From assembly GCA_040752895.1 (NCBI GenBank), contig JBFMHN010000001.1:289213-353212 (forward strand): a stretch of DNA of 64,000 bases, given 5' to 3'. A model generated the notes under the pieces. It saw only the letters and a list, made by a program, of their open reading frames with translations. It had not been told where the DNA came from and made no database searches. The stretch comes from Pseudomonadota bacterium (GTDB taxonomy: Bacteria; Pseudomonadota; Alphaproteobacteria; GCA-2746255). The position numbers and the translations under genes are program-made. Each line of letters starts with the position of its first letter. The stretch's first letter is position 1. This document shows positions 1-64,000 of the stretch, piece by piece.

Positions 1-2
1 TG

Positions 3-500
3 GCCGTGGAAGCCGGGGAGGCGGGTAGAGACGCTCCGGAGGCGGAGGACGCCGACGTCTTGGAACTGACCCAGATGGTTGCAGACGACGGTAAAGTTGT
101 GAACCTTGCGGAAGGAAAAGAACCGAAGGTGGAGATGACGGCAAAGGCAGACGAACACGAAGAACGCCGAGAAAAAGCGCCGGTGGATAATACCGAGCTT
201 GAGCTTCGAGATACGGAAGCGGCCCCATCGCCGGCTGCCGCCGCTGCCGATTCACTGCTTTCCGATGCGACGGTAACCGCCGCCACCCAATCCTTCAGCG
301 CGCTCACAAAGGCCGTTACGAGAGAAGGCGGACCGGGAACCCGGCTATACGCCACCGCCGACAAGACCCTCGAGGATATCGTCAAGGAACTGCTGCGCCC
401 GATGCTCAAGGAATGGCTCGACCAGAACTTGCCGACGATTACCGAAAAACTGGTGCGCAAAGAAGTTGAGCGCGCCGCTCGCCGGGCCGAAGAACTCTGA
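3..500 (+). CDS. popZ: PopZ-type polar organising protein, 5' end outside window
   Basis: The frame is open to the left edge, so the true start is probably upstream; a GTG at 6 is only the first possible start inside the window. The visible 165 residues begin with a long acidic, proline/alanine-rich stretch of low complexity. They end in a conserved helical block (about residues 120-160) with TLEDIVKELLRPMLKEWLDQ followed by an NLP turn and a basic helix. That C-terminal block is the hallmark of the PopZ/DUF2497 family, whose members self-assemble at the cell pole and tether the centromere-binding ParB complex in alphaproteobacteria. The position directly before valS is a familiar alphaproteobacterial arrangement. 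The family call rests on the C-terminus alone, because the acidic middle is not diagnostic. Confidence 0.85.
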   Translation, partial: AVEAGEAGRDAPEAEDADVLELTQMVADDGKVVNLAEGKEPKVEMTAKADEHEERREKAPVDNTELELRDTEAAPSPAAAAADSLLSDATVTAATQSFSALTKAVTREGGPGTRLYATADKTLEDIVKELLRPMLKEWLDQNLPTITEKLVRKEVERAARRAEEL

Positions 501-585
501 CTTTAGGCAATTTGGACTACCTTGGTCGCGGCGTCCCGTGGCATACCCTCGTTTTGCTTGAGCCGCGAGGAAACGCACCGGAAAA

Positions 586-3219
<2,634 letters not shown>

Positions 3220-3277
3220 ACGCCATCCCGGGGCTAGAATGCCGCGAGGCAAGCTCGGGCAGGGGAGGGACGCAACC

Positions 3278-5002
3278 ATGACCCGCACATTCGATACGAA
3301 AAAGGAATTGCCAAGCCGTTACGTTTCGGTCGGGCCGGAAAGCGCGCCGCACCGCGCCTTCTATTACGCGATGGGCTTGACGGAGGAGGAAATCGCGCAG
3401 CCTTTCGTCGGCGTCGTGACGAGCTGGAACGAGGCGGCGCCATGCAACATCACGCTGCATCGCCAGGCCGAAGCCGTGAAGAAAGGCGTCAAGGCCGCCG
3501 GCGGCACGCCCAGGGAATTCACGACGATCACGGTGACCGACGGCATCGCGATGGGGCACGAGGGAATGAAGTCCTCTCTTATCAGCCGCGAGGTGATCGC
3601 CGATTCCTGCGAGCTTACGATGCGCGGGCATTGCTACGACGCGATGGTCGGGCTTGCCGGCTGCGACAAGTCGCTGCCCGGCATCATGATGGGAATGTTA
3701 AGGCTCAACGTGCCGTCCGTTTTCATGTACGGCGGCACGATTCTGCCGGGGCATTTCCATGGCCGCGACGTCACCATTCAGGACGTCTTCGAGGCGGTCG
3801 GCTCCTTCAGCGCGGGCAATATGTCGGCAGAAGACCTCCACGCGCTGGAATGCGTCGCCTGCCCCTCGGCCGGCTCCTGCGGCGGCCAGTTCACAGCCAA
3901 CACGATGGCCTGCGTGTCGGAGGCGATCGGCCTCGCGCTGCCCGGCTCGGCCGGAATGCCGGCGTCTTACGATTCCCGCGACGCCTTTGCCGAGAAAAGC
4001 GGCGAGGTCGTCATGCGCTTGCTGCGGGAGAAAATCCGTCCGCGCGACATCGTGACCAGGAAGGCGCTCGAGAACGCCGCCCGGGTCGTCGCCGCTTCCG
4101 GCGGTTCGACGAATGCCGGGCTTCACCTTCCGGCGATGGCGAACGAAGCCGGTATTGATTTTAACCTGGAAGACGTCACCGAAATTTTCCGCAAGACGCC
4201 CTACATCGCGGACTTGAAACCCGCCGGCAAGTACGTCGCGAAAGACCTTTATGAAATCGGCGGCGTGCCGGTCCTGATGAAGGCGCTGCTCGAAGGCGGC
4301 TTCCTCCACGGCGAGTGCCTGACGGTCACCGGCAAGACGGTCGCCGAAAACCTGAAGGACGTCGTCTTCCCGACGGATCAGGACGTCGTACGGCCGACCG
4401 CGAAGCCACTGTCGCCGACCGGCGGTGTGGTCGGCCTCAAGGGCAACCTCGCGCCGCAAGGCGCCATCGTGAAGATTGCCGGCATGACGAAGCTGGAATT
4501 CCGGGGGCCGGCCCGTTGCTTCGACTGCGAGGAGGACGCCTTCGCGGCCGTTGAAAGGCGCGATTACAAGGAAGGCGAGGTTTTCGTCATTCGCTACGAA
4601 GGCCCGCGCGGCGGCCCTGGCATGCGCGAGATGCTGGCGACCACGGCGGCTATTTACGGGCAAGGCATGGGGAACAAGGTCGCCCTCGTCACGGACGGCC
4701 GTTTCTCGGGCGCGACGCGGGGGTTCTGCATCGGCCATGTCGGGCCGGAGGCCGCCATAGGCGGGCCGATAGCACTTCTCAAGGACGGTGACGTGATCGC
4801 CATCGACGCCGAAAAAGGGACGATCGATGTCGCGCTTTCGGACGCCGAACTTGCCAAGCGCCGCGAGGCGTGGAAACCCAGGGCGCCGAATCTCGGATCC
4901 GGCGCGCTCTGGCGCTACGCGCAAACGGTGGGCGACGCGGTAAAGGGGGCGGTGACACATCCCGGCGCCAAGGCGGAAAAACGCGCCTACGCCGACATCT
5001 GA
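3278..5002 (+). CDS. ilvD: dihydroxy-acid dehydratase
   Basis: The product (574 residues) dehydrates 2,3-dihydroxy-isovalerate and 2,3-dihydroxy-3-methylvalerate in valine/isoleucine synthesis and is also needed for pantothenate. An upstream open frame exists, but the ATG at 3278 is preceded by a purine-rich ribosome site (AGGGGAGGGA, 3261-3270), and family similarity begins there. Cysteines expected to hold the iron-sulfur cluster are seen at C56 (APCNIT), C129 (GCDKSLPG) and C195/C201 (CPSAGSCGG). IlvD/Edd motifs such as [11 protein letters not shown] and [14 protein letters not shown] are intact. The 3' end overlaps the convergent xthA by 16 bp. Confidence 0.97.
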
Positions 5003-5769
5003 TCTTCAAGCTCGCACCAGATCGGCGTGTGGTCCGAGGGCTTTTCCTTGGCCCTTGGCCGCTTGTCGATGTCGCAGGCGAGAAGGCGGTCGGCGGCCTG
5101 GGGCGAAAGCAGCAGGTGGTCGATGCGAAGGCCCAAGTCCCGGTCGAAGGCGCGGCCCTGGTAGTCCCAATAGGTGAAGGCGAGTTTCTCCGGGTGCAGC
5201 CCCCGGAAGGCGTCGGTCAGCCCTGAAAAAAGAAGGGTGCGGAATTTGGCGCGCGAACGGGTGTGGTAAAGCGCGTCCCCCTCCCAGCCCTTGGGGTCGA
5301 ACACGTCTTCCCCAGCCGGGATCACATTGAAATCGCCGGCCAGCACGAAGGCCTCCTCGGTTTTTAAAAGCGCGTCGGCGTGGCGCTTCAGGCGGTCGAG
5401 CCAACGCAGCTTGTAATCGAATTTCTCGGAACCGACCGGGTTGCCGTTCGGAAGGTAGAGGCAAGCGATGCGCACGCCCTTGATCCGCGCTTCGAGATAG
5501 CGGGCCTGGTCGTCCGCCTTGTCGCCGGGCAGCCGCCGTTCCAGCACCTCGATGGGGTGCGGGGAAAGGATGGCGACGCCGTTATAGGCCTTCTGGCCGA
5601 CCACGGCGGCCTGGTAGCCGGCCGCCTCGATCTCGAGGCGGGGGAAGTTTTCTTCGACGGTCTTGATTTCCTGGAGGCAAACGACGTCCGGCTTCACGGC
5701 CTTCAGCCAGTCGAGGAGGTGAGGCAGCCGCGACTTGACGGAATTGACGTTCCAGGAGGCGATCTTCAT
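4987..5769 (-). CDS. xthA: exodeoxyribonuclease III
   Basis: This 260-residue protein belongs to the EEP (exonuclease-endonuclease-phosphatase) superfamily and begins [10 protein letters not shown], the first conserved strand of ExoIII/AP endonucleases. The metal-binding glutamate lies in CLQEIKT (about residue 34). The catalytic GDFNV block is near residue 147, and the C-terminal SDHTPI motif carries the general-base histidine. Family members cut at abasic sites and remove 3' blocking groups in base excision repair. It is convergent with ilvD, and the two coding ends overlap by 16 bp. The specific XthA label, rather than another ExoIII-type nuclease, rests on length and overall similarity. 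Confidence 0.93.
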
Positions 5770-5852
5770 TTTGAATCTATCATATTCTTTTTATTTAAAT
5801 TTCGCTGGCGGTCCATCCAAGGACCCCATGCCGATTCGTTCCTCCGGCCATC

Positions 5853-6554
5853 TCACGGGCGGCGTTTCGCCACCTCGTCCATGAGTTCGATCTGAATCTG
5901 CTGAATCTCTACCAGCCGCTCCCATTGGCTTGACAGGAGATGGTCGATTTTTTCGTGGAGTTGCCGGATCTCGAGTTCCGCCTTGAGATTCACTTGATAG
6001 TCGTTCACCGACCGCATGCGATCCTTCGCCTCCTGACGGTTCTGGCTCATCATGATGATCGGCGCCTGGACAGCAGCCAAGCATGAAAGAAGCAGGTTGA
6101 GGAGAATGAAAGGATAAGGATCGAAGGGGCGCGCCAAGAGGACGATGCTGTTGATTGTCACCCATAGCAGCATGACGCCGAAAAATATGAGAATAAACCG
6201 CCAGCTTCCGCCAAAGGAAGCGAGCCGGTCGGACCAAATTTCGCCCGTGGTCCGATTCTTCTGAAAATCGTCGGCGACGTTGGTGGACAGAAGCTCGTGC
6301 TGCCTGAGGCTTTCGACCACGTCGCGTTCGATGACGGAGAGTTCACCTTTCTCCTGCTCTAGAAGCGATCGGATGGCGGCCGCCCGGAACTGGTTAAGGT
6401 CGGTTCGGCAAATATAACCGCCAGCCGACCAGTCGGGATGGTTCGGGCGAATCTGCGCGACGATGGCTTCCCGAATCAATTCTGCGGGAATCATCTCGGC
6501 GGCGCGCTTCGACTTTCCACATATTTGGCAGACAAAATAGCTAGTTTTTGTCAT
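5853..6554 (-). CDS. DUF1003 family membrane protein
   Basis: The protein has 233 residues. The N-terminal part has a CxxC pair (CQICGK, residues 9-14) and a further cysteine in YICRTDL, suggesting a small metal-binding knuckle. The middle carries two hydrophobic segments (about residues 117-137 and 148-170), ending in the diagnostic PIIMMSQNRQEAKDR stretch of DUF1003. The C-terminus is a charged helix, probably coiled coil. DUF1003 proteins are widespread two-TM inner-membrane proteins without an assigned biochemical role. The ATG at 6554 begins the conserved N-terminus. It is not in an obvious operon: xthA lies 83 bp downstream, and no gene is seen on the 180 bp upstream side. Confidence 0.85.
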   Translation of the reverse strand: MTKTSYFVCQICGKSKRAAEMIPAELIREAIVAQIRPNHPDWSAGGYICRTDLNQFRAAAIRSLLEQEKGELSVIERDVVESLRQHELLSTNVADDFQKNRTTGEIWSDRLASFGGSWRFILIFFGVMLLWVTINSIVLLARPFDPYPFILLNLLLSCLAAVQAPIIMMSQNRQEAKDRMRSVNDYQVNLKAELEIRQLHEKIDHLLSSQWERLVEIQQIQIELMDEVAKRRP

Positions 6555-6733
6555 CGTGCACCGGCTTTCCCCATACGATCCTTCGACTGGCCCGCATGAT
6601 ATCGGAAGATAACCGGGCGGCGAATGATGCTGCCAAGGTTGTTCTGGGCGGAGGCGTTTTTTGGCCGGCCAGCGCCCATCCGCCCCGGACCATTTCCCGG
6701 TTGGATCGGCGAGTCTCGGTGGGGAAGCCGGGC

Positions 6734-7084
6734 CTAGCCGACCGAGAAGGAATTGCCGCAGCCGCAGGAGGTAGTCGCGTTGGGGTTGCGGATCGCGAAG
6801 GCCGAGCCGACCAGGTCTTCGACGAAGTCCACCTCGGCGCCGGCCAGGTATTCGCGGCTGATGCTGTCGATCACGACCCGGATTCCGTTTTGCGCGATCA
6901 CGGTGTCGTCGTCGCTGGTGACGTTGTCGAAGGTGAAATTGTATTGGAAGCCCGAGCAGCCGCCGCCGGTGACGGCGATGCGGAGCATATAGCCGTCACC
7001 CGCTTCCTTGGTGACGAGCTCGGCTATGCGGCGGGCGGCGTTTCCTGAAATCGTCATCGGGGCTTGGTTTTCCATGGCGTCCAT
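6734..7084 (-). CDS. erpA: iron-sulfur cluster insertion protein ErpA (A-type carrier)
   Basis: This 116-residue A-type carrier has the three ligand cysteines of the HesB/IscA/ErpA family, one in GGGCSGFQY and two in SCGCGNSF at the C-terminus. Such proteins receive Fe-S clusters from the assembly machinery and pass them to apo-enzymes. The frame extends further upstream, but family similarity begins after MENQAP. An ATG at 7084 has GAGAAG ten bases before it, while a second ATG at 7075 lacks such a site, so 7084 is preferred. It is divergent from dgt. ErpA is chosen over IscA because no isc/suf genes surround it and because this position next to dgt is usual in alphaproteobacteria. Confidence 0.88.
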   Translation of the reverse strand: MDAMENQAPMTISGNAARRIAELVTKEAGDGYMLRIAVTGGGCSGFQYNFTFDNVTSDDDTVIAQNGIRVVIDSISREYLAGAEVDFVEDLVGSAFAIRNPNATTSCGCGNSFSVG

Positions 7085-7254
7085 CTTAAGGCATCTTCTC
7101 GGCGGCGGTCCATAAAGCCGGTGGCCAGCTTTGGATGTGGGGGGCTTTCCGGATTTAATCAATGTTTTTAATCGGTTCCCCAGAGCGGCTTGGCGACGGG
7201 AAACGGCAAGCCGCCCGTTGCGCGGTGGTGTTGCTTCCGAGTAGTGTCCCGGCC

Positions 7255-8433
7255 ATGGGAACGCTTGCCCCTTACGCCTGCGATCCGAACGCGAGCCGTG
7301 GCCGGCTTTACGCGGAGCCGGAAAGCACCATGCGGACGGTCTTTCAACGCGACCGCGACCGGGTCATCCATTCCACGGCCTTCCGCCGCCTCAAATACAA
7401 GACGCAAGTCTTCGTTTACCACGAGGGCGACAACTACCGGACCCGTCTCACCCATACCCTCGAAGTGGCCCAGATCGCCCGCGCCATCGCGCGCGCGCTT
7501 TCCCTGAACGAGGATATGGCCGAGGCGCTGGCGCTCGCCCATGACCTTGGCCATCCCCCCTTCGGCCATGCCGGCGAAACCGGACTGAACGATGCGATGG
7601 CGGAATTCGGCGGTTTCGATCACAACGCCCATACGCTTCGCATCCTGACCAAGCTCGAGCGGCGCTACGCGGAATTCGATGGCCTCAATCTCACTTGGGA
7701 GACCCTGGAAGGGGTCGTCAAGCACAACGGTCCGCTTACCGGGCCGCAGGTGGCGTCGTCGAAGAAGGTGCCGGCCGGCATTCTTGAATACGTCCTTCGC
7801 CACGACCTCGGGATCGGAAGTTTTCCTTCCACGGAAGCCCAGGTCGCATCCCTTTCCGACGACATCGCCTATCACAGCCACGACCTCGATGATGGCCTGC
7901 GGGCGGGCTTCTTCACGGTGGAAGAGGTGGCGGCACTTCCCCTCGTCGGCCCTCTGGTCGCCGAGGTGCGGGCGCGCTATCCGGCGATCGAGATCCGCCG
8001 GCTGATCCCCGAGACGATCCGCCGTCTGATCAACCACATGGTGCAGGACCTGATCCGCGAGACGGAAGGCCGCCTTGCCCAGGCGAAGCCGGAAAGCGCC
8101 GGGGCTGTCCGGGCGCTTGGTTTCCCGGTCGTCGCTTTCTCCGAGAAGGTCGCCAACGAGAACCGGAAGCTCAAGGAATTCCTGATGCGACGGATGTACC
8201 GCCACTACAAGGTAAACCGTATGGCGAGCAAGGCCCGCCGTGTCGTGAAGGAGCTGTTCGGCCATCTCCTCGACGAGCCGGAATGCCTGCCTACGGAATG
8301 GGAGGCGGAGGCGAAGCCCCTCGACCGGACAGGTCGTGCCCAGCTTGTCCTTGATTACGTGGCCGGCATGACGGACCGCTATGCGCTGGAGGAGCACCGC
8401 CGGCTCTTCGATATCTACGCGAATCCATTATGA
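7255..8433 (+). CDS. dgt: deoxyguanosinetriphosphate triphosphohydrolase-like protein
   Basis: The product (392 residues) is an HD-domain dNTPase of the Dgt-like type, releasing tripolyphosphate from dNTPs and so helping set nucleotide pools. Visible signatures are [14 protein letters not shown] (first metal histidine), [14 protein letters not shown] (the HD pair) and the later [14 protein letters not shown]. The open frame runs back to 7162, but the first 31 residues do not resemble the family; the ATG at 7255 begins [10 protein letters not shown], the usual Dgt-like N-terminus. The stop overlaps the argS start as ATGA (8430-8433), implying coupled translation. The true substrate preference cannot be read from sequence. 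Confidence 0.92.
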
Positions 8434-10187
8434 ATCTTTTCAAATATTTTCAGGCAGAAGTTCTCAATATAGTTGAGGAATTGGCGGTGGCGGGCGAGCT
8501 GCCGCCCGACCTTGATGCGACGAAGGTTGTCATCGAGCCGCCGCGCGAGGCCGCCCATGGCGACGTCTCGACCAACGCGGCCCTCGTGCTGGCCAAGCTG
8601 GTGGGAAAGAAGCCCCGGGAACTTGCCGAACGCCTGGCGAAGCTTTTGGCGGAGCACCCGGCGGTCGTAACGGCCGAGGCTGCCGGCCCCGGCTTCATCA
8701 ATTTACGCTTGAGCGACGCCTTCTGGTGCGCCCGCCTGGCGGATGTCCTGGAAGCCGGCACGGCCTATGGGGATTCGAACCTGGGGCAGGCCGGGAAGGT
8801 GAACGTCGAGTTCGTTTCGGCAAACCCGACCGGACCCCTGCATATCGGCCACGGGCGGGGGGCCGTCATCGGCGACGTGCTGGCCACTCTCCTCGAAAAG
8901 GTCGGCTATCACGTCACCCGCGAGTATTACATCAACGACGCCGGCGCCCAGGTCGAAAAACTGGGGCGGGCGGCCTATGACCGCTACCGCGAGGCCTTGG
9001 GCGTCGCGGTAGCGCCGGACGCCTTCGACGCCACCTACCCCGGCGAGTATCTGAAGCCGGTCGGCAAGAAACTGGCCGAAAAATACGGCCGCGCATGGGT
9101 GAACGCGGCGCCGGAAGACCGCCTTCCCGTCTTCCGCGACTTCGCCGTCGCGGAGATGCTGGCGTTGATCCGGGAGGACTTGAAGGCGCTCGGCATTGTG
9201 TTCGATGTCTTTTCGTCCGAACGCGCCCTGGTGGAAGAAGGCGGCGTTGCGGCCGCCTTCGAGACGCTCTCGGCGAACGGCCTCATCTACGAGGGCATCC
9301 TGCAGCCCCCGAAAGGTATGGTGCCCGAGGACTGGGAACCCAGGCCGCAAATGCTGTTCCGCTCGAGAGATTTCGGCGACGATGTGGATCGGCCACTCCG
9401 CAAATCCGACGGCAGCTGGACCTATTTCGCCTCCGACATCGCTTACCACCTGGACAAGTTCCAGCGCGGCTTTGCCGCCATGATCGACGTCTGGGGCGCG
9501 GACCACGCCGGCTACATCAAGCGCATGCAGGCGGCGGTGAAGGCGATCACCGACGGCAAGGGCGACCTCGACGTCAAGGTGTGCCAGCTCGTCAACCTGT
9601 TCGAAGGCGGGGCTCCGGTGAAGATGTCGAAACGGTCCGGCGTCTTCGTCACGCTTGCCGACGTCGTGAACGAAGTCGGCAAGGACGTCGTCCGCTTCAT
9701 CATGCTGACCCGCAAGAACGACGTGACTCTCGACTTCGATACCGAGAAAGTGCTGGAACAGACCCGGGACAACCCGGTTTTTTATGTGCAATACGCCTAC
9801 GCCCGGGCCCATTCCGTGCTTCGTCATGCCAGGGAGGCGTTTCCCTCGCTCGACCTTTCGCCGATCGCGCTGGCGCGGGCCGCTTTTGGCCGGTTGACCG
9901 AACCCGGCGAGCTTGCTCTCATTCGCAAAATGGCGGACTGGCCGCGCCAGGTGGAGACGGCGGCGCGCTTCCATGAACCGCACCGGCTGGCCTTCTACCT
10001 TTACGAACTGGCCGGTGAATTTCACGGCCAGTGGAACCGGGGGAACGAGGATTCGGATTTGCGATTCCTAAGATTGGACGATCTCGAACTTTCCGCCGCC
10101 CGCCTCGGTCTCGTTTCGGCGCTGGCGATCGTGATCGCCTCGGGCCTTGAAATTTTCGGGGTCGAGCCGGTGGAGGAGATGCGCTGA
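8430..10187 (+). CDS. argS: arginine--tRNA ligase
   Basis: This is a 585-residue class I synthetase. The HIGH motif is HIGH at residues 138-141, inside [13 protein letters not shown]. The KMSKS equivalent is KMSKRSG in the second half, the degenerate form common in bacterial ArgRS. The N-terminal ~110 residues form the Add1 tRNA-recognition domain, and the C-terminus is the DALR anticodon-binding domain ([14 protein letters not shown] and onward). It charges tRNA-Arg. It overlaps dgt by 4 bp upstream and meets the SPOR gene in TGATG downstream, so it sits in the middle of a tightly packed operon. Confidence 0.98.
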
Positions 10188-10954
10188 TGCCGCGGAGAGA
10201 GCCTTACGAACCAACCACGGCCCGCCGGTCCATTTTCCTGCGCGGCGGGTTCCTGGGCTTTCTTCTGGTCGTCGTCGCGTTTGGCGCGTTCGCCGCCGTC
10301 GTCTGGATTGCCTACGAGGAAGGGGTGAAATCCGGGGCGAAGACCGTCATTCCCATCGTCCGCGCCGAAAAGGAACCGGTCAAGGTGCGCCCCGAACAGC
10401 CCGGCGGCATGGATGTCCCGTTTCAGGACAAGCTTGTCTACGAAGGCATTTCGGAAGGGGTTGGCAGACAGGAGACGACCCATATGACACCGCCGCCGGA
10501 GGCGCCCGTAGCGCCACCCGCGGCGGCGGTGGAAACGGAAGCGGCCGTGGCGGCAGCCCCACCTAAGACCGAGGTTCTGCAGCTTCTGGAATCGGAAAAG
10601 AAAGCCGCCCCTGAGGTCGTTGCCATTGAGCCCTCCCAGCCGCCGCAGGAAACGGCGCCGCAGGCGGCCGAGAAGGCGGTCGAGAAGGCGGTCGAGCCGG
10701 CCGGGAAGCCTTTCCGCGTCCAGCTCGTCGCCCTGCGGTCGGAGGCGGAGGCGCAAGCCTTCTGGAGCCAGCATCAAAAATCGGAAAACGACCTTCTGGG
10801 CGCGCTCACCCTTCATGTCGAGCGGGCGGAGCTCGGCGAAAGGGGCACCTTCTTCCGCGTGCAGGCCGGTCCGCTGGCGGACGAGGCGGCGGCGACCGCG
10901 CTTTGCACCCGGCTGCAACAACGCAAGATAGGCTGTCTGGTTGTCCGGCCCTGA
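10187..10954 (+). CDS. SPOR domain-containing membrane protein
   Basis: The protein has 255 residues. A short basic cytoplasmic N-terminus is followed by one transmembrane helix (about residues 17-40). A long Pro/Ala/Glu-rich periplasmic linker follows, and then a C-terminal SPOR domain (about 178-255) beginning FRVQLVALRSEAEAQAFW and ending CLVVRP. SPOR domains bind denuded septal peptidoglycan, so the protein is expected at the division site. Its stop/start junction with argS is TGATG, and it overlaps nagZ by 14 bp. The dgt-argS-SPOR-nagZ order is recurrent in alphaproteobacteria. No enzymatic domain is visible. Confidence 0.88.
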   Translation: MPRREPYEPTTARRSIFLRGGFLGFLLVVVAFGAFAAVVWIAYEEGVKSGAKTVIPIVRAEKEPVKVRPEQPGGMDVPFQDKLVYEGISEGVGRQETTHMTPPPEAPVAPPAAAVETEAAVAAAPPKTEVLQLLESEKKAAPEVVAIEPSQPPQETAPQAAEKAVEKAVEPAGKPFRVQLVALRSEAEAQAFWSQHQKSENDLLGALTLHVERAELGERGTFFRVQAGPLADEAAATALCTRLQQRKIGCLVVRP

Positions 10955-11981
10955 CCGAAACCCCCCGAAGGCGCTTATCCTCGGCTGCCGGGGAACCGTC
11001 CTTAGCGAAGAAGAGCGCCGCTTCTTCCGGGAGGCGAACCCCTTGGGTTTCATCCTTTTCGAACGCAACTGCGCCGAGCCTGGGCAGGTCCGCGCTCTGG
11101 TTTCAGCGCTGCGCCTTTGCGTGGGGCGCGAAACCGCCCCCGTCTTGATCGATCAGGAAGGAGGGAGGGTGCAAAGGCTGCGGCCTCCCCATTGGCGGGA
11201 GGCGCCCGCCATGGCGCGGTTCGGCAGGCTTGCGGAAACGAAGCCCGAGGCCGCGCGGAAAGCCGTCTGGCTGAACGGCCGGCTGCTTGCCGGCGAACTG
11301 GCCGAGCTTGGGATTTCGGTCGACTGCGCGCCGGTGCTGGACCTGCTGGCCGAGGGCGCGGATCCCGTCATCGGCGATCGCGCCTTCGGGAACGATGCGA
11401 GCCTGATTTCCAGTCTGGGCCGGGCCTTGTGTGAAGGCTTGCTGGCCGGCGGCGTGCTGCCGGTCCTGAAGCATATTCCCGGCCATGGCCGCGCCCAGGC
11501 CGACAGCCACAAGGCGCTTCCCCGCGTCGAGGCTTCCGAGGCGGAGCTCGTGGCGACCGACTTTCTTCCCTTCCGGGAACTGGCCGATATGCCGCTCGCG
11601 ATGACCGCCCATATTGTCTATGCCGCCTTCGACCGCGAAAGACCGGCAACGCTTTCCCCCGCCGTCGTAAGCGAAGTTATCCGCCGGCGGATCGGCTTCG
11701 ATGGCTTCCTGATGACGGACGATATCGCGATGGGGGCGTTGGGGGGCCCGCTGGCGGTGCGCGCCGGGGCAGCCATAGCCGCCGGTTGCGATGCCATACT
11801 TCACTGCAACGGGCGGCTCGACGAAATGGCGGAGATCGCGGCTGCTGTCGGTCCCCTCGATCTGGCGGCGGCTGCCCGGCTTGCCCGCGCCGAAAGGCGG
11901 CGGAGCGCGGGAAGGGAAGGGATAAATTTGGATAGGGCGCGAAGCGAGTTTGCCGAACTCATGGGCGGGGTATCGGGATGA
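10941..11981 (+). CDS. nagZ: beta-N-acetylhexosaminidase NagZ
   Basis: This glycoside hydrolase family 3 enzyme (346 residues) removes N-acetylglucosamine from anhydro-muropeptides in the cytoplasm during cell-wall recycling. The substrate-binding motif KHIPGHG-x5-SHKALP is intact near residue 175-192. The nucleophile aspartate is expected in LMTDDIAMGAL (about residue 255), and IDQEGGRVQRL is the typical early motif. The chosen start is a TTG at 10941, overlapping the SPOR gene by 14 bp. No better in-frame ATG lies before the conserved GCRGTVLSEEE stretch. The 3' end overlaps the M50 protease start as ATGA. Confidence 0.93.
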   Translation: MSGPDRNPPKALILGCRGTVLSEEERRFFREANPLGFILFERNCAEPGQVRALVSALRLCVGRETAPVLIDQEGGRVQRLRPPHWREAPAMARFGRLAETKPEAARKAVWLNGRLLAGELAELGISVDCAPVLDLLAEGADPVIGDRAFGNDASLISSLGRALCEGLLAGGVLPVLKHIPGHGRAQADSHKALPRVEASEAELVATDFLPFRELADMPLAMTAHIVYAAFDRERPATLSPAVVSEVIRRRIGFDGFLMTDDIAMGALGGPLAVRAGAAIAAGCDAILHCNGRLDEMAEIAAAVGPLDLAAAARLARAERRRSAGREGINLDRARSEFAELMGGVSG

Positions 11982-12664
11982 ACACGGCGGAGATTCTCTA
12001 CACGGCGTCCGTCTGGGTGGTGCCAGTCCTGCTTGCCATCACGCTGCACGAGGCGGCCCATGGCTTTGTGGCGCTTCGCTTCGGCGACGATACAGCGCTG
12101 CGCGCCGGCCGCGTCACGCTCAACCCGTTCCGTCACGTGGATGGCTTCGGAACGATCCTGCTGCCGGCGCTGCTCCTGCTTGTCCGCTCGCCCATTCTGT
12201 TCGGCTACGCGAAGCCGGTGCCGGTCAATTTTGCCAATCTCCGCACCCCGAAGCGGGACATGATCTGGGTGGCGGTGGCCGGGCCGGGGATGAATCTTCT
12301 GCTCGCCCTTTTCTCGGCGCTCGGCTTCCACCTCGTGCCACTGTTTCCGGAAGGGGGCCAGGGATGGCTTTCCGATAATCTTGAAAATTCTATTTTTATC
12401 AATTTGGTATTGGCAGTCTTTAATATGTTGCCTTTGCCGCCGTTGGATGGCGGCCGGGTCGTCATGGGTCTGCTTCCCTATGGGCTTGCCGTCCATTTTG
12501 CCAAGCTCGAAAGATGGGGGATGCCCCTGCTTCTTGGGCTGCTTTTCATTTTGCCGATGCTTGGCACGCTGATCGGCGTTAATCTAAACGTATTCACATG
12601 GCTCGTGCGCGTTCCCGCCGAAGCGGTATTCCGCATGATTCTCACCCTTGCCGGGCTGAATTGA
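11978..12664 (+). CDS. site-2 protease family (M50) membrane metallopeptidase
   Basis: This 228-residue polytopic protein has the zinc motif HEAAH at residues 24-28 in its first hydrophobic segment and the second S2P signature NMLPLPPLDGGR near residue 151, which supplies the third ligand. Five or six membrane segments are visible. It has no PDZ domain, so it belongs to the small S2P group rather than RseP. Family members cut substrates within the membrane; the substrate here is unknown. It overlaps nagZ by 4 bp and is followed by scpA after 16 bp, a neighbourhood that is common for this family in alphaproteobacteria. Confidence 0.9.
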   Translation: MNTAEILYTASVWVVPVLLAITLHEAAHGFVALRFGDDTALRAGRVTLNPFRHVDGFGTILLPALLLLVRSPILFGYAKPVPVNFANLRTPKRDMIWVAVAGPGMNLLLALFSALGFHLVPLFPEGGQGWLSDNLENSIFINLVLAVFNMLPLPPLDGGRVVMGLLPYGLAVHFAKLERWGMPLLLGLLFILPMLGTLIGVNLNVFTWLVRVPAEAVFRMILTLAGLN

Positions 12665-12680
12665 GTATCAAAGAAGCTTG

Positions 12681-13490
12681 ATGGAACTGGATAGCATCCT
12701 AGACAGTGCCGACAGCGCCTTCGAAGCGCCACCGATCGTCAATCGGGATGGCCAATTCGTCCTCAATCTGACGGGCTTCGAGGGCCCTATCGACGTTCTG
12801 CTTGCGCTGGCGCGGGAACAGAAGCTCGACCTTGCCCAGATTTCCATCCTGGAACTCGCCGACCAGTACCTCGACTTTATTATGCGAGTTCGCAAGGAAC
12901 ATCTTGAAATAGCTGCTGATTACCTAGTTATGGCGGCGTGGCTTGCCTACCTCAAGTCGAAGCTTCTCCTGCCGGAACCCGAGGAGGGCGAGGAAGGGCC
13001 GACCGCCGCCGAGATGGCTGAGGCGCTGGCCTTCCAGCTTCGCCGTCTCGAGGCGATGCAGGAGGCGAGCCGGCAGCTCTTTGGGCTGCCGCAGTTGGGT
13101 CGGGACGTTTTCGGCCGCGGCGATCCGGAAGGGATCACGGTGATCGGAAAGTCCGTTTACGACTTTTCGCTGTACGACCTTCTGAAAAGTTATGGCGAGA
13201 CCCGCGATCGCAGTCAGCTCGGGATGCTGCAGATCGAACCGTCGAAGCTGATGACGATGGAAGAAGCGCTCCAGCGTCTTTCCACCATGCTTGGCGGCAT
13301 GCCAGACTGGCAGACGCTTTCAAGCTACCTTCCGGAAATTCTGGAAGGCGACAGCACCCTGCGGCGGCGTTCGGCCATTGCCGCGACCTTCGCGGCGAGC
13401 TTGGAGCTTGTCCGCACCGGCAAGGCCGAGATTCGTCAGGAACGGAATTTTGGGCCCATCTACATCCGAAAGGCACCGGACGCGAAATGA
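12681..13490 (+). CDS. scpA: segregation and condensation protein A
   Basis: ScpA is the kleisin subunit of the SMC-ScpAB condensin, which compacts and resolves new chromosomes. The 269-residue product has the conserved N-terminal domain (LNLTGFEGPIDVLLALAR, about residues 31-48, then LDLAQISI and YLVMAAWLAYLKSKLLLP). An acidic linker follows, then a C-terminal winged-helix segment (about 190-265). The start is the ATG at 12681; the TTG three bases before it is possible but less likely. The stop overlaps scpB as ATGA, fitting joint expression of the two partners. Confidence 0.95.
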   Translation: MELDSILDSADSAFEAPPIVNRDGQFVLNLTGFEGPIDVLLALAREQKLDLAQISILELADQYLDFIMRVRKEHLEIAADYLVMAAWLAYLKSKLLLPEPEEGEEGPTAAEMAEALAFQLRRLEAMQEASRQLFGLPQLGRDVFGRGDPEGITVIGKSVYDFSLYDLLKSYGETRDRSQLGMLQIEPSKLMTMEEALQRLSTMLGGMPDWQTLSSYLPEILEGDSTLRRRSAIAATFAASLELVRTGKAEIRQERNFGPIYIRKAPDAK

Positions 13491-14185
13491 CTGACGGCTT
13501 AAGCCAGAATTTGCGAATCCTCGAAGCGGTTTTGTTCGCTGCCGCCGAGCCGCTCGACGATAAGACGCTTGCCGCCCGCCTGCCGGACGGCGTGGATCTC
13601 GATGGGCTGCTGGAGACGCTGCGCCGGGCCTATGCGAATCGCGGCGTGATGCTTGTCCAGGTGGGGGGCAACTGGGCTTTCCGCACGGCGCCCGATCTCG
13701 CGCCGATGTTGCAGGTGGAAAAAATCGTAAAACGCCGGCTGTCGCGGGCGGCGATGGAAACGCTGGCGATCGTTGCCTACCATGCACCGGTGACGCGCGC
13801 CGAAATCGAGGAAATTCGCGGGGTCGCCTTGGGTCGCGGTACGTTGGATCAGTTGCTGGAGGCGGGCTGGGTCCGTCCGATGGGGCGCCGCCGCACACCG
13901 GGCCGGCCGATGACCTGGGGGGTTGCCGACGCCTTCTACAGCCATTTCAACTTGGGCGGCCGGGACGATCTTCCCGGCGTTGAGGAACTTAAGGCAGCCG
14001 GCCTTCTCGACCGGCGGTCGGCCATTTCGATCTACGCCGGCCAGGCATCGGAGGAAAGCCTGCTGCCGCCGGACGAAGAGACCGACGCCGACATGACCGA
14101 CATGGAAGAAGAACTCCTTGAGGAAGAAGGGGAGGCCGAGGAAAAGACGGCCGCCGCCGTCGCGCCGCTCGACGAGGCGGACTAG
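13487..14185 (+). CDS. scpB: segregation and condensation protein B
   Basis: This 232-residue partner of ScpA has two winged-helix domains. The first begins NLRILEAVLFAAAEPL. The second contains the strongly conserved AYHAPVTRAEIEEIRGV and GRRRTPGRPMTWGV motifs. The last ~50 residues are an acidic tail (DMTDMEEELLEEE), which is common in alphaproteobacterial ScpB and varies in length. ScpB dimers bind the middle of ScpA and regulate SMC ATPase activity. It overlaps scpA by 4 bp and is followed after 108 bp by the tat operon. Confidence 0.95.
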   Translation: MTDGLSQNLRILEAVLFAAAEPLDDKTLAARLPDGVDLDGLLETLRRAYANRGVMLVQVGGNWAFRTAPDLAPMLQVEKIVKRRLSRAAMETLAIVAYHAPVTRAEIEEIRGVALGRGTLDQLLEAGWVRPMGRRRTPGRPMTWGVADAFYSHFNLGGRDDLPGVEELKAAGLLDRRSAISIYAGQASEESLLPPDEETDADMTDMEEELLEEEGEAEEKTAAAVAPLDEAD

Positions 14186-14293
14186 GCTTTGCCGCCCGGT
14201 CCGGGTGGCGTTGCGGGGGGTGCGCGTTTCTGACATGATCGGGAGCGGCCTTCAGGCGAAAGCCCTTTACCGCTTCAATCGGGAGCTTTTTGG

Positions 14294-14545
14294 ATGAGCA
14301 TCGGTGTTTGGCAGGTTGTTCTCATTCTGGTGATCGTTCTGATCATTTTCGGAGCCGGCAAGCTGCCGAAAGTGATGGGCGACCTTGCGAAGGGGGTGAA
14401 GACCTTCCGTTCCGGCCTTAAGGACGAAGAAGAAGGCGAGGGGAAATCCGGCGATGCCGGGGCGGCCATCGGGCAAAACAAGTCCTCGAGCGCGAGATCT
14501 TCCACCAAGGCCGGCACCAACAAGAACGGCGCCTCCAAGTCCTGA
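14294..14545 (+). CDS. tatA: twin-arginine translocase subunit TatA
   Basis: The product is 83 residues, a usual TatA size. It has one N-terminal membrane helix (residues 4-20, WQVVLILVIVLIIFG), the FGAGKLP hinge, an amphipathic helix (LPKVMGDLAKGVKTFRSGL) and a polar, unstructured tail rich in Ser/Lys/Asn. TatA oligomers form the conducting assembly through which folded proteins carrying twin-arginine signal peptides cross the inner membrane. It heads the tatA-tatB-tatC operon. The 44 bp to tatB holds no visible terminator. Confidence 0.96.
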   Translation: MSIGVWQVVLILVIVLIIFGAGKLPKVMGDLAKGVKTFRSGLKDEEEGEGKSGDAGAAIGQNKSSSARSSTKAGTNKNGASKS

Positions 14546-14589
14546 GCCCTTTCCCCGGAACGGCAAGCCATTAAACCGGGATAACTGGA

Positions 14590-14883
14590 ATGTTTGACAT
14601 CGGCTGGCCGGAATTGGCGGTGATCGCAATTCTGGCGGTCATCGTGATCGGACCCAAGGATCTGCCGATCGTGCTGCGGGCGCTTGGACGGTGGGCGGGC
14701 AAGGCGCGTGCGATGGTGCGCGAGTTCCGAAACGGCATCGAAGAAATGGCCAAGGAAGCCGAGCTGGACGCGTTGCGGAAAACCGCCTCCGGCGAGGCGG
14801 ATAAGCCGCGCCTTGAGCCGAACGCCCCCGAAGACGTTCCTGGAACCACCCCGAAGGACTTTTCCGGCGATGAGCGCGGATGA
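14590..14883 (+). CDS. tatB: twin-arginine translocase subunit TatB
   Basis: TatB (97 residues) joins TatC to form the receptor for twin-arginine signal peptides. The N-terminus MFDIGWPEL with a conserved glutamate starts the membrane helix (ELAVIAILAVIVIGP). The GPKDLP hinge follows and then a long amphipathic helix (LRALGRWAGKARAMVREF). The FDIGWPEL start separates TatB from TatA. The C-terminus is polar and short compared with enterobacterial TatB but ordinary for this group. The tail overlaps the tatC start by 14 bp. Confidence 0.95.
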   Translation: MFDIGWPELAVIAILAVIVIGPKDLPIVLRALGRWAGKARAMVREFRNGIEEMAKEAELDALRKTASGEADKPRLEPNAPEDVPGTTPKDFSGDERG

Positions 14884-15652
14884 CGAGAAGAAGATGTCGT
14901 TGTTTGATCATTTGATCGAGCTTCGCAACCGTCTCATTCTGTCGGTGGCGGTCCTTCTGATCGCCTTCGTGGTCTGTTACGCCTTCGCCGAGCAGATCTT
15001 TGGCTTTCTCGTGCAGCCTCTGGCAAAAATCTACGACGAGCAAACCGGACGCCGGCTGATATACACCGGCCTGACGGAGGTTTTCCTCACCTATGTGAAG
15101 GTCGCCTTCTTCGCCGCTCTTTGCCTTTCCTTTCCTGTCATCGCCGGGCAAATCTGGGCCTTCGTGGCGCCAGGTCTTTATCGCCACGAAAAAAAAGTAT
15201 TTCTGCCGTTCCTGACTGCTAGTCCGATCCTGTTCCTGGCCGGGGCGATGCTCGCCTATTACGGCGTTATTCCATTGGCTTGGCAGTTTTTTCTCAGCTT
15301 CGAAACGCCGAACGCGGTTAACGGCCTGCCGATCCAGCTTGAGGCGAAGGTGAGTGAATATCTCTCGCTCGTCATGAAGCTGATGTTCGCCTTCGGGCTT
15401 TGCTTTCAGCTTCCCATTGTTCTTACCCTTCTGGCTAGGGTCGGAGCCGTTAGCGCGGCCGGGCTGGCGGCGAAGCGGAAATACGCCATGATCGGCATCT
15501 TCATCATGGCTGCCATTCTCACGCCTCCCGACGTGATCAGCCAGGTGGCGCTGGCGCTGCCGATGCTGGCCCTATACGAGCTTTCGATCGTCGCCGTTCG
15601 TCTGGTTGAAAGGCGACGCCGCCAGCGCGATTCCAAAGCCGCGGCCGATTGA
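14870..15652 (+). CDS. tatC: twin-arginine translocase subunit TatC
   Basis: This 260-residue six-helix inner-membrane protein is the core receptor of the Tat system. The conserved early motif FDHLIELRNRL is seen at about residues 12-22, and the periplasmic GLTEVFLTYVKVAFF stretch is intact. The reading frame is open far upstream, but those residues lie out of frame inside tatB. The ATG at 14870 (MSADDEKKMSLFDHL) gives a family-length protein and overlaps tatB by 14 bp. The three tat genes are thus probably one transcript continuing toward serS. Confidence 0.96.
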   Translation: MSADDEKKMSLFDHLIELRNRLILSVAVLLIAFVVCYAFAEQIFGFLVQPLAKIYDEQTGRRLIYTGLTEVFLTYVKVAFFAALCLSFPVIAGQIWAFVAPGLYRHEKKVFLPFLTASPILFLAGAMLAYYGVIPLAWQFFLSFETPNAVNGLPIQLEAKVSEYLSLVMKLMFAFGLCFQLPIVLTLLARVGAVSAAGLAAKRKYAMIGIFIMAAILTPPDVISQVALALPMLALYELSIVAVRLVERRRRQRDSKAAAD

Positions 15653-15719
15653 GCCTGGCGGTGGACGGCGAGGGCTTCTCCTCCTATAAAGTGGGCGCTT
15701 CTATGCGCGGCGGCCTTTC

Positions 15720-16997
15720 ATGTTCGACCTAGCTTGGATCCGGGAACATCCCGACGCCTTCGACCGGGGGTTGACCCGCCGCGGTCTTGCGCCGCAGGCG
15801 AAAGACATCCTCGCCCTGGACGCCAAGCACCGCGCTGCTCAAACCGCGCTGCAGGAGCTTCGGGAAAGGCGAAACGCTGCTTCCAAGACCATCGGGCAGG
15901 CCAAGGGGAAGGGGGCGGATACCCGGGCGCTCGAGGCCGAGATGACTGCGCTTAAGGCGGACATGCAGAAAAAAGAAGCGGAAGAACGCGAGCTTGTTCA
16001 GCGAGTGATGGCCGCCCTTGAGGGTTTGCCGAACCTGCCGGCCGGGGACGTGCCGGACGGGCCGGACGCCAGCGCCAATCTGGAAGTCAGAGCTTGGGGG
16101 AAAAAACCGGAATTTCCCTTTGAAGCGAAAGAACATTTTGAACTTGGCGAAGCACTTGGCCAGATGGATTTCGAGCGCGCCGCCAAGATTTCAGGGGCGC
16201 GTTTCGTTGTGCTGAAAGGGGCGCTCGCCCGCCTCGAACGCGCGCTCGGCGCCTTCATGCTAGACCTTCATACGAAGGAGTTCGGCTACCGCGAGGTGAG
16301 CCCGCCCGTCCTTGTCCGCGAAGAAGCTCTCTTCGGCACCGGGCAGCTGCCGAAATTCGGTGAGGACCTTTTCCGGACGACGGACGGTCGCTGGCTGATC
16401 CCGACCGCCGAGGTGCCGCTGACCAATCTCGCGGCGGACGCCATCCTCGACGAGGAAAACCTGCCCATGCGCTATGTGGCGCTCACCCCCTGTTTCCGGT
16501 CGGAGGCGGGAGCGGCGGGGAAGGACACCCGCGGCATGATCCGCCAGCACCAGTTCGCGAAGGTCGAGCTGGTCAGCATCACCCGCCCGGACAGCTCGGC
16601 GGACGAACACGAGCGGATGACGCAAGCCGCGGAAGAGGTGCTGAAACGGCTGGAATTGCCCTACCGGGTAGTTGTTCTTGCGACCGGCGACATGGGCTTT
16701 TCGGCGCAGAAAACCTACGATATCGAGGTCTGGTTGCCGGGCCAGGGGCGTTACCGCGAGATTTCGAGCTGTTCGAACTGCGGCGACTTCCAGGCCCGGC
16801 GGATGAAGGCGCGGTTTCGCCCAAGGGTGGGGAAGGGCACCCGCTTCCTGCACACGTTGAACGGTTCCGGCGTCGCCGTCGGCCGCGCCCTGATCGCCCT
16901 GCTCGAGAACGGTCAGCAGGCCGACGGCAGCGTCCGGATCCCGAAGGCGCTTCGCCCTTACATGAATGGGATGGAGGAAATTACACCCGATGTTTAA
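15720..16997 (+). CDS. serS: serine--tRNA ligase
   Basis: This class II synthetase (425 residues) has the long N-terminal antiparallel coiled-coil arm that binds tRNA-Ser and tRNA-Sec (about residues 27-105). The catalytic domain with its class II motifs follows: motif 2 is the [20 protein letters not shown] region and motif 3 is near the C-terminus ([18 protein letters not shown]). The ATG at 15720 begins [15 protein letters not shown], the typical SerRS N-terminus. The stop overlaps surE by 8 bp. A cognate tRNA-Ser(UGA) gene also lies in this window at 61106-61195. Confidence 0.98.
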
Positions 16998-17772
16998 ATC
17001 GCCTCTCGATCTCAAGAAGGCCCGCATCCTCATCACGAACGACGACGGCATCGAAGCACCGGGCATTAAAACCTTGGAACGGGTGGCGCTGGGCCTTTCG
17101 GACGACGTTTGGGTGGTGGCTCCCGACCGCGACAAGACCGGCGCCGGCCATTCCGTCACCATCCGGACCCCGATCCATGTGAGGGAGGTTTCGCCCCGTC
17201 ACTTCGCGGTCGAGGGGACGCCGACGGACTGCGTGCTGCTGGGCTACAAGGAACTGCTCGCCGACCGCAAGCCGGACCTTATCCTTTCTGGCATCAATCC
17301 CGGCAACAACATGGCCGAGAACATCACCTATTCCGGCACGATCTCGGCGGCGATCGAGGGGACGCTGTTGGGTATGCGGTCGATCGCATGGAGCCTGGCA
17401 AGGAGCAAGCCCATCCATTGGGAAACGGCGGAACGCTTCGCGCCGGATATCATTCGCAAGGTCGTTTCCATCCCATGGTCTTCCCACGTCTTGATCAACG
17501 TCAACATTCCCGGCCTGGCTCCGGACGCGATCACGGGCGTAAGGGCGACCCGTCAGGGACGCAGCAAGTTCGGGGAAGCGATTCGCAAGGACGTCGATCC
17601 CTTTGGGGAAGATATCTACTGGATTTTGGAAACTTATCGGCCAGCCGAGAACACACCCGGCACGGACCTCGAAGCGATTCGGGAAGGGGCGATTTCGGTC
17701 TGCCCCTTGAGCCTTAATCTCACGCATGAGCCGACGGTCGAAAAACTGAAGGAGCGCCTGGTTGAGGGTTGA
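16990..17772 (+). CDS. surE: 5'/3'-nucleotidase SurE
   Basis: SurE is a metal-dependent nucleoside monophosphate and short polyphosphate phosphatase. In this 260-residue protein the metal site is the N-terminal [13 protein letters not shown] motif (residues 13-25). Later conserved blocks are [25 protein letters not shown] and the [19 protein letters not shown] loop. The ATG at 16990 overlaps the serS stop; a start at 16966 is possible in frame but lies wholly inside serS. It is followed directly by pcm with an 11-bp overlap, the classic surE-pcm stationary-phase survival pair. Confidence 0.96.
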
Positions 17773-18400
17773 TCCGCGGCAGGTTCGTCTGATCATGGAA
17801 CTCCGCCAGGCCGGAATCCAGGATACGGTCGTGCTTTCGGCCATCGAGCAGACGCCGCGCGACCTTTTCGTGCCGCCGACCTTTCAGGAAGACGCCTACG
17901 AAAACACGGCACTTCCCATCGCCTGCGGCCAGACGATCAGCCAGCCCCTGGTCGTCGCCATGATGACGGTGGCGCTGCGGCCCGGAAAACGCCTGCGGGT
18001 CCTTGAGGTCGGCACCGGATCTGGTTATCAGACGGCCGTGCTCGCGCGGCTGTTTCGGCGGGTCTATACGATCGAACGTTTTGCGGAGCTTCTGAAGGGG
18101 GCCAAGGCCAGGTTTGATTTGCTCGGCCTTCACAACGTCACGACGCGGCTTGGCGACGGCGCAAAAGGCTGGCCCGAACAGGCTCCCTTCGACTGCATCC
18201 TCGTGACGGCGGGGGCGACGGCGGTGCCGCCGGCGCTGCTCGAACAGCTGCGCCCGGAGGGCGTGCTCGTCATTCCGATCGGGACTTCCGGTGCGGACCA
18301 GCAGCTTCTCCGTATACGCAAGACGGAAACCGGCCTCGAACGGGAAGACCTCGGGCCCGTACGCTTCGTTCCGCTCGTCGCCGAGCCGCCGGTCCGCTAG
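17762..18400 (+). CDS. pcm: protein-L-isoaspartate O-methyltransferase
   Basis: Pcm uses S-adenosylmethionine to methylate L-isoaspartyl residues so that aged proteins can revert to normal aspartate. The 212-residue product shows the motif LEVGTGSGYQTAVLA (SAM-binding motif I, about residues 81-95), the substrate loop GQTISQPLVVAMM and the late PVRFVPL strand. The only suitable start before the conserved MELRQAGI segment is a TTG at 17762, inside the end of surE. Length and motifs are normal. Confidence 0.94.
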   Translation: MRVDPRQVRLIMELRQAGIQDTVVLSAIEQTPRDLFVPPTFQEDAYENTALPIACGQTISQPLVVAMMTVALRPGKRLRVLEVGTGSGYQTAVLARLFRRVYTIERFAELLKGAKARFDLLGLHNVTTRLGDGAKGWPEQAPFDCILVTAGATAVPPALLEQLRPEGVLVIPIGTSGADQQLLRIRKTETGLEREDLGPVRFVPLVAEPPVR

Positions 18401-18468
18401 CAAGCGGGCGGCTTTGGGTTGAAGCCATCGGCACCGCTACCTAGTATGGGAACGAACGGGGGAAGCAG

Positions 18469-19428
18469 ATGCTCCGCAACCGTATGCGAAAAAGTTTTTT
18501 GCCGGGTGCGATGCTCGCGACGGTCTTCTTGATTGCCGGCTGCAGCGAACCCTGGATTACCGGCAAGGCGGTTGATTCTCGGCCGGTGGCCGTTTCCGGG
18601 CCGGGCACCGTCGTCGTTCAGAAGGGCGACACCGTTTACGGGATCGCCCGCAGCCACGACCTTGAAATTCGCGCCCTCATCGAGACCAACGGTCTTCACC
18701 CTCCCTATGCGTTGCAGGTCGGCCAGAAACTGCGGTTGCCCGGGCAGCGCAGCTATACCGTCCAGAAGGGGGACACGATTTACGGCATTTCGCGCCAATT
18801 CGGTGTCGACATGCGGGAACTCGTGCAACGAAACGGGATCGGCTCGCCCTATACGATCGCCGTCGGCCAGAAGTTGACGTTGCCGGATGGCGTTCGTCCC
18901 GTGCAAACCGCGCGGGCAAGGAAAGAAACGACATCGGGAACAAGTCAGGCGGTGGCCACCAAGCATGTGCCGCAACCGCCGCCGCGGGGACAAAGAAATT
19001 TCCTGATGCCGGTGGAGGGGAAGCTGATCGCCGGGTTTGGCCCGAAACCGGGTGGGCTCCACAACGACGGCATCAACATTGCGGCACCGGCGGGTACGCC
19101 GGTCCGGGCGGCGGAAAACGGGGTCGTCGTCTATGCCGGTAACGAGTTGCGCGGATTCGGGAACCTTCTGCTCATCAAGCACGCGGATAGCTGGATGACG
19201 GCTTATGGCCACGCCGACGCCTTGCTCGTCAAGCGCGGCGATGTCGTAAAGCGCGGCGAGAAGGTGGCAACGGTGGGGAAGTCGGGCAATGTCGATGTGA
19301 CGCAACTGCACTTCGAGCTCAGGCAGGGTGCCCGGGCGGTGGACCCGTCGCGCTACCTCGCCGTCCGCAGCCTTCGGGAAGCGCCGAAGCAGGATTTAGC
19401 GGAGCGACTTGCCGAGACGCCCGGCTAA
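18469..19428 (+). CDS. LysM/M23 lipoprotein, NlpD/DipM-like with degenerate peptidase site
   Basis: This 319-residue lipoprotein has a signal peptide with lipobox LIAGC (Cys about residue 24). Two LysM repeats follow (about 45-88 and 96-139, both with KGDTxYGI). The C-terminus is a LytM/M23 domain (about 180-305). The zinc site is degraded: the positions normally His and Asp in HxGxD are Asn199 and Asn203, and the HxH pair reads QLH (279-281). Such degenerate LytM proteins (NlpD, EnvC, DipM) activate cell-wall amidases at division instead of cutting peptidoglycan themselves. The downstream position next to surE-pcm is the classical nlpD locus. The 3' end overlaps a convergent ATPase gene by 33 bp. 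Confidence 0.85.
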   Translation: MLRNRMRKSFLPGAMLATVFLIAGCSEPWITGKAVDSRPVAVSGPGTVVVQKGDTVYGIARSHDLEIRALIETNGLHPPYALQVGQKLRLPGQRSYTVQKGDTIYGISRQFGVDMRELVQRNGIGSPYTIAVGQKLTLPDGVRPVQTARARKETTSGTSQAVATKHVPQPPPRGQRNFLMPVEGKLIAGFGPKPGGLHNDGINIAAPAGTPVRAAENGVVVYAGNELRGFGNLLLIKHADSWMTAYGHADALLVKRGDVVKRGEKVATVGKSGNVDVTQLHFELRQGARAVDPSRYLAVRSLREAPKQDLAERLAETPG

Positions 19429-20250
19429 ATCCTGGATGAATTGCCAAGCCACCCGGCCGGAGCGCGCCCCGCGCGTGACGGACCATTCCAGGGCCTCGCG
19501 GTGAAGTTTCTCGCGGGCAATGCTTAGGGCGTACCGATTCGCATAGGTCTCGACGATTTCGAGATAGGTGGGTTGGTCGCAGTTGTGGAACCCGATCCAC
19601 AGTCCGAAACGGTCGGACAGGGAAATTTTTTCGTCCACGGATTCCCCGCCGTGAATCTCGATCGAACGCTCGTTCTCGATCATTTCCCTTGGCATCAGGT
19701 GGCGTCGATTCGATGTCGCGTAAAAGACGACATTCTCCGGCCGGCCTTCGACCCCGCCTTCCAGCACCGCCTTGAGCGACTTGTAGGCCGTGTCCTTGCC
19801 GTCGAAGGAAAGGTCATCGCAGAAAAGAATGAAACGCCGTCCGCTCTGGCGGAGAAGCTTCAAGAGGCGCGGCAGGGAAGCGATTTCCTCCCGGTGAACC
19901 TCGACCAGCGCGATCGCGCCTTTCTCCTCCGCGTTCACCGCCGCATGCACCGCCTTCACCAGCGAGCTTTTTCCGGTTCCTCTTGCTCCCCACAGAAGCG
20001 CGTTATTTGCTGGAAACCCTTGCGCGAAACGCCGCGTGTTCTCCAGCAACGCCTTTTTCTGGCTGTCGATTCCGCGCAAGAGATCGATGGCTACCCGGTT
20101 AACGGCCGCCACCCCCTCCATTTCGCCGGAATCGGCATGCCAGATAAAGGCATCGGCGGTGTTTCGCGGCGGCGTCGCGTCCTTGGCCGGCGCTATGCGA
20201 TCCAGCGTATCGGCGATCTTCCGAAGAAGGGATTCGAAGCGATCTTCCAT
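19396..20250 (-). CDS. DUF815 family AAA ATP-binding protein
   Basis: The product has 284 residues. A Walker A loop, LLWGARGTGKSSLVKAV, is near residue 90, and a Walker B-like FILFCDDLSF is about 50 residues later, followed by VVFYATSNRRHLMPR as a sensor-type strand. These are DUF815 features, a AAA-related family without an agreed function that is often placed near nlpD, pcm or yajC in alphaproteobacteria. A TTG at 20265 could start five residues earlier, but the ATG at 20250 has AAAGG just upstream. It converges on the LysM/M23 gene and is divergent from yajC. Confidence 0.88.
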   Translation of the reverse strand: MEDRFESLLRKIADTLDRIAPAKDATPPRNTADAFIWHADSGEMEGVAAVNRVAIDLLRGIDSQKKALLENTRRFAQGFPANNALLWGARGTGKSSLVKAVHAAVNAEEKGAIALVEVHREEIASLPRLLKLLRQSGRRFILFCDDLSFDGKDTAYKSLKAVLEGGVEGRPENVVFYATSNRRHLMPREMIENERSIEIHGGESVDEKISLSDRFGLWIGFHNCDQPTYLEIVETYANRYALSIAREKLHREALEWSVTRGARSGRVAWQFIQDLAGRLGKSLR

Positions 20251-20440
20251 TCCCGAACCTTTCAATCCGACCGAATTCGGCCGGGTTCGAAATTTGTGCG
20301 ATCATAGACGATCGGCAAGCGGCTGGGAAAGCTTCGATCCCGGGGGTTTTTGCCAAGTCTAAAGACCGGCCTCTTCTGCTTTGCAAGGCGGGGGCGGCAC
20401 CGTTATGATCCGCGCAAACCGCAGAAGGAAGGAAGGTTCG

Positions 20441-20782
20441 ATGCTGATTTCGCCCGCTTTTGCCCAAACCGGGGCCACGCCCAGCGGCCTCGAGATGTTC
20501 CTGCCGCTTATTCTGATTTTCGTGGTCTTTTATTTTCTTCTCATCCGGCCACAGCAGAAGAAAGCGAAACGGCATCGCGAGATGGTCGGCGCCCTCCGGC
20601 GAGGGGACAAGATCATCACGGCGGGCGGCATCCTCGGCACGATTGCAAAGATCGTTGACGAGAACGAGGTTCTGGTTGAAATCGCAGACAACGTACGCGT
20701 CCGCGTGGCCAAGGCGACGATTGGGGAGGTGCTTTCGAAACCGGAACCCGTGGCCAACGACGACAAGGCAAAATCGGATTAA
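20441..20782 (+). CDS. yajC: preprotein translocase accessory subunit YajC
   Basis: YajC is the small single-span subunit that associates with SecDF. The product is 113 residues, with one membrane helix (about 20-40, FLPLILIFVVFYFLLIRP). Next comes the very conserved RPQQKKAKRHREM and then the soluble KIITAGGILGTIAKI domain. The ATG at 20441 follows a strong purine tract (AAGGAAGGAAGG). It leads the yajC-secD-secF cluster; 39 bp separate it from secD. Confidence 0.95.
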   Translation: MLISPAFAQTGATPSGLEMFLPLILIFVVFYFLLIRPQQKKAKRHREMVGALRRGDKIITAGGILGTIAKIVDENEVLVEIADNVRVRVAKATIGEVLSKPEPVANDDKAKSD

Positions 20783-20821
20783 AAAGCTTCCTGCAAGCCC
20801 GCCCCCTATTTCGGTGACCGG

Positions 20822-22399
20822 ATGATCTATTTCGCAAAGTGGAAGATCGCGCTGATTCTCGGGATTTGTTTTCTCGGTTTCGTGTTCGCGTCGCCGAACG
20901 TCATCCGGGAAGGTGCGCTCGACGCTTTGCCCGACTGGCTGCCCCATAAGCGCATCAACCTTGGGCTTGACCTGCAGGGGGGCTCCCACCTTCTGCTTGA
21001 AGTGGACGTCGCGGCCGTCATACGGGAACGCCTCGAATTGCTTGTGGATAGCGTGCGCGTGGAACTGCGGAAGGCGCGCGTCGGTTATAAAAATCTGGGT
21101 GTCGAAGGTACGGCCGTCCGATTCGACCTGGTGGACTCCGCCCAATTACCGGCGGCGCAAAAAGCGGTCGAGTCGCTGGATTCCGACACCACGTTCCGCG
21201 AAGAGGCGAGCGGGCGCGTGTGGCTCAACTATACGGACAAAGCAATCCAGGAGCGCCGCCTGGCGGCCGTCGAGCAGTCCATCGAAATCGTCCGTCGCCG
21301 CATTGACGAGACGGGCACTCGCGAGCCGACGATTCAACGCCAGGGGACGGACCGCATTCTTGTTCAGCTTCCGGGCGTGAAAGACCCGGAGCGAATCAAG
21401 GCGCTGCTTGGCAAGACCGCCAAACTGAATTTTCATCTGGTTGATCTGTCAACCAACGTAGAAGAGGCCTTGGCCGGACGAATCCCGGCGGGCTCGCAAT
21501 TGCTGCCTGCCGATGGTGCCGGCCCGGATGGAAAACCCATCTATTACGTCATCCGCAAGCGGGTCATGGTGTCTGGCGACACACTGGTGGACGCCCAGCC
21601 GACTTTCGAGGATGCCCAGCCGGTCGTTTTCTTCAAATTCGATTCGGTGGGGGCGAGGAAATTCGGGGAGGTGACGAAGGAAAATATCGGCAAGCCCTTT
21701 GCCATCGTGCTGGATAACAAGGTCATCAGTGCCCCGGTGATCCGTTCGGCGATCCTGGGCGGCAGCGGCATCATCAGCGGCCGCTTCACGGTGGAAGAAG
21801 TGAAGGATCTGGCGCTGTTGCTGCGCGCCGGCGCCCTTCCGGCACCCCTCGTGATTCTGGAGGAACGCACCGTAGGGCCGGGGCTTGGGGCCGACTCGAT
21901 CCGCGCCGGCGAAATTGCTTGCGTGCTTGGTTTCGTGTTTGTCGTGCTTCTCATGTGGGGGATTTACGGCCGCTTCGGCCTCATGGCGGACCTGGCGCTC
22001 GTTGTAAACGTGGTGCTGCTCTTGGCCCTTCTCTCTCTTTTGCAGGCGACGCTGACGCTTCCGGGTATCGCCGGCATCGTGCTTACGATGGGGATGGCGG
22101 TGGATGCCAACGTGCTGATCTTCGAACGCATCCGGGAGGAGAGCCGAGCGGGGCGGACACCGATCTCGGCAATCGATGCCGGCTTCCGGCGCGCGATCAT
22201 GACGATTATCGACTCGAATCTGACGACCTTCTTTGCCACGTTCCTTTTGTTCCTTTTCGGGTCCGGGCCCGTCAAGGGCTTTGCGGTGACGCTTTCCATC
22301 GGGCTTGTGACCTCGATGTTCACGGCCATCACCGTGACGCGGTTGATGATGATTGTATGGCTTCGCGCTACCAAACCGAAGACGTTGCCGCTGTTGTAG
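20822..22399 (+). CDS. secD: protein translocase subunit SecD
   Basis: SecD (525 residues) pulls translocating proteins out on the periplasmic side using the proton gradient. It has one N-terminal membrane helix, a large periplasmic region containing LGLDLQGGSHLLLEVD (P1 head and base), and a C-terminal bundle of five helices with the signature GMAVDANVLIFERIREE (about residues 425-441), which carries the key aspartate. Length is shorter than in E. coli but normal for alphaproteobacteria. secF follows after 13 bp. Confidence 0.97.
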   Translation: MIYFAKWKIALILGICFLGFVFASPNVIREGALDALPDWLPHKRINLGLDLQGGSHLLLEVDVAAVIRERLELLVDSVRVELRKARVGYKNLGVEGTAVRFDLVDSAQLPAAQKAVESLDSDTTFREEASGRVWLNYTDKAIQERRLAAVEQSIEIVRRRIDETGTREPTIQRQGTDRILVQLPGVKDPERIKALLGKTAKLNFHLVDLSTNVEEALAGRIPAGSQLLPADGAGPDGKPIYYVIRKRVMVSGDTLVDAQPTFEDAQPVVFFKFDSVGARKFGEVTKENIGKPFAIVLDNKVISAPVIRSAILGGSGIISGRFTVEEVKDLALLLRAGALPAPLVILEERTVGPGLGADSIRAGEIACVLGFVFVVLLMWGIYGRFGLMADLALVVNVVLLLALLSLLQATLTLPGIAGIVLTMGMAVDANVLIFERIREESRAGRTPISAIDAGFRRAIMTIIDSNLTTFFATFLLFLFGSGPVKGFAVTLSIGLVTSMFTAITVTRLMMIVWLRATKPKTLPLL

Positions 22400-22412
22400 G
22401 ACGAGGATAGAG

Positions 22413-23339
22413 ATGTTGAACCTTCTTTCGAAGACGCCGAATTTCAAATTCATGCGCTGGCGCCTGGTTTTCTTCGCCTTCTCGGTGACGCTCATGCTGG
22501 GTTCGATTGGTTCCTATTTCGCGCGAGGCTTGAACTTCGGAATCGATTTCGAAGGCGGCATTCTTGTCGAAGTGCGGACACCAAAACCCGCTGACCTGGC
22601 CGCGATGCGCGGCACGCTTAACGGCTTGGGTCTAGGCGAGGTGGAGCTTCAGGAATTCGGCGCGCCGACGGATGTTCTCATTCGCCTGCAAATGCAGGAA
22701 GGCGGCGAGGAGGCTCAGCAGCGCGTCGTCGAGGCGGTGCGGGGCGTCCTCGGCAAGGACGTCGAATACCGGCGGGTCGAGTTCGTCGGTCCGAAAGTGG
22801 GCAGTGAGCTGATCCGGGCGGGGGTCATCTCCGTCCTTCTCGCGATGGCGTCGATAATGATCTATGTCTGGTTCCGGTTCGAATGGCAATTCGGCGTCTG
22901 TGCCGTGATTGCCCTTCTGCACGACGTTACCGCGACGGCCGGGATTTTTTCTCTCTTTCAGATGGAGTTCAACCTGACGACGGTGGCCGCTCTTCTTACG
23001 ATCGCCGGCTATTCCATCAACGACACCGTGGTCATTTATGACCGGGTTCGCGAGAATCTGCGAAAATACAAGCGGATGCCGTTGGAGGAACTTTTCAACC
23101 TCAGCATCAATGAGACTCTGTCCCGCACCTTGCGGACCAGCACGACGACGCTGGTGGCCGTCTTGGCTCTTTACCTCTTCGGCGGCAAGGTCATTTCCGG
23201 CTTCAGCTTTGCAATGCTCTTTGGCATTATTGTTGGGACCTATTCGTCCATTTGCGTCGCGCTGCCAATGGTGCTCCACCTGAATATTCGCCGGGATGGC
23301 GAAGGTAGCGCGCAGGCGGTGGAGAAGGCGCCGGTCTGA
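22413..23339 (+). CDS. secF: protein translocase subunit SecF
   Basis: SecF (308 residues) pairs with SecD. The N-terminal helix is followed by the conserved GLNFGIDFEGGILVEV motif, and the C-terminal helix bundle contains IAGYSINDTVVIYDRVREN (about residues 195-213), the proton-path signature equivalent to that of SecD. An earlier in-frame start lies within secD; the ATG at 22413 after AGGATAGAG is the natural one. The DUF498 gene follows immediately, its ribosome site overlapping the secF stop. Confidence 0.97.
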   Translation: MLNLLSKTPNFKFMRWRLVFFAFSVTLMLGSIGSYFARGLNFGIDFEGGILVEVRTPKPADLAAMRGTLNGLGLGEVELQEFGAPTDVLIRLQMQEGGEEAQQRVVEAVRGVLGKDVEYRRVEFVGPKVGSELIRAGVISVLLAMASIMIYVWFRFEWQFGVCAVIALLHDVTATAGIFSLFQMEFNLTTVAALLTIAGYSINDTVVIYDRVRENLRKYKRMPLEELFNLSINETLSRTLRTSTTTLVAVLALYLFGGKVISGFSFAMLFGIIVGTYSSICVALPMVLHLNIRRDGEGSAQAVEKAPV

Positions 23340-23349
23340 GGAGGGCGCT

Positions 23350-23727
23350 TTGAATATCACGCCTCTCCTGCCGGAAGGCACGAAGATCATCCAGGCCTAT
23401 GGCGACGGCCGTTTCCGTGTAAGCGGCAATGTTCACGAGGGTTCCGTTTTCGTCTTTTCACGCCACGTCCTCGCCTGGGAAGTAACACGGCCCGAGGCCG
23501 TCACGTGGGAAAGCTTCGGGCCGGTCATCGAGGCCGAAGAGGCGGTTGAGATTTTGCTGTTTGGATCTGGAAAGGAGACTTACCTCTTGCCGAAAGAGAT
23601 ACGCGCCCGCCTCCGCGAGCATGGCATCGCGGTCGAGACGATGGACACGGGCGCTGCCTGCCGGACTTACAACGTGCTGGCGGCCGAGGAACGCCGCGTG
23701 GCGGCCGCATTGATCGCGGTGGATTGA
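23350..23727 (+). CDS. DUF498/Mth938-domain protein, NDUFAF3-like
   Basis: This 125-residue single-domain protein starts at TTG 23350, with AGGAGGG spanning the secF stop as ribosome site. The conserved core runs from a GNVHEGSVFVFSRHVLAW strand through EILLFGSG to a HGIAVETMDTGAACRTYNVLAAEERRV-type end, which defines the Mth938/DUF498 fold. Human NDUFAF3, an assembly factor of respiratory complex I, belongs to this family, and alphaproteobacterial members usually sit after secDF. No catalytic residues are evident, and a role in complex I biogenesis is inferred from the family and neighbourhood. It is the last gene of the plus-strand Sec block. Confidence 0.9.
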   Translation: MNITPLLPEGTKIIQAYGDGRFRVSGNVHEGSVFVFSRHVLAWEVTRPEAVTWESFGPVIEAEEAVEILLFGSGKETYLLPKEIRARLREHGIAVETMDTGAACRTYNVLAAEERRVAAALIAVD

Positions 23728-23729
23728 TG

Positions 23730-23757
23730 AAAAAAAGGGGTGCCGCGATGGCACCCC
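23730..23757 (-). terminator. rho-independent terminator of the minus-strand PuuD-like operon
   Basis: An 8-bp GC-rich stem (GGGGTGCC at 23737-23744 against GGCACCCC at 23750-23757) with a 5-base loop is flanked on its low-coordinate side by seven A residues, which read as a U-tract on the minus strand. It lies 25 bases past the stop of the PuuD-like gene and just after the convergent DUF498 stop. Confidence 0.85.
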
Positions 23758-23781
23758 CTTCGAAGGCGTGAAGCGCGTTTC

Positions 23782-24294
23782 CTAATAAAGGTTCTGCGCC
23801 GAAACCATTGCATAGAGCATCGGGATGGAAAGCGCGGTGTTCAACCGCGATGTCAGCATCGCGGTGCGGGCGGAAGCGGCTTTTTCCTGGTCGCTTGCCG
23901 ACACCATGCCAAGCGCCCGTTTCTGGTTCGGCCAAATGATAAACCAGACGTTGAAGGCCATGATCAGGCCCAGCCACATGCCGATGCCGATCGCGGTTTG
24001 CTGGGTATCCCCGCTCTCCGTCAATCCAAGGGCCAAGGCGTTGGCGAGATAGCCGCTTCGCCAGGCCAGCAGCAGCCCGAAGACGATTGTCGCCAGCGCC
24101 GCCCAGCGAAACCAGAAAAGCGCCTTGGGCGCGATGTGCTTGCCGATGGCCGGTTTCAGTTCGGCCGGCAATGCCTTTGCCACGGGAATCTGGACGAAGT
24201 TGAAGTACCAAAGAAGGCCAATCCACATAAAGCCGCTCAGCACGTGCAAGTAGCGGATGAAAAAATCCGCCCACGTGGCGTTGAAGTATTCCAT
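23782..24294 (-). CDS. PuuD-like (DUF989) integral membrane protein without cytochrome c domain
   Basis: This 170-residue protein has about four membrane segments. The first contains RYLHVLSGFMWIGLLWYF, and a later one is followed by NVWFIIWPNQK. Both resemble the membrane part of PuuD, the urate hydroxylase that joins a DUF989 bundle to a C-terminal cytochrome c. Here the protein ends after the bundle, with no CxxCH, so it is a short stand-alone version and urate oxidation should not be assumed. A purine-rich site (AGGGGAA) precedes the ATG at 24294. It is the last gene of a minus-strand trio with a 28-residue peptide and a DUF4399 lipoprotein. Histidines in segment 1 (HVLSG) and GKHIAPK could bind haem or metal. 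Confidence 0.6.
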   Translation of the reverse strand: MEYFNATWADFFIRYLHVLSGFMWIGLLWYFNFVQIPVAKALPAELKPAIGKHIAPKALFWFRWAALATIVFGLLLAWRSGYLANALALGLTESGDTQQTAIGIGMWLGLIMAFNVWFIIWPNQKRALGMVSASDQEKAASARTAMLTSRLNTALSIPMLYAMVSAQNLY

Positions 24295-24315
24295 TTCGTT
24301 CCCCTTGCGCGCCGA

Positions 24316-24402
24316 CTAAAGATTGGTGACGACGACCACCATCAGAATCGTCAGAACGACCCCGAGGGCAATTGTCCCGGTTAGTGATTCTAAAATTTTC
24401 AT
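24316..24402 (-). CDS. 28-residue single-span membrane peptide (unannotated-size ORF)
   Basis: The frame encodes MKILESL followed by a continuous hydrophobic helix (about residues 8-26, rich in Val/Leu/Ile) and ends VTNL. A GAGAGAG purine run lies 6-12 bases before the ATG. It sits between the DUF4399 gene (45 bp upstream) and the PuuD-like gene (21 bp downstream), on the same strand. Size and topology recall accessory peptides of respiratory complexes such as CydX, but there is no sequence-based proof of such a role. The case for it being real is a good ribosome site, perfect helix composition and correct spacing in an otherwise tightly packed operon. No family was recognised. Confidence 0.6.
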   Translation of the reverse strand: MKILESLTGTIALGVVLTILMVVVVTNL

Positions 24403-24447
24403 GGTTTTATCTCTCTCAAGCTTGGGTCCGGCCTCTCGGGCAATGTT

Positions 24448-24987
24448 CTATTCAAGACCGCGCGAGACGTCGGGGCGTTCTCCCCCGCTGCCTTTCGGAA
24501 TTTTTGTGATGACTTCTTCTCTTTCCGGTTTCACCGTGATCGTGATCTTCTCCGAGAAAACCGGCGGATCGTGCGGTACGTGGTTGTGGTCGCCCAGCAG
24601 CAGCTGCAGGGTGTGCTCGCCCGGGTCGAGAGTCACGCGGATGTCCGATGCGCCGGAAGCGATGTGCAGGAACTGCTGGCCGCCCTGCATGTCTGCGTGG
24701 CCGGTTCTGTCAATCGCGGGTCCGGGTGGGATCGGCTTATCGAGCGGGGGCAGATCGGTATCAATCAAAAGATGAAGATGCCCGCCTTTCTCATTGACGG
24801 TGCCGGCCGGCGTCAGTTTCAGGCTTTCAAAGCCTCCGACAATGGCAAAGGTCTGCCGGACGGTTGTTCCATTTTTCGGCGTTACGAAGAAAACTTTCCC
24901 GATAGGCGTTTTCGGTTCACATCCCGTGAGTGTTATGGCCATCCCGACCATCACGCTCAAGCCCAATAGAACTATGAAATTCTTCAT
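24448..24987 (-). CDS. DUF4399 domain lipoprotein
   Basis: About 179 residues from the ATG at 24987; ATGs at 24996 and 25002 are also in frame. The N-terminus MKNFIVLLGLSVMVGMAITLTGC is a lipoprotein signal peptide with Cys at the lipobox. The mature part has the DUF4399 pattern: VFFVTPKNGTTV, then GHLHLLIDTD, GGQQFLHI and LQLLLGDHNHVPHDPPVFSE. The many histidines (GHLH, GDHNHVPH) suggest metal binding, but this is inference; the domain has no established function. It is the first gene of the minus-strand trio with the 28-residue peptide and the PuuD-like protein, and is divergent from the NDUFAF6 homologue across about 60 bp. Confidence 0.8.
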   Translation of the reverse strand: MKNFIVLLGLSVMVGMAITLTGCEPKTPIGKVFFVTPKNGTTVRQTFAIVGGFESLKLTPAGTVNEKGGHLHLLIDTDLPPLDKPIPPGPAIDRTGHADMQGGQQFLHIASGASDIRVTLDPGEHTLQLLLGDHNHVPHDPPVFSEKITITVKPEREEVITKIPKGSGGERPDVSRGLE

Positions 24988-25049
24988 GATTTGCATTCTC
25001 ATCAAATTCTGCCATTTCCGCTCACAATACATGCTAGCGTAAACGATCC

Positions 25050-25922
25050 ATGTCCCTCGGGCAAATGGCAAGAAGCAGCCGATTTTCCTATTCTTACTGC
25101 GCGGGACAAGTTCGCCGCTTCGACCCGGACCGCTATCTCACCACGCTTTTCGCCCCGCAGGACCGCCGCGAGGGCCTGCACGCCCTTTATGCCTTCAACC
25201 TGGAAATCGCCCGCATCCCGGAAGTGGTGACGGAGCCTTTGATCGGCGCGATTCGCCTGCAATGGTGGCGGGAGACGATTGCGGACGTTTATGCGGGCAC
25301 CCCGCAGCGGCACGCCGTCGTCGAATCGCTTGCCAAGGCCGTCACCGAGTGCGGTCTCACGCGGAGTTATTTTGATCGCCTGCTGGAAGCGCGTTCCTTC
25401 GATCAGGACCGCCACCAGCCCGCGAACCTCGCGGAGTTGAAGACTTATGCCGAGGCGACCTCGGTCAGCCTCGTTCACCTTGCGCTCGAAATTCTGGGCG
25501 TGGCGGCCAGCGCGGCGGTGGATCAGGCGGCCAGCGGAGTGGGTCTTAGCTGGGCGCTGGTTGGCTTGCTGAGGGCGGTGCCTTTCCATGGGCGCGCGGG
25601 CCGCCTTTATCTGCCGGCCGACTTGCTCGAAGCGAACAGGGTTGCGGCGCGGGATATTCAACTCGGGAAAGCCTCGGATCGCCTGGCCGGGGTCGCGCAA
25701 ACGCTGGCTGGCGAGGCAAGGGCCGCGCTCGGCCGGGCGCGCGCCGTGAAGGCGGCCATTCCCCGGCACGCCTTGCCGGCCCTGCTGCTCGGCGCGTTGG
25801 CCGATTCCCATCTGCGTGTCCTTGAGAGGGCGGGGCATAACCTTTTCGACCCGCGCGTGCAGCGGCCTGCGCTCTTTCACGAAGCCGGGCTTTGGCTGCG
25901 CGCGCGAAAGGGCGACTACTGA
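25050..25922 (+). CDS. squalene/phytoene synthase-fold protein, NDUFAF6-like
   Basis: The protein has 290 residues. It has the trans-isoprenyl synthase fold, but the first aspartate-rich motif of real synthases (DxxxD) is replaced by ALYAFNLEIARI, so prenyl transfer is doubtful. The matches are to human NDUFAF6, a complex I assembly factor: AFNLEIA near residue 47, IRLQWWRETIADVY, ELKTYAEATSVSLVHLALEILGV and LLRAVPFHGRAGRLYLPADLL. Such genes commonly follow the DUF498/NDUFAF3 gene; here a minus-strand trio stands between them. Both proteins may act together on NADH dehydrogenase assembly (inference). The ATG at 25050 begins MSLGQMARSSRFSYSYC; the second ATG is also possible. Confidence 0.8.
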   Translation: MSLGQMARSSRFSYSYCAGQVRRFDPDRYLTTLFAPQDRREGLHALYAFNLEIARIPEVVTEPLIGAIRLQWWRETIADVYAGTPQRHAVVESLAKAVTECGLTRSYFDRLLEARSFDQDRHQPANLAELKTYAEATSVSLVHLALEILGVAASAAVDQAASGVGLSWALVGLLRAVPFHGRAGRLYLPADLLEANRVAARDIQLGKASDRLAGVAQTLAGEARAALGRARAVKAAIPRHALPALLLGALADSHLRVLERAGHNLFDPRVQRPALFHEAGLWLRARKGDY

Positions 25923-25935
25923 ACGCCGGTTCCGC

Positions 25936-27263
<1,328 letters not shown>

Positions 27264-27267
<4 letters not shown>

Positions 27268-30140
27268 GCGCGCTTCCGGGCCCGTTTCCGGGGCGGCTCG
27301 ACCGGCTCTCCGCGCCGTCGGAGATAGGCTTTCAGGTAGTGGCCGGTATAGCTTTCCGGTGCTTCCGCCACCATCTCCGGCGTGCCTTCGGCGACGACGC
27401 GCCCGCCGCCGTCACCGCCTTCCGGGCCAAGATCGACGATCCAGTCCGCGGTTTTGATGACTTCGAGGTTGTGTTCGATGACGACTACCGTGTTGCCGGC
27501 ATCGACCAGGGCATGGAGCACTTCGAGGAGCTTACGGACATCTTCGAAATGCAGGCCGGTCGTCGGCTCGTCGAGGATGTAGAGGGTGCGTCCCGTCGCC
27601 CGCTTGGCGAGTTCCTTCGCCAGCTTCACACGCTGGGCCTCGCCACCGGAAAGGGTGGTCGCCGACTGGCCGAGATGGACATAGCCAAGCCCGACGCGCT
27701 TTAAGGTCTCGAGCTTGTCGCGGATCGCCGGAACCGCCTTGAAGAAAATGGCCGATTCATCAACCGTTAGATCAAGAATATCTGCTATCGATTTGTTTTT
27801 AAATTTAATTTCTAGAGTCTCTCGGTTGTAACGCCGGCCCTTGCAAGTGTCGCATTGAACATAGACGTCGGGCAGAAAATGCATCTCGATCTTGAGGACG
27901 CCGTCGCCCTGGCAGGCTTCGCAACGGCCGCCCTTCACGTTGAAGGAGAAACGCCCCGGCTTGTAGCCGCGGGCGATCGATTCAGGCAAGTTCGCGAGCC
28001 AATCCCGGATCGGCGCGAAGGCGCCCGTATAGGTGGCCGGATTCGAGCGCGGCGTGCGGCCGATCGGCGACTGATCGATGTCGATGATCTTGTCCAGGAA
28101 TTCCAAGCCTTCGATGCGGTCGTGCTCGCCGGGATGTTCGCGGGCCCCGTTCAGGCGGCGGGCGATTGCCTTGTAGAGGGTCTCGATTAGAAGCGTGGAT
28201 TTGCCACCACCCGAAACACCGGTCACGCAAACGAAGGTGCCGAGAGGAAAGCGGGCGGTGATTCGCTTGAGGTTGTGGGCCCGCGCCCCGACGACACGGA
28301 TCGTTTGACCGCTTCTTGCCGCCCGCCGCCGTTCGGGCAGGGGGATCCAGCGTTTGCCGGTGAGGTACTGGGCGGTCAAGCTGGCCGGGTTCGCAAACAC
28401 CTTCTCGGGCAGGCCGGCCGCCACGACCCGGCCGCCGTGGACGCCGGCGCCCGGGCCCAAATCCACCAGGTAGTCGGCACTGCGGATTGCTTCCTCGTCG
28501 TGTTCGACAACGATGACCGTATTCCCAAGGTCGCGAAGCCGCTTGAGCGTTTCGAGCAGGCGCGCGTTGTCGCGCTGGTGTAGCCCGATCGAGGGCTCGT
28601 CCAGCACATAGAGAACGCCGGTCAGGCCGGAGCCAATTTGGGAGGCGAGCCGGATGCGCTGGCTTTCGCCGCCGGAAAGGCTGGCCGAGGCGCGCGAGAG
28701 CGTCAGGTATTCGAGCCCCACGTTCACGAGGAAACCCAGGCGTTCCTTGATTTCCTTAAGTATTCTGGCGGCGATCTCGCGCTTCTGCTTGGGCAGCTTC
28801 ACTTCAAGCTCGGCGAACCAGCGCTGGGCCGCGAGGATGGACATCGCCGCCACTTCTCCGATGTGAAGGTCGGCCACCTTGACGGCAAGGGATTCCGGTT
28901 TCAGGCGATAGCCGCGGCAGGTCTCGCAAGGCCGCGCGCTTTGATAGCGGGCGAGGTCTTCCCGAAGCCAGCCGTCGTCCGTTTCGTTGAACCGCCGCTC
29001 GGTGTTCGGCACGACGCCCTCGAACGGCTTCCGCGTCTTGTAGGTCCGGAAGCCGTCGTCGTACTCCATGGTGACGGCTTCCTCGCCGCTGCCGAAGAGG
29101 AGGATATCGCGGATCGCCTGCCGGATTTCGACGAATGGGGTTTCCAGGCTGAACTTATAGTGCCTGGCAAGGCTAGAGAGCGTCTGGTTGTAGTACTGGG
29201 AGGAAGCGCCCATCCACGGGGCAATCGCCCCCTGGCGAAGGCTTTTCGTCTCGTCCGGCACGATGAGGAGGGGGTCGAAATAGAGGCTGTCGCCAAGTCC
29301 GTCGCAGGCCGGGCAGGCGCCGAAAGGATTATTGAAGGAGAAAAGCCTGGGCTCGATCTCTTCGATCGTGAAGCCGGAGACCGGGCAGGCGAACTTGGCC
29401 GAGAAAATCGCCGTCTCGCCCGACTTCTGTTCCTCGACGAAGAGAAGCCCATCGGCAAGCTCGAGCGCGGTTTCGATGCTGTCGGCTAGGCGCTGCGCGA
29501 GCCCCTCGCGCAGGATAAGCCGGTCCACGACGACGGAGATGTCGTGCTTCCGCTTCTTGTCGAGGGCGGGCACCGCGTCGATCTCGTGGAAGGCGCCGTC
29601 AATTTTCACGCGCTGGAAGCCGCGCTTGCGAAGCTCGTTGATTTCCTTCCGGTATTCGCCCTTCCGGCCGCGCACGATGGGGGCCAGCAGGAAAAGGCGG
29701 CTTTCCTTTGGCATTTCGAGGATGCGGTCGACCATCTGGGAGACCGTCTGGCTTTCGATCGGCAGCCCGGTGGCGGGCGAATAGGGCACGCCGACGCGGG
29801 CATAGAGAAGCCGCAGGTAGTCGTAAACCTCGGTCACCGTGCCGACCGTCGAGCGGGGATTGCGCGAGGTCGCCTTCTGTTCGATGGAAATGGCCGGCGA
29901 CAAACCCTCGATCGTATCCACGTCCGGTTTTTGCATCAGTTCCAGGAACTGGCGGGCGTACGCCGACAGGCTTTCAACGTAGCGGCGCTGGCCTTCAGCG
30001 TAGATCGTATCGAAGGCGAGCGAGGACTTGCCCGAGCCCGAAAGGCCGGTGAACACGATCAGCCGGTCGCGGGGCAGGTCGAGATCGACGTTTTTGAGGT
30101 TGTGTTCCCGCGCGCCGCGGATGACGATTTCCGACATCAT
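27264..30140 (-). CDS. uvrA: excinuclease ABC subunit A
   Basis: UvrA (about 958 residues) is the damage-sensing ATPase of nucleotide excision repair. Two ABC modules are seen: Walker A loops [10 protein letters not shown] near residue 33 and [10 protein letters not shown] in the second half, with two LSGGE signatures. Zinc modules show CPACDGLGD, and CEACQGDG with CDTCKGRR. The open frame begins at 30236, but the family starts at [15 protein letters not shown]; the ATG at 30140 (or the next codon) is chosen. The gene is divergent from ssb and is translationally coupled to trmFO downstream. No LexA-type box (GTTC-N7-GTTC) was noticed in the intergenic region. Confidence 0.97.
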
Positions 30141-30308
30141 GCCGGGGCCACCAATGGTTGTAGGGTAATTTTCCAAGGAATATAAGGTGTTTGGGCCGGT
30201 CTTGCGACCCCCGAAAAGAGACGGTCGCGGATTCATTGCGGGCCGGGACGGAAGCCCCTATTTTCGCATTCGGCCGGCAGCGCCGGCGGCAACGGAGGGA
30301 GGAACGGT

Positions 30309-30770
30309 ATGGCAGGCAGCGTAAACAAGGTGATCCTCATCGGAAATCTTGGGCGAGATCCGGAGGTTCGCACGACTCAAGACGGTACTGCGATCGTCCA
30401 TCTTTCCGTCGCCACGTCGGATAACTGGAAAGACAAGGCGACGGGTGAGCGCCGCGAGCGGACGGAATGGCACCGTGTCGTCATCTTTAACGAAAAGCTT
30501 GGCGAGATTGCCCAGAAATACCTGCGCAAAGGCTCGAAGGTGTACCTGGAGGGCCAGGTCCAGAGCCGGAAATGGACCGGCCAGGACGGTAACGAGCGTT
30601 ACACGACGGAAATCGTGCTGCCGCGTTTTCGCGGCGAGCTTACGATGCTGGACGCAAAGGGCGGGGAGGCGGTGCCGGCCCTCGAATCGGAGAGCGCCAG
30701 CATGGGCGGCGACAACCCGCGGGAGAAGGGCGGCGGGCGCGCCGATTTCGACGACGAGATCCCCTTCTGA
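30309..30770 (+). CDS. ssb: single-stranded DNA-binding protein
   Basis: SSB (153 residues) protects single-stranded DNA and recruits partners during replication and repair. The OB fold begins MAGSVNKVILIGNLGRDPEVR and contains WHRVVIFNEKLGEIAQKYLRKGS-type strands. A polar Gly-rich linker leads to the acidic partner-binding tip DFDDEIPF. The start at 30309 is preceded by GGAGGGAGGAA. The uvrA/ssb divergent arrangement is common in proteobacteria. Confidence 0.97.
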   Translation: MAGSVNKVILIGNLGRDPEVRTTQDGTAIVHLSVATSDNWKDKATGERRERTEWHRVVIFNEKLGEIAQKYLRKGSKVYLEGQVQSRKWTGQDGNERYTTEIVLPRFRGELTMLDAKGGEAVPALESESASMGGDNPREKGGGRADFDDEIPF

Positions 30771-30810
30771 CCGGGGTCGGTTTCCGGCCCGCTTCGGCCA
30801 TCGCGTCCGG

Positions 30811-30840
30811 TGGACCGGAGGGCATGAAATCTGTTATAAT
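30811..30840 (+). promoter_or_regulatory. putative sigma-70-type promoter of gyrA
   Basis: A perfect TATAAT hexamer lies at 30835-30840, 70 bp before the gyrA GTG. TGGACC at 30811-30816 is a partial -35 match (four of six to TTGACA) with an 18-bp spacer. The stretch after it is unusually AT-rich for this genome. The -10 is convincing and the -35 is weak. Confidence 0.4.
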
Positions 30841-30910
30841 TTTCGTTTGGAGACGGCCCGGAAGCGGCTGCGAAGATTCTTTGTAACTATTTGAAAGAAC
30901 TTTCTTTTTC

Positions 30911-33643
30911 GTGACAGCACCGGAACAGGCCCCCCTCGACATCGTGCCGATTGCGATCGAAGAGGAGATGAAGCGCTCCTACCTCGATTACGCGATGAGC
31001 GTGATCGTCTCGCGCGCCATCCCCGACGTCCGCGACGGCTTGAAGCCCGTCCACCGGCGGATCCTTTATGCGATGAAGGAGGCCGGCTACGACTGGAACC
31101 GACCGTACCGCAAATCCGCCCGCGTCGTCGGCGAGGTGATGGGTAAATACCACCCGCACGGCGACGCGGCGATCTACGATGCGATGGTGCGGATGGCGCA
31201 GACTTTCTCGATGCGGCTTATGCTGCTGGACGGGCAGGGGAACTTCGGTTCGATGGACGGCGATCCGCCGGCCGCCATGCGCTACACGGAAATCCGTCTC
31301 GCCCAGTCTGCCCATACGATGCTGGAGGACATCGACAAGCAAACGGTCGATTTCCAGCCGAGCTACGACGATTCCTCCGTTGAACCCATCGTTCTGCCGT
31401 CCCGTTTCCCCAACCTTCTCGTGAACGGTGCTGGCGGTATTGCCGTCGGCATGGCGACGAACATCCCGACCCACAATCTGGGCGAGGTGATCGACGCGGC
31501 CTGCGCGCTGATCAAGAACCCTAACCTCTCGATTGAAGAATTGATGGAGATCGTGCCGGCGCCGGACTTTCCCACCGGCGGCATCATCTTGGGCAGGACC
31601 GGCGTGCGCTCGGCCTATCACACGGGCCGGGGCTCCATCGTCATGCGCGGCCGCACCGCGGTCGAGGAGATCCGCAAGGACCGCGAGGCGATCGTCATTA
31701 CGGAGGTGCCCTATCAGGTCAACAAGGCGCGGATGGTCGAACGCATCGCCGAGATGGCGCGCGACAAGCAGATCGAGGGCATCGCGGACCTTCGCGACGA
31801 ATCGGACCGTCACGGCGTGCGGGTCGTTGTCGAATTGAAACGCGACGCCCAGGCCGAAGTCGTCTTGAACCAGCTTTTCCGCTTCACGCCGCTGCAGACG
31901 ACGTTCGGCGTCAACATGCTGGCGCTGAACGAAGGCCGCCCGGAATTGATGAGCCTCAAGGTCGTGCTCGAGGCTTTCCTTCTTTTCCGCGAGAAGGTCA
32001 TCACCCGGCGCACGGTCTTCGAGCTCGGCAAGGCGCGCGAGCGGGCCCACATCCTGGTCGGGCTGGCGATCGCGGTGGCCAATATCGACCCCATCATCGC
32101 CCTTATCCGTCAGGCGAAAGACCCCAACGTTGCCCGCGAACAACTGACCAAGAAAACCTGGCAGGTAAAAGACGTCGAACCGATCATCAAGCTGATCGAC
32201 GAGCCGGGTCACCGGGTGAAGGACGGCTACTACAAGCTTTCCGAGGAACAGGCCAAAGCCATTCTCGAACTGCGCCTGCAACGGCTAACCGGGCTTGAAC
32301 GCGACAAGATCGCCGGGGAACTGAAGGACCTCGTCGCCCAGATTTCCGAACACCTTGAGGTGCTGCGCTCGCGCGAGAAGCTTTTGAAAATTCTGCGTGA
32401 CGAACTGCTCGACATCCGCAAGCGCTTCGCGACGCCCAGGCTTACGACGATCGAAGAAGGGGAGTTCGAGCAGGACATCGAGGACCTGATCCCACGCGAG
32501 GAGATGGTCGTCACGGTGAGCCAGAACGGCTACGTGAAGCGCGTTCCCTTAAGCACCTACCGCGCCCAGCGCCGCGGCGGCAAGGGCCGCGCCGGCATGG
32601 CGACCCGCGAGGAGGACTTCGTTACCCAGGTTTTTGTCGTCAACACGCACACCTCGGTCCTGTTCTTCTCCTCGACCGGCAAGGTCTACAAGCTCAAGGT
32701 TTACAAGTTGCCTCTGGGTTCCCCGCAGTCGCTCGGCAAGGCGATGGTGAACCTGCTGCCGCTCGGGCCGGGCGAGACGATTTCGACCCTGATGCCGCTG
32801 CCCGAAGACGAGGCGGACGTCGAAAGCCTGACCGTCCTGTTCGCGACGGCGAGCGGTTACGTCCGCCGCAACCGGCTTTCCGACTTCGTTCACGTCATGG
32901 CGAACGGCAAGATCGCGATGAAGCTTGAAGAGGGCGATCGCCTGGTCGGCGTGCGCACCTGCACGGAAGACGGCGACGTGCTTCTCTCGACGCGCTCCGG
33001 CAAATGCATCCGCTTTCAGGTCACCGACGTCCGCATCTTCAGCGGCCGCGCCTCGATCGGGGTAAGGGGCATCAAGCTTGCGAAGGAAGACCGGGTCATC
33101 GATATGTCGGTCCTTTACCACACGGCTGCCGAGACGGCCGAGCGCGAAGAATATTTGCGCGTCGCCGCTTTCCGGCGGCGGACCGCCGGCGAGCCGTCGG
33201 CGGAGGGCGAAGCGGTCGAGCCGTCGGACCCGGCACTTTTCGAGAAGATGGCGGCGGCGGAGGAATTTCTCCTCAGCGTCACGGAGAACGGCTACGGCAA
33301 GCGAAGCTCGGCCTACGAGTACCGGATCACGAAGCGCGGCGGCGTCGGCATCGTCGGCATTGACACCTCGGAACGTAACGGCCCGGTCGTCGCCACCTTC
33401 CCGGTCGCCGACGAGGACCAGATTTTGCTGATGACGGACAAGGGTAAGCTCATCCGCTGCCCGGTCAACGATATCCGCCGGGCCGGGCGTGCGACGCAAG
33501 GAGTGACGCTCTTCAAGGTGGCGAAGGGGGAGCACGTCGTCTCCGTGACCCGCCTCGGCGAGCAGGAGGGCGAAGTCGAAGCAGGCGAGAACCCGGATGC
33601 CGAGGCAGCCGATACCGACGCGCTTGCGGAAGGGGAGGCGTAA
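30911..33643 (+). CDS. gyrA: DNA gyrase subunit A
   Basis: GyrA (910 residues) cuts and rejoins DNA in the gyrase tetramer. The catalytic tyrosine is Y125 in AAMRYTE. The GyrA box QRRGGKG (about residue 553) starts the wrapping domain and separates it from ParC. In the quinolone-resistance region the sequence is [11 protein letters not shown]; Ala86 stands where E. coli has Ser83. The C-terminal beta-pinwheel has the usual repeats, with an acidic insertion near residues 755-775 and an acidic tail. The start is a GTG at 30911, just after an AT-rich leader. coaD begins 5 bp after the stop. Confidence 0.98.
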
Positions 33644-33648
33644 CAGGC

Positions 33649-34182
33649 ATGCACCGCATCGGCATCTACCCGGGTACCTTCGACCCGATCACGAACGGGC
33701 ATTTCGACATCATCACGCGGGCGATGAAATTCCTCGACGAAGTCGTCGTCGCCGTTGCCGAAAACGCCGGCAAGGACCCGGTGTTCGCGCTGGCCGAGCG
33801 CGTCGAAATGGTTGAGGAGGAAATCGCCGTCCTCAACCACGCCGGCAACCGCATTCGGGTGAAGCCGTTCAGCAACCTTCTGATGCACTTCGCGATCGAG
33901 AACGATGCCTCCGTCATTCTGCGGGGCCTTCGCGCCGTCTCCGATTTCGAATACGAATTCCAGATGGCGGGCATGAACGCCCGCATCCACCCGCCGATCG
34001 AGACGGTCTTCTTGATGGCCTCCGAGCGCCACCAGTTCATCTCGTCGCGCTTCGTGAAGGAGGTAAGCCGCCTGGGCGGCGACGTGAGCCAGTTCGTGCC
34101 GCCTCGGGTGTTCGAGCGCCTGAAGGCGAAATCCGCCAAACGCGATCCGAAGAAGCTGGTTCAGACTTTCGAAGACAAATAG
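33649..34182 (+). CDS. coaD: phosphopantetheine adenylyltransferase
   Basis: CoaD (177 residues) adenylates 4'-phosphopantetheine in coenzyme A synthesis. It is a nucleotidyltransferase with GTFDPITNGHFDI (T/HxGH motif, residues 9-21), LRGLRAVSDFEYEFQMAGMN and the C-terminal ISSRFVKE motif. The length is slightly above the E. coli enzyme, with a basic tail. It is closely coupled to gyrA (5 bp gap, AGGC before the ATG), a neighbourhood seen in other alphaproteobacteria. It ends 79 bp before tRNA-Lys. Confidence 0.96.
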   Translation: MHRIGIYPGTFDPITNGHFDIITRAMKFLDEVVVAVAENAGKDPVFALAERVEMVEEEIAVLNHAGNRIRVKPFSNLLMHFAIENDASVILRGLRAVSDFEYEFQMAGMNARIHPPIETVFLMASERHQFISSRFVKEVSRLGGDVSQFVPPRVFERLKAKSAKRDPKKLVQTFEDK

Positions 34183-34191
34183 TGCAACTTC

Positions 34192-34211
34192 TCTTGCCTT
34201 TGGCGGCAAGA
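34192..34211 (+). terminator. weak stem-loop after coaD
   Basis: Seven paired bases (TCTTGCC / GGCAAGA) with a 6-base loop lie 10 bases after the coaD stop. There is no T-run after it, so it may be a processing or 3'-end stabilising hairpin, or chance. Confidence 0.3.
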
Positions 34212-34261
34212 TGGATTGAGTTAGCCGCCGGGGAGGGATATTCCTAGCGCCCAAGCTTCGT

Positions 34262-34337
34262 GAGCCCGTAGCTCAGTTGGCAGAGCATCTGACTTTTAAT
34301 CAGAGGGTCGATGGTTCGAATCCATCCGGGCTCACCA
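34262..34337 (+). tRNA. tRNA-Lys (anticodon UUU)
   Basis: A full cloverleaf is seen. The acceptor stem is GAGCCCG pairing with CGGGCTC, the D arm is GCTCAGTTGGCAGAGC, and the anticodon stem TCTGA/TCAGA has loop CTTTTAA (anticodon TTT). The T arm contains GGTTCGAATCC, and CCA is encoded. The AT-rich three-gene cassette begins about 120 bp downstream, so this gene may have served as an insertion landmark, although no repeat of its 3' end was found. Confidence 0.97.
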
Positions 34338-34455
34338 GTTTTATAAATAGCATCAAGTAGTTATATAGACTTGAACCGACAGCGGTAGATCGAAAAATCC
34401 TTGTGTTCGCACTATGTCCGCAAAGTGGGGCCGACGGACATGGCCGCCCTAACGA

Positions 34456-35235
34456 TCAGGGGCTAGAATTTAACGACACGTCATTCGATTTCAAAATAGG
34501 GAAACCTTCTTCATCCAACTTTTCCTGATTTCTATCCAAGAAAATAATAAACCGATCTACAATTTTCCATATAAGGCACACCGCTTTTGCGCGCTCCTTA
34601 CCTGTTAGTGCACCCCATTTGCCATGCCGCTCATGCTTTGCTTGTTTGTACAAGAAAGTATGACAGCTATGGTCGAGTCGAAGCTTATCTTCTGCTTCCC
34701 GCAAAGCATGGTTTTTTTCTTTTGGGTAATTCGGCTGAACATGAATTCGTATCCTCTCTAATGTGCGAAAACAAAAGAAGCTCGTATCTTCTAATGATCT
34801 AATGGCCTCTCGGAGATCAGCCAATGCATTTCGAAGAGCCGCGTGTCGAATAGCAAGAGCGCCAACTGTTGCATCATCTAATGATCTTTCTGATTCTTTG
34901 TTTTCTACCTCCTTTACGCTAGGTCCATATATTTGCATTGTGCCGTGGTCGTTAATACACATGCCGCCAGTTATTTCTACGTCCCACCCGATTCCTTTGC
35001 GATATCCGAGAGCATCCACCTGTGATTTCATCACTTGGCCGACAATTAGATAAAGATCGTCAATGAATTCGGGGCTGTGTGAAGTTTCAACCTCAACAAG
35101 GATCTGACCCTTTCCAGAGAAGACCGTAATATGTGGAGATGTACCATCACTAAGAGAAATTGGATAAGTCCTCCGTGGAATAGTCACCCAGCTCCTTTCA
35201 GGGTGAACCCTGCCCGTGAAAATGAATTTGATCAT
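34456..35235 (-). CDS. hypothetical protein, third gene of AT-rich cassette
   Basis: About 259 residues, family not recognised. A perfect GGAGG precedes the ATG at 35235; the frame reaches a TTG at 35247. The N-terminal half is predicted beta-rich (KFIFTGRVHPERSWV, ILVEVETSHSPEFIDD) and the C-terminal half helical and basic. A cysteine/histidine cluster (LDHSCHTFLYKQAKHERHG, about residues 190-208) precedes a helix with IWKIVDRFIIFLDRNQEK. There is no signal peptide or membrane segment. The gene is much richer in A/T than the flanking housekeeping genes and shares strand and spacing with two others upstream, so transfer as a unit is likely. No function is assigned. Confidence 0.75.
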   Translation of the reverse strand: MIKFIFTGRVHPERSWVTIPRRTYPISLSDGTSPHITVFSGKGQILVEVETSHSPEFIDDLYLIVGQVMKSQVDALGYRKGIGWDVEITGGMCINDHGTMQIYGPSVKEVENKESERSLDDATVGALAIRHAALRNALADLREAIRSLEDTSFFCFRTLERIRIHVQPNYPKEKNHALREAEDKLRLDHSCHTFLYKQAKHERHGKWGALTGKERAKAVCLIWKIVDRFIIFLDRNQEKLDEEGFPILKSNDVSLNSSP

Positions 35236-35288
35236 TGTCGCCTCCAAGAGGCCGGGATCACTTGCAATTCAGCCAGCAGAGTTCGAAA

Positions 35289-35594
35289 TCAGGCGCGCCC
35301 CTCTCTCAGAAATGTATCGACGCGATCTGCAAAACTCAAAATTCGGATGGCGATCTCGCTAAGATCGGTTTCCGATAGCTCATCAATTGTGCTGGCTACG
35401 TCACCTTCTCCGACGTTCAGGCGGTCCTCGATGTAGATCCAATCGCTCCGTAAGTCGTCCGGGAGCTTTTTCGACTCAACGGGCCACATTTCAGCATAGG
35501 CCGACTTCATGCGGTCGGCGATGCGCCCTGGGTGCGACACGAGAGATGAGATCGCTTTCGTCAATGCCTGAGAAACGTAATCGAGTCTGGCCAT
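35289..35594 (-). CDS. hypothetical protein, second gene of AT-rich cassette
   Basis: A 101-residue soluble protein, mostly helical and acidic (ESKKLPDDLRSDWIYIEDRL, DELSETDLSEIAIRILSF). No recognised family, signal peptide or membrane segment. Its ATG is 21 bp after the stop of the 377-residue membrane-anchored gene and its stop is 53 bp before the ATG of the next gene, which supports one operon. The upstream purine-rich sequence repeats GAGAATCA, so the ribosome site is uncertain. Base composition is intermediate between the cassette and the genome. Confidence 0.7.
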   Translation of the reverse strand: MARLDYVSQALTKAISSLVSHPGRIADRMKSAYAEMWPVESKKLPDDLRSDWIYIEDRLNVGEGDVASTIDELSETDLSEIAIRILSFADRVDTFLREGRA

Positions 35595-35615
35595 CTGATT
35601 CTCTGATTCTCGCGC

Positions 35616-36749
35616 TCAAACGAACAATGAAATCAACAAGATGATGGTCAATATCCATATGGCAACTTTAATGTGCCCGAATGCATTGCTTAGATCGGAA
35701 ACAGCCCCCAATATTCTCTCGCGAAATTGTGATTCAGGATCTGGTACTTCCTCTTGCGCTTCGTCATATAAATCGTTTTCAAGTTCAAGGGAATTATCAG
35801 CCCATTTTGGCTCTGGCTTTTCTCCAACGGTAATGGAATCTAAAATTATTGAGCATGGTGGTGAATCTCGCTCGGTGGGAATGTAGGGTATGTAGTGGGT
35901 GTCAGGACGTAGTTCGCGTACATAAGAAATCATATTTTTTTCGAATAAGTGAGCCTGAACCACGACCTCTAAGGGAACATTCCCACCGCGCTGCCTAACT
36001 TCGTTTTCGAGCTCAGCTAGAGTTCCTTCTTTCACGTACATTTCGGCAAGTAAATAATCCTCATCCGGATCATGTTCGTCATATTTACGTAATTCATAAT
36101 CTTGGAGCATCAATAGTCCAGCCAGATCATTCTTATACTCGCGGATATAGAGGTAGATTCGATCGAAAGATTGATCAGACTCGATCTCGTCCGGATCAGC
36201 TTCAATCGCAGATTCTATTTTCTTATTATCTGCTTCCCCTTTTTTAGCTACCAAGAATGTTTTGATTGAAGCTCTGCGTTTAATTTCAGCCCAACAAACT
36301 AGCCTAAGTTCTCGACGCTCTTCATATGGGCGTACTTCTCTCCGATGTGCCCATCGAAATTCGGATTGTTCTTTCTCGCTTAGCCCATCGAAATTTTCTC
36401 TTGCCCGCTTAGCCAAGTGCCGAAATTCGCGACGATTTCGACCTTTTTCTTTTTCCTCATCGTTTTCTCCATCTGGTTCTAGATTTTGTTCCTCTCTTTG
36501 CTCATCGAGTATGTCTTGAAGTGCGCCCCATTCATCTGTCTTTAGAACTTTATAGGTTCGTAAAAATTCATAGTCACTTACATGTAAGTATAAGTCGCAC
36601 CACTCCTTAAAATAGGTGTGAGTCTTTTTACCTGTACCAGTGTATTCTTCGATGATTAAAGGATTGACGAAGACTCTTTTTACTTTTGACGAATCATCCT
36701 CGTTACGGGTTTCTTTCTGCTCGGTCTTGGATGTTTTGTCCTCGGTCAT
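35616..36749 (-). CDS. hypothetical charged protein with C-terminal membrane anchor, first gene of AT-rich cassette
   Basis: 377 residues from the ATG at 36749, which follows GGGGAAAAC; a TTG nine codons earlier is possible. The protein is very rich in Glu, Asp, Lys and Arg. It has a highly acidic/basic stretch around residues 70-130 that probably forms coiled coil, and a single C-terminal membrane helix (about 358-377, IKVAIWILTIILLISLFV). This tail-anchored layout puts nearly the whole protein in the cytoplasm. No catalytic motif or family was recognised. Composition is far more AT-rich than the neighbourhood, which together with the tRNA-Lys next door suggests horizontal acquisition. Function unknown; a sensing or defence role is only speculation. 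Confidence 0.75.
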   Translation of the reverse strand: MTEDKTSKTEQKETRNEDDSSKVKRVFVNPLIIEEYTGTGKKTHTYFKEWCDLYLHVSDYEFLRTYKVLKTDEWGALQDILDEQREEQNLEPDGENDEEKEKGRNRREFRHLAKRARENFDGLSEKEQSEFRWAHRREVRPYEERRELRLVCWAEIKRRASIKTFLVAKKGEADNKKIESAIEADPDEIESDQSFDRIYLYIREYKNDLAGLLMLQDYELRKYDEHDPDEDYLLAEMYVKEGTLAELENEVRQRGGNVPLEVVVQAHLFEKNMISYVRELRPDTHYIPYIPTERDSPPCSIILDSITVGEKPEPKWADNSLELENDLYDEAQEEVPDPESQFRERILGAVSDLSNAFGHIKVAIWILTIILLISLFV

Positions 36750-36806
36750 GTTTTCCCCGGCGAATTTCCTACCCAAAGACTAACTTCTTTTAAGCAACCC
36801 GGTCAT

Positions 36807-36823
36807 CCTAAGCTAGGCTTAGG
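36807..36823. repeat. 17-bp inverted repeat
   Basis: CCTAAGC and GCTTAGG flank a 3-base TAG centre, giving a perfect 7-bp dyad about 58 bp upstream of the first gene of the AT-rich cassette. It could be an operator for the minus-strand operon or a junction remnant; a terminator is unlikely because no U-run follows on either strand. Confidence 0.4.
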
Positions 36824-37035
36824 GTTTAAGAAATGTTTCCAATAGCCTGAACAGCTCGGAATCGTTGAAACATGGGGTAGGGAGCTGCAAGGTTATGGCA
36901 AGGTCACGCTCGCAGATACCGCACGTATGCGTCGGCTTCGGCCCTGATTGTTGCCGCTCTGTTGCTCACCGCTCGACGCACTCCGCTCCCCGCCCGCTTC
37001 GCATGCGCGAGCTCGCCGCGACCTTTTCCGTTATC

Positions 37036-37066
37036 TGCGCCGCCGGTCTGTGGTGGTTTTGGCCGG
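37036..37066 (+). repeat. 31-bp direct repeat, copy 1
   Basis: These 31 bases are identical to 38149-38179, where they encode part of the membrane anchor of a cytochrome c. The copies are 1,113 bp apart and flank the aldo/keto reductase gene. Flanking similarity fades quickly on both sides. Here no functional gene is present. Confidence 0.8.
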
Positions 37067-37196
37067 TCCCTCGGGGTGGTGCTACTTGCCGGAACTCGGT
37101 TACCATGGCCTTTGTGCCGAAGGGCAGGGCCCTTCCCGACAAACTTGGGCGGGGTGATCCGAAGGCCGTTCGAAAGCGGCGCGGAGAAGGAAACGC

Positions 37197-38090
37197 ATGA
37201 ACCGGAACCTTGACGGGACGGGGTGGCGGGTAAGGCCGATCGGCCTCGGCGCCATGCAGCTTTCCATCGCGGGGCGGCCGGATGAATCCCAGGCCTTCGC
37301 GGTCATCACCGCGTTCGTCGAAGCGGGCGGCAATTTCATCGACACCGCCAACGTCTACTGCCTGGACGATTCGGACATCGGCCACAACGAGCGCCTTCTC
37401 CACAAGGTGCTTACGCGGATCGGCGCGCAAGACGCCGTGCTGGTCGCCACAAAGGGTGGCCTGCGGCGGCCGAAAGGGGCGTGGGTAACGGATGGGAACC
37501 CGGAATGGCTGCGCGCCTCGTGCGAGAAGAGCCTTAAGGACCTGCAACGCAACGCGCTTCCCCTCTACCACCTCCACGCGGTGGACCCGGACGTGCCCTT
37601 CGAGGAATCGCTCGGGGAATTGATCCGACTTAAAGAGGAAGGAAAAATCCTGAACATCGGGTTGTCGAACGTCGATCGGGCGGAACTTAAGTTTGCGCTT
37701 GGCCGGACGGCGATCGCATCGGTTCAAAATCGCTGCAACCCGTTCTTCAAAAGGGATTTCGGCAGCGGCCTTATTGGTTTTTGCCAGGAACAAGGTGTTG
37801 CCTATATTCCCTTCGGTCCCGTGGGGGGCCATGGGGGCCATGTGCGATTGCCGAAGCATCCGCTCTTCCAGCGTCTCGCCAAGAAGCATGCGACGTCGCC
37901 CTATGGCGTCGCCCTGGCGTGGCTTCTGGAGAAAGGGAACCATATCTTCCCGATCCCGGGGGCGAGCAAGGTGTCGAGCGTGCGCGATTCGGCGCGCGCC
38001 ATCCACCTGCGGCTCGAACCCGACGACGTTGCCGAAATCGACCGCCTGCCGGATCAGGAAGCCCATTCGTCCCGCACCTCTCGTGTCTAG
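37197..38090 (+). CDS. aldo/keto reductase
   Basis: This 297-residue (alpha/beta)8 oxidoreductase shows the catalytic tetrad at D49, Y54, K86 and H127 (FIDTANVY, VATKGG, YHLHAVD). The NADPH-binding C-terminal motif is IPGASKVSSVRDSARA (about residues 257-272). Family members reduce aldehydes, ketones or sugars with NADPH; the substrate cannot be told. The sequence PVGGHGGHVRLP replaces a usual loop and may shape the pocket. The stop overlaps the GTG start of a cytochrome c gene, suggesting co-expression of the two redox proteins. Confidence 0.92.
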   Translation: MNRNLDGTGWRVRPIGLGAMQLSIAGRPDESQAFAVITAFVEAGGNFIDTANVYCLDDSDIGHNERLLHKVLTRIGAQDAVLVATKGGLRRPKGAWVTDGNPEWLRASCEKSLKDLQRNALPLYHLHAVDPDVPFEESLGELIRLKEEGKILNIGLSNVDRAELKFALGRTAIASVQNRCNPFFKRDFGSGLIGFCQEQGVAYIPFGPVGGHGGHVRLPKHPLFQRLAKKHATSPYGVALAWLLEKGNHIFPIPGASKVSSVRDSARAIHLRLEPDDVAEIDRLPDQEAHSSRTSRV

Positions 38091-38598
38091 GGCCGGCCGC
38101 CGGCGCTTGCCGTGGGTCGCGGCTCTTGCCGTGGCCGTGGCCGTCGCTTGCGCCGCCGGTCTGTGGTGGTTTTGGCCGGCCTCTCCGGAGCCGTGGGCCG
38201 ATCCCGACGACGATCGCTTGGTCGCGCTCGGCAAGGTCGTTTATGAGGAGCGCTGCGCCGTTTGCCACGGCACACGGCTGGAAGGCGAGCCCGATTGGCA
38301 GACCCGCAAGCCGGACGGCTTGCTGCCGGCGCCGCCGCACGACGCGACCGGGCATAGCTGGCACCACCCGGACGCCCAGCTTTTCGCCATCACGAAATAC
38401 GGCATCGGGCGGTTTGCGCCGCCGGGCTACCGCAGTGCCATGCCGGCCTTTGAAGAGGTTCTCACCGACGCGGAAATCTGGGCGGCGCTGGCCTATATCA
38501 AAAGCCATTGGCCGGCCCGCGAGCGCGCCTTTCAGGCGCAGATGAACCCGCCCGGCGCCGATCAGGGAAACAGGAAAAAGCCCGCCACCGTGAAATAG
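38083..38598 (+). CDS. membrane-anchored class I cytochrome c
   Basis: 171 residues from a GTG at 38083, which overlaps the aldo/keto reductase by 8 bp. The open frame runs further upstream, but inside that gene. An N-terminal anchor (about residues 10-31) is followed by a periplasmic domain with the haem motif CAVCH (C58, C61, H62) and a likely axial methionine M120 in SAMPAF. The fold ends with DAEIWAALAYIKSHW, the typical last helix of small c-type cytochromes. The anchor codons contain copy 2 of the 31-bp repeat. Its 3' end overlaps the convergent mgtE by 37 bp. The electron partner is unknown. Confidence 0.85.
   Translation: MSRAGRRRLPWVAALAVAVAVACAAGLWWFWPASPEPWADPDDDRLVALGKVVYEERCAVCHGTRLEGEPDWQTRKPDGLLPAPPHDATGHSWHHPDAQLFAITKYGIGRFAPPGYRSAMPAFEEVLTDAEIWAALAYIKSHWPARERAFQAQMNPPGADQGNRKKPATVK
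38149..38179 (+). repeat. 31-bp direct repeat, copy 2 (inside cytochrome c anchor)
   Basis: Identical to 37036-37066. Here it encodes CAAGLWWFWP at the end of the membrane anchor of the cytochrome c, so this copy is the functional one. Confidence 0.8.
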
Positions 38599-39905
38599 AC
38601 GACCACGCCGATGGCGTCGAGGATCGAGGTGATCAACGGCGCGCTGGCCGTGGCCGGATCGAGGCGGAAGCGGCTGAGCAGGAAGGGCAGGGACATGCCG
38701 ATGATGCTGCCGGCCAGGACGACGATCACCATGGTGAGCGCCACAACCAGGGCGATCTCCGGCGTTGCCCGGAAAACCCCGATCGGCGCGACGGCCACCG
38801 CCATGGTCAGGCCTAAGCCCAAGGCCACCAGCAGTTCGCGGCCAAGCATCCGTCCCCAGTCCCGGAGCACGACATCGCCCGTCGCCAGCGCGCGAACCAT
38901 CAAGGTCGCTGTCTGGGAGCCCGCGTTGCCGCCGCTGCCGATCAGAAGGGGCAGGAAGAACACCAGCCCCACATAGGCGACGATGGTGTTCTCGAAATAG
39001 GCAATCCCCGCACCCGAGAACAGGTTCCCGAACACCAGGAGCGTCAGCCACATTACGCGCTTGCGGTAAAGCAGGCCGACATTCGCGTCCCGGACGCTCT
39101 GGTCCAGCTTGCCCACGGTGCCGACCTTGTAAAAGTCTTCCGTCGCCTCTTCCTGCAGGGTATCGAGGGCGTCGTCGTGGGTGACGATGCCGACCAGCCG
39201 GCCATCGCCGTCCACAACCGGAAGGGCTAGCACGTCGTAACGGGCGATCTTGTTGGCGACCTCCTCCTGGTCTTCGTTCACGCCGACGGCCAAGGTCTCG
39301 CGCTCCATGAGGTCGGCGATCTTGGTTTCCGGCGCCGCGAGAATGAGGTTCTGAAGACGGACCGATCCAATCAGCCGCCGGCCGGGATCCATGACGTAGG
39401 TGCGGTAGATCGTCTCCTTGTCCGGTGCCTCCCGGCGCAGCGCCTCCAGAGCCTGGCGCGCGGTCAGCTCGGGCAGGAGCGTCGCGTAATCGGAAGTCAT
39501 GATGGCGCCGGCGGTTCCTTCTTCGTAGGCCACGAGTCGCCGTATATCTTCCCGCTCGGCCTGGGCGAGGGCGGGCAGAAGGGTTTCCTGCTGGTCCGGA
39601 GAAAGACGGTTGAAGAGGTCGGCCCGATCGTCCGCATCCATCTCGGTGACGATCTCGGCCAATTGGCGGCGGTCGAGGGAACGCGCCAGCGCCATCTGCG
39701 GTTCGGGCCGCAGATAGCCGAACACCTCGGCGCGGCGCGCAAGGGGAACCGAAAGCAAGAGATCGCGCGCCGTCTCTGGCGGCGTTTCTTCCAGAAACGC
39801 GGCCAGATCGACCGGGTGGGCGGTTTCCACGAAGGCACGGACGGCCTCGGGATTGTCCCGGTCGAGAAGCTCGATCGGATCCTTGGTGCGAATCTCTTCC
39901 GTCAT
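38562..39905 (-). CDS. mgtE: magnesium transporter MgtE
   Basis: MgtE (447 residues) is a Mg2+ channel gated by its own cytoplasmic domain. The N-terminal helical superhelix (about residues 20-130, LAAFLEETPPETARDLLLSV) is followed by two CBS domains (about 138-255, with VMDPGRRLIGSV and VVDGDGRLVGIVTHDD). Five membrane helices follow, with the pore-lining GSGGNAGSQTATLMVRALA motif. The start is taken at ATG 39905, eleven codons inside the open frame, where family similarity begins. No M-box-like leader could be recognised by eye in the 170 bp upstream. Its end overlaps the cytochrome c gene. Confidence 0.95.
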   Translation of the reverse strand: MTEEIRTKDPIELLDRDNPEAVRAFVETAHPVDLAAFLEETPPETARDLLLSVPLARRAEVFGYLRPEPQMALARSLDRRQLAEIVTEMDADDRADLFNRLSPDQQETLLPALAQAEREDIRRLVAYEEGTAGAIMTSDYATLLPELTARQALEALRREAPDKETIYRTYVMDPGRRLIGSVRLQNLILAAPETKIADLMERETLAVGVNEDQEEVANKIARYDVLALPVVDGDGRLVGIVTHDDALDTLQEEATEDFYKVGTVGKLDQSVRDANVGLLYRKRVMWLTLLVFGNLFSGAGIAYFENTIVAYVGLVFFLPLLIGSGGNAGSQTATLMVRALATGDVVLRDWGRMLGRELLVALGLGLTMAVAVAPIGVFRATPEIALVVALTMVIVVLAGSIIGMSLPFLLSRFRLDPATASAPLITSILDAIGVVVYFTVAGFFLFP

Positions 39906-40077
39906 GGTCCGCCTCCTTCGTGGGCTGCCGAAGCGCAACAGCCGGAAGCGGACCCCTGGGCGAAACCCTATGGGTCCTTATCTAGACCGGCCTGCCGAAC
40001 CTGGCAGCGGGCGGAAGCCCGCGCTTCCGTCATGCTTGGTTTTATTGCTTCTTCCGCAAGGGGACTGTCCCCCGCCG

Positions 40078-40374
40078 TCAGGTTCCCTGGACGCCGATGC
40101 GTTGACCGGCTTTCTCGATATCGTCGCGCGTGAAGGCGCGCATCGTGATGAAAGAGCCAAAGCCGTTCATTCGGTACCAGATCGAGAAGGCGAGCATCGC
40201 CTCTTCGTCCTTCGCTTCAAGGAAGCCGACGAAATCGTATGGCCCCTGGACGTAGTTCGAGTATTCCATCCTGATGCCCAGTTTTTCGAACTGTTCATAG
40301 ACGGTCTTCGTCCGATCGAGCTGTTTTCCGATCCAGTCGGGGCTGTGCTTTCCAAGCATGACGTATCTCGGCAT
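40078..40374 (-). CDS. GYD-domain protein, copy 1
   Basis: A 98-residue single-domain protein from the ATG at 40374, which follows GGGAAAGGAAG. It starts MPRYVMLGKHSPDW and contains NYVQGPYDFVGFLEAKDEEAMLAFSIWYR, the core of the GYD family (small alpha/beta-barrel-like proteins named after a Gly-Tyr-Asp motif; here GPYDF). GYD proteins have no settled function. It is similar along its whole length to the neighbouring gene at 40400-40699, so the two arose by tandem duplication. There are 25 bp between them, on the same strand. Confidence 0.8.
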   Translation of the reverse strand: MPRYVMLGKHSPDWIGKQLDRTKTVYEQFEKLGIRMEYSNYVQGPYDFVGFLEAKDEEAMLAFSIWYRMNGFGSFITMRAFTRDDIEKAGQRIGVQGT

Positions 40375-40399
40375 GGCCGCTTCCTTTCCCCGTGGCGGG

Positions 40400-40699
40400 T
40401 TATTTCGTTTCCTGAACGCCGATGCGCCTTCCAATCGCCTCGAATTGGGGGCGCTGGAAAACCGGCAACGTCATCATCTCGCCGAAGCCGCTCTTCTTGT
40501 ACCAGATCGAGAGCGCAAGCATGGTCTCGGCATCCGGCGCCTCGGCGACGTCGGCGAAGTCGAAGGGGCCTTGTGTGTAATTCGAGGACAAAATCTTGAT
40601 GCCAAGCTTGGCAACTTGGGCGGCGACGATATTCGACCGTTCCGGCTGGCGGGACAGCCATTCCGAATTATGGGTGCCTAGAAGGACATATCGCAGCAT
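40400..40699 (-). CDS. GYD-domain protein, copy 2
   Basis: A 99-residue paralogue of the downstream gene. It starts MLRYVLLGTHNSEW and has NYTQGPFDFADVAEAPDAETMLALSIWYK, then FQRPQFEAIGRRIGVQ matching the C-terminus of copy 1. The GYD tyrosine is phenylalanine here (GPFDF). It is the first of the pair in transcription order; a 124-codon secreted-protein frame ends 20 bp upstream on the same strand, so the three may be an operon. No function is known. Confidence 0.8.
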   Translation of the reverse strand: MLRYVLLGTHNSEWLSRQPERSNIVAAQVAKLGIKILSSNYTQGPFDFADVAEAPDAETMLALSIWYKKSGFGEMMTLPVFQRPQFEAIGRRIGVQETK

Positions 40700-40719
40700 G
40701 TTTTTTCCTCAATCTCCGT

Positions 40720-41064
40720 TTACTTTTCTGGAACTTCTTGTTTTTTCGGAACTTCACGCGGGCCCGAGTGCGGCCTCATGAAGTTTGGGATGTCGTACTG
40801 AGCCTTGTCGGTATGCAGCGGGGTGCAGGGGACTGCTTGGCCGACGTTCGGATCGAAGCAAAGCGTTGCCTGGGCCGGCTCTTTCGGCGCCGACGGATCG
40901 GCGGTTTGGGCTGGGACGTTGACGGCGGCGTCTTGGGCTGGCGTCCTCGGGCTTGCGTTTGGCGAATCCGCGTAGGCGAGGGGTGCGATCAAGAGGGCCG
41001 CGCCAAGGCTCAACGCCAGCGCCATTCGGGAAGATGGCCGGATTCTCGTCGTTTCCTTCCGCAT
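40720..41064 (-). CDS. small secreted protein, unknown
   Basis: About 114 residues from the ATG at 41064; an ATG at 41076 and a TTG at 41094 are also in frame. A basic N-terminus precedes a signal peptide (MALALSLGAALLIAPLAYA, cleavage after ALAYA-type residues). The mature part is Pro/Ala-rich and has two cysteines (LCFDPNVGQAVPC) that could form one disulfide, then a hydrophilic tail with lysine and glutamate. No family recognised. It may be co-transcribed with the two GYD genes. Confidence 0.6.
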   Translation of the reverse strand: MRKETTRIRPSSRMALALSLGAALLIAPLAYADSPNASPRTPAQDAAVNVPAQTADPSAPKEPAQATLCFDPNVGQAVPCTPLHTDKAQYDIPNFMRPHSGPREVPKKQEVPEK

Positions 41065-41201
41065 TCTTCGCACCATACGAGATTTAGGCTTCAAAATAGC
41101 AAACCATCCTTCTTTAATGAAGAGGCTTTGGCCGACATCTTAAGCTTTTCGGTTTTTATGGCGGGCCTATATTTTGGATCATGGAAAGGAAAAAACCAGA
41201 G

Positions 41202-41351
41202 ATGTCTGGAAAGACCATGCCGGAAAAACACCGCCGCAACCCAGTCGCCAAGAAGCTTCAAAGCCGCCGATACCGTCCAAAGGTTGCCGCGGATCGGACA
41301 AAATACAGCCGGAAGCGGAGACACAAGAAGCAGGAAGAAAATTCGAAATAG
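41202..41351 (+). CDS. small basic protein, ArfA-like ribosome rescue factor candidate
   Basis: A 49-codon frame (a second in-frame ATG at 41181 would add seven codons) encodes a strongly basic protein. Its core, from NPVAKKLQSRRYRPKV to KYSRKRRHKK (residues 13-43), resembles the conserved N-terminal region of ArfA, which helps release ribosomes stalled on broken messages. Compared with E. coli ArfA, the GKG turn is shortened and the hydrophobic C-terminus is missing. A TATATT box lies at 41168-41173. It stands alone on the plus strand between two minus-strand genes. The similarity is read by eye from a short motif, so the family is tentative; that it is a real gene is better supported than its name. 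Confidence 0.5.
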   Translation: MSGKTMPEKHRRNPVAKKLQSRRYRPKVAADRTKYSRKRRHKKQEENSK

Positions 41352-41424
41352 CACGTCGATCGTCCGCCGCGCCGCCTTTCTTCCGGCCCGGTTCCCCGTC
41401 TTGGGGAAGCGCGTATTCCCAAGC

Positions 41425-42456
41425 TTAGAGAGGCTTGCCGGCCAGACGTTCGATTTCGCGAATTCGTTCGACTCCCGAGTTCATTTCCGTCGTGATGAAC
41501 GCCGCCCGCTCCATGGGCCCGCCGGTCCCGGCGTTCGGAAAAAGTGCGCGCCAGGCGTTCATCTTCACGGTAAGCGCGCAGAGCGACCCGCCGATAACGG
41601 TGTGGCTGCTTTTGATGAGCGCTTCGACCTCGCGAAAACGTTTGCCCGTGATTTCCCGCCACATGCCCTTCGTTTGATGGTCAAATTCTTCAAAGCGGGT
41701 CGTCACCGCGCGCATGAGTTTGCGGATTGCCCGTTCGGTCTGATCGCAAGCGTGCTGCAAGGTGCTGTCGCTCTGGAATTGCCGTTGCTTCCGGACCTTC
41801 TCCATCGCGACCAGAAAATCCTCGACCGTCGGCTGGATTTGGCTCAGGCATTCGCGGAAGTACGAGAGGGAAAGAAAAATGTCGCTGTAATCTTCGAGAA
41901 AATCCGGCACCTCCGAAAGCGCGATGTCCAGTTTCTGCGCCATGACTTTCAGTTTCTCGCGGGCCCGTTCGACCGAAGGCTTGCGGAAAAGCAGAATGAC
42001 GTCCTGGTAGTTTTGAAACGCCATGTCGCCCTCGCCGTAGGTCTGTACGATCAGCGGGTGCGTGAAGGCGCGCATGTATTCCGTAAGTTCCTCTTTCTTC
42101 TTTTCCGAGAGCCTGAGTTCGGTGTAGTCCGTCACCGGAATGTTGCGCTCGCGAAAAAGGATTCGCAGGCTGTAGACGTCGTAACTGGGCAGGTCGGCCA
42201 GCCGGTTCAACAGGGCAAGGTCGGGATGGGCGGAGTCCGCCGGCCAGCCAAACGCCTTGGCAACCGATGCGATCGGGAGCTGACCGCTGCCGATGCGTTT
42301 TCCCTTGTAGATTTCAACGACGCTTTGGAGGCGCACGTTCTTGATCAGCCGCGCGCCCCGTATGGCGGGCGTTTGGAAGGGAACCACCGAAAGAGGAAGG
42401 ATGAAAAGCGAATCCCGATCGAGGTCCGATGGAAGATTTGTATCTTGTTCCGGCAT
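41425..42456 (-). CDS. hypothetical protein, 343 residues
   Basis: A soluble protein with no recognised family. The first 60 residues (SLFILPLSVVPFQTPAIRGARLI) look like a strand-rich cap. Residues about 120-340 are long helices with heptad character (SVERAREKLKVMAQKLDIALSEV, TEIRxx-type arrays, MWREITGKRFREVEALI), ending in VERIREIERLAG. No signal peptide or membrane helix is seen. Codon use matches neighbouring chromosomal genes, so it looks native. It ends 73 bp past the small ArfA-like gene, on the opposite strand. No function is proposed. Confidence 0.8.
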   Translation of the reverse strand: MPEQDTNLPSDLDRDSLFILPLSVVPFQTPAIRGARLIKNVRLQSVVEIYKGKRIGSGQLPIASVAKAFGWPADSAHPDLALLNRLADLPSYDVYSLRILFRERNIPVTDYTELRLSEKKKEELTEYMRAFTHPLIVQTYGEGDMAFQNYQDVILLFRKPSVERAREKLKVMAQKLDIALSEVPDFLEDYSDIFLSLSYFRECLSQIQPTVEDFLVAMEKVRKQRQFQSDSTLQHACDQTERAIRKLMRAVTTRFEEFDHQTKGMWREITGKRFREVEALIKSSHTVIGGSLCALTVKMNAWRALFPNAGTGGPMERAAFITTEMNSGVERIREIERLAGKPL

Positions 42457-42570
42457 TCTGTGAAAATTCCGTAAGACCGAATGCGCGTGAAACGGTGAAC
42501 CGTCACGTGGTGGTGATAACGGCCTTCTAGATGGCGTTTGGCACTGGCTTCTAACTGGCGGAAATATCGC

Positions 42571-43101
42571 TTATTCCCTGCCGTCCTCTTTTTTTGATCG
42601 CCATTCGGCGACCGCTTGCCTGGCTTGTTCCATTTCTTCCGGTTGCAGCTGTTGGGCGATGATATCGCGGGTGGTCTCGGCCTGGGTCCGCCCATCGCTT
42701 TTTGGGAAGCTGTCGCTTGCAAGGCTCATCCACTTATAGGCCTCGATGAGGTCCCGCTCGACTCCCTCTCCCAGTTGGTACATGCGTCCCAAGTTCAGCT
42801 GCGCCGCCGGGTGTCCTTGTTCGGCGGCGCGCCGGAACCATTTCGCGGCCTTCGCTAAATCCTGGGGAGCGTCTTCCCCGTTCAGATAAACGAGGCCGAG
42901 GAACCACTGGGAACGCACGTCTCCTCGCTCCGCCGCGGGGAGCAGGGAGACTTCAATATTTTCACCGGCAAGTTCCGTGGGATCGCTTTCGAAAGACAGG
43001 CTCGGCCAGAACCCCATTTCAAAAAAACCCCATAAAAGAATGGCGCCAAGCGTGGCGATCAGGCCGATCAGGCCGGCTTTTTGCAGCGAGGAGCTATCCA
43101 T
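42571..43101 (-). CDS. Sel1-repeat protein with N-terminal membrane anchor
   Basis: 176 residues from the ATG at 43101 (GGGAAAG upstream). One membrane helix (about residues 8-30, GLIGLIATLGAILLWGFF) anchors a periplasmic domain. That domain has two Sel1-type TPR repeats (AAERGDVRSQWFLGLVYLNG and AAEQGHPAAQLNLGRMYQLGEGV) and a trailing YKWMSLAS unit. Sel1 repeats bind proteins or peptidoglycan-linked partners. The tail (QQLQPEEMEQARQAVAEW) resembles the end of the Sel1 protein at 44950-45558, so the two are paralogues. It is divergent from the SDR gene. Confidence 0.88.
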   Translation of the reverse strand: MDSSSLQKAGLIGLIATLGAILLWGFFEMGFWPSLSFESDPTELAGENIEVSLLPAAERGDVRSQWFLGLVYLNGEDAPQDLAKAAKWFRRAAEQGHPAAQLNLGRMYQLGEGVERDLIEAYKWMSLASDSFPKSDGRTQAETTRDIIAQQLQPEEMEQARQAVAEWRSKKEDGRE

Positions 43102-43226
43102 TTTCGTCTTTCCCAATTCTTCGTCCGACCGCAAGCCCCCGTTGGCCGGATTATGCTATCACAGCTTGTCCGGGGCCGTAACCGGCGAAGGCCGAAACCG
43201 AAGCGGGAAGCAAAGGGGGTTAAGGG

Positions 43227-43967
43227 ATGAAAATCCGGGGATCGATCGTGCTTGTCACTGGGGCGAACCAGGGCATCGGTCAGGCCTATGTCCGTTCGCT
43301 TCTAGCGGCCGGTGCCGCGCGGGTGTATGGGGCGGATGTGCGTCTGGACTGGCTGGAGGAAGCGGCAAAGGCGGAAGAGAAACGCCTTGTTCCCATTTGC
43401 CTCGATATCCGGGACGGGGAAAAAGTCGCGGCGACGGCGTCGCGCTGCAAGGACGTCAATCTTCTCATCAACAACGCCGCTATCACTCAGCACACCGGCC
43501 TTATCCGCGCCGCCTCGCTCGATCGCGCGCACGCCATCATGGACACCAATTATTTCGGCACTCTTCAAATGTGCCGTGCCTTCGCGCCCGTGCTGAAGGC
43601 GAACGGCGGCGGCATGATCGTGAACGTGCTTTCAATCGCGGCCCTTGCCCATATCCCGCGCGTCGGCCCCTACAGCGCCTCGAAAGCGGCTGAACTCTCC
43701 ATGACCCAAGGGGTGCGCGCCGAGCTTGCCGCCCAAGGTACAAAAGTGCTGGCGGTTCTGCCGGGCCCGGTGGATACCCCTATCTCCGCCCATCGGCCAC
43801 TGCCCAAAGCGCCACCTTCCGAGATCGCCGAAGCCACGCTCGGGGCGGTCGAGGCGGAACGCGAAGAACTTTACCCGGACGCCATTGCACGGGAAGTTTA
43901 CGAAAGCTTTCGGAAGGACCCGAAGGCGCTTGAGCGGCGCTTTGCCGCCCAGCTACCCGAGGCATGA
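43227..43967 (+). CDS. short-chain dehydrogenase/reductase
   Basis: This 246-residue Rossmann-fold enzyme has the cofactor motif TGANQGIG (residues 11-18), NNAAI as the structural NAG-type motif, and the catalytic Ser-Tyr-Lys as S (about 134), YSASK (about 149-153). An aspartate after strand 2 (GADVRLD) suggests NAD(H) preference, but this is inference. Family members oxidise or reduce alcohols and ketones; the substrate is unknown. Its stop overlaps the next gene, a quinone-reductase-like MDR, in ATGA, so they form an operon. Confidence 0.9.
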   Translation: MKIRGSIVLVTGANQGIGQAYVRSLLAAGAARVYGADVRLDWLEEAAKAEEKRLVPICLDIRDGEKVAATASRCKDVNLLINNAAITQHTGLIRAASLDRAHAIMDTNYFGTLQMCRAFAPVLKANGGGMIVNVLSIAALAHIPRVGPYSASKAAELSMTQGVRAELAAQGTKVLAVLPGPVDTPISAHRPLPKAPPSEIAEATLGAVEAEREELYPDAIAREVYESFRKDPKALERRFAAQLPEA

Positions 43968-44950
43968 ACGCGATGCGCGCCGCCTGGTACGAAACGAACG
44001 GCCCCGCCAGGGAAGTCCTGAAAGTCGGCGAACTGCCAACGCCAAGCCCGGCCCCCGGCGAGGTGCGGGTCCGCGTTCATGCCTCGGGCGTCAATCCCTA
44101 TGACGTCAAGGCGCGCAGCGGCCTTCGCCAGAAAATGACCGAGCCCCGGATCGTTCCCCATTGCGACGGAGCGGGCGTCATTGACGCGGTGGGCGAAGGG
44201 GTTTCGCAATCGCGCCTTGGCGAGCGGGTCTGGCTCTTCAACGCCCAATGGCAACGCGCCTTCGGAACGGCGGCCGAATGGGTCGCGCTTCCCGAGGCCC
44301 AGGCGGTGCCCCTTCACGAAGGGACGAGCTTTGCGGAAGGCGCCTGCCTTGGCATTCCTGCGATGACCGCCCACCGTTGCGTCTTTTCGGATGGCCTGGT
44401 GAACGGCCTGACGGTTTTGGTGACGGGTGGCGCCGGCGGCGTCGGCCGGTACGCCGTACAGTTTGCGAAGTGGGGGGGCGCAAGAGTGATCGCCACGGTG
44501 AGCGGCGCGGAAAAGGCAAAAATCGCCGAGGCGGCCGGGGCAGACCATGTGCTCAACTACCGAACGGAGGATATTGTCGGGCGGGTTGCCGACATCACGG
44601 GCGGCGGTGTCGACCGGATCGTCGACGTGGATTTCGGGGCCAACCTCGAAACCTCGTGCCGCGTCCTGAAGACGAACGGCGTCCTTGCGGCCTATGCCTC
44701 GATGGGGGCGCCGGAACCGAAAATACCCTTCTACCCCTTGATGTTCGGAAACGCGACCCTTCGCCTGGTTGCCGTTTTTCTGATCCCTTATGCCGCGAAA
44801 CGGCAAGCGGTCGCCGACATTTCCCGTTGTTGCGCGGAAGGGGTGCTTGCCCACCGGGTAAAACGGTTCCCGCTCGATCGGATCGTTGAGGCGCACGAGG
44901 CGGTGGAATCGGGGAGGGAACTCGAACACGTCGTGGTGGAAACAACGTGA
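43964..44950 (+). CDS. zinc-independent MDR, NADPH:quinone reductase-like
   Basis: The protein has 328 residues. Its GroES-like N-terminal domain contains PGEVRVRVHASGVNPYDVKAR, and a cofactor domain has VTGGAGGVGRYAVQFAKW (about residues 145-162). No zinc-binding cysteine set is seen, which places it with the QOR/zeta-crystallin type. NADPH is likely because no acidic residue follows the glycine motif's second strand (ATVSGAEK). It probably reduces quinones or enones. It overlaps the SDR by 4 bp and the next Sel1 gene in GTGATG. Confidence 0.9.
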   Translation: MNAMRAAWYETNGPAREVLKVGELPTPSPAPGEVRVRVHASGVNPYDVKARSGLRQKMTEPRIVPHCDGAGVIDAVGEGVSQSRLGERVWLFNAQWQRAFGTAAEWVALPEAQAVPLHEGTSFAEGACLGIPAMTAHRCVFSDGLVNGLTVLVTGGAGGVGRYAVQFAKWGGARVIATVSGAEKAKIAEAAGADHVLNYRTEDIVGRVADITGGGVDRIVDVDFGANLETSCRVLKTNGVLAAYASMGAPEPKIPFYPLMFGNATLRLVAVFLIPYAAKRQAVADISRCCAEGVLAHRVKRFPLDRIVEAHEAVESGRELEHVVVETT

Positions 44951-45558
44951 TGCGTCGCGGCTTAAGCGGCTTGTTTTTAACCGCGGTGCTGCTGATCGGG
45001 CCCGTGGCGCCGGCATCGGCCGATATTGCGGAGGCCTACGCTGCTTACAATCGGGGGGAGTTCAAAAAAGCCTTCGCGGAATTTAGCGCCCTTGCCGAGA
45101 AGGGAAACTCCATTGCTCAAGCCAATCTTGGTTTCATGTACTACCGCGGCCAAGGCGTCGAGCAGAACTACGCCGAGGCTATCAAATGGTATCGGCGTGC
45201 CGCCGAGCGGGGCCGTTCCTGGGCTCAGTACAACCTCGCCGTGATCTACCATTTTGGCGAAGCCAACACCCCGGCCGATATTGCCGAAGCCGTGAAATGG
45301 TATCGCCTGGCTGCCGCGCAGGGCGACCCGGATGCCCGTTTCAACCTGGGCGGGCTTTACGAATTGGGTCAGGGTGTCGACCGTGATCTGGTGCTGGCCT
45401 ATATGTGGTATGCGCTTTCGGTGGCGGTTTCTTTGCCCGGCGCAGATCAGGATGCGGCGGTTGAGAGCCGCGACGCCGTGGCGAAACAGCTGTCGCCGGC
45501 CGACCTAGAGCAGGCGAAAAAGCTTGTCACAGAATGGAAGCCGGCAAGCGCACCATGA
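44950..45558 (+). CDS. secreted Sel1-repeat protein
   Basis: 202 residues from ATG 44950 (TGATG junction; a GTG one codon earlier is possible). It has a signal peptide (residues 1-24, ending APASA) and three to four Sel1 repeats: ALAEKGNSIAQANLGFMYYRGQGV, AAERGRSWAQYNLAVIYHFGE and AAAQGDPDARFNLGGLYELGQGV. A conserved tail AKQLSPADLEQAKKLVTEW closes the protein. The protein should be periplasmic. Third in an operon with SDR and MDR genes, though a functional link is not obvious. Related in its tail to the Sel1 protein at 42571-43101. Confidence 0.9.
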   Translation: MRRGLSGLFLTAVLLIGPVAPASADIAEAYAAYNRGEFKKAFAEFSALAEKGNSIAQANLGFMYYRGQGVEQNYAEAIKWYRRAAERGRSWAQYNLAVIYHFGEANTPADIAEAVKWYRLAAAQGDPDARFNLGGLYELGQGVDRDLVLAYMWYALSVAVSLPGADQDAAVESRDAVAKQLSPADLEQAKKLVTEWKPASAP

Positions 45559-45572
45559 CGGGCGCGCCCTTA

Positions 45573-46283
45573 TCAATGGCCTAAAGCCGTCAGTGCCACC
45601 GGGTAAATCTTGCGGGCCCATAGCTGGTGCATATGCTCCGACAGTGCTTTTCTGTCTTCGGTCAGCAACGAAAGGTCATGGGCTGCCATCCGCGACAGGT
45701 TTGTCACGCTGACATAACGCACGCCGGTTTGGTGGCTTACTTCATCGTTAATTTCGTTGAAACGGTTGATTTTTTGTCTGACGGATTCACGATCCGCCAG
45801 GTCATTTGCTTGAATAGCGGTCCAATCCGGTATGGAAAGCACGATCACGTGAGCCGGGTCGCCCTCGACAAGGGAAATGGCTTTTATCAGAAGATTGGAA
45901 AACTTTACACGGTAGTCTTCCGCCGTCACCCCGGCAACGATGTCGGCCGCGCCAATCTGCAAGAGAACAAGATTGTAGGGATACTGGAACTCGGGGCGAT
46001 CGATTTCCGACACCAACCGTTCGGTTTTCATCCCTTCCTCGGCAAGATACTGTGGATCGCGGACCGAGAACCGCTCCTCTCGGAAAATGGTGACGACCTG
46101 CTGCGCCCAGCGTTGCGACGGGTTGATGGTCTTTGGTGCGGTATAGGCATCGCCCAAGACGAGAAAGCCGTATTCCGGCGGTGGCGGCGGCGATTTCGTG
46201 GCCTCGATCGAATCGCGAACGGCGAAATAGCCGAGAACAAGAACGGCAGCGAGAGCCAGGGCACGCAGAATTTTTTTGAGCAT
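45573..46283 (-). CDS. SGNH/GDSL-fold protein with catalytic serine replaced
   Basis: This 236-residue protein has an N-terminal anchor or uncleaved signal (about residues 4-22). The body reads like the SGNH hydrolase family that begins LGDSYT. Block I here is LGDAYT (44-48), so the nucleophile is Ala46. Block III, usually GxN, is GAAD (111-114). The C-terminal region SEHMHQLWARKI (215-226) matches the DxxH helix, but the aspartate is not obvious. The fold is supported by the spacing of these blocks and by RWAQQVV after block I. Loss of both Ser and Asn points to a binding protein, not an esterase. It converges with the Sel1 gene. Confidence 0.65.
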   Translation of the reverse strand: MLKKILRALALAAVLVLGYFAVRDSIEATKSPPPPPEYGFLVLGDAYTAPKTINPSQRWAQQVVTIFREERFSVRDPQYLAEEGMKTERLVSEIDRPEFQYPYNLVLLQIGAADIVAGVTAEDYRVKFSNLLIKAISLVEGDPAHVIVLSIPDWTAIQANDLADRESVRQKINRFNEINDEVSHQTGVRYVSVTNLSRMAAHDLSLLTEDRKALSEHMHQLWARKIYPVALTALGH

Positions 46284-46392
46284 AATAAAATTTCTTCGCC
46301 GATTCCTAGGCGCTTAACCGGACCGGACGCTTTCTCTTTCTGGAAAAGTATATAATAAAAAGTAGAATGGTCCCGGGAATTCAAGCGAAATG

Positions 46393-46710
46393 TTATGGTT
46401 TCAAAGCGCCCGCCGGTGGCGTTCCGCTCTGCGCCGCTGTGACTGGGGGGCGCTGGGGGGAGATGGCCTGCGGGTAGCATTCGACGTCGCCCAAGGTTCG
46501 GTAACAATAGGTTTCACCCACGGCCTCCGAGTAGCAGGCTGGCTGGCCGGCCAGCACACGGGTAGGGTCGCAGTTTTTGTAAACGGCGACGGGCTGACCG
46601 GCCGCGTCGGTCGTTTGCGTTTGCGTGACGGTGGGTTTGAATACGTGCGAACAGCCGGCAAGAACGAAGATGAGCGTTAGCGCGACGAGGCGTTTTATGG
46701 ACGCTGACAT
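46393..46710 (-). CDS. small lipoprotein, unknown
   Basis: 105 residues from ATG 46710. The signal peptide has lipobox VLAGC (about residues 16-20). The mature part holds four further cysteines: KNCDPTRVL, PACYSEAV, TYCYRTL and VECYPQ. These may form two disulfides. The C-terminus is proline-rich and unstructured. No family was recognised with certainty, though short four-cysteine lipoproteins of this form are common in alphaproteobacteria. It is divergent from the DUF502 gene. Confidence 0.75.
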   Translation of the reverse strand: MSASIKRLVALTLIFVLAGCSHVFKPTVTQTQTTDAAGQPVAVYKNCDPTRVLAGQPACYSEAVGETYCYRTLGDVECYPQAISPQRPPVTAAQSGTPPAGALKP

Positions 46711-46907
46711 GGCCGAACCTTGAAATCCGCGGTACTCCGGGTTTTTTAGCGCGTGAAAGGTCAAGAAAGCGTTAACCCACGGTGCCCGTTGGGGTGGGCC
46801 GCCAAACCTTTCCTGGAAGGATCGGTGTTTCTGGCGCGGCGCTGGTTGCGATATTTGGAAGAACCAAGCACATTAACTACAAGCGAGAACATGCGACTAG
46901 GAAGGCA

Positions 46908-47663
46908 ATGACAGAAAATCCACCCGCCGACAATTCGCCTGAGGCGCCGGCCGCTTCGCCCGAACCGGCGAAGGAGTCAAAGCGGCACCGTCTAATTGGC
47001 CGTCTTCGGACATATTTCTTTGCCGGGCTTCTGGTCACGGCGCCGATCGGCCTTACGGCATATATCGTCTGGATCTTCGTAAACTTCGTGGATAGCCGCG
47101 TCACGCCGCTGATCCCGGTGAAGTACAACCCGGAAACTTATCTTCCCATCAACCTTCCTGGCCTCGGCCTTCTTATTGTCCTGCTGATGATCACCTTGAT
47201 CGGCGCCTTGACGGCCGGGTTCGCAGGCGACATCGTCCTTAAGACGAGCGAACGGTTGCTTGCCCGGATGCCGGTGGTGCGCGGCATCTACGGCGCCTTG
47301 AAGCAGATTTTCGAAGCGCTCCTTACGCACAAGTCCACGGCGTTCCGCAAGGTCGTCCTGATCGAATATCCGCGCCGCGGCATGTGGGCTCTCGGCTTTA
47401 TCACCGGCAGCACGAAAGGCGAAGTCCAGAACGTTACCAAAGAAAGGGTCATCAACGTGTTTATGCCGACGACTCCGAATCCCACGTCCGGCTTTCTGTT
47501 GTTTGTGCCGTCGGAAGACGTGCACGAACTGACGATGTCGGTGGAGGATGGAATCAAGATGGTCGTTTCCGGGGGCATCGTGACCCCGCCGGATCGCCGG
47601 CCTTCCGAACTTCAGAAAAAGCCCATCCTTGCGAGTGGCGAAGCGGCCGGACCGCAGACCTAG
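46908..47663 (+). CDS. DUF502 family membrane protein
   Basis: 251 residues from ATG 46908, with AGGAAGG upstream. A proline/alanine-rich cytoplasmic N-terminus precedes two membrane helices (about 36-58 and 80-103). A conserved soluble part follows, with RMPVVRGIYGALKQIFEAL, GFITG and NVFMPTTPNPTSGFLLFVP, which define DUF502. These motifs are very well conserved but no activity is assigned. The gene ends in a 4-bp overlap with the convergent recG. The same pairing of DUF502 with recG, sdhE and mfd is seen in other alphaproteobacteria. Confidence 0.92.
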   Translation: MTENPPADNSPEAPAASPEPAKESKRHRLIGRLRTYFFAGLLVTAPIGLTAYIVWIFVNFVDSRVTPLIPVKYNPETYLPINLPGLGLLIVLLMITLIGALTAGFAGDIVLKTSERLLARMPVVRGIYGALKQIFEALLTHKSTAFRKVVLIEYPRRGMWALGFITGSTKGEVQNVTKERVINVFMPTTPNPTSGFLLFVPSEDVHELTMSVEDGIKMVVSGGIVTPPDRRPSELQKKPILASGEAAGPQT

Positions 47664-49741
47664 CCGGACCGCAGATATTTTGCCGCCGCGTCCCGTTCGA
47701 AGAGATAGAGCAGAGTGCGAAGCGCCTTGCCGCGCGGCGTCTTGAGCTCGGGGTCTCGTTCGAGGAAAAGACGGACATCGTCGTAGGCCATCACCATCAG
47801 ACCTTCGTGTAGCGCAAGGTCGGCGAGGCGGAAGAGGGGAAGCCCGCTTTGCCGCGTACCCAGCACTTCGCCGCTTCCGCGCAGGCGTAAATCTTCCTCG
47901 GCGATGCGAAAGCCGTCGTTCGTTTCGCGTAGTATCCGCAGGCGCGCCTTCGCCGTTTTCCCAAGCGGCGCGGCGAAAAGGAGAAGGCAGATCGATGCCT
48001 GGCACCCGCGCCCGATCCGGCCGCGCAGCTGGTGCAATTGGGCAAGGCCGAACCGCTCCGCATGTTCGATCACCATGACGGTCGCTTCCGGCACGTCGAC
48101 GCCGACCTCGACGACCGTCGTCGCAACGAGAAGGCGCACCTCGCCTTCGAGGAACGCCGCCATGGCGGCGTCCTTCTCTTTTCCCTTCATCCGGCCATGG
48201 ACTAGGCCGACGCGCGAACCGAAGGCGGCCTTGAGCGCCGCATGGCGTTCTTCGGCGGCGGCAAGGTCGAGAACTTCGGACTCCTCGACCAAGGGGCAAA
48301 TCCAGAAGACTTTTTGTCCCTTTTGGACCGCCCGCCCGACGGCGGCGATAACTTCGTCCAGCCGTTCCAGGGGAAGGACCCGCGTGTCCACCGGCGGCCG
48401 TCCGGCTGGTTTTTCGGTAAGACGCGAAACCTCGAGGTCGCCGTAGACCGTCAGCGTCAGCGTGCGCGGGATGGGTGTTGCCGTCATGACGAGGGTGTCT
48501 ACGGCGCGTCCTTTCGAGGCGAGAGTCAGGCGCTGATGGACGCCGAAGCGGTGCTGTTCGTCGATGACGGCGAAGGCAAGGTCGTGAAACGCGACTTCCT
48601 CCTGGAAAAGGGCATGGGTTCCAACCGCGATCGCCGTTTCGCCGGAGGCGAGGCCTTCGAAAATTTGCTGGCGCTGGGCACCTTTTTCGCGGCCCGTGAG
48701 GAGGGTGACCGGGACCCCGGTCTCGCCAAGCAGGGCCTGGATGGTGGCGAAGTGCTGGCGTGCGAGAATATCGGTCGGCGCCATCAGCACGGCCTGACCG
48801 CCCGCTTCGACCGCGTTCAGCATGGCGAGCAGCGCCACCACGGTCTTGCCGCTGCCGACATCGCCTTGAAGAAGCCGCAGCATGCGCTTGCTAGAAGCCA
48901 TGTCCCGGTCGATCTCTTGAAGCGCCGTTTTTTGCGCGACCGTCAGTTGGAAGGGGAGGTCCGCGATCACCCGCTTGCGGAGAGACCGGTCGCCCTCGAT
49001 CCGGCGGCCCTTGCCGCGGTGCTGATGCAGGCGCAGCAGGCCAAGCGCCAGCTGATTGGCGAGCAGTTCATCGTAAGCAAGCCGTCTCCGGGCCGATGTC
49101 ATCGGCGCAAGATCGGCTTCGGATTGCGGACGGTGGGCAGCGAGGAGGGATTCCCGCCAGCCTTGCCAGCCTTCGCGTTCGCGCAGGCTTGCTTCCAGCC
49201 ATTCCGGCAGTTCGGGCAGCTTTTCTAGGGCGGCCGCAATCGCCTTCGCCAGCGGCCTGCGGGTGAGGCCCGCCGTCAACGGGTAGACGGGCTCGACCTC
49301 GGGAAGTCTTGCTATCTCTTCCGGTTTGACGATGAGATCGGGGTGGACGATCTGCATGGCGTTGCGGAAGGCTTCGATGCGGCCGCTTACGATCCGCTTT
49401 TCCCCTTCCGGTAACTCGCGGCGAAGGTAGTCCGGTCGGGGGTGGAAAAAGACGAGCGTGAGCGTTCCGGTCTCGTCCGAGCAGCGAATCCGGTAGGGAA
49501 GGCGGCGGGTCGGCGGCGGTTCGTGGGCGTCGATCCGAAGCGTAAGCGTGGCGATCCGCCCCGGCGTCGCTTCCGCCACCTTCGGCGCATAGCGCCGGTC
49601 AACGATTGCGGTCGGAAGCAGCCACAAAAGATCAACAATATAGGGACCGGCGATTTGCTCGATCGCCTTGCCGATGCGCGGGCCGACGCCGGGAAGCCGC
49701 GTCACCGGGGCAAAAAGGGGAAACAGAATTTCCGGCCGCAT
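47660..49741 (-). CDS. recG: ATP-dependent DNA helicase RecG
   Basis: RecG (693 residues) remodels stalled forks and branched DNA. The N-terminal wedge/OB domain covers about residues 1-180. Helicase motif I is LLQGDVGSGKTVVAL (about 288-302), motif II is VIDEQHRFGVHQR, and motif III is MTATPIPRTL. The C-terminal domain has QLHQLRGRIGRG and the RLRGSGEVLGTRQSGLP end. The ATG at 49741 starts MRPEILFPLFAPV, a typical beginning. It is divergent from sdhE. Confidence 0.97.
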   Translation of the reverse strand: MRPEILFPLFAPVTRLPGVGPRIGKAIEQIAGPYIVDLLWLLPTAIVDRRYAPKVAEATPGRIATLTLRIDAHEPPPTRRLPYRIRCSDETGTLTLVFFHPRPDYLRRELPEGEKRIVSGRIEAFRNAMQIVHPDLIVKPEEIARLPEVEPVYPLTAGLTRRPLAKAIAAALEKLPELPEWLEASLREREGWQGWRESLLAAHRPQSEADLAPMTSARRRLAYDELLANQLALGLLRLHQHRGKGRRIEGDRSLRKRVIADLPFQLTVAQKTALQEIDRDMASSKRMLRLLQGDVGSGKTVVALLAMLNAVEAGGQAVLMAPTDILARQHFATIQALLGETGVPVTLLTGREKGAQRQQIFEGLASGETAIAVGTHALFQEEVAFHDLAFAVIDEQHRFGVHQRLTLASKGRAVDTLVMTATPIPRTLTLTVYGDLEVSRLTEKPAGRPPVDTRVLPLERLDEVIAAVGRAVQKGQKVFWICPLVEESEVLDLAAAEERHAALKAAFGSRVGLVHGRMKGKEKDAAMAAFLEGEVRLLVATTVVEVGVDVPEATVMVIEHAERFGLAQLHQLRGRIGRGCQASICLLLFAAPLGKTAKARLRILRETNDGFRIAEEDLRLRGSGEVLGTRQSGLPLFRLADLALHEGLMVMAYDDVRLFLERDPELKTPRGKALRTLLYLFERDAAAKYLRSG

Positions 49742-49838
49742 CGTGCCTCAGGTAGAATGGCTGACAGAAAGCGGGTCTCGCTTTATACCCTAGTGCCAAT
49801 CGAAACGCGCACCCAACGCCCGCCCAACGTCCACCACC

Positions 49839-50102
49839 ATGGCCAATTTTTCCGATTTCCGCCTCAAACGGCTTCTTTTCTTGAGCCAGCGTCGGGGCAC
49901 CCAGGAGAACGACCTCCTGCTCGGCCGGTTCGCCGAGCGAAACCTCGGCACCCTTGGGCCGGAGGAACTCGATCAGTTCGAAGCGCTCCTCGCCGTCGAG
50001 GACGCCAAGCTCTTCCGCTGGATCACTGGGCAAAGCCCCACCCCGCCGGAGCACGCGACACCGGTGATGCAGATGATTATCCGCTTTAATGAAGAGAACT
50101 AA
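49839..50102 (+). CDS. sdhE: succinate dehydrogenase assembly factor SdhE (SDHAF2-like)
   Basis: This 87-residue protein helps attach FAD covalently to SdhA and related flavoproteins. The key RGxxE motif appears as RRGTQEND (residues 18-25), with FSDFRLKRLLFLSQ before it and the conserved FERNLG/LDQFEALLAVEDAKLFRWI helices after. The same family includes mitochondrial SDHAF2. It overlaps mfd by 14 bp, which is a frequent arrangement in alphaproteobacteria, between recG and mfd. Confidence 0.95.
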   Translation: MANFSDFRLKRLLFLSQRRGTQENDLLLGRFAERNLGTLGPEELDQFEALLAVEDAKLFRWITGQSPTPPEHATPVMQMIIRFNEEN

Positions 50103-53100
50103 TAATTTGAAAAATATAAGTTTATCCGGTCGCCAAACGGTGGCCGCGCTGCCCGAGGGCGCCGACGCGCGACTGCTTACCGAACTCGCGGCATCGGGTC
50201 GGGCGAAGGCCATCCTTCACGTGGCGCGCGACGAGACCCGGATGATGGCCATGGCGGGTGCGATCCGTTTCTTCGCGTCCGATCTCGAAATCCGCCTTTT
50301 TCCGGCCTGGGATTGCCTGCCCTACGATCGCTCGCCCCCTCATGCCGCCGTCGAAAGCCGGCGGATCGAGGTGCTGACCGGGCTTGCCGCCAAGAACGGG
50401 GAAGCGTCGGGCATCCTTTTAACGACGGTGAACGCCTTGCTCCAGCGCGTGCCGCCGCGGGCGTCCTTCGCGAGCGCCACCCTTGAGGCGCGGGCCGGCG
50501 ATCGGCTCAACCGGGAAGAATTCGTCCATTACCTTGAAAAGAAAGGTTATGGGCGCGCGGAAACCGTTATGGAGCCCGGCGAGTTCGCCATTCGCGGAGG
50601 CATTCTCGACGTCTACCCGCCGGGAACCGAGGAGCCGCTCCGCCTCGATTTCTTCGGAGATGAACTTGAAGGCATTCGCTTCTTCGATCCCATGACCCAG
50701 CGAAGCGGCGGCACGCTTGCCGGCTTCGTCTTTCGACCGATGAGTGAGTTTCTTCTGGATGAGGAAAGCGTTGCCCGCTTCCGCACGCGGTACCGCGAGG
50801 CCTTCGGCGCGGTGATGGGAACCGACCGGCTCTACGAATCCGTCTCGGAAGGGGTTCATTACCCCGGCATGGAACATTGGCTGCCGCTTTTCCACGACCG
50901 GCTCGAAACCCTCTTCGATTACCTGCCCGACGCCCTTGTCACGCTGGATCATCAGGTCGAGTCGTTGGCCACAGCGCGGCTGGAACAGATCGCCGAGTAC
51001 TACGAAACCCGAAAGGCCCTGATGGAGGAGGGGGTCCGTGAAGGGGGCGATATCTATCACCCGCTTCCCCCTGCCGCCCTCTATTTGCGCGAGGACGAAT
51101 GGCGGCAGGCTCTTTCGGCGCGGCCGCTTCTCGCCTTCACGCCCTTCGCTCAAGGGGTGGAAGGCGCAATCGAGGCGGACGGTCGGCCGCCCTTCGACTT
51201 CGCCGCTGCCCGTCGCGACCCGAAGGCGGATGTCTTCGCCGAGGTGCGGAAGCTGCTCGGCAAGGCGCGGGAGGAAGGCCGGCGCGCCATCATCACCGGC
51301 TTCAGCGTCGGTTCCAGGGAACGGCTGAAGGCGTTGCTCGAAGGTCACGGCATCGAAGGTCTGACACTTGCCGGAAGCTGGTCCGAGGTCGAGGCTTTGC
51401 CCCCGGATAGCGTGGCGCTCGTCGTGCTCGGACTCGAACAAGGCTTCCTCGCTTCCGACCTTGTTGTCCTAACGGAACAGGACATTCTCGGCGAGCGGAT
51501 CGGCCGGCCTGCGAAACGGCGCGCTAAGGACGTGCTTAGCCAGGCTTCGAGCCTTGCGCCCGGTGATCTCGTCGTCCACGCCGAACACGGGGTTGGCCGC
51601 TACGAAGGCCTCGTGACCCTCAACGTGCAAGGCGCTTCCCACGATTTTCTCCGCCTTCTCTATGCGGGCGACGACAAGCTTTTCCTGCCGGTGGAAAATA
51701 TCGAGCTGCTCTCGCGCTACGGTTCGGAAGAAGGGCTCGTGCCCCTCGACCGCCTTGGCGGGGTCGCCTGGCAGGCTCGGAAATCCCGGATGAAGCGCCG
51801 TATCCAGGACATGACGGCGGAATTGATCCGGGTGGCGGCGGACCGCGCCCTCAAGCCGGGGTTCGCGATGACGCCGCCGGAGGGCTATGACGAGTTCTGC
51901 GCCCGCTTTCCCTACCCGGAGACGGAAGACCAGGAGACCGCGATCGAGGAAACCCTCCGCGACCTTGCGGCCGGGCAGCCCATGGATCGGCTGATCTGCG
52001 GCGACGTCGGATTTGGCAAGACGGAAGTGGCGCTCCGCGCCGCCTTCATCGCGGCCAGGTCGGGGCACCAGGTCGCGGTCGTTGTGCCGACGACCTTGCT
52101 GGCGCGCCAGCATTTCGCGACTTTTCAAGCGCGCTTCGCCGGGTTTCCGGTGCGAATTGAACAGATCTCCCGCCTGGTGCCTCCCCGCAAGCAGGCGGAG
52201 ATCAAGGAAAGGCTTAGCCGTGGCGGCTGCGACATCGTCATCGGGACCCATGCCCTTCTCGGAAAAGCGATCCGCTTCGCCGACCTTGGCCTCTTGATCG
52301 TGGACGAGGAGCAGCATTTCGGCGTTGCCCACAAGGAGCGGCTGAAGAAACTCTGCGCCAACGTCCATGTCCTCACCCTGACGGCGACACCCATTCCGCG
52401 AACACTTCAGCTTGCCCTTTCCGGCGTCCGGGAGATGAGCGTGATCGCAACCCCGCCGCTCGACCGTCTGGCGGTGCGGAGCTTCGTGCTGCCTTACGAC
52501 TCCGTCATCGTGCGTGAGGCGATTTTGCGCGAGCGGCTGCGCGGCGGGCAAGTTTTCTATGTCTGCCCGCGCATCGAAGACTTGGCCGAGGTCGCGGAAA
52601 AATTGGAACGCCTGGTGCCGGAGATGCGTCTCGCGGTGGCCCACGGCCAGATGGCTTCCCACCATCTCGAGAAAGTGATGATCGACTTCTATGAAGGAAA
52701 TACGGACGTGCTGCTTTGCACGAACATCATCGAATCCGGACTCGACGTTGCGACCGCGAACACGCTTATCGTCCATCGGGCAGACATGTTCGGCCTTGCC
52801 CAGCTTTATCAACTGCGCGGGCGCGTCGGCCGCTCGAAAAGCCGGGCTTACGCCTATCTTACCATCCCCCCCAACCGGATCCTGACGGAAGCCGCGACGA
52901 AACGCCTGCAGACGATGGAGGCGCTAGATTCCCTGGGCGCCGGCTTCCAGCTGGCGAGCTACGATCTCGACATTCGCGGCGCCGGCAATTTGCTCGGCGA
53001 GGAACAGTCCGGCCATATCCGGGAGGTCGGCATCGAGCTTTATCAGAATCTCTTGGAAGAGGCGGTCGCCGAGGCCCGGGGCGAGCGCGCGCCGGCTACG

Positions 53101-53559
53101 GCCGAGGAAGCCTGGACGCCGGAAATCCATCTCGGCATGCCGGTTCTGATTCCGGAAGCCTACGTCGCCGACCTTGGCCTTCGGCTCGAACTTTACCGCC
53201 GGATCGCCCGCCTTGGGAATCGAACCGAGATCGAGACCTTCGCGGCCGAGCTGATTGATCGCTTTGGACTCATCCCGGAAGAAGTCGAAAACCTGCTTGA
53301 TACCATCGCCCTCAAGCAACTTTGCCGCGCGGCCGGGGTGGGAAGCCTGGAAGCCGGTCCCAAGGGGGCCGTCGTCACCTTCCATGAGAACCGCTTCGCA
53401 CACCCCGAACGCCTTGCCGCCTTTCTCATGAGCGCGGTCGGGGACGTCAAGCTGCGGCCTGATCACAAACTGGTTTATCGCCGCGGCTGGGAAGACCTGA
53501 AGGAGCGTATGGCGGGCGTGCGCCATCTCGTCGAGAAGCTGGCGAAGCTTGCGGCGTGA
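50089..53559 (+). CDS. mfd: transcription-repair coupling factor
   Basis: Mfd (1,156 residues) releases RNA polymerase stalled at DNA lesions and recruits UvrA, whose gene is also in this window. The UvrB-like N-terminal domains end near residue 350. The polymerase-interacting CarD-like domain contains LVVHAEHGVGRYEGL (about 495-510). The helicase motor has CGDVGFGKTEVALRAAF (about 637-653), IVDEEQHFGVAHKE and TATPIPRTLQLAL. The TRG and C-terminal UvrA-masking domains are complete. The ATG at 50089 overlaps sdhE by 14 bp. Confidence 0.98.
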   Translation: MKRTNNLKNISLSGRQTVAALPEGADARLLTELAASGRAKAILHVARDETRMMAMAGAIRFFASDLEIRLFPAWDCLPYDRSPPHAAVESRRIEVLTGLAAKNGEASGILLTTVNALLQRVPPRASFASATLEARAGDRLNREEFVHYLEKKGYGRAETVMEPGEFAIRGGILDVYPPGTEEPLRLDFFGDELEGIRFFDPMTQRSGGTLAGFVFRPMSEFLLDEESVARFRTRYREAFGAVMGTDRLYESVSEGVHYPGMEHWLPLFHDRLETLFDYLPDALVTLDHQVESLATARLEQIAEYYETRKALMEEGVREGGDIYHPLPPAALYLREDEWRQALSARPLLAFTPFAQGVEGAIEADGRPPFDFAAARRDPKADVFAEVRKLLGKAREEGRRAIITGFSVGSRERLKALLEGHGIEGLTLAGSWSEVEALPPDSVALVVLGLEQGFLASDLVVLTEQDILGERIGRPAKRRAKDVLSQASSLAPGDLVVHAEHGVGRYEGLVTLNVQGASHDFLRLLYAGDDKLFLPVENIELLSRYGSEEGLVPLDRLGGVAWQARKSRMKRRIQDMTAELIRVAADRALKPGFAMTPPEGYDEFCARFPYPETEDQETAIEETLRDLAAGQPMDRLICGDVGFGKTEVALRAAFIAARSGHQVAVVVPTTLLARQHFATFQARFAGFPVRIEQISRLVPPRKQAEIKERLSRGGCDIVIGTHALLGKAIRFADLGLLIVDEEQHFGVAHKERLKKLCANVHVLTLTATPIPRTLQLALSGVREMSVIATPPLDRLAVRSFVLPYDSVIVREAILRERLRGGQVFYVCPRIEDLAEVAEKLERLVPEMRLAVAHGQMASHHLEKVMIDFYEGNTDVLLCTNIIESGLDVATANTLIVHRADMFGLAQLYQLRGRVGRSKSRAYAYLTIPPNRILTEAATKRLQTMEALDSLGAGFQLASYDLDIRGAGNLLGEEQSGHIREVGIELYQNLLEEAVAEARGERAPATAEEAWTPEIHLGMPVLIPEAYVADLGLRLELYRRIARLGNRTEIETFAAELIDRFGLIPEEVENLLDTIALKQLCRAAGVGSLEAGPKGAVVTFHENRFAHPERLAAFLMSAVGDVKLRPDHKLVYRRGWEDLKERMAGVRHLVEKLAKLAA

Positions 53560-53619
53560 ACCGATGGTTGTCGGCTCGGAAGGGCCGTGAAAGAATGCGC
53601 GTTTGAAAGAGGGGCGGGG

Positions 53620-54396
53620 ATGGCGTGCAACCTACCTTATGACTTGAGCGGTCAGTGCGCCTTTGTCAGCGGCGCCTCCAGTGGTTTGGGGAGGCATTTT
53701 GCGCTTGTGCTCGCCCGGGCCGGGGCGAAGGTTGCCGCCGCCGCCCGCCGGACGGAAAAACTGAAAGAACTCAAGGCGGAAATAGAAGCTTTCGACGGCC
53801 GCGCGATTCCGATCGCGCTCGATGTACAGGATGCGAAAAGCGTACGCCGGGCGGTCGCCACCGCCGAGACCGAACTTGGCCCCATCACCATCCTCGTCAA
53901 CAACGCCGGCATCGCCATTCCGAAGGCCTTTCTCGACGTTACGGAGGCGGATTGGGATGCGGTCGTGGGGACAAACCTGAAAGGGGCCTGGCTTCTGGCT
54001 CGGGAGGTTGCCGCCCACATGGCCCGCTTAGGCCACGGCGGTTCGATCATCAACATCACCTCGATCATTGCCGAGCGCGTCGTCGGCCACAATGCGGCCT
54101 ACGGGGCGGCGAAGGCGGGTCTTGTTCACCTCACCAAGGCGATGGCGGTCGAGCTTGCCAGGTATGACATTCGCGTGAACGCGATCGCGCCGGGCTACAT
54201 CGCGACGGAGATGAACCGGGACTTCCTGAAGAGCGAGGCCGAAGCCGAAAAGCTGAAGAAACGCATTCCTTTGCGCCGGTTGGGCTCGCCCGAAGACCTG
54301 GACGGCGCGTTGCTGCTGCTGGCGTCCAAGGCATCCGCCTTCATGACGGGCACCGTCGTTACCGTGGACGGCGGCCAAAGCGTCAATTCGCTTTAA
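53620..54396 (+). CDS. short-chain dehydrogenase/reductase
   Basis: 258 residues from ATG 53620, with GAAAGAGGGGCGGGG upstream; a GTG at 53587 is less likely. It shows a classical SDR layout: SGASSGLG cofactor motif (about 15-22), NNAGI, catalytic serine in NITSIIAE, YGAAK (about 161-165) and IAPGYIATEM after it. The end TGTVVTVDGGQSV is typical of FabG-like enzymes. The arginine in AARRTEKL after strand 2 suggests NADPH. It follows mfd by 60 bp and may share its transcript. The substrate is unknown. Confidence 0.9.
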   Translation: MACNLPYDLSGQCAFVSGASSGLGRHFALVLARAGAKVAAAARRTEKLKELKAEIEAFDGRAIPIALDVQDAKSVRRAVATAETELGPITILVNNAGIAIPKAFLDVTEADWDAVVGTNLKGAWLLAREVAAHMARLGHGGSIINITSIIAERVVGHNAAYGAAKAGLVHLTKAMAVELARYDIRVNAIAPGYIATEMNRDFLKSEAEAEKLKKRIPLRRLGSPEDLDGALLLLASKASAFMTGTVVTVDGGQSVNSL

Positions 54397-54414
54397 TAGG
54401 GTCGCCTTAGGGGA

Positions 54415-54540
54415 TCACGCCTCCTCCGGCATCTCGAAACCCAGGGAGCGGAGCTTGTTGATCGCTTCCGCCGGGGCCTGGCGCATGCGGCGGCCGTCTT
54501 TGCAGGCTTCCTTCAGAAGGGATAGGCCGGAAAGCGGGCC
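54415..54540 (-). pseudogene. in-frame open extension after the acr3 stop codon
   Basis: Directly after the TGA stop of acr3 the same reading frame stays open for 41 more codons before a second TGA (54415-54417). The residues (LLKEACKDGRR, then MRQAPAEAINKLRSLGF) look like a soluble helical protein tail rather than random translation. It may be the end of a decayed gene or of a longer protein interrupted by a stop, or the 23-codon frame from its internal ATG. No family was recognised, and no ribosome site is clear. Confidence 0.3.
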
Positions 54541-55635
54541 TCAAGGAACGGCGGGGGAGGCCTTCTCGTACCAGCCCCGGGTCGCCTTCGTGAAGCGTAC
54601 GACCGAGAGCATGACCGGCACCTCGACGAGGACGCCGACGACGGTGGCGAGTGCCGCCCCCGATTCGAAGCCGAAAAGCCCGATGGCGGTGGCCACCGCA
54701 AGCTCGAAGAAATTGCTGGCGCCGATCAGGGCGGAAGGGGCGGCGACGCAGTGCTTGACGCCGAACAGACGGTTGAGCCCATAGGCCAGCCCGGCGTTGA
54801 AATAGACCTGGATCAGGATCGGCACGGCCAGCAGCAGTATGACGAGCGGTTGTTCGACAATGCGGTCACCCTGAAAGCCGAAGAGAAGGACAAGGGTGGC
54901 GAGCAAGGCGGTTAACGACACCGGGTGAAGGCGTTCGATGGTCCGTTGCAACGCTACCTCGCCATTCTTGGCCAGCAGCCTCCGCCGCCAGGCTTGGGCG
55001 AAGATGACCGGAATCACGATGTAGAGAACCACGGAAAGGAACAGCGTTTCCCACGGCACGACGATCGAGGAAAGACCGAGCAGCAGCCCCACGATCGGCG
55101 CGAAGGCGAAAATCATGATGGTGTCGTTCAGCGCGATCTGGCTAAGCGTGAAGTGCGGCTCGCCTTTCGACAGATGGCTCCAGACGAAGACCATCGCCGT
55201 GCACGGGGCGGCGGCCAGGATGATGAGGCCGGCGATGTAGGATTCGATCTGGTCGGCGGGCAAGTAGGGCAGGAAGATCCAGCCCACGAAGAACCAGCCC
55301 AGGGCCGCCATCGAGAAGGGCTTCACCGCCCAATTGATGAAGAGCGTCACCGAAATGCCGCGCCAATGAGCACCGACTTCGTGAAGGGCCGCAAAATCGA
55401 TCTTGAGCAGCATCGGGACGATCATCAGCCATACGAGAAGGGCGACCGGCAGGTTGATCTGGGCGAGTTCCATGCGGCCGAAGGCGTGGAAGGCCTCTGG
55501 AAGAACGCTGCCGAGCCCGATGCCGCCCGCGATGCAGAGGGCGACCCAGAGGCTCAGGTAACGCTCGAAGAAACCGAGGGAGGCTTTCTCGAGCGCGATC
55601 TCGGCGGCGTCGGCCTGGCCCGTCGGGTCCGTCAT
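54541..55635 (-). CDS. acr3: ACR3-family arsenite efflux transporter
   Basis: ACR3 (364 residues, about ten membrane helices) expels arsenite. The essential cysteine is seen in ILAAAPCTAMVFVWSHLSKGEP (fourth helix). Other family marks are the N-terminal FFERYLSLWVALCIAGGIGLG and the later VAAPSALIGASNFFELAVATAI. It is the last gene of arsR-arsC-acr3; its ATG overlaps the arsC stop as ATGA. The reading frame continues after the stop with 41 open codons. Confidence 0.95.
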   Translation of the reverse strand: MTDPTGQADAAEIALEKASLGFFERYLSLWVALCIAGGIGLGSVLPEAFHAFGRMELAQINLPVALLVWLMIVPMLLKIDFAALHEVGAHWRGISVTLFINWAVKPFSMAALGWFFVGWIFLPYLPADQIESYIAGLIILAAAPCTAMVFVWSHLSKGEPHFTLSQIALNDTIMIFAFAPIVGLLLGLSSIVVPWETLFLSVVLYIVIPVIFAQAWRRRLLAKNGEVALQRTIERLHPVSLTALLATLVLLFGFQGDRIVEQPLVILLLAVPILIQVYFNAGLAYGLNRLFGVKHCVAAPSALIGASNFFELAVATAIGLFGFESGAALATVVGVLVEVPVMLSVVRFTKATRGWYEKASPAVP

Positions 55636-56156
55636 GTGGCGCTTTCCTTGTTCGGTCCGGCTGCCGTCTTGCCGATGCGGTCGAGTTCTTTTTGAAGGGA
55701 AAGCGTGTCGAGGGAGGCAATCGGCAGGCTCACGAAGACCGAGATGCGGTTCCGGAGCATCCGGAAAACATCGTGAAAAGCGACGCGCGTTTCAGCCGTC
55801 GTGCCTTTGAAAGCGGCCGGGTCCGGCAGGCCCCAGTGAGCGGTCATCGGCTGGCCGGGCCAGATCGGGCAGACTTCGCCGGCCGCCTTGTCGCAGACCG
55901 TGAAGACGAAGTCGAGCTTGGGCGCCTCGGGTCCGGCGAATTCCGCCCAGTCCTTCGAGCGGAGCCCTTCCGTTCGATAATTCGCGAGCTTCAGCAGGTC
56001 TAGGGCGTAGGGGTTCACGCTGCCGGTGGGGTGGCTTCCGGCGCTGAAGGCGTGAAAACGCCCGCGCCCTTCCCGATCGAGGATGGCTTCGGCCAGGATG
56101 CTGCGGGCCGAATTACCGGTGCAGAGGAAAAGGACGTTGTAGGTTTTTTCGTTCAC
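55632..56156 (-). CDS. arsC: arsenate reductase, low-molecular-weight phosphatase (thioredoxin-coupled) type
   Basis: 174 residues from a GTG at 56156 that overlaps the arsR stop (GTGA). The catalytic loop is C12-TGNSA-R18, followed by S19. The resolving cysteines are C88 and C96 in FTVCDKAAGEVCP, as in the thioredoxin-dependent ArsC of Gram-positives and many alphaproteobacteria. It reduces arsenate to arsenite for export by the ACR3 pump encoded next. The longer open frame upstream lies inside arsR and is not used. Confidence 0.95.
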   Translation of the reverse strand: MNEKTYNVLFLCTGNSARSILAEAILDREGRGRFHAFSAGSHPTGSVNPYALDLLKLANYRTEGLRSKDWAEFAGPEAPKLDFVFTVCDKAAGEVCPIWPGQPMTAHWGLPDPAAFKGTTAETRVAFHDVFRMLRNRISVFVSLPIASLDTLSLQKELDRIGKTAAGPNKESAT

Positions 56157-56521
56157 CGGCGTACGGTCCGCTTGGCGGAACGCCGCGGGGGGACGGCTTC
56201 GTTGGCGGGTCCGCACGCCTCTGGCGCGCCGCAGATTTCGCCCTGACAGCAGTTCTCGGTCAGGTAGCCGATCAGCGCGTTCATCGAGTCGAAATTCGCG
56301 CGGTAGAGAACGTTCCGCCCCTCGCGCTTGCTGGCGAGAAGACCGGCGCGGCGGAGCTGCGTCGCGTGGAAAGTCAGCATCGCCGGTGCTAGCTTGAGAC
56401 GGCTTGCGATCTCGCCGGCGGCAAGGCCGGCCGGGCCCGCCTGGACGAGCAGGCGGAAAACACGAAGCCGCGTTTCCTGGGCGAGGGCCGCGAGCGAGGC
56501 AATGGCTACAGTTGTTTTCAT
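56153..56521 (-). CDS. arsR: ArsR-family arsenic-responsive repressor
   Basis: A 122-residue winged-helix repressor. The DNA-binding helix region is APAMLTFHATQLRRAGLL (about residues 45-62). Arsenite is probably sensed by the C-terminal cysteines C91, C92, C97 and C103 (ENCCQGEICGAPEACG). This differs from the E. coli site in the DNA-binding helix and matches the C-terminal type. No Shine-Dalgarno precedes the ATG at 56521, and a promoter fits directly against it, so the message may be leaderless. It heads the arsR-arsC-acr3 operon. Confidence 0.93.
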   Translation of the reverse strand: MKTTVAIASLAALAQETRLRVFRLLVQAGPAGLAAGEIASRLKLAPAMLTFHATQLRRAGLLASKREGRNVLYRANFDSMNALIGYLTENCCQGEICGAPEACGPANEAVPPRRSAKRTVRR

Positions 56522-56556
56522 ATTTCTATAATTATTAAAATATTAGCGGCCGTCAA
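56522..56556 (-). promoter_or_regulatory. putative ars promoter/operator
   Basis: On the minus strand TTGACG (56556-56551) and AATTAT (56533-56528) are spaced by 17 bp, and the predicted first transcribed base falls at or within a base or two of the arsR ATG. The spacer and -10 lie in a strongly AT-rich, partly symmetric stretch (CTAATATTTTAATAATTATAG) that is a likely ArsR operator. Confidence 0.5.
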
Positions 56557-56596
56557 GCGGGAAGATCTGGAGGAGGCGGGCGGGGGCAGACTCGGT

Positions 56597-57016
56597 TCAG
56601 GGGCCCGTCTCGAACAAGGCATCGAAAATCGCGCAATCTTTCCCGGTCCCTCCGTTGCAGCGGGTCGCGATGGCGTCAAGCGCCGCGTCCAGCCGTTTCA
56701 GCTCGGCAATTTTTCGGCGCACGTCGGCGCGATGCCGGAGGGTCTCGGCTTTTACTTCGGTGCAGGTAAAATCTCCGCTGTCCGCCAATCCAAGCAGACG
56801 GCGCACCTCGTTCAGGGTGAAGCCAAGTTTCCTGGCACGGCGGATGAAAGTCATCCGCTTCATGTGCTGGCGGCCGTAGAGCCGATGTCCGCCGGGGCTG
56901 CGGGGCGGGGCCGGCATCAAGCCGGCACGTTCGTAGAAACGGATCGTTTCGACGCGGCAGTCGGCACGCTTCGCCAGAGAGCCAATGGTCAGTTCGACGG
57001 CGGAATTATCGGCCAT
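56597..57016 (-). CDS. merR: MerR-family mercury-responsive regulator
   Basis: 139 residues from ATG 57016, with AAGGAG eight bases upstream. The N-terminal winged helix has the MerR pattern (ETIRFYERAGLM, GGHRLYG). Mercury ligands are predicted at C85, C120 and C128, close to the spacing of the Tn501 protein (82, 117, 126), within DFTCTEV, TRCNGG and DCAIF. This makes mercury sensing probable rather than another metal. It is transcribed away from merF, and a dyad lies just upstream of it. Confidence 0.9.
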   Translation of the reverse strand: MADNSAVELTIGSLAKRADCRVETIRFYERAGLMPAPPRSPGGHRLYGRQHMKRMTFIRRARKLGFTLNEVRRLLGLADSGDFTCTEVKAETLRHRADVRRKIAELKRLDAALDAIATRCNGGTGKDCAIFDALFETGP

Positions 57017-57027
57017 CGCATTTCTCC

Positions 57028-57058
57028 TTGAATCGGTACCTGCTACAGGATCCATCCT
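57028..57058 (+). promoter_or_regulatory. putative MerR operator/promoter for merF
   Basis: TTGAAT (57028-57033) as -35 is followed by an imperfect dyad GGTACCTG-CTA-CAGGATCC (57035-57053). A weak -10 (CATCCT, 57053-57058) lies after the long 19-bp spacer that MerR-type activators require. It lies just upstream of merR on one side and of the merF transcript on the other. Confidence 0.55.
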
Positions 57059-57112
57059 ACCAGACGAGCCGCGTTCGGGACCAAGATTCCTGGTATTTTA
57101 GGGGGATAAACG

Positions 57113-57226
57113 ATGCCGAATTTGCGCCGCGTCGGAATCTTTAATGCCGACTGGCTGAAAGGCCGCAGAAGCAAGCCGGACATGGCGACGCCGCGTGCCG
57201 CGGGTCTTGGTCGGCCATCGCCATGA
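57113..57226 (+). CDS. 37-codon ORF upstream of and overlapping merF
   Basis: The frame starts MPNLRRVGIFNADWLKG and is basic, with no hydrophobic segment or cysteine. Its ATG is preceded by GGGGG at 57101-57105, the best ribosome site in this leader, and its stop overlaps the merF ATG in ATGA. merF itself has only a weak site. It may therefore be a translated leader that couples initiation of merF, or a small real protein. The family is unknown. Confidence 0.4.
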   Translation: MPNLRRVGIFNADWLKGRRSKPDMATPRAAGLGRPSP

Positions 57227-57426
57227 ATTGGGACGCCTTGTTCAAGACCGGGGTGGTCGGCGGCGTGCTGGCGGGCGTTTGCTGCTTCACGCCTATTCTT
57301 GTTCTGCTTTTAGGCGCCGTCGGGCTCACGGCATGGGTAGGATGGGTGGATTGGGTGCTTCTGCCAAGCCTTGGCTTTTTTGTCGGGCTTACGGGCTATG
57401 CGTTTTACCGGAAGAGGCTGGAATGA
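57223..57426 (+). CDS. merF: mercury transport protein MerF-like
   Basis: 67 residues, two membrane helices (about 9-32 and 40-60). The first helix holds the vicinal cysteine pair C20-C21 in the CCFTP motif that carries Hg(II) in MerF/MerT. The usual second cysteine pair after helix two is absent: the protein ends YRKRLE. The overlapping downstream gene encodes a cysteine-rich GDCCVxC protein that might supply that function (inference). No merA or merP is present in the operon. Confidence 0.85.
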   Translation: MNWDALFKTGVVGGVLAGVCCFTPILVLLLGAVGLTAWVGWVDWVLLPSLGFFVGLTGYAFYRKRLE

Positions 57427-57647
57427 CGGAGTTGCGGTCCACCATTACTTGTCCCAAATGCGGCCATCGCGAAACCGAGGTCATGCCGACCGACGCCTGC
57501 CAGTTTTTCTACGACTGCAAGGGGTGCGGGGAATTGCTGCGCCCCAAGGCGGGGGATTGCTGCGTATTCTGTTCCTACGGGAACACGCCATGCCCGTCCG
57601 TTCAGGCCAGGCTGGGCGGAAAAGACAAGGGCTGCTGCGCGGAATGA
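57423..57647 (+). CDS. GDCCVxC-domain cysteine-rich protein
   Basis: 74 residues with eleven cysteines. The first half is a zinc-ribbon-like knuckle (CPKCGH, residues 10-15, and CKGCG, 32-36). The second half has the family signature GDCCVFCSYG (45-54), followed by PCP and a terminal pair KGCC (71-72). In some bacteria this family carries selenocysteine within the GDCC motif; here all positions are ordinary cysteine codons (TGC). The start overlaps merF in ATGA. Family members occur in mercury operons, and a role in handling Hg(II) after uptake is probable but not proven. Confidence 0.8.
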   Translation: MTELRSTITCPKCGHRETEVMPTDACQFFYDCKGCGELLRPKAGDCCVFCSYGNTPCPSVQARLGGKDKGCCAE

Positions 57648-57659
57648 GGGCGGCAGGCT

Positions 57660-60296
57660 TTAGGCGGCGCGCTTGGTTTCTGGGTACGCCGCGGCGGGTC
57701 CGGCGGCTACCAGGCCTGGCGAATTCACCGGGCGGTTGAACCGGCGCTGGGCTATTCGTTCCAGTCCATAGACCAGGGGCGCGCAAAGGAACGGCAGGCT
57801 CTGCACCAATAGCGTCGCAGCGAACACGTTGATCACGACCGCCTCGGTTCGGTTGGTGACGAACAGCGCGCTCGCTCCAAGCAGCAGCGCAAGTCCGGTG
57901 AGCGCCTCGGGCAGGGCCGGCCAATTGGTCCCCGTCCGTTTGACGCTTTTGGCGATGCCGCCTTTGTCCGTGCGTAGGAAAGGCAGGCTTATGTTGCGAA
58001 AGCCCTTGGCCACGCCGCGGGCGACCGTCATCTGGAGACTCATCGCCGCCAGCGCTGCGCCGAGAATCTGCTGCGGCGGCAGTTTGACCCGCACGCCATA
58101 GAGCAAACCGCAGTGGAGGAGGTTGACCGCAAACATCGCGAGGATCGGCAGCGTGAAAGGCAGGGTGGGGATCAGTACCCCAACGAACAGGATCATCGGT
58201 ACCCACAGCAAGTTCATATAGGCCGCGAGCACGCCGAAGGCGTCCGACAGCCAGATGCTCCAGCCGGTGATGAACTGGAATTTTTGCGCCGGAGTCAGTT
58301 CACGGCAGCCCGGCAGCATCGCTCGCCAGTTCTTCCGGATGATCTGGACCGCGCCATAGACCCAGCGTTCGCGCTGGGTCTTGAATGCGGCGAAACTATC
58401 GGGAAGCATCCCCCGCCCATAGCGCCGGGCGGTGTATAGCGCGTGCCAGCCGGTCCGGTAGAGCCGGAGGCCAAGCTCGGTATCCTCGGTGATGGTATCG
58501 GTCGACCAGCCGTCCACCGCCTCGAACGCCCGACGGCGGATCAGCAGCATCGTGCCGTGGACGATGATGGCATTGTCCTCGTTGCGCTGGACCATGCCGA
58601 TATCGAAGAAGCCGGCGTACTCGCTGTTCATTACCGATTTGAATACCGATTCCCCGCCGTCGCGGTGATCCTGCGGAGCCTGCACGAGAGCGATGCTAGG
58701 ATCGGCAAAAGCCGGCACCAGGTCCTTGAGCCAGCTTGGATCGACGACGTAGTCGGCGTCGATCAGCGCGATCACTTCGGCATCGGTTGCGGTCTGGGTC
58801 ATCGCCGCATTGAGGGCGCCGGCCTTGTAGCCCGCGATCTTCGGTAGATTTAGGAACTTGAACCGGCCGCCGAGATGCGCGCAATGCGCCTCGACGGGCT
58901 TCCAATACGCCTCTTCCGGGGTATTGTTGACGATGACGAGAACCTCGTAATCGGGGTAGTCGAGCGCGGCCAGGCTGTTCAGCGTCGCAATCAGCATCTC
59001 CGGCTTTTCGCGGTAGGCGGGCACGTGGACCGATACCTTCGGCGGCTGGTGGCCGGCCGGCGCCACGACCGGTCCGCGAAGGAGCCGCGTCGGTTGCCGG
59101 CCGAGCGTGATCTCGGCCACCTCGTGCACCTTGATCAAGGTCATCGCGGTGAGTGGGATCATCAGCAGGAAGCCGATGCCCCAGGCGATCGCCGAGCCGA
59201 CATTCAGGTAGTTCTCGAAGGGGTAAAGCACGGCCATCGAGACACCGACCGCCAAGCCTTGCGCGGCCACGCTGACCGCCAGCGCGTGCGCGAAAGTTGG
59301 CCGCCGATGCGTTAGGGCAAAAGCGAGTATGCTGATGGCAAAGCCGATGGCGATAGCCATGGCTGCGCGCATGCGGTAGGGGTTTTCATGAGGGATCCCT
59401 TTGAGGGAGAACTTGGCGTTCCGATTGTCATCGAGAATTCCCCAATAGGCGCCGACGCTGCCTTCGGCTCCCTTCCAGGGCTGATCGATCGCCTCGACCA
59501 CGTTGTAGGGAACGCCCCGGTGATTGGCTTCGCTGGCGAAACTGCTCAGCACCGTTGCTTGCAGCGCCCTCCCGGCGTTGGCCGCCTTGTTGTTGAATCC
59601 CTGGCTCGGCCAGCCGAACTCGGCGATGACGATCTTTTTGCCGGGGAAAGCCTTGCGCAGGTCTTCGTAGCGGTCCATCGCATAAGCGACGGCATCCTCC
59701 TCGGCGATGCCCTCCCAGTAGGGCAGGATGTGGGCGGCGATGAAATCAACTTCGGAGGCCAATTCGGGGTACTTCAGCCAGATGTCCCAGGTCTCGCCGG
59801 TGGTCACCGGCACGCGCACCTGTCGGCGCGTCTGGCGCAGAATCTGGATCAGATCCTCGACCGCCAGTTCCTTGCGTAGAATAGTTTCGTTGCCGACCAC
59901 CAGCGCCCGGACGTTGGAATTGCGGTTGACCATTCGAACTGCGGCTTCCACCTCTTGGCGGGTAAACTCAGGGTCCTTGGAGACCCACGCGCCGGCGATG
60001 ATCGAAAAGCCTTTCTGACGCGCCACCGCGGGGACTTTCTCGAAAATACCCGAGGAGGCGTATAGACGGATGCGTCGGGTCAGCCCGGACAGCGCGTCGA
60101 GGTCAGTGCCGACGCGTTGCAGGATGCGCTCGGCTTCGGCGTCGTCCGGGTTGCTCTTCCCGGGCGGAATAAAATTATAGGAGAGCGATTCAAAGCCACC
60201 CTCTATGTTCGGCGGCAAAATCGGCGTGTGGACCGCGTACGAGAGGAGTGCAGCGACCGCGGCGGCGATGCTGGCGGCCAGGAAAATTCTTTTCAT
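57660..60296 (-). CDS. GH17-GT2 fusion, probable beta-1,3/1,6-glucan synthase-like membrane protein
   Basis: 878 residues. A signal/anchor helix (1-20) precedes a periplasmic glycoside hydrolase 17 domain with candidate acid E137 (VVGNET) and nucleophile E226 (IAEFGWPS). Two membrane helices follow (about 312-330 and 345-395). Then comes a GT2 domain with VHVPAYREKPEM, a DAD (about 515), TITEDTELG and QRERW, and four more C-terminal helices. This layout resembles glucan synthases of the NdvB/NdvC type that make cyclic or branched beta-glucans. GH17 may act as a transglycosylase in chain branching. The exact product is inferred. It is convergent with the mer genes. Confidence 0.85.
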   Translation of the reverse strand: MKRIFLAASIAAAVAALLSYAVHTPILPPNIEGGFESLSYNFIPPGKSNPDDAEAERILQRVGTDLDALSGLTRRIRLYASSGIFEKVPAVARQKGFSIIAGAWVSKDPEFTRQEVEAAVRMVNRNSNVRALVVGNETILRKELAVEDLIQILRQTRRQVRVPVTTGETWDIWLKYPELASEVDFIAAHILPYWEGIAEEDAVAYAMDRYEDLRKAFPGKKIVIAEFGWPSQGFNNKAANAGRALQATVLSSFASEANHRGVPYNVVEAIDQPWKGAEGSVGAYWGILDDNRNAKFSLKGIPHENPYRMRAAMAIAIGFAISILAFALTHRRPTFAHALAVSVAAQGLAVGVSMAVLYPFENYLNVGSAIAWGIGFLLMIPLTAMTLIKVHEVAEITLGRQPTRLLRGPVVAPAGHQPPKVSVHVPAYREKPEMLIATLNSLAALDYPDYEVLVIVNNTPEEAYWKPVEAHCAHLGGRFKFLNLPKIAGYKAGALNAAMTQTATDAEVIALIDADYVVDPSWLKDLVPAFADPSIALVQAPQDHRDGGESVFKSVMNSEYAGFFDIGMVQRNEDNAIIVHGTMLLIRRRAFEAVDGWSTDTITEDTELGLRLYRTGWHALYTARRYGRGMLPDSFAAFKTQRERWVYGAVQIIRKNWRAMLPGCRELTPAQKFQFITGWSIWLSDAFGVLAAYMNLLWVPMILFVGVLIPTLPFTLPILAMFAVNLLHCGLLYGVRVKLPPQQILGAALAAMSLQMTVARGVAKGFRNISLPFLRTDKGGIAKSVKRTGTNWPALPEALTGLALLLGASALFVTNRTEAVVINVFAATLLVQSLPFLCAPLVYGLERIAQRRFNRPVNSPGLVAAGPAAAYPETKRAA

Positions 60297-60404
60297 CGGT
60301 AACTGCGCTCCATTTTACATCTGACCCTTGAGGGTGCTCATGCGGCGCCATATCGCCACCCTCTCAAACCGGGTGTCTCAGCGGTGCAAAATTTGATGCG
60401 TAAT

Positions 60405-60983
60405 TTACGGTTTTGGGTAGGCGGTGTCCGGCTCAAGGTCTATTGGTTTGGGCGCCGCCGCCTTCGGCGCGGCCTGCTGCGGTTGCGGCTTCTGGGGCTG
60501 GGCGGTCGCCTTGGCCGATGGGTTTTTCCAACAGGTTTCGATACGTGCTTCCACCTCGCGCGCCGGCGCGCCGTCGGTTTCGACGAGAGAACAGCCGAAG
60601 GCTTCACCCAGGAACTTGGTGGAGCATCCGAAGGCGCCGTAAAATTTCAGGAACCCATCGGCGGCGATCAGGTCATCTCGCATCAGGACCTGGATAGTGC
60701 GCTTGCCGACCCAAGCGCACTCGGCGGAAGATGCGCGCGAGTCGCGGGGTGTTTGGCGCAGCGGCTGGGATGCCGGCTTTAGGATAGGGGCCTGGACGTC
60801 CGCCGCCGGAGTGGCGGGGGTTTGCTCGGACGATGCCGGCGAATCGGACGTTGGCGCGCCGGGCAACGTAGCCTGGGCAAGCGACTCCTCTGTCCTTGCG
60901 GCGCTTTTTTCGGCATAGAGAGCGACTGTCGCAGCGGCGGCGACACCAACAAGGGCGACCGCTGCGAATGAAATTCGAAACAT
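60405..60983 (-). CDS. hypothetical secreted/anchored protein
   Basis: 192 residues with an N-terminal signal or anchor (about residues 5-24), a low-complexity Ser/Pro/Ala-rich linker, and a compact conserved-looking core (about 88-150). The core contains ECAWVGKRTIQVLMRDDLIAAD and FYGAFGCSTKFLGEAFGCSLV, followed by a Pro/Ala/Lys-rich tail. Four cysteines in the core may form two disulfides. No family was recognised. It lies upstream of the glucan synthase gene on the same strand with 108 bp between them, so a link to envelope polysaccharide is possible but unsupported. Confidence 0.7.
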   Translation of the reverse strand: MFRISFAAVALVGVAAAATVALYAEKSAARTEESLAQATLPGAPTSDSPASSEQTPATPAADVQAPILKPASQPLRQTPRDSRASSAECAWVGKRTIQVLMRDDLIAADGFLKFYGAFGCSTKFLGEAFGCSLVETDGAPAREVEARIETCWKNPSAKATAQPQKPQPQQAAPKAAAPKPIDLEPDTAYPKP

Positions 60984-61105
60984 CAGCCTTGGAAATCCTT
61001 GATCTTAGGGGCCAATATGTAAGCCAGCCTGAGCCGGCCTGCAAGTGCCGCCCGGACCGGGGTTCACCCTATTTTCAAGGGCCATTTTCAAGGGTAAGGG
61101 GAAAC

Positions 61106-61195
61106 TGGCGGATGGGGTGGGATTCGAACCCACGAGACCCTTGCGGGTCTGCCGGTTTTCAAGACCGGTGCCTTCAACCGCTCGGCCACCCATCC
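61106..61195 (-). tRNA. tRNA-Ser (anticodon UGA)
   Basis: On the minus strand a class II cloverleaf is seen. The acceptor GGATGGG pairs with CCCATCC, the D arm is GGCCGAGCGGTTGAAGGC, and the anticodon stem ACCGG/CCGG-type has loop CTTGAAA (anticodon TGA). A long variable arm (AGACCCGCAAGGGTCT) and the T arm GGGTTCGAATCCC follow; discriminator G, and CCA is encoded. The long variable arm fits serine. Confidence 0.97.
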
Positions 61196-61261
61196 GGGCA
61201 GAAAGGTAGGGGAGAACGCTTGGGTTGGAAACCGCTAGATGCAAGGGGGGCGGCATCCCTT

Positions 61262-61891
61262 TCAGCCGAAGATTCCGCTCGAACGCAGCCCGTCGAAGAT
61301 GAACTGGACGGCCAAGGCCGCCAGCAAGATGCCGACCACCCGGCTGATGACGTTGAGGCCGGTCACGCCGAGAAGCTTGTAGACCTGGGTCGCGACCAGG
61401 AGCAGAAGAAGCGCGATCGCCAGCACCGCCAGCAGGGCGCCGATGACGATCATCTCCATCCAGAAATCCTTCCCGGCCTCGGCGCTGAGAAGCACGGCCG
61501 CGCCAAGCGCGCCGGGGCCGGCGAGCAGGGGGGTTGCCAGCGGAAAAACGGAGATGTCTTGCTTTTGGGCGGCCTCCTTGTGTTCGGCCTCCGTCGTCGA
61601 GGCGATGCCGGAGTGACGGGCGAAGACCATGTCGATGGCCAGCAGCAGAAGAAGAACCCCGCCCGCCGTCTTGAACGCCGGCAGCGTGATTCCAAGCGTC
61701 ACCAGCACCGCATTTCCGAAAATGACGAAGATCATCAGCAAGAGCGTCGCGAGGGCGACTCCCTTGACGGCCATGGCGCGCCGTTCCTGTGCGCTGGCCC
61801 GCGGCGTCAGCGCCGCGAAAAGCGCCGCCACGTCGACCGGCCCGATCGTCGCAAAGAAGGTCGTGAAGGCAACCAGCGCCATTTCCAGCAT
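61262..61891 (-). CDS. MarC family integral membrane protein
   Basis: 209 residues with six predicted membrane helices in two groups of three, separated by a charged loop (about residues 92-110, HSGIASTTEAEHKEAAQKQD). MarC marks are TIGPVDVAALFAALTP near the N-terminus and FPLATPLLAGPGALGAAVLLSAEA in the middle. The family was once linked to antibiotic resistance, but no transport function has been confirmed. It lies downstream of tRNA-Ser in sequence but is read the same way from its own start at 61891; a strong terminator separates it from the upstream gene. Confidence 0.92.
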   Translation of the reverse strand: MLEMALVAFTTFFATIGPVDVAALFAALTPRASAQERRAMAVKGVALATLLLMIFVIFGNAVLVTLGITLPAFKTAGGVLLLLLAIDMVFARHSGIASTTEAEHKEAAQKQDISVFPLATPLLAGPGALGAAVLLSAEAGKDFWMEMIVIGALLAVLAIALLLLLVATQVYKLLGVTGLNVISRVVGILLAALAVQFIFDGLRSSGIFG

Positions 61892-61947
61892 GCCATCAGT
61901 CTATCGAAAGCCCGGGGCAGCGAATAGCCGGACCTCTTAAATGCGAA

Positions 61948-61973
61948 ACCGGGGGAAGTTTCCTTCCCCCGGT
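61948..61973 (-). terminator. strong stem-loop ending the lipocalin-like gene
   Basis: A perfect 11-bp stem (ACCGGGGGAAG / CTTCCCCCGGT) with a 4-base loop lies 31 bases after the stop at 62004. On the minus strand it is followed by TTTCGCATTT, an imperfect U-run. It separates the gene from marC. Confidence 0.7.
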
Positions 61974-62003
61974 GCAGAGTTTGCCTTTTTCTTGGTGCGA
62001 TCG

Positions 62004-62993
62004 TCAGGCTGCCGCTTTGCCAGCCAATTCCCGATTCACCTTGCAGACGTAGCGTACGCTGAGGCAGTCCTGGGTTTCGCCCCAGCCGGTCTTGCCGTCG
62101 CACTCCCATTGCAGGAGCGCGCTATGGACGATGATGCCCGGCCAGGCTGACCAGTGCCAGGTGGAGACCGACTTGCCTTGGATACGGAACGTCTTGCCGC
62201 GAACGTCCTTGACCGTCACCTCGATCGCCAGCGGCAGAAGGCGGTCATCCCGTTCCGCGGACCCCGTGCCTTCGGCCAAGCCGTAGAGCTTACCGTTCTC
62301 GACGACATAACCGTGGAGAAGGGGGCCGACCTTCTTCGTGTTGAGGGGGTCGAAATAGGCAATGCAATGAATGGCGAGGTCTTTCCCGAAATGGGCGTGG
62401 AACCACATCATGTTGGGGATTTCCATCTCCGCGCGAATGCCCCAGCTGTGGTCCATCGTGGTGATGCAGTCCACCTTGTAGGACTTGCCGTAGAATTTCG
62501 CCTCACCGGTCACGTGCATGGATTGGTCGAAATGTCCCTTGTACGCCGACCGGCCCCAGCTATCGGGCGATTCTTCCTGCTGCTTGGCCGTAATGGGATC
62601 TTGTTTCGGGTCTTGAATGTCATACGGCTCCGTCAACCCCTTATAATGGATGTGAAACTCGGTGTCGTCGTAGCCGACGTAATCCACCTGGTATTCCATT
62701 GGGGCGTTGACCGCCTTCAGCGAGTAACCGTTTGGCAGTTGATAGTTGGAGAGATCCTTCTGGATCGGGAGATGTACGTGCTTGTCGTAATAGAACGCCT
62801 GACTCGCACTCTTGTTGAATCCCTTGTAGGCAAAGACTTCCGCTGACACGACCCCCAGATTTGGCCGGGCCAATATGTAGGCAGCCACCTGAAGCCCTTC
62901 TTTTTCAACGTGAAAGGGCAAATAGTTCGTTTCCGCCCATTGCGGATCCTCGGTGGTTGGTTTGTGGAACTGCATGTCTTTAGCGGTAATCAT
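62004..62993 (-). CDS. lipocalin-like (AttH/CrtC or DUF7064-type) protein, tentative
   Basis: 329 residues from ATG 62993, with GGGGAG seven bases upstream. The sequence is strand-rich and aromatic throughout. The second half has MDHSWGIRAEMEIPNMMWFHAHFG, where a HSWG motif followed by a WFHAHF strand resembles the two-lipocalin AttH/CrtC and DUF7064 groups. There is no signal peptide or membrane helix. Some members hydrate carotenoids, but others have no known activity, and here no carotenoid gene is nearby. Family assignment is by eye and should be treated as weak; that it is a real gene is clear. A strong terminator follows it. Confidence 0.5.
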   Translation of the reverse strand: MITAKDMQFHKPTTEDPQWAETNYLPFHVEKEGLQVAAYILARPNLGVVSAEVFAYKGFNKSASQAFYYDKHVHLPIQKDLSNYQLPNGYSLKAVNAPMEYQVDYVGYDDTEFHIHYKGLTEPYDIQDPKQDPITAKQQEESPDSWGRSAYKGHFDQSMHVTGEAKFYGKSYKVDCITTMDHSWGIRAEMEIPNMMWFHAHFGKDLAIHCIAYFDPLNTKKVGPLLHGYVVENGKLYGLAEGTGSAERDDRLLPLAIEVTVKDVRGKTFRIQGKSVSTWHWSAWPGIIVHSALLQWECDGKTGWGETQDCLSVRYVCKVNRELAGKAAA

Positions 62994-63109
62994 TCGGTCT
63001 CCCCTTCTTTCGGATCTTTCGGGCACACGCCTTGGATTTGGATGAACTGAATCTGAACTTGATTCATGCCATTATTTTAGCACGACCTTGTTTGCAGGAT
63101 CTTCTCCTT

Positions 63110-63131
63110 ATGATCACGGCATGATCACGGC
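63110..63131. repeat. tandem 11-bp repeat
   Basis: ATGATCACGGC occurs twice without a gap, each containing the palindrome TGATCA. It lies about 117 bp upstream of the lipocalin-like gene and could be a pair of operator half-sites, though a chance repeat is equally possible. Confidence 0.4.
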
Positions 63132-63217
63132 GCCATCGTCGGCGACCGGTCTCGATCTATGACACCGCTTGCCAGTTTTTCAAGTAAAATCAAGCCTTGC
63201 AGGCCATTGCCTCGGCT

Positions 63218-64000
63218 TCAGGGCGCGGCCTGATTTTTTGAATGGGGGGTATCTAAATTTTTCGCCACGCTTTTCTTCGCTTCCTCGGGCTTCACTTCAT
63301 TGGAAAGAGTCTTTTGCCAAGCGCGCGCCTCTTTCTTCGCCGCAACGATCTCGGCCAAGGACATCCGTTTTTCCAGATTGCGGCGTGCCGCATCGGCCTC
63401 CTTATGGCCGCGCGCCGCCGCGAGGTCGAACCAGCGATAGGCGCGGATGCGATTTGCTTTCTTGTCTCCCTTCGCGGCGTAGATTTTTCCAATCCGGTAA
63501 CGTGCCTCTTTCGCTACGTCCGAAACTTTTACGTGCTTTGCGGCGTTGTCGTACCAGTGGATAGCCGCTTTCGCGTCGGGTGCGACCCCAATACCCTTTT
63601 CATAGGCCTCGCCCAGACGCAACTGGGCGAAGGCGTCGTCTTCGCCCGCCATCCCGCGGTAAAGACGTAGCGCTTCGGTCGGATTCTCCACGCCCTTTTC
63701 ACCGTCGAAATAAAGATCGGCCAACCGTCTGCGCGCCGTCCCATGACCCTGGTCGGCGGCTTCGGCGAGAGAGGCGTTGCGGCCGGCGGCCGGGGGCATC
63801 AGCTCTTCCAGTTTTGCCTGCCGCTGCAGCTTTTCGGCCAGGCGGAACTGGGCTTCCGGGTCGCCTTTCTCGGCCTGGCGCTGGAGTTGTCGAACCTTTT
63901 CTTTTTCTTCCTTTGTGGTCGGCTCGACGCCTAAAAGGGTGGAGGATTTGAAGAAGTGTTGCCGCTTTGTGCCTTCTCCCTCTTTCGTTTTTTCTGCCAC
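63218..64000 (-). CDS. Sel1-repeat protein, start at or beyond window edge
   Basis: At least 260 residues. The last bases of the window read as GTG on the minus strand and could be the start, but the frame may continue outside. At least four Sel1/TPR units are seen: AEKGDPEAQFRLAEKLQ, DQGHGTARRRLADLYFDGEKGV, GEDDAFAQLRLGEAYEKGIGV, and a later ARGHKEADAARRNLEKR. Between them the sequence is basic and helical. No signal peptide is seen in the visible part. Third Sel1 protein of the window. Its role is unknown; such proteins usually scaffold other proteins. Confidence 0.85.
   Translation of the reverse strand: MAEKTKEGEGTKRQHFFKSSTLLGVEPTTKEEKEKVRQLQRQAEKGDPEAQFRLAEKLQRQAKLEELMPPAAGRNASLAEAADQGHGTARRRLADLYFDGEKGVENPTEALRLYRGMAGEDDAFAQLRLGEAYEKGIGVAPDAKAAIHWYDNAAKHVKVSDVAKEARYRIGKIYAAKGDKKANRIRAYRWFDLAAARGHKEADAARRNLEKRMSLAEIVAAKKEARAWQKTLSNEVKPEEAKKSVAKNLDTPHSKNQAAP

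Follow-up and report, generated by a model that had tools for sequence, protein, structure and literature searches.

What is a short AT-rich stretch of three genes, none with a recognised family, doing beside a tRNA-Lys gene, and do the three genes work together? We analysed this locus within a window of 64,000 nucleotides, by which we mean the whole stretch of DNA under study. The first-pass annotation had noted a drop in base composition immediately after tRNA-Lys(UUU) and three closely spaced minus-strand genes, and suggested a defence or stress module at a tRNA integration site. The features of the locus are listed below, with the genes named A, B and C in order of transcription.

33649..34182, plus strand: coaD, the conserved left flank of the junction
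34262..34337, plus strand: tRNA-Lys (TTT), found by ARAGORN; borders the insert on the left and lies downstream of coaD in three congeners as well
34338..36850, right edge approximate: AT-rich foreign insert, delimited by GC content (z -8.8), by GC recovery and by its absence from the congener junction
35616..36749, minus strand: gene A, 377 aa from ATG, a highly charged orphan, with a probable transmembrane helix at its C-terminus
35289..35594, minus strand: gene B, 101 aa, a small helical protein whose faint relatives are lone small genes
34456..35235, minus strand: gene C, 259 aa, predicted TBP-like N-terminal domain plus HEPN domain (RHG-HEPN family)
34921..35235, minus strand: C residues 1-105, predicted alpha/beta domain, weakly TBP-like (Z 5-7; AF2 model, VIA-align)
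34516..34860, minus strand: C residues 126-240, predicted HEPN helical bundle (twelve best VIA-align rows)
34756..34767, minus strand: R157-x2-E160 in HEPN helix 2, the predicted pair of active-site residues (R157 in 25/25 members, an acidic residue at 160 in 25/25)
34621..34629, minus strand: R203-H204-G205 at the end of HEPN helix 3, a variant at the place of the Rx4-6H motif (25/25 members)

An AT-rich insert beside tRNA-Lys is specific to this genome

GC content between 34338 and 36776 (2.4 kb) is 0.446, compared to a mean of 0.620 in same-sized windows elsewhere (sd 0.020, minimum 0.565; z -8.8). By tetranucleotide distance, too, this segment falls beyond the range of every other window, and GC is back at 0.65 by position 36900. 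The described gene layout was also confirmed: about 377, 101 and 259 residues, one strand, gaps of 21 and 53 bp, and all three frames intact. The chance expectation of frames this long is 7e-11 for A and 2e-7 for C; for B alone it is 0.015. GC3 is 0.38 in A, 0.63 in B and 0.39 in C, compared to 0.77-0.85 in adjacent genes. Because B differs from A and C in this respect, it may have a different history. Right of the insert lies a 64-bp direct repeat (37012-37075 and 38125-38188; 80% identical, 31 bp exact), one copy of it near a cytochrome-like gene, which is possibly a duplication scar at that side.

We compared the coaD/tRNA-Lys junction, as the first-pass annotation had advised, in three congeners (L017, L018 and L019), with gene names there read from the sequence without an HMM check. 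All three carry coaD, then a cyclophilin-type PPIase gene, then tRNA-Lys. What follows differs: yajQ and then GYD-domain genes in L018, yajQ with copper-chaperone-like and SCO1-like genes in L019, and a large SLC13-like transporter in L017. The window genome has the A-B-C insert, an aldo/keto reductase, the cytochrome-like gene and an mgtE-like gene in this interval, and its yajQ sits elsewhere, away from tRNA-Lys. The PPIase gene is missing at 34182-34262 and was not found elsewhere in the window genome (one search, no positive control). Neither C nor A was found in any of the three congeners. Since these carry other genes after tRNA-Lys and lack C and A, the content of the interval varies within the genus, and the insert itself is specific to the window genome. 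These data indicate that the insert is accessory DNA taken up at a variable spot downstream of tRNA-Lys.

How the insert arrived is a separate matter. As the annotation had said, there is no integrase among the insert ORFs and no duplicated tRNA 3' end within the window. The junction is variable, but no tRNA-end repeat in the window supports attachment at the tRNA itself, and with no integrase ORF either, a tRNA-targeted integrative element is not supported. The insert is also unsupported as an integron cassette: no R''/R' pair of the attC type was found in 34001-37300, and no integron integrase over the integron cut-off was found in the window genome.

Relatives of gene C are mobile and almost always stand alone

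That A, B and C form a compact unit was not borne out by their relatives. No relative of gene A was found in 191 relatives and 398 phylum-wide genomes, or among plasmids, phages and viral contigs, and the protein (P0001) gave chance-level matches to PDB sequences. It is strongly charged with a hydrophobic segment at its C-terminus, and its single-sequence model (mean pLDDT 39) is confident and usable only for the last, C-terminal helix. Gene A is therefore best described as an orphan whose predicted product is probably tail-anchored, as first proposed. For gene B, two genomes of the same class gave weak hits (E 2.3e-4 and 1.7e-3) to small proteins encoded by lone genes, which align along a common G-x-I-x-x-R pattern; one of these faint relatives itself matches a Deinococcus plasmid protein. 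A and B probably share a transcript with C, their neighbour.

Gene C has a wider family. Plasmids of Photobacterium damselae and Aliivibrio salmonicida yielded relatives by tblastn, genome searches added others at low frequency, and a sub-profile recovered 17 loci plus two IMG/VR contigs. Hosts include Mariprofundus, Halomonas, Pseudomonas, Simplicispira, Undibacterium, Lysobacter, Kaistia, Lutimaribacter, two cyanobacteria, a Sulfurimonadaceae MAG, Rhodococcus and further MAGs, so that the family is scattered over four phyla (Pseudomonadota, Cyanobacteria, Campylobacterota and Actinomycetota). We aligned 25 members. Most relatives are about 45-73% identical to each other, across classes and phyla, compared to only about 20-28% identity with gene C itself, whose position in the tree, a long branch next to Rhodococcus, is loose and modestly supported. 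One copy (L045, 1256-2001) is split over two overlapping frames and is thus frameshifted or decayed.

The relatives are almost always lone genes. No A or B homologue was found beside any of them and, generic matches aside, their neighbourhoods have only C itself in common. Settings include prophage ends near tail or endolysin genes, and positions near a relaxase gene, a tyrosine recombinase, a MazF gene or a Uma2 gene. One member is flanked by the candidate defence genes PDC-M36A and PDC-M48B, but most neighbourhoods are not defence islands. In locus L040, a 2.3-kb segment bearing the C-family gene occurs twice (5349-7677 and 10371-12714; 97.8% identity), amid further repeats around 74-aa ORFs and adjoining candidate defence genes. 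Directly behind the Mariprofundus gene, and only there, lies a gene for a small protein with an N-terminal membrane helix (L032, 6784-7233).

Several relatives sit in integron-like surroundings. On the Aliivibrio salmonicida plasmid (L005), the C-family gene lies next to dfrA1 with VCR-like attC repeats on both sides. An array of attC-like sites spans 6740-9620 of that locus and carries dfrA1 and the C-family gene as cassettes close to each other. Across the family, a GTTRRRY core site occurs within 70 bp upstream of 6 of 19 loci, compared to 8 of 135 control genes (Fisher p 0.0026); because a strict pattern turned up few attC sites downstream, these were assessed by eye. An integron-cassette setting is thus supported for several relatives, unlike the window copy. 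Together with the plasmids and prophages, these data indicate that the C family is horizontally mobile.

Gene C is predicted to carry a HEPN fold

At the sequence level the absence of a recognised family stood. None of the three proteins matched Pfam, PHROGs, PADLOC or NCBIfam models above threshold (PADLOC 2023, Pfam 2025, NCBIfam 2026; family names newer than or absent from these versions would escape). Sixteen C-family members gave marginal matches only, for example to CARF_HEPN for two members (6.5e-4), and the family profile matched nothing among PDB chains.

Structure prediction, which had been recommended for all three proteins, gave a different answer for C. An AlphaFold2 model built from a 16-member alignment (mean pLDDT 78, pTM 0.66) has an alpha/beta domain at residues 1-105 and a helical bundle at 121-242. 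In VIA-align, the 12 best chains all have the HEPN fold, although the titles of some give only a gene name or a toxin-antitoxin partner, with Z from 10.9 to 7.7 over 96-112 residues (about 126-240). The first unrelated row follows at Z 6.8, below all 12. For helical bundles, scores short of about 13 may be nothing unusual. The nearest solved structures are AF_0298 (2hsb), the sacsin HEPN domain (3o10) and an AMPylated HEPN toxin (7ae6). Foldseek returned 2hsb at probability 1.00 but with E 0.036; all its E-values were above 0.001, and none fell below 0.001 against viral models either. The N-terminal domain matches TBP halves, the IS608 transposase and others at Z 5-7, which is weak and generic.

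From the structural aligner's result, its exclusively HEPN ranking and the position of a conserved motif described below, we consider it very probable that C carries a HEPN fold, although no Foldseek E-value is below 0.001. By predicted structure, then, the family is HEPN, while it is unlabelled at the sequence level in the libraries used.

The conserved polar site of gene C departs from the usual HEPN motif

Few RNA-cutting modules are as common in bacterial immunity as HEPN domains, most of which are identified through a single motif. That motif is Rx4-6H at the end of helix 3, where the residue after the arginine is mostly N, D or H, and helix 2 carries a conserved acidic residue (PMC3710099). 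In the C family, R157, R203, H204 and G205 are invariant in all 25 aligned members, and position 160 holds E in 24 of them and D in the other. R157 and E160 lie on helix 151-166 of the model and R203-H204-G205 caps helix 189-203, so the helix-2 acidic residue is present and RHG stands where Rx4-6H is expected. A histidine 5-7 residues after R203 is absent in 24 of the 25 members. The annotation had pointed to a His/Cys cluster (DHSCH...HERHG) in C. Its R-H-G part is conserved, the cysteine is not, and we rejected the cluster as a metal site.

The missing Rx4-6H limits the claim of activity more than the claim of fold, because several accepted HEPN families lack this motif (PMC3710099). With the canonical histidine absent in 24 of 25 members, catalysis by C is uncertain.

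Gene C as a possible single-gene defence effector

Our preferred reading, which has about an even chance of being right, is that the functional core of the insert is C, a mobile HEPN protein of the RNase type with a variant active site that would probably act as an anti-phage effector. The fold ranking, the place of the motif, its strict conservation, the mobility of the family and the one member flanked by defence genes all point this way; an RNase activity and a defence role are themselves read from the fold, with an equally even chance. HEPN proteins with alpha+beta N-terminal domains have been described as abortive-infection effectors (PMC3710099). The first suggestion of a defence or stress module thus survives for C, whose predicted fold is typical of defence and toxin proteins, but not for the three-gene operon as a unit.

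Under this reading, C would dimerise, as HEPN proteins usually do. The R157/E160 pair and R203-H204 would form a metal-independent RNA-cutting site, with H204, directly after R203, standing in for the usual histidine 5-7 residues on. The TBP-like N-terminal domain could sense nucleic acid or protein of the invader and restrain the toxin until infection; released C would then arrest growth and so protect the population. No partner antitoxin of C was recognised. More tentatively, and somewhat short of an even chance, C may typify an undescribed HEPN family with an RHG plus R-x2-E site, a self-contained single-gene anti-phage effector spread across phyla by integron cassettes and mobile elements.

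Alternatively, the HEPN domain of C might lack nuclease activity, and C would then be a regulator, carried on accessory DNA, that binds RNA or protein and has RHG and RxxE as its ligand-binding site. We regard this as unlikely but worth serious attention: the usual catalytic histidine is missing, and HEPN families that have lost the motif probably bind RNA, as in a subset of MtlR (PMC3710099). However, four charged or polar residues strictly kept at the usual active-site places suggest chemistry, and both families with an alternative histidine and toxicity of motif-less HEPN proteins have been reported (PMC3710099).

The other two explanations concern the insert as a whole. A, B and C might belong to a single dedicated system, for defence or of the toxin-antitoxin kind, in which C is the effector, B inhibits it and A is a membrane sensor or anchor. 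The short gaps, the common strand and the low GC shared by A and C fit such a system; it is nevertheless improbable, given that C is normally alone, that nothing like A or B was found beside its relatives, that A is an orphan and that the GC3 of B is unlike that of the other two. Improbable in our view, too, is that unrelated accessory genes came together by chance at a hot spot, as a mosaic with no current joint function and with C perhaps decaying. The differing GC3 of B, the orphan status of A, the different genes that each congener carries between tRNA-Lys and the GYD-domain genes, and the damaged L045 copy would all suit a mosaic, but in the window genome every frame is intact and C keeps the family-invariant residues.

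If C cuts RNA, as we prefer, it would represent a second chemistry on the HEPN fold; if not, it would be an unrecognised non-catalytic HEPN accessory protein. In either case, a widespread family with the predicted fold and a strict polar site but a moved histidine suggests that motif-based searches would miss such members. As C is a lone mobile gene, its function is directly testable with a single gene in a single strain.

Comparison with known HEPN systems

C shares with the HEPN superfamily the predicted four-helix fold (residues 126-240), a basic plus polar residue ending helix 3 and the helix-2 acidic residue. It differs in lacking the Rx4-6H histidine, in its fixed RHG triad and R-x2-E, in having no MNT partner and in matching Pfam and PADLOC HEPN models marginally at most. 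An MNT-HEPN toxin-antitoxin pair was excluded, as there is no MNT nucleotidyltransferase gene in the insert and no common neighbour at the relatives. MauJ, considered as a possible similar annotation, was dropped after no mau genes were found in the Paracoccus plasmid stretch examined.

The RNase LS toxins RnlA and LsoA also have a C-terminal HEPN domain, and in some members a TBP-like N-terminal domain (Table 1, PMC3710099). The LsoA chain 5hy3 aligns with the HEPN part of C at Z 6.4. However, C is shorter, has another motif and has no recognised RnlB-like antitoxin: B has no Pfam match above threshold, and the C relatives are lone genes. Alignment of the C family to E. coli K-12 RnlA gave an hhalign probability of 0.1 (E 0.59), with no match to Pfam RnlA. 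An RnlA family search of 299 genomes found nothing even for its controls and so does not bear on this point. C may work by a mechanism like that of RNase LS, but membership in RnlA/LsoA is not supported.

As appears to hold for several relatives of C, the HEPN protein 3jrt is encoded on an integron cassette; its family is listed as having Rx4-6H, and the structural matches shown do not include it. HEPN families without the histidine of Rx4-6H keep the basic residue, as C does. Among them, the AF0298 and AbiV families may use an alternative histidine (PMC3710099), which lies in an insert between helices 2 and 3, whereas that of C directly follows the arginine. AF0298 is also the top structural match of C.
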